From the NCBI GenBank assembly GCA_913057255.1, contig CAJXNU010000005.1, positions 1-40,201 of the forward strand: a DNA stretch of 40,201 nt, written 5' to 3'. The stretch is from an uncultured Wenzhouxiangella sp. (GTDB lineage Bacteria > Pseudomonadota > Gammaproteobacteria > Xanthomonadales > Wenzhouxiangellaceae). Made by a program: the position numbers and the translations under genes. The stretch's first letter is position 1. Every line of letters starts with the position of its first letter. Positions 1-40,201 of the stretch are shown in pieces. The notes under the pieces are model-generated. The model had not been told where the DNA came from. It ran no database searches and saw nothing but the letters and a program-made list of their open reading frames with translations.

Positions 1-256
1 CACTGGGCATTTTTTCAGGAAAGCGACCGGCGGCCAGCTCTTGAGTGGCCAAGGCTAAGTCTCTCACCGGCTGGCTGACGCGGCGAGCCGCATTGAAAGC
101 CAACACAATTGCCAACAAGGCGGTGAGCAATAACACCAGCGATAGAATCAACACCAAGCTTTGTTCTAAGCGCCCGCGCAAAAAAGCGACGTTCTGATAC
201 CGGTAGTAGGCCTGTTCGATGTCATTGGCCATTTGAGAAACCTCAGCGGGCGATGG
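1..256 (-). pseudogene. ntrY: ntrY, downstream part after in-frame stop (TM helix + HAMP), runs off window
   Basis: This is the continuation, in the same minus-strand frame, of the NtrY-like histidine kinase whose first part ends at a TAG at 259-257. The frame stays open to the window edge. It encodes a short linker, then a hydrophobic helix (LVLILSLVLLLTALLAIVLA) and a HAMP-like segment (ARRVSQPVRDLALATQELAAGRF), which is where NtrY family members place their last membrane helix and HAMP. PAS, HisKA and HATPase domains would lie beyond the window. An ATG at 232-230 has GAGG eight bases upstream, so re-initiation could give a separate kinase polypeptide without the periplasmic sensor. I call it a pseudogene part because one sense codon (for example CAG) in place of TAG would restore a normal protein. 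A sequencing error is equally possible. Confidence 0.7.
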
Positions 257-1009
257 CTAGATCGCTTGCAAGATCACAGGCGTTGCTCCCAAACCCAGCG
301 GTGTGATTTGTTGCATCACCCGAATCATGAGCCCATCGTCTGTGGGCTCAGCGGCTGCGTACTCTCCGTTTTCCAGCGTTTGAGTCAGCGCAAACTGATT
401 GGGCAAATTGGCCACCACGGCACTGGGGTCAATGTGAACGGAAAGCTCAGCCAAGCCTGATCGGTTTAAGATGTTGATCTCGGTGGGTCCCGAGGCACTG
501 ACGTAATCGAGCAGTTCGTTGGCCAATGTGGCCTGATCATTTAAATCCACCACGGCTCCAATGCGCTGCAACTCCGATCGCACCTCGCGGGTTCGAAGCG
601 CCATAAAGAGCTGACCCAGTTCAATCGATTGGGACAAGGCCTGCTCGGTTTGCACATCCAGCCAGCCCTCCACTGTCTCACTTAAAAACTGCAGCGAGAA
701 TAGATAAAGAACCACCACCGGCGGCAAGGCCAGTGCAGAAAAAATCTTCACCAGGCGAGCGGTCAGCCGCGCGCCGGGCTCATTGGCCGCCACCCGCTGT
801 CGCAAACGAAGCAAACGACCAACAATCACCGCCAGCAAGATCAACAAGGCCAGTGTGGCTGAGACAAACACCCAGAGCGCATGACGCGACAATTGGGTGG
901 TCTCTTGTTCCACATTGATCACTAAGTACAGGGCGCTTAACAACACCAAGAGCACCGCAGCCCACGGCGCGACTCGGATCAGTCGTCGCAGCCAGCTTTT
1001 ATGGCGCAT
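257..1009 (-). CDS. ntrY: NtrY-like sensor histidine kinase, N-terminal part, ended early by TAG
   Basis: This is the membrane sensor part of a nitrogen-regulation-type histidine kinase (NtrY, partner of NtrX). The protein starts with a basic patch and a membrane helix (about residues 12-32), then a second helix (about 45-65). An NtrY-typical stretch follows (GARLTARLVKIFSALALPPV), with a third helix and a periplasmic domain whose beginning resembles FLSETVEGWLDVQTEQAL. The frame ends in TAG at 259-257, after about 250 residues, where family members run on for several hundred more. The ATG at 1009 is preferred over the GTG at 1012 because GAGG lies seven bases before it. The start overlaps the end of the DUF4390 gene, so translation is probably coupled. 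topA in this window ends with TAG, so TAG is a normal stop here and recoding is unlikely. Confidence 0.75.
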   Translation of the reverse strand: MRHKSWLRRLIRVAPWAAVLLVLLSALYLVINVEQETTQLSRHALWVFVSATLALLILLAVIVGRLLRLRQRVAANEPGARLTARLVKIFSALALPPVVVLYLFSLQFLSETVEGWLDVQTEQALSQSIELGQLFMALRTREVRSELQRIGAVVDLNDQATLANELLDYVSASGPTEINILNRSGLAELSVHIDPSAVVANLPNQFALTQTLENGEYAAAEPTDDGLMIRVMQQITPLGLGATPVILQAI

Positions 1010-1577
1010 CACTCACCTCAACCCGCCAACTCCAACCATCGTCCGAACTTTGCCACTGACCATCGCTCCATACCGCCAGCTGCATGGGCGCAGGCAACCG
1101 CTCACGGTCAATATCGGGTTTGGCCTGCACATGCCAGGAACGATCGGTTGAGGCATCTTGTGTCAGATGGGTGTCTAAGAACCTTGGCTCAGCGAGCGCA
1201 CTCACCAACAATCTCAGCCGCGGGTAAGTGGCCGTGGCGCCCGTCTTTAATTCGGTGAGTTGATAGTGCTCAATCAATGGCAGATAGCGAATCTCAAAGC
1301 GGTGATTGCGGGTTTGATCGGTGGAAGCCAACACGCCATGGATCGGATGAATTCGAGTGGCCACCACCACAGTGACTGCCACCCCATGGTCCAATGCCTC
1401 TAATACCGGAGGACTCGGTGAAAAGGCGATGCCACTGACCACGCCCAAGACACCATCACGCCACTGCAGCACCGGATCCATCAACTCCAGAGTTAACGCA
1501 TCTCCATCACGCTGGCCGTCGCTGTCAGGCGCTTGGCAAGCGACCAAGAGCAGCATAATAAAAACCATCCCAATCAT
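999..1577 (-). CDS. DUF4390 family lipoprotein
   Basis: This is a 192-residue protein of the DUF4390 family, which in many proteobacteria sits between rsmB and ntrY as it does here. No biochemical role is known to me. It has a short lipoprotein signal (MIGMVFIMLLLVAC) with a lipobox-like LVAC, so it is probably anchored to a membrane by the cysteine at residue 14. The rest is beta-rich with conserved-looking stretches such as FEIRYLPLIEHYQL and ATYPRLRLLVSAL. The frame is open far upstream inside rsmB, but only from the ATG at 1577 is there a signal sequence. A later ATG at 1568 is also possible. It overlaps rsmB by about 50 bp and ntrY by 11 bp, which points to one operon. Identification rests on neighbourhood plus overall similarity recalled from memory. 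Confidence 0.78.
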   Translation of the reverse strand: MIGMVFIMLLLVACQAPDSDGQRDGDALTLELMDPVLQWRDGVLGVVSGIAFSPSPPVLEALDHGVAVTVVVATRIHPIHGVLASTDQTRNHRFEIRYLPLIEHYQLTELKTGATATYPRLRLLVSALAEPRFLDTHLTQDASTDRSWHVQAKPDIDRERLPAPMQLAVWSDGQWQSSDDGWSWRVEVSDAP

Positions 1578-2916
1578 TTTGGCCTGGCAGCACCTGCCAG
1601 CCCACAGAGACCGCGCGCCCGGGCACCGTGCCCTGGCTCGACTCATCTTGACTGGGTGGGTCCAAGACTTTTGCATCCGAGTGATTCTCCAAAAACCGTT
1701 GAACCTGCTGGTGGTTTTCTCTGGCCAAGACCGAACAGGTGACATAGACAAGGATACCGCCCGGCTTGAGCAGTGGCCACAGCCGATTGAGCAACAAAGC
1801 TTGCGTGGTGACCAGCGCATCGATGTCTTGGGGCTGGCGAAGCCAACGAATATCGGGGTGGCGACGAATGACACCGGTGGCCGAACACGGCGCATCAATC
1901 AAGATCCGATCAAAGGCTTGTCCGTCCCACCACTGATCAGGCGCTGTGGCGTCCCCACAAATGAGCTCAGCGGATAAAGACAAACGCTCAAGGCCAGCAC
2001 CGACTTGAGCCAAACGATCCGGCTCAGACTCCACGGCCACCAAGTCAATGTCTGCCCTCTCCAAACAATGCGCGGCCTTACCGCCGGGACCTGCACAGGC
2101 ATCCAATACGCGCTGCCCAGATGAGAGTTCTAACCAATCGATTGCCCATTGAGCGCCTGCATCTTGGACCGACCAGCCACCGTCCATAAACTCGGGCACA
2201 TCACGAATCGCTGCGCGGGTCTCGCACATCACCGCATCGGCCAAGCCAGGCAATGGGCGATCCACCATGCCGGATTTTGAGAGCGCATCCAACGCTTGCT
2301 CACGGCTCCAATGGCGCCGATTGACGCGCAGGGTCAGTGGTGGCGAGGCATTGCCTGCGGCCAATAGGTCCACCCACTCATCGGGCCAGTCATGGGCCAG
2401 GGCATCAATCAGCCATTGGGGATAGCCCCACTCCATCACAGGACGGCCCAGCCACTTCGCCTCGAGCGCCTCCCGCTCTCGCAAGAAGCGACGCAAAATC
2501 GCATTGACCAGTTTGCTCAAATGCTCGGCTTTGGCCAAGCGGGTGGCTTCCACCGCGCAGTGGACCACCGCATGATCGGGCTCGCGCCCGTCTCTTAATT
2601 CGGACAACGCCACCGCCAAAATAAAAAAGCTCAATCGGTCTTTGGGTTTGAGGGGCGTGTGCAACAAGGTCTTTAAATGCGCATTGACCATCGGCCAATC
2701 GCGCATCAAGCCGTGCACCAGACGGCGCACCAGAGAACGGTCTTTGGATGCCTCCATGTTGGCACACACCGTCTCCAAAGCGACATCGGCGGCCTGGCCG
2801 TGATCGAACACCGACAAAGCCACTTCCGCCGCGGCCAGGCGCGGCTTAGCACCCGTCTTATCGCCAGCTCTATCGCCCACTCTATCGCCCACTCTATCGC
2901 CAGTCGGGGTGGGCAT
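1525..2916 (-). CDS. rsmB: 16S rRNA (cytosine-967-C5)-methyltransferase RsmB
   Basis: This enzyme methylates C967 of 16S rRNA using S-adenosylmethionine. The N-terminal NusB-like RNA-binding domain (about residues 25-165) includes HAVVHCAVEATRLAKAEHLSKLVNAILRRFLR. The SAM-binding Rossmann domain includes RVLDACAGPGGKAAH. Both family cysteines are present: the PC motif (IDAPCSATGVIRRHPDIRW) and the TC motif (LVYVTCSVLARENHQQV). There are about 463 residues, slightly longer than usual because of an extra N-terminal stretch of DRVG/DRAG units coded by tandem 12-bp repeats. The start is not settled: ATG 2916 is used here, a GTG lies at 2928, and neither has a good ribosome site. The start lies inside the end of fmt, so coupling is likely. 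This is the common fmt-rsmB arrangement. Confidence 0.95.
   Translation of the reverse strand: MPTPTGDRVGDRVGDRAGDKTGAKPRLAAAEVALSVFDHGQAADVALETVCANMEASKDRSLVRRLVHGLMRDWPMVNAHLKTLLHTPLKPKDRLSFFILAVALSELRDGREPDHAVVHCAVEATRLAKAEHLSKLVNAILRRFLREREALEAKWLGRPVMEWGYPQWLIDALAHDWPDEWVDLLAAGNASPPLTLRVNRRHWSREQALDALSKSGMVDRPLPGLADAVMCETRAAIRDVPEFMDGGWSVQDAGAQWAIDWLELSSGQRVLDACAGPGGKAAHCLERADIDLVAVESEPDRLAQVGAGLERLSLSAELICGDATAPDQWWDGQAFDRILIDAPCSATGVIRRHPDIRWLRQPQDIDALVTTQALLLNRLWPLLKPGGILVYVTCSVLARENHQQVQRFLENHSDAKVLDPPSQDESSQGTVPGRAVSVGWQVLPGQNDWDGFYYAALGRLPSA
2857..2904 (-). repeat. Tandem 12-bp repeats across the fmt/rsmB junction
   Basis: Four consecutive 12-bp units run through here. Two are identical on the plus strand (TCTATCGCCCAC at 2869-2880 and 2881-2892). 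The flanking units at 2857-2868 and 2893-2904 are diverged. In the rsmB frame they encode the repeated tetrapeptide D-R-V/A-G. The unit at 2893-2904 contains the fmt stop codon TAG (2896-2894). The array therefore lengthens the RsmB N-terminus without changing Fmt. It looks like slipped-strand expansion. Confidence 0.9.
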
Positions 2917-3814
2917 TGAACCATTCACTGGCGGTCAGTCGGCGACGCGACGGGGCTTGCAGTTCAGTGATCTCCAGCGAGCCCTCGCCGCAGGCGACCA
3001 CCACCGCATCGCTTCGCCCCCGAATCAATTCTCCGGGGGGCGCGACCACGGCTGGCCCAGCCTGCGCCGACCAGACCCGCACCATGGGCTCGCCCAATGG
3101 AGCAAACACCTCGGTGTGAGCCACAGGCCATGGGTTGTAGGCACGCACCGCGCGCGCTAAGGCCTCCGCAGAGCCAGAGAAGTCCAGCAAGGCATCGGAC
3201 TTCTTGATCAAGGGGGCATGGGTCACACCCGTTGCCGGCTGTGGCGTGGCCGCCGGCAGTTGATTGCTGACCAACGCATCGAGACCCTGGATCACGACCT
3301 CGGCACTGAGTCTGGCCAGCCGGTCATGGAGATCAGCCGCCGTCTCGGTGGGACCGATGGCAGTCCGCTCGGTCATCAACACCGGCCCAGTATCGAGCCC
3401 TTCATCCATTTGCATCAGCGAAATCCCGGTCTCGGGATCGCCAGCCAAAATGGCTTGTTGAATGGGACTCGCACCTCGCCAGCGCGGCAGGAGTGAGGCG
3501 TGCAAGTTCCAACAGCCCAGGCGAGGTTCAGTCAAGATGGTGCCTGGAATCAAGAGTCCATAGGCCGCGGTGATCAGTAGATCGGCGGCCCAATGGGCCA
3601 GCGAGGCGCCTTTCAAAGTCGCCGGCTGTTCGACGGGAATGCCCTCTTGTTCTGCCAAGATCTTGACCGGTGAGCCTTGCAAGATGCGGCCACGGCCTGC
3701 CGGACGGTCGGGTTGGGTCAACACCATCACCGGCCGATGGCCATGATCAATCAATGCTTGGAGTGCAGGCACGGAGAACTCGGGCGTGCCGGCGTAGATG
3801 ATGCGAGGACTCAT
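2894..3814 (-). CDS. fmt: Methionyl-tRNA formyltransferase
   Basis: This enzyme formylates initiator Met-tRNA with 10-formyltetrahydrofolate. The N-terminal formyltransferase domain begins with IIYAGTPEFSVPALQAL and carries the family core AAYGLLIP followed by CWNLHASLLPRWRGASPIQ, which supplies the catalytic asparagine and histidine. Further on is the segment GISLMQMDEGLDTGPV with its conserved aspartate. The C-terminal OB-fold domain (about residues 210-306) includes the linker ALLDFSGSAEALARAVRAYNPWP. The length of 306 is normal. It lies 19 bp downstream of def, its functional partner (formylation then deformylation), and overlaps rsmB, so def-fmt-rsmB is an operon. Confidence 0.97.
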   Translation of the reverse strand: MSPRIIYAGTPEFSVPALQALIDHGHRPVMVLTQPDRPAGRGRILQGSPVKILAEQEGIPVEQPATLKGASLAHWAADLLITAAYGLLIPGTILTEPRLGCWNLHASLLPRWRGASPIQQAILAGDPETGISLMQMDEGLDTGPVLMTERTAIGPTETAADLHDRLARLSAEVVIQGLDALVSNQLPAATPQPATGVTHAPLIKKSDALLDFSGSAEALARAVRAYNPWPVAHTEVFAPLGEPMVRVWSAQAGPAVVAPPGELIRGRSDAVVVACGEGSLEITELQAPSRRRLTASEWFNAHPDWR

Positions 3815-3833
3815 TTAGCTCTCTTATTAAGCT

Positions 3834-4337
3834 CTATTGGACGGTTTGGCGCTGTTTTTGATAACGCTTTTGCAGCATGCGCCGTTTCAGAGGCGAGAGT
3901 CGGTCGAAAAAGACCTTGCCATCTAAGTGATCGATCTCATGTTGGATACACACCGCAGCCAAACCATCGATCTCAAGCTCGAAAGACTCACCGGCCAAGT
4001 TCAGCGCACGCACCCGCACGCGGTCAGCGCGCTGCACATCCGCGGTGACGCCCGGGATCGACAAACAGCCCTCTTCACAGACCTGTTCTCCCGAGCGCTC
4101 CAAAATCTCTGGGTTGAAAAAGACCATCGGATCATTGTGGCCATCGCTGACATCCATCACAAACACTCGCCGGTCGTCGTTGACCTGAATCGATGCCAAG
4201 CCAATGCCACGGGCGTCGTACATGGTCTCGATCATGGACTCGGCCAGCGCTTTTTCCGACTCGCCCACGGCATCGACGGGCTTGGCAATGCGCCGGAGCC
4301 TGGGATCTGGGAATTCGAGGATGTCGAGTATGGCCAT
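3834..4337 (-). CDS. def: Peptide deformylase
   Basis: This metalloenzyme removes the formyl group from the N-terminal methionine of new proteins. All three family motifs are present: motif 1 as [10 protein letters not shown] (usually GIGLAATQV), motif 2 as EGCLSIPG with the metal-binding cysteine, and motif 3 as QHEIDHLDG with the HExxH metal site and catalytic glutamate. The protein has 167 residues, the usual size, and a C-terminus rich in Lys/Arg/Gln. It is the first gene of the minus-strand operon and faces smg across 377 bp. The promoter should lie in that gap, but I could not fix it from sequence. Confidence 0.97.
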
Positions 4338-4714
4338 GTGTCTTTAAAATCTGCGCTGTGTTGGGTGACAAAAGTTGTCAGTGACTGTCAGTATTTGTGT
4401 TTGGGCCCCATAAATCAAGGGTCTAGGAGCTGACAGACCTTCTATTTTAACGAATCTGGCCCCTCTGCCTTGGATTGTCGTCACCCAGAGGGGTTGACGC
4501 CTTGAGCAATCGCCTCCATAGTGAAATAAAGCCCTCAATCCACCCCCAGATGGACAAAATCGAACGCCGAGTCGGCGGTGGGGAGGGTTTTGGTGAGATA
4601 ATGACCGGCTTTGCACACGAAAACTTGTGTGAATCATCGAACAACGCACACTGAGGTAAGGTGTGGCTTGTCTGGGGTGAGGCTGGTGACCCTTAAATGC
4701 CATAAGGATGTGGA
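4338..4714. promoter_or_regulatory. Divergent def/smg intergenic region with candidate smg promoter
   Basis: No convincing gene lies in these 377 bp. A possible sigma70 promoter on the plus strand is TTGACG (4494-4499) with CATAGT (4517-4522) at a 17-bp spacing. The -10 is weak, so this is tentative. An inverted repeat (4460-4493) ends at the -35. In many gammaproteobacteria lysM and dprA lie between def and smg. Neither is here, and I saw no decayed remains. Confidence 0.4.
4460..4493. repeat. Inverted repeat, 8-bp arms, next to candidate -35
   Basis: The arms CCCCTCTG (4460-4467) and CAGAGGGG (4486-4493) are perfect complements separated by 18 bp. The right arm touches the TTGACG that I propose as the smg -35 element. 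It could be an operator or a hairpin in a leader RNA. The arms are seen directly, the role is a guess. Confidence 0.5.
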
Positions 4715-5236
4715 ATGAAAGAGAATGTACTCGACCTATTGATGTATCTGTTCGAGAACTACATTTACGATGAACCCGATGCCACGCCAGACCGCGAGGC
4801 GCTGAGCGAAAGCCTCGAAGAGGCGGGTTTTTCTGGCAATGAAATTGAGCGCGCGTTTGCTTGGCTGGATGAATTGGCCCGTCAGCGACAAGTCGCGACC
4901 ATGAACCAAACGGATGTGGGCAGCTCTGGCGCGATGCCCAGCTTCCCCACCAGCCAAACGCCCAAGAGCTGTCGCATCTTCAATGCCGATGAGCTTGAGC
5001 GTCTGGACCTCGATGCCCGTGGGCTGTTGATGTATCTGGAAAATATGGGCGTATTGGATGCCACAAGCCGCGAGCTGGTCATCGACCGCTTGATGGCGCT
5101 CGATGCTGAAGAAGTGAGTATGGAAGAGGTCAAGTGGGTGGTGCTGATGGTGTTGTTTAACCAACCCGGTCAAGAAGCCAATTACGCATGGATGGAAGAT
5201 TTGATGTTTGATGAAGAAGGCGAACACCGACACTGA
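4715..5236 (+). CDS. smg: Smg family protein (DUF494)
   Basis: This is a small acidic cytoplasmic protein of the Smg/DUF494 family. Its function is not firmly established. It is found almost always beside topA and dprA. The N-terminus MKENVLDLLMYLFENYI is typical of the family, and the length of 173 residues is slightly above the usual 155-160. The extra length sits in a polar Ser/Thr-rich linker at about 70-90. The ATG at 4715 has AAGGA about eight bases upstream. The stop codon overlaps the topA start (TGATG at 5234-5238), so the two are translationally coupled. Confidence 0.93.
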   Translation: MKENVLDLLMYLFENYIYDEPDATPDREALSESLEEAGFSGNEIERAFAWLDELARQRQVATMNQTDVGSSGAMPSFPTSQTPKSCRIFNADELERLDLDARGLLMYLENMGVLDATSRELVIDRLMALDAEEVSMEEVKWVVLMVLFNQPGQEANYAWMEDLMFDEEGEHRH

Positions 5237-7683
5237 TGGCCAAAAACTTACTCATCGTCGAATCGCCTGCCAAAGCGACCACCATCAATAAATACCTTGG
5301 GCCTGACTTTGAAGTGCTGGCCTCATATGGGCACGTCCGTGACCTCATCCCCAAAGGAGGCGCGGTCGATCCGGACAACGACTTTGAGATGCACTACCGC
5401 ATCATCGATCGCAACAAAAAACACGTCGATAAAATTGTTTCCAGCGCGAAAAAAGCCGATGCGGTCTTTTTGGCCACTGACCTTGACCGCGAAGGGGAAG
5501 CGATCTCATGGCACATTGCAGAGATCTTAAAAGAGCGTGGCATCAACCACGACAAGCCCGTCAAGCGGGTGGTCTTTTCTGAGATCACCAAATCCGCCAT
5601 TGACCAGGCGATGAAACACCCCAGAGACTTGGTGGCGCCCTTGGTGGATGCCCAACAAGCCAGGCGGGCGCTGGATTATTTGGTGGGCTTTAACCTCTCA
5701 CCGCTTTTGTGGAAAAAAGTGGCGCGCGGGCTATCGGCTGGTCGAGTGCAATCCCCAGCGCTTCGCATGATTGTTGAGCGCGAAGAAGAAATTGAAGCCT
5801 TCAAGCCGCAAGAGTATTGGACCATTGGTGCCACACTGGGCGAAGAAGCCAGCCCGTTTAATGCCAACCTCGTTAAGGTCAACGGCAAGAAGCTCGAGCA
5901 GTTTGACCTCACCAGCGAAGAACAAGCCACGGAAGTGGTCCAACGCATTGAAGATCATGCCGAGACCGGGTCGGATGGACCAGCCTTGGTGCTGCATCGC
6001 ATCAAAAAAAGCCAGCGCCGTCGCCGGCCACAGCCGCCGTTCATCACCTCGACTCTGCAACAAGAAGCCGCCAGGCGACTGCGCTTCACGACCCAGCGGA
6101 CCATGCGCGTGGCGCAGCAGTTATACGAAGGCATCGACACCGGTGGTGGCGAAAATCAAGGCTTGATCACGTACATGCGAACCGATTCGGTGGCTTTGTC
6201 TGCCGATGCGCTCTCTGAGATCCGGTCGGTGGTGCAAAAAGAATACGGCGCGCATCTCATTCCAGAAAAGCCCAATTTCTACCAGTCGAAATCGAAAAAT
6301 GCGCAAGAGGCGCATGAATCGATTCGACCGACCTCGGCTTCGCTCACGCCCATCAAGGTCAAATCGCATTTGTCTGAAGACCAATATCGGCTCTATCAGC
6401 TGATTTGGAATCGCGCGGTCGCGAGCCAAATGATTCCGGCGGTCTATGACACAGTCAGCGCCGAGTTCGATGTCGGGCCAGAAACGTTTAGAGCCAATGG
6501 ATCGATTCTCATCGAGCCTGGCTTTTTGTCGGTCTATCAAGACGCGCAAGCCGAATCAGACAACCGACTGCCCGCTTTAGAAGAAGGGGATCGTGTGGCG
6601 CTTAGAGCCGTCACGCCAGAACAACATTTCACCGAGCCACCGCCGCGATATTCAGAGGCGAGCTTAGTGAAAGCCTTGGAAGAACACGGCATTGGCCGGC
6701 CGTCGACCTATGCCTCGATCATTCAGACGCTCAAAGACCGCGAGTATGTGGACTTAGAGAACCGTCGCTTCACCCCCACCTCAACTGGGCGGGTGGTCGC
6801 GAAGTTTCTTTCCACGCACTTTGATCGTTATGTCGACTATGACTTCACCGCCCGCTTAGAAGATGCACTCGATGCGGTCTCGCGTGGCGAGAATGAATGG
6901 CGGCCTTTGCTCAAAGAATTCTGGACACCGTTTATCGAGCGCGTACACGAAAAGGAAGAATCGGTCTCGCGCCAGGAAGCCCAATTGGCCAGAGAGCTGG
7001 GCACGGATCCAAAATCAGGCAAGCCTGTGATTGTCCGAGTCGGCCGGTATGGACCCTTTGCCCAGATTGGGCAAGCCGAAGATGAGGAAAAGCCCCTATT
7101 CGCGGGCCTTCGTCCTGGCCAAAAAATGGATCACATCACGCTAGAAGAAGCCCTAGAGCTATTCAAGTTGCCGCGTGATCTCGGTCACACGCCTGAGGGC
7201 GAGCCCATCCAAGCCAATGTGGGCCGCTTTGGTCCATATGTTCGCTATGGCCAAAAGAATTTTGTGTCTTTGAAAGAAGTCGATCCGTTGGATGTCACTT
7301 ATGAGCAGGCCATGGAATTGATTGCCGCGCATAAGCAAATGCTTAAAGACCGCGTCATTAAGAGCTTCCCAGAACAAGGCATTGAGATCTTGAAAGGTCG
7401 CTATGGGCCGTTCATCACCGATGGCAACGTCAACGCCAAAGTGCCCAAGGATGTTGAACCAGAGACCCTGGATTTAGAGACCTGCCAACAACTCATCGCA
7501 GAAGCACCACCGAAAGGCTCACGCGGCAAATTTGGTCGCAAGAAAGCCGGCAAAAAGAAGGCAGCCAAGAAAAAAGTAGCGAAGAAAAAAGCCACTAAGA
7601 AAAAGACGGCGAAAAAGAAAACAGCCAAAAAGAAAACGACAAAGAAAAAAGCAGCGAAGAAAAAAACTGCCTCGGCTGATTAG
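5236..7683 (+). CDS. topA: DNA topoisomerase I (type IA), lysine-tailed form
   Basis: This enzyme relaxes negative supercoils by single-strand passage. The Toprim domain is at the N-terminus (LLIVESPAKATTINKYLG, then DLDREGEAISWHIAEIL with the metal-binding acidic residues). The catalytic tyrosine is about Y313 in YMRTDS. After the core come three Toprim C-terminal repeats recognisable by VGRYGPF, VGRFGPYVRYG and KGRYGPFI. From about residue 765 the protein ends in a long run of KKKAAKKK-type repeats. The zinc-ribbon cysteines of the E. coli enzyme are absent. This layout matches TopA of Xanthomonadales relatives, where the basic tail is thought to bind DNA. The 815 residues are complete. It overlaps smg and converges with the rhomboid gene, with no clear terminator in the 52-bp gap. 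Confidence 0.97.
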   Translation: MAKNLLIVESPAKATTINKYLGPDFEVLASYGHVRDLIPKGGAVDPDNDFEMHYRIIDRNKKHVDKIVSSAKKADAVFLATDLDREGEAISWHIAEILKERGINHDKPVKRVVFSEITKSAIDQAMKHPRDLVAPLVDAQQARRALDYLVGFNLSPLLWKKVARGLSAGRVQSPALRMIVEREEEIEAFKPQEYWTIGATLGEEASPFNANLVKVNGKKLEQFDLTSEEQATEVVQRIEDHAETGSDGPALVLHRIKKSQRRRRPQPPFITSTLQQEAARRLRFTTQRTMRVAQQLYEGIDTGGGENQGLITYMRTDSVALSADALSEIRSVVQKEYGAHLIPEKPNFYQSKSKNAQEAHESIRPTSASLTPIKVKSHLSEDQYRLYQLIWNRAVASQMIPAVYDTVSAEFDVGPETFRANGSILIEPGFLSVYQDAQAESDNRLPALEEGDRVALRAVTPEQHFTEPPPRYSEASLVKALEEHGIGRPSTYASIIQTLKDREYVDLENRRFTPTSTGRVVAKFLSTHFDRYVDYDFTARLEDALDAVSRGENEWRPLLKEFWTPFIERVHEKEESVSRQEAQLARELGTDPKSGKPVIVRVGRYGPFAQIGQAEDEEKPLFAGLRPGQKMDHITLEEALELFKLPRDLGHTPEGEPIQANVGRFGPYVRYGQKNFVSLKEVDPLDVTYEQAMELIAAHKQMLKDRVIKSFPEQGIEILKGRYGPFITDGNVNAKVPKDVEPETLDLETCQQLIAEAPPKGSRGKFGRKKAGKKKAAKKKVAKKKATKKKTAKKKTAKKKTTKKKAAKKKTASAD

Positions 7684-7735
7684 TTGACGCACTCACCACC
7701 GAGGCAGGGTACCATCTGACCAAGTCCGTCTAGAC

Positions 7736-8389
7736 TCAGCCCCAACCACCCATTTTTCGGCGCTGGTCTTGCCGGCCCCAGTAGAGAATCAAACCCAAGC
7801 CAAAGATCATGCCGCCTAAGTGCGCGAAATGCGCCACGCCGGGCATGGTCCCGGTGATGCCAAACACCAAGGTCAGCGCACCATAGCCCAGCACAAACCA
7901 CTTGGCTTTGATCGGAATGGGTGGAAACAACAGCATCAAACGGGTGTTGGGATACATCATCCCGAAAGCCAGCAAGATCCCAAATACGGCACCCGATGCG
8001 CCGATGGTGGGATAGATCTCTCCACTTAAGCCCGCCACCAACAGCTGGACCAACCCGGCCCCAATCAAGCAGATCACATAGAAGATCACGAAGCGTCGAG
8101 TGCCCCAAGCCCGCTCAATGGGCAAGCCAAACATATAAAAGGCAAACATGTTGAAGAACAAATGACCCCATCCGCCGTGCAAGAATCCATAACTGATCAA
8201 CTGCCAGGGCTTGAAGCCGGTCGCCAACACCCCGTCGCCAAAAGCCAAGGCCGGCGGCGTGGCCACGGGCCACAGGGCAAAGACTCGAAGGATGTCGACA
8301 AACGCCGCGTTTTGGATAAAGAAGGCCAGTACCGTGATGCCAATGATCACAAAGGCAGCGGGTGGCTGCGTGGTTCGATGCCAGCTCAT
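7736..8389 (-). CDS. Rhomboid family intramembrane serine protease
   Basis: This is an inner-membrane protease of the rhomboid family, which cuts substrate proteins within or near the membrane. About six hydrophobic segments are visible. The family features are in order: WQLISYGFLHGGWGHLFFNMFAFYMFG (HxxxN region), GASGAVFGI with the catalytic serine, and HFAHLGGMIFG with the catalytic histidine. The 217 residues are a complete simple rhomboid of the GlpG core type without the N-terminal cytoplasmic domain. The start codon overlaps the stop of the cytochrome gene by four bases (ATGA), so they are co-translated. The physiological substrate cannot be inferred. Confidence 0.93.
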   Translation of the reverse strand: MSWHRTTQPPAAFVIIGITVLAFFIQNAAFVDILRVFALWPVATPPALAFGDGVLATGFKPWQLISYGFLHGGWGHLFFNMFAFYMFGLPIERAWGTRRFVIFYVICLIGAGLVQLLVAGLSGEIYPTIGASGAVFGILLAFGMMYPNTRLMLLFPPIPIKAKWFVLGYGALTLVFGITGTMPGVAHFAHLGGMIFGLGLILYWGRQDQRRKMGGWG

Positions 8390-8901
8390 TGAGTGCGATC
8401 CACGCCCACCGCGTCCAGAGCCTCCATGAGGCCATCGTAGCCATTGAGAGGTGATCGTGGACCTTCGAATGCGCTACGCAACCTCAGCACCTCCTCTTTA
8501 GACATGGGCGCATCGCCCGGGCCCCACGTGGCGTTGATATAGGTCAGCAACGCGGCAATGTCCTCATCTGAGATGTGTTGCATCGGTGGCATATAACCTC
8601 GATAAGTTTGGCCCGCCACTTCGATCTCCCCACGCAGGCCATAGAGCACAATCAAGCCCAGCGCATCATTGCCCAGCTCAAGCCACTCTGAATTGGCCAT
8701 GGGTGGAAACGTGGGGGGCTTACCCTGCCCTTGGTTGCCATGGCATGAGGCACAATATCGAAGATAAGGCTCTTGCCCAAAGGCCAGCTCACCAGACGGT
8801 GGTGGCTCCCCACAGCCTGCCAGCAACACAACCGGCACCATCGAAGACAGCAGACGTTTGCCTGTGCCGAGGAAAAAACGCATCAGGGTTTGAGTCTTCA
8901 T
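8386..8901 (-). CDS. Monohaem cytochrome c lipoprotein
   Basis: This is a class I cytochrome c, probably lipid-anchored on the periplasmic side. The N-terminus ends in VVLLAGC, a lipobox. The haem site is CASCHGNQGQG and the likely axial methionine is in GYMPPMQHISDEDIAALLTYI. The whole protein is about 171 residues from the ATG at 8901. ATGs at 8883 and 8913 are alternatives, and none has a clear ribosome site. The C-terminal 35 residues beyond the haem domain match nothing I recognise. It probably carries electrons to or from a respiratory complex. The only local partner is the rhomboid protease, with which it overlaps by four bases. Confidence 0.85.
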   Translation of the reverse strand: MKTQTLMRFFLGTGKRLLSSMVPVVLLAGCGEPPPSGELAFGQEPYLRYCASCHGNQGQGKPPTFPPMANSEWLELGNDALGLIVLYGLRGEIEVAGQTYRGYMPPMQHISDEDIAALLTYINATWGPGDAPMSKEEVLRLRSAFEGPRSPLNGYDGLMEALDAVGVDRTQ

Positions 8902-8977
8902 CGACAGCCACATGATTGGGCGGGTCGGATTACAATGGGCCTTCGAAATATAAGATAAAAGAGCGGGTTGTTCATCC

Positions 8978-9574
8978 ATGTCCATTGATCGTGTCACTGT
9001 CTACGCTGCATCTTCTCAAGCACTCCACCCAGACTATATCAGCGCGGCTTCTCGATTGGGTGAGATTTTGGCCAAGGCAGGACACAGCATCATTTTTGGA
9101 GGCGGTGGGCATGGGTTGATGGGTGCCATGGCAGAGGGCGCACTCGCCGCCGGCGGCGAAGTCCATGGCGTGATCCCCGACTTCTTGTTGAACATCGAAC
9201 AAGGCCACCCTGGATTGACCTCACTGGAAGTGGTCTCGGATATGCGCACGCGAAAAGAGCGGATGCTCGAAGGGAGTGACGCGGTGATTGCATTGCCAGG
9301 GGGCTGTGGGACCTTTGAGGAGCTATTTGAGGCCATGACCCTCAAGCGTTTGGGGCAATTTCTCGGGCCGATTATTTTGATCAACACCAACGGCTACTAT
9401 GATGAGTTGCTCTCTTTTTTAGAGCACAGCGTTAAGGAACACTTCATGAGCCCAACACACTTGGCCATGTGGCAAAGCGTGGACACCCCAGAACAAATTC
9501 CTCAAGCACTGGGTGATGCCCCTGCTTGGTCTGCCAACGCGCTCCATGAGTCTGCTTCGGTGAAAGCGCGATGA
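8978..9574 (+). CDS. LOG family (TIGR00730) Rossmann-fold nucleotide hydrolase
   Basis: This belongs to the LOG/TIGR00730 family. Characterised members remove ribose 5-phosphate from cytokinin nucleotides or AMP, and in bacteria the physiological substrate is often unknown. The family motifs are present: the glycine-rich GGGGHGLMGAMAEGAL, the central DMRTRKERM, and PGGCGTFEELFEA (consensus PGGxGTxxE) with the catalytic glutamate. A cysteine occupies the x position, where Tyr, Phe or Ile is more common. The 198 residues are standard. The gene is divergent from the cytochrome gene and overlaps the next gene by four bases (ATGA). Confidence 0.93.
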   Translation: MSIDRVTVYAASSQALHPDYISAASRLGEILAKAGHSIIFGGGGHGLMGAMAEGALAAGGEVHGVIPDFLLNIEQGHPGLTSLEVVSDMRTRKERMLEGSDAVIALPGGCGTFEELFEAMTLKRLGQFLGPIILINTNGYYDELLSFLEHSVKEHFMSPTHLAMWQSVDTPEQIPQALGDAPAWSANALHESASVKAR

Positions 9575-10452
9575 GACCCGATGAGAGGATTCAGAGGGTC
9601 AGTGCCGCCTCCGGCCTTTTCTGGCTGATCAAATCCACCGCCTTGATTCGTCGGGGCTCAGGTTCTATGGTCAGCGTGGGCGCGCTGTGGTTGCTGCTAT
9701 CGATGGTGGTCATCATTCCGTTCATTGGTCAATTGATACTGGCCATCATCACCCCATTGTTAACTGCCGGTGTCTTGGTGGCTTTTGATCAAATCAGCGC
9801 GGGCCGGGCACCCACCTCTGCGGTGTTGCTCAGTGGCTGGCACCGACCCAAATCACGCCCCGTTTTACTGCTGCTGGGCCTGTGGACCATCATTGGCGCC
9901 ATGGTGGCGCTGAGCTTCTTGGCTTCTTGGTTAACCAGCCAAATCAGCGAAGCCGAAATTCAAGCAGCACTGGCTGCGCCAGAAAACTTAACCGCCATGC
10001 TACAAAATCTAGAGCCTGGGACAGGACTCTACTTGGCCGGCGCTTCCATGGTCTTGGTGTTGATGGGTCTGTACTTTGCCATCCCATTGAGCATTTTTGG
10101 TGAGTTTGGCTTATGGCCTAGTGTGCGGGCCAGCGTGATCGCCATCATCACCAATCTCTTTGCCTTTTTGGCGTACTTATTGACCTTAGTGGCTGTGATC
10201 GGTGTTTTTGTGATGGGCTTAATGGCCATCTTGAGTGTGTTGATGCAACTGCCCGGCGTGGTCGGGGTGATGGTCTCCCAGATCGTCATTCTAGTGGCTT
10301 CGATGGCGCTACAAATCTTGCTGGCTGGCGCTCAGTACGTGGCGTTTTGTGAGATCTTTGGTTGGTCAGCTACAACGCCTAAAAACACTGATACCGGGGG
10401 GCTATATGATCAACCCTCTGACGATTCCTCACCCGATGAAGTAGAGCTTTGA
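9571..10452 (+). CDS. Polytopic membrane protein, BPSS1780-like
   Basis: This is a 293-residue inner-membrane protein with about six hydrophobic segments and a polar, acidic C-terminal tail. The arrangement (an amphipathic start with GLFWLIKSTALIRRG, paired helices around FIGQLILAIITPLLTAGVLVA, and FCEIFG near the end) is like the BPSS1780-family membrane proteins. Their function is unknown to me. Its start overlaps the LOG gene stop, and its last 43 bp overlap the end of tatC on the other strand, so the two transcripts are convergent and antisense at their 3' ends. Family assignment is tentative, but membrane location is clear. Confidence 0.7.
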   Translation: MRPDERIQRVSAASGLFWLIKSTALIRRGSGSMVSVGALWLLLSMVVIIPFIGQLILAIITPLLTAGVLVAFDQISAGRAPTSAVLLSGWHRPKSRPVLLLLGLWTIIGAMVALSFLASWLTSQISEAEIQAALAAPENLTAMLQNLEPGTGLYLAGASMVLVLMGLYFAIPLSIFGEFGLWPSVRASVIAIITNLFAFLAYLLTLVAVIGVFVMGLMAILSVLMQLPGVVGVMVSQIVILVASMALQILLAGAQYVAFCEIFGWSATTPKNTDTGGLYDQPSDDSSPDEVEL

Positions 10453-11180
10453 GGCTGTCTAACCAGCAAACGGGCGAAAACAATCCCGAGCTCATACAGC
10501 AGCAACACCGGAATGGCCAATAGGGTTTGTGAGATCACATCCGGCGGCGTAATCAACATCGCTATCGTGAAGGCCCCCACCACCACATAGCCTCTGGCAC
10601 GGGTCAGTGAGCTGACAGAGACCACACCAATGGCGACCAGCACAATGGTGATCACCGGCACTTGGAAAGCCAAGCCAAAGGCAATAAACAGCGTGATCAC
10701 AAAATCCAAATAACGGCTGATGTCGGTCATCACGGCCACACCCTCTGGCGCCATGGCGGTGAAGAAAGCAAAGATGATTGGGAAGACCGCAAAATAGGCA
10801 AACGCACAGCCGGCATAAAACAGTCCCACCGCTGCGACCAGCAAAGGCTTGGCCAATCGTTTCTCTTCGCGATAGAGTCCAGGCGCCACAAACGCCCAAG
10901 CTTGATAAATCACCACCGGCATCGCCAATAGGAGTGCCAACAACATCACCAACTTAAACGGTGCAAAAAATGGAGAGGCCACATCAATCGCGACCATGCT
11001 GGCACCATCAGGCAAATGCCGGACAAGCGGTTCGGACAAGTAGGAATAGAGCGTTCGTGCAAACGGCGTCAGACCGACTAAGATGATCACCACGGCAATC
11101 AGCGCTTTAAAAATCCGCGTCCGCAACTCCAGAAGATGATCGATCAAGGTCAGCTCTTGATCCTCCCCCGACTCGGTCAT
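10410..11180 (-). CDS. tatC: Sec-independent translocase subunit TatC
   Basis: This is the multi-spanning receptor subunit of the Tat export system, which recognises twin-arginine signal peptides with TatB. Six membrane helices can be traced. Typical features are LIDHLLELRTRIFKAL at the N-terminus, the periplasmic AFVAPGLYREEKRLAKPL with its conserved glutamate, the FGLAFQVPVI segment, and the late ITPPDVISQTLLAIPVLLLYE. The start ATG 11180 lies five bases after the tatB stop and has GGAG seven bases upstream. An in-frame ATG at 11207 lies inside tatB and is less likely. The length is 256. It is the last gene of a four-gene operon and its end overlaps the convergent membrane-protein gene. Confidence 0.97.
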   Translation of the reverse strand: MTESGEDQELTLIDHLLELRTRIFKALIAVVIILVGLTPFARTLYSYLSEPLVRHLPDGASMVAIDVASPFFAPFKLVMLLALLLAMPVVIYQAWAFVAPGLYREEKRLAKPLLVAAVGLFYAGCAFAYFAVFPIIFAFFTAMAPEGVAVMTDISRYLDFVITLFIAFGLAFQVPVITIVLVAIGVVSVSSLTRARGYVVVGAFTIAMLITPPDVISQTLLAIPVLLLYELGIVFARLLVRQPQSSTSSGEESSEG

Positions 11181-11184
11181 CGCA

Positions 11185-11496
11185 TCACTCCGAGTTTTTA
11201 GATTCATCGGTCGAAGAGTGATCAGTGGATAAGGTGCCGTCTTGCTCAGCTTCTGATTGAGTGACGTTTGGGTGCGTCACTTCGGATTGGGGTGATGGAT
11301 GCTTGGCCAAGACTTTTTTGTTGTGCTCTAAATCAAGCTCTACCTGAAATTCAGATTTGAGGCTTTGCCACGCTCCGCGGGCTGTCTTGGAAATGTGCCC
11401 GGCCGTGCGAGCGATCTCGGGCAAGCGCTTGGGGCCCACCACCAGTAAGGCGAGGACCGCTAACAATAAGAGTTCTGTGAAGCCGATGCCACCCAC
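11185..11496 (-). CDS. tatB: Tat translocase subunit TatB
   Basis: This is a single-span Tat subunit that pairs with TatC for signal-peptide binding. It begins MGGIGFTELLLLAVLALLVVGPKRLPEIARTAG: a short periplasmic start with the conserved glutamate in FTELL, one helix, the GPKRLPE hinge, then an amphipathic helix. The C-terminal half is polar, rich in Ser, Thr, Glu and Asp. It has 103 residues, at the short end for TatB. It lies 14 bp after tatA and immediately before tatC. Confidence 0.96.
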   Translation of the reverse strand: MGGIGFTELLLLAVLALLVVGPKRLPEIARTAGHISKTARGAWQSLKSEFQVELDLEHNKKVLAKHPSPQSEVTHPNVTQSEAEQDGTLSTDHSSTDESKNSE

Positions 11497-11510
11497 GGCG
11501 TTAGCTAATT

Positions 11511-11765
11511 TTAATGCTTGGTGCCAGAGGAGCCATCAGATGAATCGCTGGCATCATTGGCTGTCTGCTCGCTCTCGGCTTTATTGGATGAGGCTTGATC
11601 ACTCGAGGTCTCTTGGCTTGAGGCATCGTCGCCCATGCCTTTTCTAAACTCTTTGATCGCACCGCCTAAATCACTGCCCAGCGAGCGAATGCGCTTGGTG
11701 CCAAAGATCAATAGAACGATCAGCAGGATGATCAACAGTTGGACGGGTCCGATATTCCCAATCAT
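11511..11765 (-). CDS. tatA: Tat translocase subunit TatA
   Basis: This is the pore-forming Tat subunit, a single-span protein of 84 residues. It reads [40 protein letters not shown], which gives the helix, the FGTKR hinge, and the start of the amphipathic helix with FRKGM. The tail is a run of acidic and Ser residues. It has a very good ribosome site (AAGGAG about eight bases upstream) that lies inside the last codons of the preceding beta-propeller gene. That gene's stop codon directly touches the tatA ATG. Confidence 0.96.
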
Positions 11766-12767
11766 TTAAGCACTCCTTCGACGTGCATTCATCACACCCA
11801 AGCCCAACACCGATAGCAGTAACAAGAACAGTCCATAGGGTGAATTGACTGGTATCGGCAGCCCGGGAGGTGCTTGCGTGACGACCGTCCGTCCACATGA
11901 GGCCGGTGCGGCAATGGCTAAGCTTTCAAGACCAACGATTGAAGTGGCCTTCCGCGTCGCTTGGCCCGTGTTGGGATCAATTGTCAAAATCTCACTAGGC
12001 AAGTCTTGGCCGCCGACTTGTCGTCGATCGGTCATGGCCCACAAGGTGCCTTCCTCATCAAAGCTCAAGCCCGCGTTGTTATACGGACTGGCCTCATCGC
12101 CCAGAGGTCCAATCAGTTCAGCGGTGGCCGTTTCGAGATCAACCCGGTAGAGATTGGGGGCGACGGTGTTGCCCTCGCTGTCTAGGCCGACACCAATACC
12201 AAAAGTGTCATCACCGAAGGTGGCCAAATCCGTGATGGGCGCACCCAAACTTCCTGCTTGGCCAATTAATGTCAACTCACCCGTTTCAGTATTGGCGCTG
12301 AATAAAGATTGCTCAACATCGGAGACCACAAAGGCCCGGTTCTGGCAATCAAATGTCATCCCGAAATCCATATTGGCACCCAGCGCTCTGCCCATGTTGA
12401 TGGTTTTCCCACCGACGGCGGAGGCGACACCGGTGACCATGCTCACTCGCACCAGCGTTTTTAAATCATCGTCAGCACCAAACAGTTGCTCATCTTGATT
12501 GATGGCCAAGGCCTCTAGATCAAAAAACCCGGTGGGCAGGCCTTGCTCGCTGACGCGCTCGACAGACCCGTCGGCGAGATTCACACGCCAAAGGGCATTG
12601 ACATCATTGCTATCTGGCAAGTTGCCACGGGAGTTGACACTGTAGCCGTAGGGTTGAGCCAAGACGGAGCCTGCCATCAACAGACCAAACAAAACACACA
12701 CCAAACCCGTCCACGGCAGAGATAACCGAGACGACAAGGGCCTTTCGCTGAGGCTCATTGGGCGCAT
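11766..12767 (-). CDS. Secreted beta-propeller-like protein with C-terminal sorting-type tail
   Basis: This is a 333-residue exported protein. A Sec-type signal peptide (hydrophobic segment around residues 20-35, ending SVLAQ) is followed by repeated blade-like segments such as ALWRVNLADGSVERVSE, LFSANTETGELTLIG, LYRVDLETATAELIG and ILTIDPNTGQATRKA, as in propellers of the DUF4394/NHL kind. The last ~29 residues read IPVNSPYGLFLLLLSV, continue hydrophobic, then ARRRSA. This proline-rich motif plus helix plus Arg cluster resembles IPTL-CTERM or other exosortase-type sorting signals. No exosortase gene is in the window. It abuts tatA directly and should be co-transcribed with tatABC. Its function is unknown. 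Two ATGs (12767, 12758) are possible starts. Confidence 0.75.
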   Translation of the reverse strand: MRPMSLSERPLSSRLSLPWTGLVCVLFGLLMAGSVLAQPYGYSVNSRGNLPDSNDVNALWRVNLADGSVERVSEQGLPTGFFDLEALAINQDEQLFGADDDLKTLVRVSMVTGVASAVGGKTINMGRALGANMDFGMTFDCQNRAFVVSDVEQSLFSANTETGELTLIGQAGSLGAPITDLATFGDDTFGIGVGLDSEGNTVAPNLYRVDLETATAELIGPLGDEASPYNNAGLSFDEEGTLWAMTDRRQVGGQDLPSEILTIDPNTGQATRKATSIVGLESLAIAAPASCGRTVVTQAPPGLPIPVNSPYGLFLLLLSVLGLGVMNARRRSA

Positions 12768-12887
12768 TTTCTTTATAGTGACCTTCTTTTAAATCACGCT
12801 GACTACGGCATCATAGCAGAAGCCATGGGGCGCTGACCAGTCTCATTCACCACCCAAGACAGGGGCAAACGGGTATGCTGTGACCCG

Positions 12888-14708
12888 ATGTCGACCCAAT
12901 TTTCCACCCCAGATCAGCCAGACACCCGAACCAGCGCCCGATCGCATTTGCATCAGGTGTTCGGTTACGCCGAATTTAGGGGCCGACAAGCCGATATTAT
13001 TGATTCTGTTGTCCAAGGAGCCTCAGTTTTGGCCCTTATGCCCACCGGTGGTGGGAAATCGCTGTGTTATCAGATCCCAGCGCTCATCCGAGAGGGCACG
13101 GCCATCGTGATCTCCCCACTGATTGCGCTGATGCGAGACCAAGTCGATGCCCTGGCCCAAAATGGGGTTCGAGCGGCGGTTTTGAACTCCAGCCAGTCCG
13201 CTGAAGAGCAACAGGCCGTTGAGGCGTCGCTACGAAACGGCGGGCTTGATCTTCTCTACGTGGCCCCGGAGCGTCTGCTTCAGACAAAGACTCGGCACTT
13301 ACTCGAGCAGGTCAACATTGCCTTATTCGCCATCGATGAGGCCCACTGCGTGTCTCAGTGGGGACATGATTTTCGGCCTGAGTACCTAAACATTCATCAA
13401 GTCACCACCCGCCATCCCGAGGTGCCATGCATTGCACTGACCGCCACCGCTGACAAACAAACTCGGCAAGACATCATCAAACACCTCTTGGGTGAGAGCG
13501 CTCAAGTCTTTATCGATAGTTTTGATCGCCCCAACATTCGTTACCGGATCGGACAAAAGACCAACGCCAAAGAGCAGCTGTTGCGGTTTATTCAACTCGA
13601 GCATCCAGACGATGCTGGCATCGTCTACTGTGGCTCACGCAAAAAAACTGAAACGTTGGCCGAGTGGTTGTGTGGCAAAGGTCTCAATGCCCTGCCCTAC
13701 CATGCCGGCCTTAGCCCCGAAGAGCGCCAAACCCATCAAGACCAATTCATTCACGAAGAGGGCTTGATTATGTGTGCGACCATCGCCTTTGGCATGGGGA
13801 TTGATAAGCCCAATGTGCGCTTTGTGGCCCATCTGGATGTGCCCAAAAGCATTGAGGCGTACTACCAAGAAACCGGTCGCGCCGGTCGAGATGGCCTGCC
13901 TTCGGATGCCTGGATGGTCTATGGCTTAAACGACATCATACAAGTCAGACGATTGCTTGGACCCACGCTGGCATCCAATCCCCTAGAACGACAAAGACTT
14001 GAAGCCATGCTGGCTTTTCTAGAGCATGCTGAATGTCGACGACCGGTGTTGTTGGGTTATTTCAATGAAGACCACCCGGGTCAGTGCGGTGGATGCGACA
14101 ACTGTCTCTCACCACCTAAGACCTGGGACGCCACTGAGGCCGCGCAAAAAGCACTGTCTTGCATCTTCCGAACAGGACAACGCTACGGTGCGACCCACAT
14201 CATCGATGTTCTGCAAGGCCGCTTGAGCGATCGGATCACCCGACTGGGACATGATCAATTGAGCACCTTTGGGATAGGACGCGAGCTCAATAAACACACT
14301 TGGTTTTCTGTGCTCAGACAGCTGTTGGCTAAGGGCTATATTGAACCGGACCCCGAAGGCCATGGGGGTTTACAGCTCAGCGAGCAATCCCGAGCTCTGC
14401 TGCGCGGTGAGGAGTCTTTGTTCTGCCGAGTCGATGCGCTCGCGAGCGCCCAATCACCCAAACCCGCTCAGTCAACGACTGAGAACAGCGACCCTTTGTG
14501 GCAAGCACTGAAAGCTTGGCGATTGGAGATGGCACACGAATTGGGCGTACCACCCTATGTGATTTTTCATGACAGGACTTTGCAAGCAATCATCGAGGCC
14601 CGACCCGATGACTTAGAGGAGCTCGGGCAAATCCACGGCGTGGGTCGTCACAAACTCGAGCGCTATGGCGAGGCGGTTTTAGAGGTGATGTGGTCAACAC
14701 CCCGTTGA
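12888..14708 (+). CDS. recQ: ATP-dependent DNA helicase RecQ
   Basis: This is a 3'-5' superfamily 2 helicase acting in recombination and replication-fork repair. Visible motifs are FRGRQADIIDSV (motif 0), MPTGGGKSLCYQIPAL (Walker A), FAIDEAHCVSQWGHDFRPEY (DEAH plus the RecQ-specific aromatic loop, about residue 150), ALTATADK, and QETGRAGRDGLPS (motif VI). Zinc-binding cysteines lie in CRRPVLLGYFN and QCGGCDNC, about residues 382-408. A winged-helix region follows, then an HRDC domain from about 535 (WQALKAWRLEMAHELGVPPYVIF). The 606 residues are complete. The gene stands alone between oppositely oriented operons. The ribosome site before ATG 12888 is weak. Confidence 0.97.
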   Translation: MSTQFSTPDQPDTRTSARSHLHQVFGYAEFRGRQADIIDSVVQGASVLALMPTGGGKSLCYQIPALIREGTAIVISPLIALMRDQVDALAQNGVRAAVLNSSQSAEEQQAVEASLRNGGLDLLYVAPERLLQTKTRHLLEQVNIALFAIDEAHCVSQWGHDFRPEYLNIHQVTTRHPEVPCIALTATADKQTRQDIIKHLLGESAQVFIDSFDRPNIRYRIGQKTNAKEQLLRFIQLEHPDDAGIVYCGSRKKTETLAEWLCGKGLNALPYHAGLSPEERQTHQDQFIHEEGLIMCATIAFGMGIDKPNVRFVAHLDVPKSIEAYYQETGRAGRDGLPSDAWMVYGLNDIIQVRRLLGPTLASNPLERQRLEAMLAFLEHAECRRPVLLGYFNEDHPGQCGGCDNCLSPPKTWDATEAAQKALSCIFRTGQRYGATHIIDVLQGRLSDRITRLGHDQLSTFGIGRELNKHTWFSVLRQLLAKGYIEPDPEGHGGLQLSEQSRALLRGEESLFCRVDALASAQSPKPAQSTTENSDPLWQALKAWRLEMAHELGVPPYVIFHDRTLQAIIEARPDDLEELGQIHGVGRHKLERYGEAVLEVMWSTPR

Positions 14709-14742
14709 ACATCGGCGGCTGGCGCCAAGCGATAGTCTTTGG

Positions 14743-15120
14743 TTAGCTACCGCTTTGGGCGATTTGCAGCATGGGGGCAAAGAAAATCATCAAGATCATC
14801 GCGCTTAATATGATCATCAACGTCACATGACCCGGACGCCTGCGCCACAGCGACCATAGGGTGTCATGCTCACCGCGCGCTTTGGCTTTGGCGTATTCAT
14901 CGGCCGCGCGCAATGCGCGCTTGGCTTGGTACTCATCAAACAACGCCTTGGCCCGATCACAATCTTCAATGTCTCGAATCCAAATGCCACCCCCACTGAT
15001 GCCAAAGGGACCGGCGGGGGTGATGTAGTGCTCGATATGGTGCTCGGTCAACAAAGCGAGCACTTCCTCGACTTCATCATCGGGCACGTTTCTGAGATTG
15101 AGCAGCAGGCGTTTTTTCAT
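14743..15120 (-). CDS. DUF6164-like small membrane protein
   Basis: This is a protein of about 125 residues with an N-terminal soluble alpha/beta part and one C-terminal membrane helix (LMIILSAMILMIFFAPML). The start MKKRLLLNLRNVPDDEVEEVLALLTEHHIEHY and the GISGGGIWI segment are like the DUF2007/DUF6164 group. Their role is unknown to me, and some relatives are annotated as putative signal-transducing proteins. The start ATG 15120 was chosen because the family-like sequence begins there, although the frame is open 14 codons further up into the peptidase gene. It is 10 bp downstream of the M28 peptidase gene and probably in the same transcript. It converges with recQ, with no obvious terminator in the 34-bp gap. 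Confidence 0.7.
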   Translation of the reverse strand: MKKRLLLNLRNVPDDEVEEVLALLTEHHIEHYITPAGPFGISGGGIWIRDIEDCDRAKALFDEYQAKRALRAADEYAKAKARGEHDTLWSLWRRRPGHVTLMIILSAMILMIFFAPMLQIAQSGS

Positions 15121-15130
15121 CAAATAGGCA

Positions 15131-16585
15131 CTACTGGCGCATATTCTCTGGACCAGAGCCAAAGCTCACCGGAGATTGGGCTGCCAGCCAGGCCAAGACG
15201 GCATAGGCGGTGGCGTTTTGCACCATATTGGCCGGATCAATTTTGTCGAGCGTGTCGTTTTCGGTGTGGTGGTAGTCAAAGTAATTGCCACCATCTTGGC
15301 GAAGGTCAATGGTCGCTAAGCCATAAGCACCCGCTGGTCGAAAATCGGGGCCACCCCAACCGCCCCAGCCACCAAAAGCGATGCCTAAAGGCTCGAGCTG
15401 TTGGTGAATGGCTCGAATCACGGGTTTGGCCTCATCGCTGACATGCGCTGTCATTTCATAAATGGGACCGGCACCAAAATCCGACTCGGCACCGACTTGG
15501 ATATTGTGGAAGTTGTCTTTGTTCTTCTCAGCCCATGCACGACCACCCCATAGCCCAATTTCTTCGGCTGCAAAAAAGATGATGTGGATGGAACGATCCG
15601 GGCGCTGGTCTAGGGCGTTGATTAAGCGCCCAGCCTCGGTGACGATGCCAATGCCAGCGCCGTCATCCAACGCGCCAGTACCCACATCCCATGAGTCTAA
15701 GTGCGCGCCAATGGCGACCACTTGCTCTGGGTACTTACTGCCGGTGATTTCTGCAATCACGTTGTGAGAGGTATAGGCCTCAATGAATTCTGCATCGACT
15801 TCGATGTGCATGGACACCGGCTCGCCTAAGCCCATCACGCGCTCGAGTTGATCGGCATCGGGATTGGAGATGGCCACGGCAGGCAGCGAACGCACGCCGA
15901 CATCAAACCGTTGCGAGCCAGTATGCGCAAAACGATTGGTGGAGGTGCCAATCGAGCGAATCACATAAGCGACTGCCCCTTTTTCTGCAGCGATACGCGC
16001 ACCCAACGAGCGCGCCCTGACCGCCGGCCCATAACCTGAGCCATCGCGTGCCCGTTCCATGCGGTTCCTAACAAAAATGATCTTACCCTCCACCTCAGAG
16101 GCATCCACTGCCTCGAGGGCTTCGTAGTCATCCAACATCACCACTTCGGCTTCAACGCCACCGGCTGGTGTGGCGGGTGAAAATCCCAGTGCCAGAGTGA
16201 CCATCTCGCGCTCGATGGGCGCGGTGATGGTGGCTTTTTCCATGTTTCGGTGCCAAGTTGGGAATGTGGCAGGTTCTAGCCACACACGATCAAAGCCTGC
16301 GTTTTCAAGGTAGTTTTTCGCCCACTCGACTGCCTTGGCATCGGCTGGGCTTCCAGCCAAACGAGGGCCAATCAAGGTGGTCAGCTCTTCCACCACATCA
16401 AACCCACCGTTGCCTTGAAGGCCTTGGGTTCGCAATTGATCGGCGACACCCAAGTCCTGATCAGAAAAAATAGCTGGCTCAGAATGAGTGTCCATGGATG
16501 TTTGCGCTCCCAGTGGTGGGTGCATAAGGGCACCGGTAAGGCCTGTCATCAAAGCGATGAGACTTAAACGTTTTTTCATGATCAT
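15131..16585 (-). CDS. M28 family zinc aminopeptidase/carboxypeptidase, secreted
   Basis: This is an exported metallopeptidase of 484 residues. The N-terminal signal peptide (MKKRLSLIALMTGLTGALMH... LGAQ) directs it to the periplasm or outside. A protease-associated (PA) domain is inserted at roughly 140-250. The co-catalytic zinc ligands of family M28 are visible in order: His in GAHLDSWD, Asp in GALDDGAG, the catalytic Glu and a Glu ligand in FAAEEIGLWGG, Asp in GAESDFGAG, and His in DYHHTENDTLDKI. It therefore looks active, removing amino acids from peptides. Exact specificity cannot be read from sequence. AGGA precedes the ATG pair at 16585/16579. It is followed by the DUF6164 gene. Confidence 0.93.
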   Translation of the reverse strand: MIMKKRLSLIALMTGLTGALMHPPLGAQTSMDTHSEPAIFSDQDLGVADQLRTQGLQGNGGFDVVEELTTLIGPRLAGSPADAKAVEWAKNYLENAGFDRVWLEPATFPTWHRNMEKATITAPIEREMVTLALGFSPATPAGGVEAEVVMLDDYEALEAVDASEVEGKIIFVRNRMERARDGSGYGPAVRARSLGARIAAEKGAVAYVIRSIGTSTNRFAHTGSQRFDVGVRSLPAVAISNPDADQLERVMGLGEPVSMHIEVDAEFIEAYTSHNVIAEITGSKYPEQVVAIGAHLDSWDVGTGALDDGAGIGIVTEAGRLINALDQRPDRSIHIIFFAAEEIGLWGGRAWAEKNKDNFHNIQVGAESDFGAGPIYEMTAHVSDEAKPVIRAIHQQLEPLGIAFGGWGGWGGPDFRPAGAYGLATIDLRQDGGNYFDYHHTENDTLDKIDPANMVQNATAYAVLAWLAAQSPVSFGSGPENMRQ

Positions 16586-16632
16586 GAATATCCTATTGGG
16601 ATGTCAGTGAGTGGTTGACTGGGTGAACGAGT

Positions 16633-17118
16633 TCAAACCGATGTGGTTTGTGGCAACAAGGGCTCGAAAAACTCCAGTGCCCGCCGATAGACGGGACGCT
16701 TGAAGTCAATCACGTGTTTGGTTGGGTACCAAAAATCCACCCAGCGATAGGCATCGAACTCTGGCTCGGGCACTTGGTCGAGTGCAAACGCACCATCGTC
16801 AGCCAAGAACTCCAGTAAAAACCAGACTTGCTTCTGGCCAATGCACACGGGTTTTTGATGCGTCCGCCGATAACGCTTTGGCAAGCGATAGCGAAGCCAC
16901 CCAGGCGTTGAGCCCAGTACCCGCACATGGTCTTCTGTGAGGCCCGTTTCCTCGGCTAACTCACGATACATGGCCTCAATGGGCGTCTCATCGGTGTTCA
17001 TCCCACCTTGAGGAAACTGCCAGCCCCCTTGGCGCGCGCGTCTGGCCCAGAACACACTGCCATCGCGCCTTGCCAATACAATGCCCACGTTGGGCCTAAA
17101 TCCATCGGGATCAATCAT
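16633..17118 (-). CDS. rppH: RNA pyrophosphohydrolase RppH
   Basis: This Nudix enzyme converts 5'-triphosphate mRNA ends to monophosphates, which triggers RNase E decay. The N-terminus [20 protein letters not shown] is characteristic of RppH. The Nudix box [23 protein letters not shown] follows the GX5EX7REUXEEXGU pattern, and the later [10 protein letters not shown] and [10 protein letters not shown] segments are typical. The protein has 161 residues. ATG 17118 is used because the family starts there, and the upstream in-frame start is only a TTG. The gene is divergent from the permease gene, and a perfect hairpin lies just upstream. Confidence 0.95.
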
Positions 17119-17129
17119 GTTGTCCAATC

Positions 17130-17158
17130 GGCAGGCACGCTATCATACGAGGCCTGCC
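17130..17158. repeat. Inverted repeat between rppH and the ABC permease
   Basis: GGCAGGC (17130-17136) and GCCTGCC (17152-17158) form a perfect 7-bp stem with a 15-nt loop, followed on the plus strand by CTTTTAAATG. It lies in the 93-bp divergent gap, close to where both promoters must be. It could be an operator or a weak attenuator in the permease leader. I see no cobalamin riboswitch features. Confidence 0.5.
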
Positions 17159-17211
17159 CTTTTAAATGAGCTTGTTTGAATGTTAATCAATTTTTCCACT
17201 CTGTGCCAAGC

Positions 17212-18216
17212 ATGCCAATAAAACCCCCACTCAATGGACACACCAACCAGCAGACGATCTGGGTGGGCCTGGCGTTGCTCGCACTGTTGCCATTGAGCTT
17301 GTTGTTGGCGCTGTCTTGGGGATCGAGCGGATGGCTTTGGCCTTGGTTGGCCACCGAGACTCAATCGGGCCTCATCTGGGAGCTTCGATGGCCCAGAGCC
17401 ATTGCCGCCTGGATCACCGGTGCTCTGTTGGCCGTCGCGGGTTGTTTGATGCAGGTGCTCTTAAGAAATCCTCTGGCAGACCCCTATGTTTTGGGTTTAT
17501 CGGGTGGTGCCTCGGTATTTGCGCTGTTGGGCATCAGCGTGGCTGGCACGTTTGGCATACAAACGCTGCCCATCCCCGTGCTGGCGTTTTTAGGTGCCTT
17601 ACTCACCACGATCATTGTCTTTGTGCTGGCCCGAGGCAAAGGCCCTTGGTCGACCACTCGGGTACTGCTGACTGGCGTGGTCATTGCCGCCGGTTGGGGC
17701 GCGGTGATTTCACTGATCTTGGCCCTAGGTCCCGATGCGAGTCTGCGCGGCATGTTGTTTTGGATGATGGGAGATCTCAGTTACGCCAGCTTGTCTGCTT
17801 GGTGGTTAGCGCCCGTCTTTTTGGGTTTGGCGCTGGTGTGGTTTCGGGCCAGAAGCCTGAATGTGATGAGCCAAGGCCAACTGCAAGCTTCGCTATTGGG
17901 TGAGGCCACCCGCGCCAGATTTTGGGAAGTCTATGTGCTCGCCTCATTGCTCACGGGCTTGGCTGTCTCGATTGCCGGCGCCATTGGGTTTGTTGGATTG
18001 ATCGTGCCGCATTTGATGCGGCTGCTGATTGGTGCCGATCACCGAGTCTTGCTGCCCGCCGCTGCTTTTTTTGGCGGTGGGTTCTTAGTCGTTGCCGATA
18101 CGATAGCGCGCACACTCTTAGCCCCTCGTCAATTGCCGGTTGGCGTGCTGACCGCTTTGATTGGCGTGCCCTTATTTTTGGTGCTCCTTAATCGAGCCAT
18201 CCGGATCAGAGGATAA
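17212..18216 (+). CDS. FecCD/BtuC-family ABC transporter permease
   Basis: This is an inner-membrane permease for cobalamin, iron-siderophore or haem import, with about ten membrane helices. Family signatures include LRWPRAIAAWITGALLAVAGCLMQVLLRNPLADPYVLGLSGGAS near the start, then MLFWMMGDLSYAS, and AGAIGFVGLIVPHLMRLLIGADHR, the ATPase-contact region. The C-terminus ends LPVGVLTALIGVPLFLVLL. It has about 334 residues from ATG 17212. An in-frame TTG at 17176 adds 12 residues and is less likely. The ATPase gene follows after 2 bp. No periplasmic binding protein or cognate TonB receptor is adjacent, so the substrate cannot be assigned. Cobalamin is a reasonable first guess. Confidence 0.9.
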   Translation: MPIKPPLNGHTNQQTIWVGLALLALLPLSLLLALSWGSSGWLWPWLATETQSGLIWELRWPRAIAAWITGALLAVAGCLMQVLLRNPLADPYVLGLSGGASVFALLGISVAGTFGIQTLPIPVLAFLGALLTTIIVFVLARGKGPWSTTRVLLTGVVIAAGWGAVISLILALGPDASLRGMLFWMMGDLSYASLSAWWLAPVFLGLALVWFRARSLNVMSQGQLQASLLGEATRARFWEVYVLASLLTGLAVSIAGAIGFVGLIVPHLMRLLIGADHRVLLPAAAFFGGGFLVVADTIARTLLAPRQLPVGVLTALIGVPLFLVLLNRAIRIRG

Positions 18217-18218
18217 GA

Positions 18219-18998
18219 ATGCACACCGCTCCCTTTCTTGAAGTGCAACAGGCCACCATTGAGATTGGGGAGGTGTGCGTGGCCCGGGATCTCAATTGGG
18301 CCATCCAGGGCCACGAGTTCTGGGGGGTGTTGGGTCAAAATGGCGTCGGTAAAACCACGCTATTGAAAACCTTGGCTGGACTCCACCCGCTGACCCAAGG
18401 GCGAGTGAAATTACATGGCCAAGACATGCCAGAGATTCCTCGACGCACCATTGCCACATCGCTTGGCATGCTCACCCAAGAGACCCGCTATGCTTTTGAT
18501 GCCACCTGCGAGCAGACCGTGCTGGTGGGGAGACATCCTCACTTGAAACCGTGGATGAAAGAGCAAGCCAGTGATTATGAACTGGCCCATCGTGCCCTCG
18601 ATTGGCTGGGCTTGGCAGATCTGAAACATCGCTCATGCATGAACTTATCGGGTGGAGAATCCCGTCGCTTGGCCCTGGCGACACTGTTGGTACAAGACCC
18701 ACAAGTGATGTTGTTGGACGAACCGACCAACCACTTGGACCCAGCCAATCAAGTCAGCGTCTTGAATGTGGTCGGTCAACACATCAGAACCCAAGGCAAA
18801 GCCGGGGTCATGGCGTTGCATGAGATCAATTTAGCGACGTGTTATTGCACGCACTGTCTGATGTTATTTGGTGATGGTGATTGGCTGGCGGGGCCGACCG
18901 ATCAATTGCTCAACACCGACAATCTCAGTCGGCTATACGGCTGTGCGATGCGCTTAGTGGACGATGGCGAGCATCAAGTCTTTGCTGTGGCGGGTTAG
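18219..18998 (+). CDS. ABC transporter ATP-binding protein (cobalamin/iron-siderophore type)
   Basis: This is the nucleotide-binding subunit that works with the preceding permease. It shows Walker A (GQNGVGKTTLLKTLAG), a Q-loop (GMLTQETRYAF), the signature LSGGESRRLALATLL, Walker B with catalytic Glu (QVMLLDEPTNHLDP) and the switch histidine (VMALHEINLATCY). There are 259 residues, typical for FepC/BtuD-type subunits. The signature is LSGGES rather than the more common LSGGE(R/Q/L). It is the last gene of the plus-strand pair and converges with the efflux operon, with a 32-bp gap and no clear terminator. Confidence 0.92.
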   Translation: MHTAPFLEVQQATIEIGEVCVARDLNWAIQGHEFWGVLGQNGVGKTTLLKTLAGLHPLTQGRVKLHGQDMPEIPRRTIATSLGMLTQETRYAFDATCEQTVLVGRHPHLKPWMKEQASDYELAHRALDWLGLADLKHRSCMNLSGGESRRLALATLLVQDPQVMLLDEPTNHLDPANQVSVLNVVGQHIRTQGKAGVMALHEINLATCYCTHCLMLFGDGDWLAGPTDQLLNTDNLSRLYGCAMRLVDDGEHQVFAVAG

Positions 18999-19030
18999 CA
19001 GCCCCTGCTCTGATTAAAAACCCATCCGAC

Positions 19031-20068
19031 TCAGCCGCCTTGCACTGAGACCTCTTGTCCGGGGCGCAAGCGCTCATTGCCACGCACCACGACTCGATCC
19101 CCAGCTTGGATGGGGCCCATGACCTCGATCCACTCACCCTCACCAATGCCAGTGGTCACCTGAATGCGACGGGCGGTATTGTCTTCATCGACGATGAAAA
19201 TGGCAATGCCATCGCCACGCAAAACCAAGGCATCACGAGGGACAGCCAAGACTTCTCTCAAGTCCGCGGTTGGGACCGTGACACGAACCGTTTGGCCCAC
19301 CGCCAAGGCCTCATCCAAATCTAGGCGCAGTTCAAACACATGGCTGTTTTCCCCACCCACGCTGTAGACGCGACGGACAGGGGCTTCGACCACATCATCT
19401 CGAGTGCTGACACCGAGGATGTCTCCGGGGGCAACATAGCGGTAATAGCTCAGCGGCGCTCGGGCCACCACTTCCAAATCATCGGGGTTATACAGCCTGA
19501 CGACACGAGCACCCACCCCCACGCGCTCACCGGCATGGGCCACGCGCTCAGCGACGATGCCAGGGAAAGGCGCGCGCATCTCGGTTCGCTCTAATTGAGT
19601 CTGCACCTGGGCCAGACGGCTATTGGCCACATCCAAATCACTTTGTGCCACATCGCGATCGGCTCTGGTTTGCTCAATTTGGCTCACCGCCGCCAAATTG
19701 GTCTCGACCAATCGTTCAAACCGTTTCAACTCGGCTTCTAGAAACGTCAGTCTGGCTTTCACGCGAGCAATCTCCGCCCGCAATTCTTGAGCCCGAAGCC
19801 GCAGCGTCTCATCATCGATTTTCGCCACCACATCGCCGGCCTCAACGCGCTGACCCGGCTCTGCCACTTGCACCAAGCGACCATCCACTTCAGCCGACAA
19901 ATAAGCATCGCTTCTCGAGACCACCGTCCCTGCCACTTGCATGGTCGGCGCCATGGTGGTGAGTCTGGCTGAACTGAGCTCCACCGGCGAAGCCCCACCC
20001 CACTGCGCCCAGACCACTCCCGGACTCAGTGCCAACAAGACGCAAAGGGCGCTTCGAAATACATTCAT
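19031..20068 (-). CDS. RND efflux periplasmic adaptor (membrane fusion protein)
   Basis: This is the periplasmic adaptor that links an RND pump to an outer-membrane channel. The signal peptide is MNVFRSALCVLLALSPGVVWAQ. The lipoyl/barrel-sandwich halves are recognisable in VSRSDAYLSAEVDGRLVQVAEPGQRVEAGDVVAKID and TEMRAPFPGIVAERVAHAGERVGVGARVVRL. They flank a coiled-coil hairpin (about residues 90-150: LRAEIARVKARLTFLEAEL). Beta-barrel and C-terminal domains follow. It is about 345 residues. ATG 20068 has GAGG upstream, and the alternative is a TTG at 20089. It lies 21 bp downstream of the pump gene, an order opposite to acrAB. No outer-membrane factor gene is nearby. Confidence 0.92.
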   Translation of the reverse strand: MNVFRSALCVLLALSPGVVWAQWGGASPVELSSARLTTMAPTMQVAGTVVSRSDAYLSAEVDGRLVQVAEPGQRVEAGDVVAKIDDETLRLRAQELRAEIARVKARLTFLEAELKRFERLVETNLAAVSQIEQTRADRDVAQSDLDVANSRLAQVQTQLERTEMRAPFPGIVAERVAHAGERVGVGARVVRLYNPDDLEVVARAPLSYYRYVAPGDILGVSTRDDVVEAPVRRVYSVGGENSHVFELRLDLDEALAVGQTVRVTVPTADLREVLAVPRDALVLRGDGIAIFIVDEDNTARRIQVTTGIGEGEWIEVMGPIQAGDRVVVRGNERLRPGQEVSVQGG

Positions 20069-20089
20069 CTTCAATCCATCCTCAATCAA

Positions 20090-23000
20090 TTAAGCAGGCA
20101 CCACATCGCCAGTCGACTCAGTGACTTTTTCTTCGTTCAAGCGCAACAAACTCGGCAACAAGATCAAGGTGAACAGGGTACTCACCGCCAAGCCTCCAAC
20201 AATCACCGCGGCCAAACCGCGATAGAGCTCCGTGCCAGAGCCAGGCAAGAGGAGCAGTGGCAACATGCCGAACAAACTGGTGGTGGTGCTCATTAAAATT
20301 GGTCGCAAGCGAAGTCGAACAGCAGAAGCCACGGCCTCTCTTCGATCTAAACCTTCACGCTCACCATCGCGCGCGCGATAGACCAGCAAGATGGCGTTGT
20401 TCACCACCAGACCTAACAAAATCACAAACCCAATCATGGTCAGCATGTCCATGGCCTGACCGGTGAACAGGCCCACCATTCTCAATGCCACAATCCCACC
20501 GACGGTTGCCATGGGAATGGTCAACAGCACCAACAAAGAATCTTTGAATGATCTAAACAGCGCCGAGATCAACAAATAGAGAAGCACAATGGCCAATATA
20601 AAGCTGCCCGCTAAATTGGTGAGCGTCTCACCCAAGGCCTCGGCCGTTCCCCGGTAGGTGATCACACCATCGGCCGGCAAAGCCGCCCGAATCCCAGGCT
20701 CAACTTCGGCTCGCAACAACTCGAGCGCGGTCTCCATCGGCATGCCCGAAGGTGGCGTGATTTGCAAAGATAAGGTGCGTCGACGATCCACACGCCGGAT
20801 CTGATTGGGTCCAGCGGTGCGCTCTAAGCGCGTGACCTCGCCTAAGGTGGCAATCTCACCCGATGGCGTGGCCAACGGAATGCTCATCAACTCCTCAGGG
20901 GTCAACCACTCCTCGCTTCGCAAAATCACATCCAAGCGACGGTCACCGTCAAAGTAATCGCCCAAGAAGGCGCCATTGCCTAAGCCTCGGACCAAGGTGG
21001 CGATGTCAGAACGCGTCCAACCGAGTTCTGCGATGCGCCGATCGTCGGGCACCAAGCGAAGCTCAGGCTCAGCCAGCTCCAAGCCCGGCTGAGGCCGAAC
21101 GTTGGCCCCCGGCATCACTTCCCGTATGCGCACAAACCCCAGCTGACCGGCCTCCAACAAGTCCTCAAAACTTGCCGCTTGCAAGTCCATGGAGATGCTT
21201 CGACTGCCGCGACCACCAAAGATCGGTGAGCGGTTGGCCCCGCCAAAGGTGTCTGGAAAGCCCGTCAAAATTTGTGTGTTGATGACGGTCAATAAGTCAT
21301 CCACTTCATCATCGTTTTCGGCCCGCACCCCCAAAAAGGCGCCGCTGCCAAAAAAGCCAAGAAAGTTGGATTGAATTTTGGGTTGTTTCTCGCCACTAAG
21401 ATACGGGCCGAGACGCTCATTGATCACATCGACCAACTCGACTTCAGCGGTGTCAGGACCCAGCCCTGAGGGTGTTTGAATAAAACCAAACACAAAATTC
21501 CGCTTGCCCTCGGGCAAGTAATCGGCTGGCGGAAGCAGCAGCCCGCCAATCAATAAAGGCACGACCGTCAAACCAATAATCCAGCGCCAGCGCTGTTTGG
21601 GCGTCTCCGTCAGAGCCATGATTTTGTTGGAAATGGCAGACCACCAATCGGCATGGCGATCGGTCAAGCTCTCGTCTCCCAGCAACCGATAACTGGCGGT
21701 AGGGAGCACGATAATCGCCACCAACAGTGAACAAATAATCGCGCCTGAAATCACCACTGCCAAATCAGCAAACAATTGACCGGCCTCGTCTTGCAAGAAA
21801 ATCACCGGCAAAAAGATCGCCACAGTGGTGGCGGTGGAAGCAAAGAGCGCGCCCCAGACCTGTGATGTCCCTCGATCGGAGGCCTCCATTGGCGCGCGTC
21901 CCATCTCTCGCTGACGCACAATGTTTTCTAACACCACAATGGCAGCATCCAAGACCATCCCTGTGGCAAAGGCCAGACCGGCCAACGAGATCACATTGAG
22001 CGTTCGCCCGACACCGTCCAACACCAAGAAAGAAAAACACAAACACAAAGGAATGGCCAAAGCGACCATCAACGTGGCCCTTAGACGTCTAAAGAACCAC
22101 CACAAAACCAACACGGCCAAGCCCATGCCCACAATGAGGTTGGTGGCCACCATCCAGATGGATTCACGGATATAGATGGTGTCATCAGACACCTGAGTGA
22201 TGGACAACCCTGCCGGTGTTAAATGCGAACGCTCAAGCTCTGCGACCGTGGCTTTGATCTCTGCCATAACATCTAAGATGTTGACGCCAGGCTCCGCGAT
22301 CACGTTCATGGCGATCGATGGCCCGCCATTTTGGGTCATCACCCCTGAGCTATCGCGCATGGTCCGCTCAATCGTGGCCACATCCCCCAAAAACACCGGA
22401 CGACCCTCGCGCCATTCCAACACCAGATTGGCCAAATCAGCGATCTCGTATTGACCGGCAAAACGGAGCGTGTATTGACGTCGGCCCACCTCTTGGAAGC
22501 CACCGGAGACATCGGCGTTTTGTCCCAAGCGCTGGCCGATGCGGGTCAAATCAATCCCAATGGCCGCGGCTTGATAAGGGTCGAAGGTGATGCGGACTTC
22601 AAAAGGACGACCCCCTCTTGGGTTGGCAGATGAGACACCTTCGATGCGCTCTAGACGCTCACGAATGATCTCATCGACAAAATCTTGGTACTCGATGATC
22701 GGCCGGTCGTTCTCAGGCAAGGGCTTGATGGCAAACCACGCCACCGTGTCACCAAATTGATCCGAGCCCACGCGGACGGTTGGTTCACTGGCATCGGCTG
22801 GATATCGCGGGACTTGGTTGAGTCGGTTGATGACCTCGATCAATGAGCGGTTGAGGTCGGCACCCACATCAAACTCTAAGTTGATTGACCCACGGCCTTG
22901 GCTGGCTGTGGCGGTCATCCGCACCAATCCAGGCACATCTCTGAGCTGGTTTTCTTGCGGTTCTATGATTTCTGATTCCACTTCCGAGGGCGCCGCGGCA

Positions 23001-23155
23001 CGCCAGCCCGTGGAAATTGAAATCGTTGGGCGATCAATGTTGGGCGTTAATTGAATGGGCAAGCGATTCAGGCTTAAAAGCCCGAAGATCACCAACAGCA
23101 AACAGCCAACGGCCACAGCCACCGGGTTGGATAATCCCAATCGAGTCAACGGCAC
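20090..23155 (-). CDS. RND efflux transporter inner-membrane pump (AcrB/HAE-like)
   Basis: This is a proton-driven inner-membrane pump of 1021 residues, complete for the family, with twelve predicted membrane helices and two large periplasmic loops. It begins NPVAVAVGCLLLVIFGLLSL and has the TM4 relay segment GMVLDAAIVVLENIVRQRE around residues 399-417. In AcrB this position holds two adjacent aspartates (D407/D408). Here the first is kept (D403) and the second is alanine (A404), as in several RND subfamilies. The substrate is unknown. The loop content resembles multidrug rather than heavy-metal pumps. The start is GTG 23155, with GGGAGAG upstream. It is transcribed with the adaptor gene downstream. 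Confidence 0.93.
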   Translation of the reverse strand: MPLTRLGLSNPVAVAVGCLLLVIFGLLSLNRLPIQLTPNIDRPTISISTGWRAAAPSEVESEIIEPQENQLRDVPGLVRMTATASQGRGSINLEFDVGADLNRSLIEVINRLNQVPRYPADASEPTVRVGSDQFGDTVAWFAIKPLPENDRPIIEYQDFVDEIIRERLERIEGVSSANPRGGRPFEVRITFDPYQAAAIGIDLTRIGQRLGQNADVSGGFQEVGRRQYTLRFAGQYEIADLANLVLEWREGRPVFLGDVATIERTMRDSSGVMTQNGGPSIAMNVIAEPGVNILDVMAEIKATVAELERSHLTPAGLSITQVSDDTIYIRESIWMVATNLIVGMGLAVLVLWWFFRRLRATLMVALAIPLCLCFSFLVLDGVGRTLNVISLAGLAFATGMVLDAAIVVLENIVRQREMGRAPMEASDRGTSQVWGALFASTATTVAIFLPVIFLQDEAGQLFADLAVVISGAIICSLLVAIIVLPTASYRLLGDESLTDRHADWWSAISNKIMALTETPKQRWRWIIGLTVVPLLIGGLLLPPADYLPEGKRNFVFGFIQTPSGLGPDTAEVELVDVINERLGPYLSGEKQPKIQSNFLGFFGSGAFLGVRAENDDEVDDLLTVINTQILTGFPDTFGGANRSPIFGGRGSRSISMDLQAASFEDLLEAGQLGFVRIREVMPGANVRPQPGLELAEPELRLVPDDRRIAELGWTRSDIATLVRGLGNGAFLGDYFDGDRRLDVILRSEEWLTPEELMSIPLATPSGEIATLGEVTRLERTAGPNQIRRVDRRRTLSLQITPPSGMPMETALELLRAEVEPGIRAALPADGVITYRGTAEALGETLTNLAGSFILAIVLLYLLISALFRSFKDSLLVLLTIPMATVGGIVALRMVGLFTGQAMDMLTMIGFVILLGLVVNNAILLVYRARDGEREGLDRREAVASAVRLRLRPILMSTTTSLFGMLPLLLLPGSGTELYRGLAAVIVGGLAVSTLFTLILLPSLLRLNEEKVTESTGDVVPA

Positions 23156-23243
23156 ACGAATCTCTCCCTAAATAAGGTGGCTTAAGATACCACCATCGCA
23201 GTCAATAATCAGACAAGGCCCTGTGACTAAGGTTCAGCTGGGA

Positions 23244-24437
23244 TCAGCGGGCCGATTGACACTGCTCGATGCAGGCCAGGCGTGCCTTGTCCATGACCGT
23301 GGCCATCTCTTGGCCGGATAAGCCCTCAAGCACCCAGGGTTTGGTGTCGATTTGCTGGATGGCTTGGATGGATTGCTCAATTAAGACGATGTCTCGGTCA
23401 ATGAGATCCAAGGCGTCTGAGGCGTGGTCTTGGGTGGTCCCGAAATAGGCATGGGCTAAGGCTTGCACTTGAGCCAAACGCTCGGGCTGGCGCAGACCAT
23501 CGAATGACTGAATGAACGTCAAGATCTCCTTGGGCTGACGCTGAGCCAGACCAGGCAAAGCCACCAAACGATCACTGGCCCACTTGGCCCAGTAACGGGG
23601 CTGATTGGGCACGCGAAAGTGATCGCAGGATGATGCAATGGCCTCACTGGAAAGGGCCAAGCACAGCAGTGCGAAGCGAACCTCTAAACTCACATCAGCA
23701 TCTTCACCGGCCAAGTCCAAGGCACGCAAAGCCTGATCAAAGGCCGGTGTATGGCGACTGGCATCCAACTGAGGCCAAATCGATGACAACGCGCCAAGCT
23801 CAATCAGCACTGAGACAAAGCGAGACGGCTGCGGGTACATCAGTGCCTTGGCCATTTCTTGCCACACCCGCTCAGGCACCAAATAGGAGAGCTCTCCGCT
23901 GGCTTGCATCTGGTGACACAAAGCCACGGTGGAATCGGCCACAGAGAATGAATGAAACCGAGTGGCAAAACGGGCCAATCGCAGCACCCGAACGGGGTCT
24001 TCTCGAAAGGCATCGGAGACATGACGCAAGATGCCTTGCGCCAAATCCAAGCGGCCATGATAGGGGTCGATCAGTTGACCCTCGCTGTCAATGGCCATGG
24101 CATTGATGGTCAAATCGCGCCGAGACAAATCTTGCTCTAGGGTCACCGTCTCGCCGGTCTCGAACTCAAAGCCATGGTATCCGTGCCCCTGTTTCCGCTC
24201 GAGTCTGGCCAAGGCGTATTCATCATGCGTCTTGGGGTGAAGAAACACAGGAAAATCTTGCCCGACCGACTGGAAGCCTCGCGCTTTCATGGTCTCAGGA
24301 TCGGACCCAACCACCACATAGTCTTTGTCGGTGACCGGCAGACCCAAAAGCTCATCGCGCACCGACCCACCGACTTGATAGACGTCTAAGCCCTCCGTGA
24401 TTGGGTCGCTGCGATGGGTCTGGGTGTGCTCGCTCAT
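23244..24437 (-). CDS. cca: CCA tRNA nucleotidyltransferase (class II, no HD domain)
   Basis: This enzyme adds or repairs the 3'-CCA of tRNA. The nucleotidyltransferase core shows YQVGGSVRDELLGLP, the two catalytic aspartates in TDKDYVVVG, and QDLSRRDLTINAMAID. The neck/body follows with FREDPVRVLRLARFATRF. After a short N-terminal extension of about 18 residues the alignment with the E. coli family is straightforward. It has 397 residues. I do not see the C-terminal HD phosphohydrolase motif found in the E. coli enzyme, so it is probably the nucleotidyltransferase only. It is 18 bp downstream of slt and upstream of the RND genes. Confidence 0.94.
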   Translation of the reverse strand: MSEHTQTHRSDPITEGLDVYQVGGSVRDELLGLPVTDKDYVVVGSDPETMKARGFQSVGQDFPVFLHPKTHDEYALARLERKQGHGYHGFEFETGETVTLEQDLSRRDLTINAMAIDSEGQLIDPYHGRLDLAQGILRHVSDAFREDPVRVLRLARFATRFHSFSVADSTVALCHQMQASGELSYLVPERVWQEMAKALMYPQPSRFVSVLIELGALSSIWPQLDASRHTPAFDQALRALDLAGEDADVSLEVRFALLCLALSSEAIASSCDHFRVPNQPRYWAKWASDRLVALPGLAQRQPKEILTFIQSFDGLRQPERLAQVQALAHAYFGTTQDHASDALDLIDRDIVLIEQSIQAIQQIDTKPWVLEGLSGQEMATVMDKARLACIEQCQSAR

Positions 24438-24455
24438 GGCCCTATTGTAGCGGGC

Positions 24456-26525
24456 TTATGGCAGGGCGCAGACGAAGCCAGAATCGCTGGCCGTATTGAT
24501 GTCAGGTGCCAGGTGCTCAGCCAACACTTTGGGGGATCTCGCCATCTGCCACTCATAAATCGTGGCGAAAGCCAAGACTCTCGGAACATAGTCTCGCGTC
24601 TCATAAAAAGGCAGGGTCTCGACCCAAACGTCTCGGGGCAGATCGGCCGGCACGTTGTCTCGATTGAGCCATCGCTCCACCGCGTTGATCCCTGCGTTAT
24701 AAGCCGCCGCGACCAAACGCCAATCATCATCAAAGCGCTCTTCTAGCTCAGCCAAATGCGCCACCCCCAAAGCGACATTGGTTTGTGGGGTGTAGAGTTC
24801 TTCCACATCACTCAACACTTGCCCCTGTCGTCTGGCCACGGCCCGAGCGGTGGAAGGCATGAGCTGCAACAAACCCATGGCACCCACGGGTGAGCGGGCA
24901 TCCGGTTGCAAGGCAGACTCTGCCCTCATCAAACCATAGATCAATGCCGGGTCCACCTGATGTTGATCGGCGGCTTGGGTCACCTCATCGACATGATCGA
25001 GCGGAAACCGAAGGGCATAAGCGCGCATCTTGCCACTGCTGGCCAGCGTGGCCACGGCCCGGTCATGCCACCCCACCTCTGAGGCCAAGATCGCGGCTTG
25101 GTGCTGATGGGCATCGGGCAAGGTGATGAGCCAATTAAACCAAGTCGCTCGCGCATGACCCAACAGCCCCACCTGATACAACGCCAAGGCCCGCTCAAAG
25201 GCGGGTTCACTCATCAATGACTCACGTATAAGAGGATCCACCGCCAATGTCTCGGGGCACAGCGACAAGGGCTGACCCAGTTTTTTCGCCGATAGAAACC
25301 CATAGTAGTTGGCCTCACCAGAGACCGATGCATAAGCCAACACCGCATCGGGCCGGCCGAGCTCTGCCAAGGCGCGGCCACGCCAGTAGCGCCAGCGGGC
25401 GCTCATTTGCTCAGCCATCGGCAATTGCTGAATGCTGGTGAGCACCTCATCCCACTGGCCATGCACCATGGCCACCCGCGCCCGCCACATCAGCAATTGC
25501 GCATCGCGAACCGCCGGTGGCAATTGATTAATGCGCTCAATGGCACCGGCATCCAAGCTCACGGCTTGGAACAGAGCAATCTCTCGAGCGATGGCCAAAC
25601 GGTCTGACTCATCGAAAGACATCCGCGACTCTAAAATCGCCCAATGGGCGCTCGCTTCGGCCCAGTCGCGGCGGGCCATCTTGACCAAGCCCCAGCGAAT
25701 GAGTTCATGGGCCGCATCATTATCCGGCCACCGCCTAGCTTGAGTCAGCGTTCGGTTGGGGTAGCGGGCCATCTCCAACCAGCGGCTGGCCCACACCCTT
25801 TGCTCTGTCGATAAGTACCGCTGCAAATAACCCGCCAGGCTCCGTTCATTTTGTTTGATGGCCAACAAAAACCGAGACCACCCCACCGCATGACTGGGCT
25901 GGGACTGGGCACGCCACCACGCAAAGGGTCGATCACAGGCTTCGTGCTGTGACTGACCCACGCGCCAGAGTGACTCAATGTCTGCCAATAAGGCGCGGTA
26001 CTCGGCACTGTCCACTTGCGGCTTGGCCAAGACATTGGCTTGTGCGACATGGCAGCGGATCTCATCGTCACTGGCCGCTTGCCCGGTTTGTTCTAGATAA
26101 CGCAGCAACACGTCGTATTGACCGCGCTGGCCCAGTGACCGCAACCAATTGCGTTCGAGCTGGTCGGCAAACGACCAATGACGGTACTTCGCCAAAAACC
26201 GAGTCATGGTGGCTTCATCCGTCTCATCGACCCGCTGTCTCAATGCCTCGAACATGAGATAGGGCAACAGCGGAGAGTCTGGATGGGTTTGGCTCAATTG
26301 ATCGATGGCCTGATCAACCGCGGGCAAGTCGGCACGGCTGGCTGCCTCCCAGGCGCCCATAAACGTTTCTTTGAGCGTTGGATCCAATTGAAGCGATGCG
26401 ATTGCTGGGTCGGTGTCGTCACTGGCCGCGGCACTCGCCGGCACACCCATTCCCAACAAGCAGCCGATTGCAAATATCAGCCCGCAGGTCACATGGACGA
26501 TGGTGTTGAATTGGCTTGCCTTCAT
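24456..26525 (-). CDS. slt: Soluble lytic murein transglycosylase (Slt70 type)
   Basis: This periplasmic enzyme cleaves peptidoglycan to 1,6-anhydromuropeptides. A signal peptide (about residues 1-33, ending ASAAA) is followed by a long alpha-superhelical U/L domain (about 40-500). The C-terminal SLT catalytic domain contains LIYGLMRAESALQPDARSPVGAMGLLQLMPSTA, with catalytic glutamate about E536 in MRAES. VALGVAHLAELEERF and VAAAYNAGINAVERWL complete the goose-lysozyme-like fold. The 689 residues are close to the E. coli form. It is the first gene of the minus-strand run slt-cca-RND-adaptor and is divergent from the TauE/SafE gene with only a 26-bp gap. Confidence 0.95.
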   Translation of the reverse strand: MKASQFNTIVHVTCGLIFAIGCLLGMGVPASAAASDDTDPAIASLQLDPTLKETFMGAWEAASRADLPAVDQAIDQLSQTHPDSPLLPYLMFEALRQRVDETDEATMTRFLAKYRHWSFADQLERNWLRSLGQRGQYDVLLRYLEQTGQAASDDEIRCHVAQANVLAKPQVDSAEYRALLADIESLWRVGQSQHEACDRPFAWWRAQSQPSHAVGWSRFLLAIKQNERSLAGYLQRYLSTEQRVWASRWLEMARYPNRTLTQARRWPDNDAAHELIRWGLVKMARRDWAEASAHWAILESRMSFDESDRLAIAREIALFQAVSLDAGAIERINQLPPAVRDAQLLMWRARVAMVHGQWDEVLTSIQQLPMAEQMSARWRYWRGRALAELGRPDAVLAYASVSGEANYYGFLSAKKLGQPLSLCPETLAVDPLIRESLMSEPAFERALALYQVGLLGHARATWFNWLITLPDAHQHQAAILASEVGWHDRAVATLASSGKMRAYALRFPLDHVDEVTQAADQHQVDPALIYGLMRAESALQPDARSPVGAMGLLQLMPSTARAVARRQGQVLSDVEELYTPQTNVALGVAHLAELEERFDDDWRLVAAAYNAGINAVERWLNRDNVPADLPRDVWVETLPFYETRDYVPRVLAFATIYEWQMARSPKVLAEHLAPDINTASDSGFVCALP

Positions 26526-26551
26526 GGATTGGAATGCGACACACTGCTCAT

Positions 26552-27328
26552 ATGATCAGTCTAACGATCTTGTTGGTGTTGGTGGGGCTTTTGGCCGGTG
26601 TTTTGGCTGGGCTATTTGGCATTGGCGGTGGCCTGTTGATTGTGCCGAGTCTCACCTTCGTCTTGCTGGCTCAAGGCTTGTCCCCCGAGTGGGTCTTGCC
26701 CACCGCCGTTGCCACCTCACTCGGGTCCATGCTGTTGACCTCAGCGGGCGCTGTCTGGGCGCACCACAAAAAAATCGGCACCGATCAGCGCACCCTCTGG
26801 CAAGTCGCGCCCACCTTAATGCTGGGCGGTGGTCTCGGCGCTTGGCTGACCACGGTCTTACCCACGCTTTATGTGGGCTTATTTTTTACAGGCCTGGTCA
26901 CCCTCATTGGTCTTCGCATGATGCTGGCGACTACACCACAAAAAGGCGCGCGCGATCCTCGACCTCGCGGGATTTTCTGGGCCGGTCCAATCATGGGTAC
27001 CAGCTCTGCGATGGTCGGGATTGGTGGGGGTTCGTTGCTGGTGCCTTATTTAACTTGGAATGGATACCAACCCGTGCAGGCCGTGGCACTGGCTTCGGCC
27101 TGTGGCTGGTTATTGGCGCTGGCCGGTACGATGGGGTTTGCCTTGACCCAGCCGGCTTATCTCAACCCCATTTATATCTTGATCATTGGTGTGGCGGGGT
27201 GGATCAGCGCGCCGGTGGGTGTGGCGCTGGCGCACCGGCTCTCAGCGACCCGACTTCGACGTCTTTTCGGCTTGATGTTGGTGCTCGTGGCCTTCCGTAT
27301 GCTCTGGCAGATCCACACGGCCACCTAA
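26552..27328 (+). CDS. TauE/SafE family membrane permease
   Basis: This is an inner-membrane protein of the TauE/SafE (DUF81) family, members of which are linked to export or uptake of sulfite, sulfoacetate or other organosulfur anions. The two family repeats are visible as AGLFGIGGGLLIVPSL in the first half and SAMVGIGGGSLLVPYL in the second. About eight helices are predicted over 258 residues. Upstream in-frame ATGs lie at 26534 and 26516. The 26534 ATG has GGATTGG before it and may be the true start. The last 87 bp overlap the 3' end of the convergent phosphatase-family gene. The substrate cannot be deduced. Confidence 0.9.
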   Translation: MISLTILLVLVGLLAGVLAGLFGIGGGLLIVPSLTFVLLAQGLSPEWVLPTAVATSLGSMLLTSAGAVWAHHKKIGTDQRTLWQVAPTLMLGGGLGAWLTTVLPTLYVGLFFTGLVTLIGLRMMLATTPQKGARDPRPRGIFWAGPIMGTSSAMVGIGGGSLLVPYLTWNGYQPVQAVALASACGWLLALAGTMGFALTQPAYLNPIYILIIGVAGWISAPVGVALAHRLSATRLRRLFGLMLVLVAFRMLWQIHTAT

Positions 27329-28069
27329 TTGCACCGTCATTTGCAACGGTCGGTGGTCTGAATAGTTCACCGGCAGCACCGCCAAATCATGGATATCCAT
27401 CTCAGGTGAGATCAGAATGTGATCAATGGCCCGCTGCGGATCCCATGAGGGATAGGTCAGCAAATGATCATCCGGGATCACCAAACCGGCTTTCTCACAA
27501 AACGACTGAATTTCCCAAGCGCTGGGGCTGGCGTTGAGATCGCCCATGATCACCACGTTGGGATAGTCTCGAACAAGGCCTGCGATATAGTCCAACTGCT
27601 GGATGCGCGCCCGTCGGCCCAAAGCCAAGTGCAGCACCACCAGATAAAGCGCATGCTCACCTTCGCCAAAGCGCACCACCAACGCGCCTCGTCCTGGGAT
27701 GGCACCAGGGAGGCGATGTTCTTCCACCTCACTGGGCTTGATGCGGCTTAAAAAACCAATCCCGGCGTGGGCAATGACACCGAGCTTGCGGTTGCCTTGA
27801 TAGTTCCAAAACGGGAAGTTGGCGTGCGTGGCCAGATACTTGGCTTGGTTTAAGAAGCCGGAGCGGAGACTGCCGCAGTCGACTTCTTGTAAGGCCACGA
27901 TGTCGTAGTCAGCGACCAGCTCAGCAATGGCATCGAGGTTGGCGACCCGCTCATTGTGCGGCAAGACCTGACGCCAACTTCGGGTCACATACTCTCGATA
28001 GTTGCCTGTGGTTGTCCCCGCTTGAATGTTGTAGCTCAAAAGCCTCAGTTGGCGTCTTGGCTCATTCAC
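27242..28069 (-). CDS. Endonuclease/exonuclease/phosphatase family protein
   Basis: This is a metal-dependent phosphodiesterase-fold protein of 275 residues. EEP motifs are visible: LRLLSYNIQAG (Asn), VALQEVD (catalytic Glu), VLHLALG (the usual His), IMGDLNASPSAWE (Asp and Asn), AIDHILIS (Asp/His) and NYSDHRPLQM (terminal Asp-His pair). It should be catalytically active, but the substrate (nucleic acid, phosphoinositide-like or other) is unknown. No signal peptide is seen. The start is GTG 28069, overlapping the dsbA stop (GTGA), so translation is coupled. The C-terminal tail is His/Glu rich and overlaps the TauE/SafE gene. Confidence 0.88.
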   Translation of the reverse strand: MNEPRRQLRLLSYNIQAGTTTGNYREYVTRSWRQVLPHNERVANLDAIAELVADYDIVALQEVDCGSLRSGFLNQAKYLATHANFPFWNYQGNRKLGVIAHAGIGFLSRIKPSEVEEHRLPGAIPGRGALVVRFGEGEHALYLVVLHLALGRRARIQQLDYIAGLVRDYPNVVIMGDLNASPSAWEIQSFCEKAGLVIPDDHLLTYPSWDPQRAIDHILISPEMDIHDLAVLPVNYSDHRPLQMTVQLGGRVDLPEHTEGHEHQHQAEKTSKSGR

Positions 28070-28749
28070 GATGTCCCGGCGTCGACCTCACTGTCACTGG
28101 CATCGTCTGCGGTGGCGTCGGTTAGGTTGAGAAGTGCTGCTTCACGCGCGACCAACTCATCGACCGCCTGCATCATCTCTTGGTAGGAGCCGAACTCGTT
28201 TAAGTTCATGCGCCATTTGCCCTGGACGATCACACTCGGCGTACCTCTGATCCCATAACGGCGCACCTCGGTGCGGTTTTTGCCCATTTGGCTTTCCACC
28301 GCAAATGACTCCGACATGCCCACAAACTCATCGGCATCCACACCAAAAGGCTCATACAACACGCCAATGTCGCGCATGCTTCGAATCGGTTGACGCTCAT
28401 CATGCAGCGCTTTAAATGTGGCCTCATGCGCCTCGTGATCCAATCCCATGGCCTGGGCCGTGTAATAGGCTCTGGCAAACGGCTCCCAACTGGGACGGAG
28501 CACGATCGGCAAGCGCTCCACTTCCACATAGGAAGGGGCACTCTCAGCCCATGCGCTCATGATCGGCAAGAAATTGCGACACGCCGGACAAGGATAGGCA
28601 AAGGCTTCGGTCACCACCACGCGGTCGGTGGGGACATTGGTGGGCGCTTCAAGCGCAATATAGTGGCGACCTTCTTCATATTGGGCCAACACGAACGTTG
28701 GCGCCAACACCAACGCCATCCACACAAGCTGAACGATTCGTTTGGTCAT
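28066..28749 (-). CDS. dsbA: Thiol:disulfide interchange protein, DsbA type
   Basis: This is a periplasmic oxidase that makes disulfides in exported proteins. The signal peptide is MTKRIVQLVWMALVLAPTFVLAQ. The active site lies in the thioredoxin fold as FAYPCPACRNF, that is CPAC instead of the CPHC of E. coli, which would be expected to alter redox potential. The cis-proline loop is GIRGTPSVIV. A helical insertion lies between them. It has 227 residues. ATG 28749 has GAGGA eight bases upstream, and the TTG at 28755 is rejected. It follows the cytochrome c4 gene, a common arrangement in gammaproteobacteria. The C-terminus carries an acidic tail of Asp/Ser residues. Confidence 0.93.
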   Translation of the reverse strand: MTKRIVQLVWMALVLAPTFVLAQYEEGRHYIALEAPTNVPTDRVVVTEAFAYPCPACRNFLPIMSAWAESAPSYVEVERLPIVLRPSWEPFARAYYTAQAMGLDHEAHEATFKALHDERQPIRSMRDIGVLYEPFGVDADEFVGMSESFAVESQMGKNRTEVRRYGIRGTPSVIVQGKWRMNLNEFGSYQEMMQAVDELVAREAALLNLTDATADDASDSEVDAGTS

Positions 28750-28785
28750 GATCAATCCTCAATTAAAGACAGTTGAGTTTTCAGT

Positions 28786-28815
28786 CCCTTGACTCTATCA
28801 GAGGCCTGTCAAGGG
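28786..28815. repeat. Inverted repeat between cytochrome c4 and dsbA genes
   Basis: CCCTTGAC (28786-28793) and GTCAAGGG (28808-28815) are perfect 8-bp arms with a 14-nt spacer. It lies seven bases after the cytochrome c4 stop, on the path of transcription toward dsbA. No T-tract follows on the minus strand, so it is not a classical terminator. It may stabilise the upstream mRNA or mark a processing site. Confidence 0.55.
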
Positions 28816-28822
28816 CTGAAGT

Positions 28823-29461
28823 TCACTCGGTGTAGCGCGCCAGGTGCAGCCCTTCAATGTATGAGCTCACCGCCTCAATTTCTTCATCGGTGAGCTGTCT
28901 GGCCACCGCCACCATGATGTTGCTAAACGGGTCATCGGCACCGTTGTTCTCACCGGCCCGATACCGTCTCAGCCGATCGGCGGTGTAGTCGGCATGCTGG
29001 CCTTGCAGGCTTGGATAATGCGCACCTGGGATGCCGCGACCACTGGGCCCATGGCAAGCGGCACAGGAGGGGACGCCTGAGGACATATTGCCCGATTGAT
29101 AAATGGCTTGACCCACTTCAACCAAGGCCTCATCGGCCACACCCGGTTGAATGGTTTGTTGTTCGAAATAAGCAGAGATATCGGCGATGTCTTGATCGCT
29201 TAGGTTCATCACCATCGGATACATGGTGGGCACTGAGCGTTTTTGATCACGCACCATTTGTGTTTGACGCATCGCGTAATCGGCGTGTTGACCGGCGATC
29301 TTCGGCCATTCTGCGATGGTTGAATTGCCATCTTGGCCGTGACAGGCACCACACACCATCGCTTTGGCAGCACCCGCTTCGGGGTCACCCACCAAGGCTT
29401 GTGCGGTGGCGTTTGTTGAGAAAACACCCATCAAAATGGCAGCCAAAGCCAGTCGAATCAT
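28823..29461 (-). CDS. Dihaem cytochrome c4
   Basis: This periplasmic dihaem cytochrome probably carries electrons to cbb3- or aa3-type terminal oxidases. The signal peptide is MIRLALAAILMGVFSTNATAQ. Two similar halves each have a CxxCH haem site: CGACHGQDGN and CAACHGPSGRG. Each half also has candidate axial methionines (MYPMVMNLSDQDIADISAYF and FSNIMVAVARQLTDEEIEAVSSYIEGL) and the shared KIAGQHADY/SLQGQHADY segment. It has 212 residues. ATG 29461 has AGGAGTAGGA just upstream. The longer frame upstream is not used because it lacks a signal sequence. Next downstream is dsbA. Confidence 0.95.
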   Translation of the reverse strand: MIRLALAAILMGVFSTNATAQALVGDPEAGAAKAMVCGACHGQDGNSTIAEWPKIAGQHADYAMRQTQMVRDQKRSVPTMYPMVMNLSDQDIADISAYFEQQTIQPGVADEALVEVGQAIYQSGNMSSGVPSCAACHGPSGRGIPGAHYPSLQGQHADYTADRLRRYRAGENNGADDPFSNIMVAVARQLTDEEIEAVSSYIEGLHLARYTE

Positions 29462-29536
29462 TTTGGTCCTACTCCTGATTGCATCTGCTGACCTGATATT
29501 ATCGCCTTTTTGGCACCGTTTGTTGAGTGCCATTGC

Positions 29537-29569
29537 GATTGTGTTGGGATTGTATTGAGATTGTATTGG
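29537..29569 (+). repeat. Three tandem 11-bp repeats just upstream of engB
   Basis: The units GATTGTGTTGG (29537-29547), GATTGTATTGA (29548-29558) and GATTGTATTGG (29559-29569) are adjacent and differ at two positions. They end seven bases before the engB ATG, in the divergent gap between the cytochrome c4 gene and engB. An 11-bp period is about one helical turn, so a protein could contact the same face repeatedly. Slippage is the simpler explanation. Confidence 0.9.
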
Positions 29570-29576
29570 GACCGTC

Positions 29577-30203
29577 ATGACAAAATCACCCTCGCCCGTG
29601 GCCAAACTGCTCAGACAAGCCCGCTATGTCGATAGCATCCATCACCATGCCCAACTGCCCCCCGATGTCGGGATTGAGGTGGCGATTGCTGGCCGGTCCA
29701 ATGCTGGAAAGTCGAGTCTGATCAACCGCTTATGTGATCAAAAAGCGCTGGCCAGAACCTCGAAAACGCCGGGCAGAACGCGCCAGTTGGTGTTTTTTGA
29801 GCTAGACCCCATGCGCAAGCTGGTCGATCTGCCAGGATATGGTTATGCCAAAGTCAGTGGCGATCTAAAAACCCATTGGCAAGGTTTGATTCAGGCATAT
29901 TTGGACCACCGCCAAGCCCTGGCGGGTTTGGTGGTGGTCATGGACATCCGCCACCCCTTGAAAGATTCTGATAAGCAGCTGATCGCCTGGGCCGGCTCAC
30001 GAGGATTGCCCCAGCATTTGGTGTTGACCAAAGCCGACAAGCTCGGTCGTGGTGCCATGGCCAAAAGCGTGGCTGCGGTGCGCCGCGAAATCCATCCCTC
30101 GGTGGGTGTACAAGCCTTCTCAGCCACCTCAGGACTGGGCATGGATGAGCTGCTGGCTGTTTTCTCTGATTGGTACCAGCCCGATGTGGATTTAATGAGC
30201 TAA
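29577..30203 (+). CDS. engB: Ribosome biogenesis GTP-binding protein EngB (YihA/YsxC)
   Basis: This essential-type GTPase helps large-subunit ribosome assembly and was linked to cell division in early work. G motifs are clear: G1 GRSNAGKSSLINRL, the switch region TPGRTRQLVFFEL (G2), G3 DLPGYGYAKVS, G4 LTKADKLG, and G5 around FSATSGLG. It has 208 residues, normal for the family. The ribosome site before ATG 29577 overlaps the tandem repeats (GGGA). It is divergent from the cytochrome c4 gene, as seen in other gammaproteobacteria, and 3 bp upstream of dusB. Confidence 0.96.
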   Translation: MTKSPSPVAKLLRQARYVDSIHHHAQLPPDVGIEVAIAGRSNAGKSSLINRLCDQKALARTSKTPGRTRQLVFFELDPMRKLVDLPGYGYAKVSGDLKTHWQGLIQAYLDHRQALAGLVVVMDIRHPLKDSDKQLIAWAGSRGLPQHLVLTKADKLGRGAMAKSVAAVRREIHPSVGVQAFSATSGLGMDELLAVFSDWYQPDVDLMS

Positions 30204-30206
30204 GAC

Positions 30207-31190
30207 ATGCGCATTGGCCCTCACACGCTCACATCCAACATTGGCTTGGCACCCATGGCCGGTGTCACCGACAAGCCCTTTCGCTTGTTATGTAAAGCCA
30301 TGGGCGCTGGTTTGGCCACCTCAGAGATGACCACCTCCGATGCCAGTCTCTGGCACACCAAAAAATCCCGCCACCGCATGGACCATGTCGGAGAACCGGG
30401 CATCATCAGCGTCCAAATCGCCGGCACCGAACCCAAGCCCATGGCCGATGCGGCGCGCTTTAACGTGGAGCACGGCGCGCACATCATCGACATCAACATG
30501 GGCTGTCCGGCCAAGAAAGTGTGCAAAGCTTGGGCAGGCTCTGCCTTGATGCAAGATGAGCCTCGGGTCGAAGCCATCTTGAAAGCCGTAGTCGATGCAG
30601 TGGACGTGCCAGTGACCCTAAAAATCCGCACCGGTTGGGCCAGCGACCAAAAAAACGCCCCGATCATTGCCCGCATGGCTCAAGACTGCGGCATCCAGGC
30701 CTTAGCGATTCATGGTCGGACGCGAGATCAAAAATACACGGGCGAGGCCGAATACGACACCATCGCCGAGATCAAGTCACTGCTGGAGATCCCCATCTGG
30801 GCCAATGGCGACATCGACTCCCCTGAAAAAGCCAAGGCAGTTCTCACGCACACCCAAGCCGATGGGCTTTTGATTGGGCGGGCCGCGCAGGGCCGGCCGT
30901 GGATTTTCAGACACATCCATCATTACTTAGCCACCGGCCGGCACTTACCCGAGCCCGATCCCATGGAGATTGGGGAGATCTTATTGGGGCATTTGAAGGC
31001 GCTGTATGAATTTTATGGTGAACAAACCGGTGTGCGCGTGGCGAGAAAACACTTGGGGTGGTATGCCAAAGACCGTCCCGAGAACCGAGCGTTTCTGGCG
31101 GTGGTCAATCGTGCTGAGGACGCGCCCACCCAATTGTCACTGACAGAAAAGTACTTTTCAGAACAGAGTCTGTATCGTTGCGTGTCATAA
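30207..31190 (+). CDS. dusB: tRNA-dihydrouridine synthase DusB
   Basis: This FMN enzyme reduces uridine to dihydrouridine in tRNA. The TIM-barrel start IGLAPMAGVTDKPFR, the catalytic-loop segment NMGCPAKKVCKAWAGSALM with the active cysteine in GCPAKK, and LAIHGRTRDQKYTG are diagnostic of the DusB subgroup. The C-terminal RNA-binding helical region includes VRVARKHLGWYAK. It has 327 residues. It begins 3 bp after engB. In many gammaproteobacteria dusB is followed by fis. Here it is followed after 7 bp by a TPR/AraC regulator instead. Confidence 0.94.
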   Translation: MRIGPHTLTSNIGLAPMAGVTDKPFRLLCKAMGAGLATSEMTTSDASLWHTKKSRHRMDHVGEPGIISVQIAGTEPKPMADAARFNVEHGAHIIDINMGCPAKKVCKAWAGSALMQDEPRVEAILKAVVDAVDVPVTLKIRTGWASDQKNAPIIARMAQDCGIQALAIHGRTRDQKYTGEAEYDTIAEIKSLLEIPIWANGDIDSPEKAKAVLTHTQADGLLIGRAAQGRPWIFRHIHHYLATGRHLPEPDPMEIGEILLGHLKALYEFYGEQTGVRVARKHLGWYAKDRPENRAFLAVVNRAEDAPTQLSLTEKYFSEQSLYRCVS

Positions 31191-31197
31191 TCTTCCT

Positions 31198-33048
31198 ATG
31201 GCCCTAAGAAAGAGTTTGATACCGACCTTGCAATGCTGGCTATGGGTTTGGGCCTCTCTACTCACACCCAGTTTTCTGATCGCTCAGGAGCCACCCGCGC
31301 CGACTGAGGCGAGCATCGAGCAAGGGCCTGATGCGTGGCTGGCCACTTTCGATCGGCTACAAACCACCGACTTGTCTCAAGCCACTGAGAGCCTGAACAA
31401 AGTCAGAGCTCAAGCCTTGGCCACCGATGATGTGGATTTGTTGTTTGCCTATGCCCAGCGCGTGATTGCCCATTTCCGCTATGCCGATGACCTTCCTCAA
31501 ATCATCGAAGAGCTCGAAGCATTCCAAACGCGCAATCAAGATGAACTCACTCCACCGCAACGCCGTTACCTACAACTGGTGCTGGCTGCGTTGCACATTC
31601 AAGACCAAAGTGATCTCGATGAGGCCGAGCGCATCCTCATCGCCTTAGACCAAGACCCTGGACTGAGCGAACACCAGGCCACCGTGAAAAAAACGCTGGG
31701 GGATTTGTATCAAACCCTTGGACGATATCCACAGGCGCTCAGTGCATACACCGAAGCCTTAAGACTCAATTCAGAGCCCGCGTTTCAGGCTCGGATCTAC
31801 AACAATCTAGGGAATGTGGCGAGCTTTTTAGAAGACTGGGATGAGGCCATTGGACACTATTTAAGGGCCATCGAGCTGTATGAAACGATCGGGTATGTGA
31901 GCGATCAGGTCTCGGTATGGGCCAACCTAGGCCCAACGTATCGGGACAATGAGGAGCCAGAAAAAGCATTAGAAGTCTATCTGGCCGGCATTGAGGCATT
32001 GGAAGGTTTGGATTCGCCCGATCTCAGTGCACAGTTTCAAATGAACTTGGGCAATTTGTATGTGGATCTGGGCCGGATGGACGATGCGCTTGTCGCCTTA
32101 GGCGAGTCCTTGCGTCTCTGTGAGGCCGAGGGCTTTGATTATTGTGTGATGCTCAATCACCTCAACATCGGTTATGCGGCCTATGTGGACCAAGACTATG
32201 CCCGTGCCCAAACCGCTTATGATCAGGCCGCTCGCATCCTAGAGCGCATTCCCGACCCGTATGTTGAGCGCCAATTGATGGACAACTACGCTGACCTCTA
32301 TCGAGATCTGGGTGAGTATGCGACCGCGCTTCAATATGCCGACCGGTACCATGAGCTTGATAGGCAGCTGATCAATGAAGAATCGAAAGCAGCGGCAGAA
32401 GAAATTCAAACGCGCTACGAGACCGAGCTCAAAGACGCGGAGCTTCTCATTCAAGCCGAACAAATTCAGCGGCAACAGACTCAGCTCCGATTGGGTATCG
32501 CTTTTGGTGCGGCACTCATCACCGCCTTGGTGGTCGCCCTCTTCTTCCTGAGCTATCGAACCCGGGCCCTGCAAAGCCTGTATGAGAGAAACCAGGACCT
32601 GTTGACTCAAAATGAGGTCAATCAACGCTTGGCTGAGCAACGCCACCTTGACCCGCCGGCAACCACCGAGGCCGATGGGGCCTCTCCGAGCCTGGCACAG
32701 GTGTTTGAACGGGTCACCGATGCGCTGCAACGAGAGGCCATTTACAGAGACCCAAACCTCTCACTCAATGACTTGGCCAGCCGTGTGGCCAGCAACAGCA
32801 CCTATGTCTCCAATGCGATCTCACAGGTCGCCAACACCAATTTCAATAACTTGGTCAATTACTATCGGATCATGGATGCCAGGCGCCAACTCAACCAAGC
32901 CGGTGCGGATGCGAAAATCTCGACCTTGGTCCACCACTGCGGCTTCAACTCCAAGGCCTCTTTTTATCGGGCCTTCTCCAAATACGTGGGCATGACACCC
33001 TCACAGTACCTGCAGCGCTTGAAAGCGAACGAAGCCAACGTCGCCTGA
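31198..33048 (+). CDS. Membrane-spanning TPR sensor with AraC-type HTH
   Basis: This 616-residue protein looks like a one-component transmembrane transcription regulator. A signal-anchor or signal peptide (about residues 8-30, ending FLIAQ) leads into a region of tetratricopeptide repeats (about 60-400), for example TLGRYPQALSAYTEALRL and LGEYATALQYADRYHEL. A short coiled coil with Gln/Glu comes next, then one membrane helix (about 432-451, LGIAFGAALITALVVALFFL). The C-terminal AraC-type domain (about 515-610) contains LSLNDLASRVASNSTYVSNAI and the second HTH ISTLVHHCGFNSKASFYRAFSKYVGMTPSQYLQRL. TPRs would therefore sit in the periplasm and DNA binding in the cytoplasm. It has no clear ribosome site and lies 7 bp after dusB. 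The function is unknown. The architecture recalls membrane regulators of polysaccharide or peptide uptake. Confidence 0.85.
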   Translation: MALRKSLIPTLQCWLWVWASLLTPSFLIAQEPPAPTEASIEQGPDAWLATFDRLQTTDLSQATESLNKVRAQALATDDVDLLFAYAQRVIAHFRYADDLPQIIEELEAFQTRNQDELTPPQRRYLQLVLAALHIQDQSDLDEAERILIALDQDPGLSEHQATVKKTLGDLYQTLGRYPQALSAYTEALRLNSEPAFQARIYNNLGNVASFLEDWDEAIGHYLRAIELYETIGYVSDQVSVWANLGPTYRDNEEPEKALEVYLAGIEALEGLDSPDLSAQFQMNLGNLYVDLGRMDDALVALGESLRLCEAEGFDYCVMLNHLNIGYAAYVDQDYARAQTAYDQAARILERIPDPYVERQLMDNYADLYRDLGEYATALQYADRYHELDRQLINEESKAAAEEIQTRYETELKDAELLIQAEQIQRQQTQLRLGIAFGAALITALVVALFFLSYRTRALQSLYERNQDLLTQNEVNQRLAEQRHLDPPATTEADGASPSLAQVFERVTDALQREAIYRDPNLSLNDLASRVASNSTYVSNAISQVANTNFNNLVNYYRIMDARRQLNQAGADAKISTLVHHCGFNSKASFYRAFSKYVGMTPSQYLQRLKANEANVA

Positions 33049-33058
33049 GCGCTTTTAT

Positions 33059-33091
33059 CACCCCCGCAGCACCCCTGCAGCACCCCCGTAT
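33059..33091 (+). repeat. Three tandem 11-bp C-rich repeats after the regulator gene
   Basis: CACCCCCGCAG (33059-33069), CACCCCTGCAG (33070-33080) and CACCCCCGTAT (33081-33091) are adjacent. They begin 10 bp after the regulator stop codon, in its 3' untranslated region. A C-rich, G-poor RNA stretch is a candidate Rho loading (rut) site. That role is inference. Confidence 0.85.
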
Positions 33092-33242
33092 CGCCCATAA
33101 AACCGGTCATTGACCGTCTTTGTCGCGTTTGGACACCTGTGTGTCGGATGCGGAGAGCCAAGTCAATCACTCATCCGTTAATCTGGACTTGAAAGTTATC
33201 TGGGAGGGGCTGTGGGTTAAGTGATGGCCTGCAGACAAGCCG

Positions 33243-33277
33243 CCCACCACAGACACGATCTGTGGTGGGTTTTTTTT
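33243..33277 (+). terminator. Rho-independent terminator of the engB-dusB-regulator unit
   Basis: A perfect 11-bp stem CCCACCACAGA / TCTGTGGTGGG (33243-33253, 33259-33269) with a 5-nt loop is followed by eight T. It is very strong for the plus strand. It lies 194 bp after the regulator stop, so the transcript has a long 3' untranslated region. An upstream CTGTGG near 33210 repeats part of the right arm. Confidence 0.93.
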
Positions 33278-33289
33278 GCCTCATCGCTG

Positions 33290-33311
33290 ACCACCCAATT
33301 TATAGGGTGGT
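33290..33311. repeat. Hairpin directly after the sulfotransferase stop
   Basis: ACCACCC (33290-33296) and GGGTGGT (33305-33311) make a 7-bp stem with an 8-nt loop. It is two bases beyond the sulfotransferase stop codon on the minus strand. No T-run follows in that direction, so it is at most a weak terminator or a 3'-end stabiliser. Confidence 0.5.
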
Positions 33312-33313
33312 AG

Positions 33314-35305
33314 TTAGACGAGATCGCCCAAGCTCTCTTTGAGTGGGCCCAACCAGTGATCAAAGTGGCGCCACTGCTCGACCCCACTTTGATAAATGGG
33401 TTGTCTGACTTGTTCTGCGCTGGCTGTTCTCACCGAGCGTTTGGTTTGATGAAACTCAACGCATGAAGACTCAAACGGTAAGTCTAAAAATGCCAGCAGT
33501 CTTTTGACTTGGCCTTCTAAGTCAGCCACCACCGATTCATAGTCCACCCTCAGTATTTGGTTGGGATAAACCGCATCCCAGTGCGCCATCAAATCCACAT
33601 AATCTCGGTAATAGCGCCCGATGTCCTCAAGCCCATAAGAAAACTCTTGGCCTTCGGCAAAGAGCTGCTTAAACCCACTAAAGCAACACGCCATGGGGTG
33701 TCGTCTGGCATCAATGATCTTGGCGTTGGGCAAGATGGTTTTGATCAGCCCAATGTGGCGGAAGTTGTTGGGCATCTTGTCGGTAAAAAATGGCGCACCC
33801 GCCCGATGGATTTTAGTTTCTTTTATGTATTGCTCGCCCAAACCGGCCAAGTTCTCTGGCGCCATCTCCGCCAGGATCCCAGGGTATTTGGGGGCCTCAT
33901 TGACCAGTTGGCGGCCATTTAAACGGTGCACGGTGGCCAATATGTTGGGAAGCTCCAAGGTGCCATCGATTTGGCTGTGTGAGGCCAAGATTTGCTCAAT
34001 TAGAGTCGATCCGGCTCGAGGCAAACCCACGATAAAAATGGGATCGGGCGCTGGGTGCCCAATCCCTTCCAAGGCCTGCACCCTCTCTGGGGTGAAAAAG
34101 GCTTTTTGTCTGGCAAAATCGGCCTGCATGCGATCGGCGCTGTAACGGACTTCTGCTCTTTTCAAGGCATTGCCTTTTTCGTAGTGCTCGAATGAGTCTG
34201 AATACGCCTCTCGGTCCTCATAAGCTTTGCCCAGCGCAAAATGCAAATGATATTGATCGGTTGGGCTGGCCTGTCCCAAGGTGAGCTGGGCTTCCATGGT
34301 CTCAAGCTCCGCCTCATCAAACCGGTGGGTTTTCATGTTGGCCAATGACCACCAGGCATCCCCAAAATAAGGGCGAGCGGCAGCTGCTTGCTGATAAGCC
34401 TCAATCGCTTTGGCCTGCTGGCCGATGGTTTTAAGGGCATGGCCTCGCTGGATATGCACTTGGGATGGATTGGGGCTCACATCCACCAAGCCATCCAATA
34501 CGCGTAAGGCCTCATCGTATTGCCCAATGGCGGCAGACTGATTGGCATAAGCCATCTCAGCTGCCAAGTTATTGGGCAACCGACGTCTAAGCTCCAATGC
34601 CTGCTCATGGGCTTTTTGGAACTTCTGGCGTTTGTGCAGGACTTTGACATAGTCAAGGCGCGCAAGATCAAAGTTGGGCTGAAACTCCAACGCGCTTTCT
34701 AATAAAAATTCGGCGTCGTCTAAGACATTTAAGCGCAGACCTAAGCCGGCCAATAGCCGCATGCCCTCGACATCTTTGGGGTGTTCTTTTAAGTAATGCC
34801 GACACAGCTTTTCGGCTTTGTAGAGTCGGTCCTCATGCATCATGGAGGTTACTGCTTGCAAGACTTTGGGAAGTTTTGAGAGCCTGTTGAGATTGGCTTT
34901 GGCCACCTGGGCTTCAGCCTCTTGGCCTGAAGCTTCCAGCAAGCGGGCCAACTCTCTCCAACTGGCCATCAGCCCTGGATTGTGCTCGACGGCAAATTGG
35001 TAAGCCCGAATGGCGGGTTCTACATGTTGTTGATCGCGGTGGTTGTGGCCCATTTCTTGCCACGCCCGTCCGTAGTCAGGCTTTATTTGTAACGCCTTTT
35101 GCAGATACATCATCGCCTGATCATGATCCCCTTCTGCCCGGCGACACACGGCTTTATAAAATAGGGTTTGGTGGCGGTCTGGCTCCAGAACAAGCAGTTG
35201 ATCGAAGAGCTTTTCGGCCTGTCTTATGTGTTGATGCTTAAGTAACTGTTCGGCTTGTTCGCGTAGCGCTTGAGTATCTCGGTCGCGATCAGTGGATGGG
35301 TTCAT
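33314..35305 (-). CDS. TPR-containing sulfotransferase
   Basis: This 663-residue protein has two parts. Residues about 10-400 are tetratricopeptide repeats (AEKLFDQLLVLEPDRHQTLFYKAV, AMMYLQKALQIKPDYGRAWQEMG and others). The C-terminal third is a PAPS-dependent sulfotransferase domain. Its 5'-phosphosulfate loop is IFIVGLPRAGSTLIEQIL (about 420-437), followed by DKMPNNFRHIGLIKTILPNAKIIDARRHPMACCFSGFK, which contains the 3'-phosphate-binding Arg. No signal peptide is seen, so it is cytoplasmic. The acceptor may be a peptide or protein held by the TPRs, but it is unknown. It lies 108 bp downstream of the TonB-receptor gene on the same strand, with two stem-loops between them. The ribosome site before ATG 35305 is poor. 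Confidence 0.9.
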   Translation of the reverse strand: MNPSTDRDRDTQALREQAEQLLKHQHIRQAEKLFDQLLVLEPDRHQTLFYKAVCRRAEGDHDQAMMYLQKALQIKPDYGRAWQEMGHNHRDQQHVEPAIRAYQFAVEHNPGLMASWRELARLLEASGQEAEAQVAKANLNRLSKLPKVLQAVTSMMHEDRLYKAEKLCRHYLKEHPKDVEGMRLLAGLGLRLNVLDDAEFLLESALEFQPNFDLARLDYVKVLHKRQKFQKAHEQALELRRRLPNNLAAEMAYANQSAAIGQYDEALRVLDGLVDVSPNPSQVHIQRGHALKTIGQQAKAIEAYQQAAAARPYFGDAWWSLANMKTHRFDEAELETMEAQLTLGQASPTDQYHLHFALGKAYEDREAYSDSFEHYEKGNALKRAEVRYSADRMQADFARQKAFFTPERVQALEGIGHPAPDPIFIVGLPRAGSTLIEQILASHSQIDGTLELPNILATVHRLNGRQLVNEAPKYPGILAEMAPENLAGLGEQYIKETKIHRAGAPFFTDKMPNNFRHIGLIKTILPNAKIIDARRHPMACCFSGFKQLFAEGQEFSYGLEDIGRYYRDYVDLMAHWDAVYPNQILRVDYESVVADLEGQVKRLLAFLDLPFESSCVEFHQTKRSVRTASAEQVRQPIYQSGVEQWRHFDHWLGPLKESLGDLV

Positions 35306-35328
35306 AAATAAGGGGTCTCAATCAACGA

Positions 35329-35350
35329 CAGGGCATCCGAGGATGCCCTG
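35329..35350. repeat. Perfect 10-bp-arm stem-loop upstream of the sulfotransferase
   Basis: CAGGGCATCC (35329-35338) and GGATGCCCTG (35341-35350) are perfect complements around GA. On the receptor-sulfotransferase transcript this forms a very stable hairpin 24 bases before the sulfotransferase start. There is no T-run. Confidence 0.85.
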
Positions 35351-35374
35351 CCACGTCTTAGCTCTGACGATCTC

Positions 35375-35394
35375 AGCCACCCCTGAGGGTGGCT
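35375..35394. repeat. Perfect 8-bp-arm stem-loop after the TonB receptor gene
   Basis: AGCCACCC (35375-35382) and GGGTGGCT (35387-35394) flank the loop CTGA. It lies 19 bp after the receptor stop codon on the minus strand. No T-run follows, so it would protect or pause the transcript rather than end it cleanly. Confidence 0.8.
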
Positions 35395-35413
35395 TCAATC
35401 GATGGAGAGTCAA

Positions 35414-37897
35414 TCAAAAACCAACAAAGTCGTAGCTGAACTTCACGCCAGCGGTCATTGGCCGATTGGTGGTGATTCTGCGGATATCATCTTGTTCATT
35501 GATAAACAGCTCAGCCCGCTTATCAAAGACGTTATCGACAAATACCTCCACTGACCAATCGTTTTTCGAAATGCCGGCTGAGGCATTGAAAATCGAATAA
35601 CCCGATTGACGCTCACGCACAGCTTCTACCAATGAGCTGTAGGAATGACCTGAGAATGAACCCGAGGCCTGCACAAAGGCCAGATCGGCAAAGCCCCAAT
35701 CCACCATGCGCTCGTAACGACCGCGCAGATAGGCTTGGAACTCGGGGACCAACGGCAACGTGCTGCCAATGGGTGCCAGCTCAATGACCTGTGCATCCAC
35801 CGCCGTCAGCTCAGTGTCGTTGTATGAGAACGCGCCAAACAGCGTGAAGTTTTGTGTCGCTCGCCAGACGAAGTCACCTTCAATACCGAAGATCTCAGAA
35901 TCGGCTGAGTTCTCAATAAAGGTGAGAATCGAGACGTTTTGTGGATCAAAACGAGAGACTTGCATGTTGTCCCACTCGATCCAGTAGACACTGCCGTTGA
36001 AGCGAAGCGTGTTATCCAGCAACGATGTCTTCCAACCAAATTCGTAGTTGGTCACCTCATCGGTCTCAAACGTGACCTGAACGGTTGGGAAGTCAGGATT
36101 GGCAGATGGAATCCCACCGCCTCGGTTAAAGCCACCGGGTCTAAACCCTTCTGAGTAAGTGGCATAGAACAGCGCATCGTCTGTCGGTGTCCACGATAGG
36201 TTCACTCGAGTGATGGTGTCTTTTTGTTCCAACGGATCTGGACTGTGACCGCCAGAGCGCTCATAGTCTCGACCACTGTCACCATCGATCGATCCGGCAA
36301 AAATGCCGTTGGCAAAGTTCGATGACCCAACAAACGATGTCTCTAGATCATAACGACGCGCACCCACCGTGGCTTTCAAGGTGTTGGGTATGATGTCATA
36401 GCTGAACTCACCAAAGAAAGCAATTTGCTCTTCTTCACGGGTGATGTCATTGAAAAAGGCAATGCCTGCTGGCCGAGTGTTCGGGTTGATGCTTTGAGCC
36501 GCACCAATCGGCGCATTGGGCGCAAAACCAAGATCAGGCGTTGCTAAGTAAGCGTAATCATCCTGTGTCTCGATCTTGTAATCGTCCATGAACACACCAC
36601 CGACGAAGCGCCAGCGATTGTCTGCTGGAGTTGAGAAGCGGAACTCATTGGTGAACCGCTCATGCTTCTGATCGATGATCGCACCCTTGGTTGGATCCAG
36701 GCACGCTCGGTTCTCAGTGATGAACTGAGGATCGATGTTGTAGTTGGTGATGTAGGCTGGGTTGTCATAGGTACAGGTGTAATACGCGATAAATGCACCC
36801 GCGTTGTTGTAGCCTGTGTAGTCCACATTTTGATCCACCTGACGGTCTAAATACGCGCCGGTGTAGACCAAATCCAACATCCCTGCACGGCCATTGACCG
36901 TCCATGAGAGCTGATTGAACTCATCACGCAACTTGTCTGGGAAGAAGCGGTTGACTTCTAAGTCGCCGACTTCTGGGTCATAGTCAAAGACGCCATCGGC
37001 ACCGAGCTGTTGGTAAGTGTTTTGGACCAAGATGTCCCAGTCATTGTTGACTTCATGATACAGACCGACACGAATGCCTTTATAGAAGCTGTCGTTAAAG
37101 TCTTCTTCGACCAACTCAAGATTGTTGGTGCTCTCATAAGTGGCATCAGGACCTAAATCCACGGCTGAGTCTGGGTTGATGCTTGGATCCAGCGTGAATT
37201 CGCCATAGACGTTATCAATGTAGCCACCCAGCTGAACGCTGTAGTAGGCCAAACGCATCGCCGTCTGATCACCAATCGGCAGGTTGAAATAACCCTCGCC
37301 GCTGGCATTCATGTCACCACCTTTGATGAACGATGAGCTGGCTGTAAAGCCTGCCTCATACGTGCCTAACTCAGGCTTGTTGGTGATGTAGCGAATCGTT
37401 CCGGCCTGAGAGCTCGCACCAAACAGCGTGCCTTGAGGTCCTGGGAGCACCTCAATTCGCTCTAGGTCGGTGACATAGATGTCCATGTTCCGGCCAGGCG
37501 CTGTGGCGGGTTGCTCATCGAGATAGAGCGCCACGTTGGGCTGTGTGCCCTGCGCACCAGACAGCAGGACGGTGATGGGCTGAATGGCCATGCCGCGAAT
37601 AAAGATGGTTTGCTGACCCGGTCCTCGGCTCGCTGCCGTGATGCCAGGCATGCTTTGTTGCAAGTCATCAAAGTTTTCCACGCCCATGTCATCAAGCGTT
37701 TCCCCATCCATGGCCTGCACAGCAACCGCTGTCGACTGCATGTCTTGGGCTTCGGTTCGGGTCGCGGTGACCACCATCCGATCGACTTGCCGGTTGTTTG
37801 ACTCATCCTGGGACTCGGTATCTTGTGCCTGAACTGCAGTGGCAGCGCCGGCGGCGAGCACCCAGCCAATGGCTTCGGATAATCGATTTCGTCTCAT
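35414..37897 (-). CDS. TonB-dependent outer-membrane receptor
   Basis: This outer-membrane importer has 827 residues. The signal peptide ends at AVQAQ (about residue 24). There is a short TonB-box-like DRMVVTATRTEAQD, then the plug domain (about 40-165) with IFIRGMA and ERIEVLPGPQGTLFGASSQAGTIRYITNKP. A 22-strand beta barrel ends in aromatic VKFSYDFVGF, the expected C-terminal phenylalanine. FATYSEGFRPGGFNRGG-like residues (FYATYSEGFRPGGFNRGGG) are typical of the sphingomonad/marine family. Two cysteines about 24 residues apart (near 375 and 399) could close an extracellular loop. The substrate is unknown. AAAGGA precedes ATG 37897. A 20-bp palindrome lies just upstream, and a sulfotransferase gene follows. 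Confidence 0.93.
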   Translation of the reverse strand: MRRNRLSEAIGWVLAAGAATAVQAQDTESQDESNNRQVDRMVVTATRTEAQDMQSTAVAVQAMDGETLDDMGVENFDDLQQSMPGITAASRGPGQQTIFIRGMAIQPITVLLSGAQGTQPNVALYLDEQPATAPGRNMDIYVTDLERIEVLPGPQGTLFGASSQAGTIRYITNKPELGTYEAGFTASSSFIKGGDMNASGEGYFNLPIGDQTAMRLAYYSVQLGGYIDNVYGEFTLDPSINPDSAVDLGPDATYESTNNLELVEEDFNDSFYKGIRVGLYHEVNNDWDILVQNTYQQLGADGVFDYDPEVGDLEVNRFFPDKLRDEFNQLSWTVNGRAGMLDLVYTGAYLDRQVDQNVDYTGYNNAGAFIAYYTCTYDNPAYITNYNIDPQFITENRACLDPTKGAIIDQKHERFTNEFRFSTPADNRWRFVGGVFMDDYKIETQDDYAYLATPDLGFAPNAPIGAAQSINPNTRPAGIAFFNDITREEEQIAFFGEFSYDIIPNTLKATVGARRYDLETSFVGSSNFANGIFAGSIDGDSGRDYERSGGHSPDPLEQKDTITRVNLSWTPTDDALFYATYSEGFRPGGFNRGGGIPSANPDFPTVQVTFETDEVTNYEFGWKTSLLDNTLRFNGSVYWIEWDNMQVSRFDPQNVSILTFIENSADSEIFGIEGDFVWRATQNFTLFGAFSYNDTELTAVDAQVIELAPIGSTLPLVPEFQAYLRGRYERMVDWGFADLAFVQASGSFSGHSYSSLVEAVRERQSGYSIFNASAGISKNDWSVEVFVDNVFDKRAELFINEQDDIRRITTNRPMTAGVKFSYDFVGF

Positions 37898-37923
37898 TGT
37901 TGGTCCTTTTGGTTTAAATGAAA

Positions 37924-37943
37924 TTTCAATTAATTAATTGAAA
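37924..37943. promoter_or_regulatory. 20-bp perfect palindrome upstream of the TonB receptor
   Basis: TTTCAATTAATTAATTGAAA is identical to its reverse complement. It starts 27 bp before the receptor ATG, in the expected promoter/leader region. It is a candidate operator for a dimeric regulator. On the minus strand a weak TCGACC lies about 16 bp before the palindrome, and the spacing would put a -10 inside it, but this promoter is speculative. Confidence 0.65.
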
Positions 37944-38496
37944 GCAAAACCGTGGGTCGACTCCATTGAGTGAACCTAAAAGACCCTCCCAAGCCATTCG
38001 GTCTGGGAAGTCAACTGAACGGATCTCGCGGACATACGGATGCCCACGGCGTCACGTCACTGACGAATCACTTCACCAAAAGCAATTGTTTCTATGTTGG
38101 TGATGCATTAAGCATCGATAAAGCATTAAAGCCGTCTTGCTCCATGGAATCATCCAATCGGCGCCATTTAAGGCGCTGGCTTTAATTTGGGTTTACATGC
38201 AGACGCTGTGCGTCATATCGCCTCTCTAACCGTTTATTTTGAATTGGTATCTGGCTAAGAGGGTGGTTGCTCTCAGGCAACCTTGGCATAAACTCTACCG
38301 ATGTACGGCGTGGTGACACCCACCCGTCCATTAGTTCACTTTTTTTCTTAGTGGCGTGTGCTTTATGTCCATTCAAAGCACGGCCGTTTGGAAAATAGTC
38401 TGACCTTTCGTTTTGAGTTCGCCAACGAGTTTAACATGATCTAAACATCACTTTCATCAAAGCCCTTTCACACCCATAAAAATTCACACCAGTCAG
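37944..38496. other. Gene-free region rich in short inverted repeats
   Basis: I see no credible protein gene here; the open frames are short and unlike neighbours. The stretch is more AT-rich than the flanking genes. It holds several stem-loops: GATGC/GCATC (38102-38116), CGGCGCC/GGCGCTG with one G-T pair (38159-38178), GACGC/GCGTC (38202-38214) and GGTTGC/GCAACC (38265-38282). A GCATTAA direct repeat lies at 38105 and 38123. It may be a long leader of the receptor mRNA, a structured RNA, or decayed sequence. Confidence 0.5.
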
Positions 38497-38497
38497 T

Positions 38498-38527
38498 AAA
38501 AAAACAGCCCCAAAAAGGGGCTGTTTT
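38498..38527. terminator. Rho-independent terminator after katG
   Basis: AAAACAGCCCC (38501-38511) and GGGGCTGTTTT (38517-38527) pair as an 11-bp stem with a 5-nt A/T loop. On the minus strand the stem is followed by a run of seven T, so it ends the katG transcript 37 bp after the stop codon. It could also act weakly on the plus strand (TTTTCTTT). Confidence 0.93.
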
Positions 38528-38563
38528 CTTTATCTAGATCAAGCGCTTAGCGCTTATCAGGGC

Positions 38564-40201
<1,638 letters not shown>

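Follow-up and report, generated by a model that had tools for sequence, protein, structure and literature searches.

We found that a TPR-containing sulfotransferase (ST) and the TonB-dependent receptor (TBDT) encoded beside it form a robust unit that recurs in many marine bacteria, and that the receptors paired in this way carry one tyrosine-rich outer loop. With modest confidence, we favor the interpretation that the ST is a tyrosylprotein sulfotransferase dedicated to its partner receptor, which it would sulfate before export, a predicted rather than a directly observed sulfation.

The sulfotransferase and the receptor form a conserved pair

The window, by which we mean the whole 40,201-nt stretch that was analyzed (contig C5, 1-40201), belongs to a genome of 2.09 Mb in 198 contigs with a completeness of 95.5%. 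A sequence-only reading of this DNA had described a membrane regulator, a receptor and a sulfotransferase encoded by converging genes, with TPR arrays in the first and last of the three proteins. We found all three ORFs where it had placed them, with Pfam domains as described (Table 1). The regulator gene on the + strand faces the receptor gene and then the ST gene, both on the – strand, and TPR arrays are found in the regulator (PF13424) and ahead of the ST domain.

Table 1. Positions of the genes, motifs and non-coding features of the window
Feature	Position	Strand	Basis or remark
Membrane TPR-AraC regulator P0001, 616 aa	31198..33048	+	Neighbor; system membership only putative
TPR-sulfotransferase (ST) P0002, 663 aa	33314..35305	-	Pfam; AlphaFold model m37749543d984; structure comparison
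TonB-dependent receptor (TBDT) P0003, 827 aa, signal-peptide-like N-terminus	35414..37897	-	Pfam; AlphaFold model m6e45c3da41ce
Receptor loop L4 and strand edge, residues 353-403, proposed sulfation region	36689..36841	-	Alignment and model
ST 5'-PSB PAPS-binding motif, residues 422-441	33983..34042	-	Alignment
ST 3'-PB PAPS-binding motif, residues 532-549	33659..33712	-	Alignment
20-bp palindrome, receptor-gene 5' leader	37924..37943	.	Genome scan; the one counterpart seen is in sister species G089
Leader/promoter region upstream of receptor, conserved with G089	37900..38458	-	72% over 575 columns
Terminator-like hairpin, 12 pairs, between converging genes	33242..33270	+	Consensus match only

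To the window we added 80 loci from one genome sample and 40 stretches from genomes of the order, and a recognizable ST is present in all 121 loci. In 109 of them, a TBDT lies directly upstream on the same strand with a gap of at most 319 nt. Among the other 12 loci, eight have a TBDT directly downstream, one has a TBDT that an over-long ORF start had hidden, two stop at a contig edge, and in the last (L117) about 4.7 kb separate the receptor from the ST; overall, 118 of the 121 loci have an adjacent TBDT. Some long frames look like ST-TBDT fusions, and those in these 12 loci proved to be overlapping or over-long ORFs. When TBDTs were drawn by receptor similarity alone (E≤1e-40 in 121 genomes; 62 rows, or 59 genes after three second fragments were merged), an ST was found within about 1.8 kb of 52 genes and was missing near seven. 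The receptor and ST that the sequence-only reading had placed in one operon are a conserved unit whichever gene the search starts from. Cultured carriers of the pair include Novosphingobium sp. PP1Y, Hyphomonas jannaschiana, Henriciella marina and Maricaulis salignorans. TBDTs with an ST no more than 1.8 kb away number 155 and occur in every arrangement (TBDT first in 112, ST first in 28, divergent in nine and convergent in six); two of the convergent rows and one TBDT-first row are bystanders, and the convergent row L240 has a stronger ST on its divergent side.

The sulfotransferase domain is closest to tyrosylprotein sulfotransferases

In P0002, Pfam places Sulfotransfer_3 (PF13469, E=4.5e-52) at residues 422-612, C-terminal to the TPRs. 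The AlphaFold model (pLDDT 87, from a 30-sequence alignment) has a long TPR superhelix, with a helical TPR part to about residue 403, followed by a sulfotransferase domain at residues 417-663. Because the N-terminus is charged and no segment is strongly hydrophobic (the highest 19-residue hydrophobicity is only 1.29), the ST should be cytoplasmic. Its own genome holds no other match at E≤0.001.

The top Foldseek ranks for the ST model are SPINDLY, OGT and other TPR proteins. In the structure comparison, which re-examines Foldseek's own matches, seven of the 50 best matches listed are sulfotransferases and all seven are TPSTs (8w5z, 5wrj, 5wri, 3ap3, 3ap1, 3ap2 and 9wwe; Z 18.7-19.1 over 232-237 residues), while other sulfotransferase families may lie beyond these 50. 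OGT accounts for 25 of the other 43 matches listed and is aligned to the TPR part. When a profile of the ST domain was compared with the PDB, tick TPST and TPST1 were best (2e-12 to 6e-12; 8w5z at 2.4e-12), followed by a polyketide-synthase ST (1.1e-8), TPST2 (about 3e-8), CurM (4e-7) and the cytosolic SULTs (0.016 and worse). TPST is the closest solved sulfotransferase to the ST domain, with TPST2 just below one polyketide-synthase ST.

R430 in the 5'-PSB motif and S543 in the 3'-PB motif are invariant in 30 sequences. With PF13469 and both conserved motifs, P0002 is predicted to be a PAPS-dependent sulfotransferase. E451, a candidate catalytic base between the two motifs, is also invariant in the 30 sequences, and sequence alignments disagree on its TPST counterpart. 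PAPS supply is possible since the genome encodes two APS-kinase domains. PF13469 is a broad family, so the resemblance to TPST does not by itself set the acceptor.

Paired receptors carry a tyrosine-rich outer loop

The receptor P0003 matches the Plug (E=1e-15) and barrel (E=3.6e-31) domains of Pfam and is modeled by AlphaFold as a plug and a 22-strand barrel (pLDDT 81, pTM 0.83), in which short periplasmic turns alternate with long outer loops as is expected for a TBDT. When we aligned 155 ST-adjacent TBDTs with 22 others, a conserved Tyr-rich segment surfaced. This segment reads DQNVDYTGYNNAGAFIAYYTCTY in the window and VDYSDYLFVGQYLPYYICD, EYDYSDYTEYWAYYLTNPDYY and QDYTNYSRSAGGMYYQC in relatives. 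In the model it sits between strands 341-359 and 404-422, which makes it the fourth outer loop (L4) by strand count. L4 of the window has Tyr at 360, 363, 372, 373, 377, 383 and 387 and Cys at 375 and 399, and its core, (D)Y-x-x-Y, takes the form VDYTGY (Tyr 360 and 363).

Of 28 unpaired rows, we aligned the 22 that scored above 150 and did not lie at a contig edge; the broken L217 receptor was too short. L071_19, L117_9 and L151_50, which are Tyr-rich and lie in an ST locus more than 1.8 kb from the ST, were excluded from the unpaired set. With the loop defined as residues 353-388, the 155 paired TBDTs, including three bystanders with 0-2 Tyr whose ST is flanked on its far side by a different receptor (L139_22, L167_43 and L055_34), have 6.56 Tyr in the loop (20%, vs 4.0% in the rest of the protein), and 19 unpaired TBDTs have 1.26 (4%). 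These 19 include the exception L221, which has a Tyr-loop receptor and no ST within the stretch seen. With the bystanders excluded from the loop-by-loop counts, the residue counts and the correlations, L4 is the only Tyr-rich one of 11 outer loops in paired receptors (about 6.8 Tyr, 18.8% vs 0.3-4.6% in the others); the same loop has 0.61 Tyr per receptor in 18 unpaired receptors, L221 being left out. Among score-matched receptors, 18 paired ones have 6.7 Tyr and 11 unpaired ones have 0.73 (Mann-Whitney p=5.5e-5).

Of 152 paired receptors, 146 retain the core residue Tyr360 and 151 retain the other, Tyr363, and the replacements are never Phe or Trp. Tyr373 is kept in 143 (Phe in two) and Tyr372 in 123 (Trp in 15 and Phe in two), so a hydroxyl is not required at every loop Tyr. 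Cys375 is kept in 112 and Cys399 in 123. Across 138 distinct loops, Phe (3.4% vs 5.7% elsewhere) and Lys plus Arg (1.3% vs 7.0%) are depleted, and Asp or Glu stands at position –1 of 29% of loop Tyr vs 10% elsewhere. According to an excerpt of a published account of metazoan TPSTs, most of their substrates have Asp at –1 of the acceptor Tyr, and sulfotyrosines are commonly clustered, within six residues (PMC9372746).

The sequence-only reading had suggested cytoplasmic sulfation of a peptide, protein or glycan and had seen no acceptor gene nearby. We now take a protein as the best reading of the acceptor; the missing acceptor would be the receptor itself, with the Tyr-rich candidate inside it. 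The sequence-only reading had also called for a search for short Tyr-containing precursors; our search covered the window, where the longest small ORFs listed for each intergenic stretch (at most eight) hold 0-1 Tyr, and we rejected a short Tyr-rich precursor peptide as the acceptor. We also rejected a Tyr/Asp-rich stretch of the C8 siderophore-type receptor, which is conserved with G089 and has no ST adjoining; it is probably a usual siderophore-receptor motif.

Locus partners point to a ligand class and to the main rival interpretation

We found BCCT transporters in 70 of the 121 ST loci (two were checked by Pfam), in many cases immediately following the ST gene or transcribed divergently from that of the receptor. 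Across the order, BCCTs are sparse, with 74 matches in 37 of 101 genomes or about one per 5 Mb; at this density about 0.5 BCCT would be expected in the roughly 2.3 Mb that the 121 loci cover, and most BCCT-linked loci are alphaproteobacterial. Genes of the dimethylglycine-dehydrogenase/sarcosine-oxidase type are found in 11 loci (both profiles match the same 11), and a PhnM-like amidohydrolase is found in nine. A single BCCT gene is found in the window genome, at the edge of a different contig, and it shares its N-terminal motif with one of the linked subfamilies. A Tyr-containing BCCT N-terminus (TDYE-x-GQDN) was rejected as an acceptor, being found in some of the linked BCCTs but not in all. 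These locus partners point to methylated-amine or similar nutrients as the ligand, at the level of class.

The same partners favor the main rival to loop sulfation, in which the Tyr-rich loop would be a ligand site (an aromatic cage for quaternary ammonium, or a source of phenolate ligands for a metal) and the ST would sulfate the imported nutrient or its product in the cytoplasm. The occasional Trp or Phe at Tyr372 and Tyr373 also fits such a site, since aromatic cages accept Phe or Trp. By the same token, a cage should tolerate these residues at Tyr360 and Tyr363, where they never occur in 152 receptors. A TPR superhelix joined to a TPST-like domain is suited to a protein acceptor, and the receptor is the constant partner while the inner-membrane partners vary. 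We therefore regard the ligand-site interpretation as unlikely, if still worth weighing.

The loop rule holds for the P0002-like clade of TPR-sulfotransferases

We built a quick receptor tree, with long branches, of 115 rows. It includes roughly 30 of the 98 paired receptors with high scores and all 57 with lower scores, together with 12 new ones and the unpaired ones with a score above 380. Nearly all Tyr-loop receptors fall in one clade, which comprises 93 of these rows and has a support of 99, so the linkage and the loop arose about once and are statistically near a single evolutionary event. The Tyr-poor, ST-less receptors L220 and L222-L225 are close to this clade, and the long-branch rows L162_10 (ST score 323) and L281, which lie outside it, might represent further origins. 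Inside the clade, the linkage persists through repeated rearrangement and Tyr richness persists through heavy loop divergence, which fits an enzyme-substrate relation but is no proof of one.

We had fixed a prediction beforehand, that ST-adjacent TBDTs have at least four loop Tyr and others at most two; other TBDTs were absent from the sample, so its first half could be tested. In the first 30 further loci (L257-L286), 12 TBDTs were recognized within 1.8 kb of an ST. Six agreed with the prediction (L274, L276, L278, L279_27, L280 and L281), with 5-9 Tyr and ST scores of 259-367. The other six did not: L268 has three Tyr, L269 has one, and L264, L271, L279_15 and L282 have none. Four of these six rows have an ST score below 210, the ST of L268 (score 248) is 1.6 kb away, and L279_15 is a second TBDT flanking an ST whose other neighbor carries the loop. 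Three later Pseudoalteromonas receptors adjacent to an ST also failed (L287 and L288 with no Tyr and L292 with two; ST scores 206, 210 and 238). The outcome tracks ST score, so the loop rule is limited to the P0002-like clade (score about 259 and up) and does not extend to TPR-STs generally. Two receptors that the receptor profile did not recognize are outside these counts: that of L277 (6 Tyr of 48) lies two genes from its TPR-ST, and that of L285 (5 of 72) lies 2 kb away. Four of the six passing loci are Novosphingobium plasmids.

The pairing likewise belongs to the P0002-like clade, and more distant TPR-STs often have no adjoining TBDT. In Comamonas endophytica, a TPR-ST (by Pfam) is flanked by a cadherin-domain protein on one side and by TolC, ABC, HlyD and cysC (APS-kinase) genes on the other, which closely recalls the Rax system. 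Enterobacter sp. 638 has a TPR-ST, a glycosyltransferase and an autotransporter in succession, and the Asticcacaulis locus runs from a TBDT through a family-2 sulfotransferase and an Asp/Asn hydroxylase to a TPR-ST. We found no comparable Tyr cluster in the distant neighbors examined (the Enterobacter autotransporter and a fragment of the Comamonas adhesin). Gene neighborhood suggests that TPR-STs act on exported surface proteins.

The Comamonas and Enterobacter loci, together with several TPR-ST loci that have no recognizable TBDT in the stretch fetched, also lend themselves to another interpretation, that the ST sulfates some other surface component (LPS, capsule, or a protein whose gene is elsewhere) and that the receptor takes up a compound linked to this component. 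This would leave unexplained both the one-to-one pairing, with up to six pairs per genome, and the Tyr loop in ST-adjacent receptors that is absent from their nearest unpaired relatives, and we consider it improbable.

The TPR-AraC regulator and the palindromic dyad were seen in two sister species

The regulator P0001 has TPRs (PF13424, E=5e-28), an AraC HTH domain at residues 526-607 (PF12833, E=7e-15), a hydrophobic N-terminus and a single clear TM segment (432-452; 2.55 over 19 residues). The sequence-only reading had made it the third member of a candidate system, in which import through the receptor would be sensed by the periplasmic TPRs and the operon controlled through the palindrome. 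Scoring at most eight candidates in each genome, so that remote forms may be missed, we searched 151 genomes from the order and found matches at E≤1e-30 in two, the sister species G000 and G089. In both, the regulator-side block is syntenic, with a dihydrouridine synthase gene (by Pfam) and an engB-like GTPase gene (by eye). Within the stretches fetched, a TPR plus AraC match is present in two of the 121 ST loci, vs a MarR regulator in 55. The regulator was not seen elsewhere without the pair; in reverse, pairs that lack the regulator are the rule. Thus, the regulator is not a general part of the pair system.

The 20-bp palindrome described before the receptor gene is real (TTTCAATTAATTAATTGAAA) and is the sole such site in the 2.09-Mb genome, even when three mismatches are allowed. 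At the equivalent place, G089 has an imperfect dyad with 7-bp arms (TTCAATT/AATTGAA) and a spacer of 3 instead of 4. No counterpart was seen in the 75 bases upstream in eight other family loci (in L133 and L138 the receptor start was not located), and the upstream region of L135 has a lone TTTCAATT and no dyad. With a recognizable counterpart in G089 only among the family loci read, we rejected the palindrome as a conserved operator. A search of the conserved 560-bp leader for a riboswitch gave no Rfam match up to E=1.

The regulator adjoins the pair in both genomes that have it, and the dyad is partly kept in both; the regulator may still control the receptor operon in G000 and G089. Given its narrow distribution and shared synteny, and because palindromes are compatible with many dimeric regulators, we judge the import-and-sensing model quite doubtful as an account of the pair. 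Inherited gene order with no functional link is the least probable explanation: much of the 80-locus sample comes from related Hyphomonadales and Maricaulales, and the correlation between ST and TBDT similarity over all pairs (rho 0.90) is what shared descent alone would produce, but the pair occurs in several gene orders, in Alpha- and Gammaproteobacteria and as multiple separate pairs within one genome (up to six, in G063), and similarities also correlate within genomes (rho 0.69 over 28 non-independent comparisons, with L240 entered with the weaker of its two STs).

A model for receptor sulfation and its relation to known systems

The interpretation that we favor, sulfation of the receptor by its partner, would proceed as follows. 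In the cytoplasm, the OGT-like TPR superhelix of the ST would hold the unfolded receptor precursor, and the TPST-like domain, with PAPS as donor, would sulfate tyrosines of the future L4, with Tyr 360 and 363 as the core. The receptor would be exported and assembled after sulfation. L4 would then form an anionic, aromatic lid over the ligand channel, possibly braced by a C375-C399 disulfide, and this lid would favor cationic nutrients, probably quaternary-ammonium or sulfonium compounds. Transport of the nutrient across the inner membrane would fall to a BCCT-type carrier, whose gene is often part of the locus in relatives.

The bacterial tyrosylprotein sulfotransferase in the literature that we found is RaxST, which acts on the peptide RaxX; an excerpt of a paper on the Xanthomonas system describes it as PAPS-dependent, TPST-like and encoded beside its exported substrate, with proven sulfation (PMC6637879). 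As in RaxST-RaxX, a sulfotransferase gene here lies beside the gene for an exported protein, the substrate being proven for RaxX and proposed for the receptor; in contrast to RaxST, the ST has a TPR superhelix and its proposed acceptor is a loop of an outer-membrane receptor. No RaxX-like peptide or type I secretion genes were found among the ORFs read at 24-40 kb, the 20 Pfam-scanned ORFs of the window and the listed small ORFs. No peptide-exporting ABC transporter was recognized in the window, where the sole HlyD-type gene is with an AcrB-type pump, 13 kb away.

Metazoan TPST1 and TPST2 share with the ST the best profile matches, the acidic Tyr context of the proposed site, and the position of TPSTs as the only sulfotransferases among the structures listed. 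The ST looks like a soluble bacterial protein and begins with a TPR array; TPSTs, in contrast, are Golgi-anchored, as stated in an excerpt of their description (PMC9372746). OGT and SPINDLY likewise join a TPR superhelix to a protein-modifying transferase, although with another catalytic domain and another donor. Like other TonB receptors with operon partners, P0003 has a plug and a 22-strand barrel, and transporter or regulator genes are present in many of the loci; it differs in having a sulfotransferase as partner and one Tyr-rich outer loop. BCCT betaine/carnitine/choline transporters are a recurrent neighbor of ST loci but are unlinked in the window itself. In the open-licence PMC literature, we came across no paper that deals with TPR-sulfotransferases and TonB receptors together and none on the TPR plus Sulfotransfer_3 family. 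TonB receptor, BCCT and sulfotransferase clusters are listed as tracking halotolerance, as separate rows of a table in an excerpt of one study (PMC10040529).

Beyond the window, we tentatively propose that the operon TPR-STs of the P0002 clade are a widespread device for sulfating one outer loop of a TonB receptor, which would place sulfotyrosine in a ligand lid. The distant TPR-STs encoded beside adhesins and autotransporters might, judging from gene neighborhood, act alike on other surface proteins. Sulfation of the loop is directly testable in cultured relatives. If it is correct, some of the +80 Da Tyr marks called phosphotyrosine in bacterial proteomes may merit re-examination. It would be a second and far wider case of bacterial tyrosine sulfation, on outer-membrane receptors, and a new kind of surface-protein modification; sulfation would join bacterial surface chemistry, and the TPR plus Sulfotransfer_3 family would gain a role.

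Genes and conserved sequence around the receptor operon

Directly 5' of the receptor gene, we found a region of ~560 bp that is 72% conserved compared to the sister species (G089), and a search of Rfam gave no match for this region. Further upstream of the receptor operon is a peroxidase-family frame that is truncated by the window end and that, by eye, is a catalase-peroxidase. The FecCD-type permease and ABC ATPase genes, which are an iron or cobalamin-type importer, are ~15 kb from the receptor operon.

Features of the window outside the receptor operon
Feature	Position	Strand	Match
FecCD-type permease and ABC ATPase genes	17176-18995		
Conserved region 5' of receptor	37900-38458		
Peroxidase-family frame	38564-40201	same as receptor operon	PF00141, E=6.5e-45

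Related genes in other loci

On contig C8 of the window's genome (L172), a siderophore-type receptor and a TPR-AraC paralogue are two genes apart. The sister species has a homologue of this receptor on its contig C14 (L297), and the TPR-AraC paralogue there is a fragment at the contig edge.

Within the order genomes, a PhnM-like phosphonate gene is close to the TonB-dependent receptor (TBDT)-sulfotransferase pair in nine loci (L149, L150, L152, L155-L157, L159-L161). On a plasmid of Asticcacaulis sp. DW145 (L277), phnX adjoins a row of TBDT, family-2 sulfotransferase, aspartyl/asparaginyl beta-hydroxylase and TPR-sulfotransferase genes. Plasmid pENTE01 of Enterobacter sp. 638 (L294) has consecutive TPR-sulfotransferase, family-8 glycosyltransferase and autotransporter genes. 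On a Comamonas endophytica plasmid (L293), the TPR-sulfotransferase lies between a gene for a very long cadherin-domain protein on one side and TolC, ABC, HlyD and APS-kinase genes on the other, a layout that resembles the Rax system of Xanthomonas.
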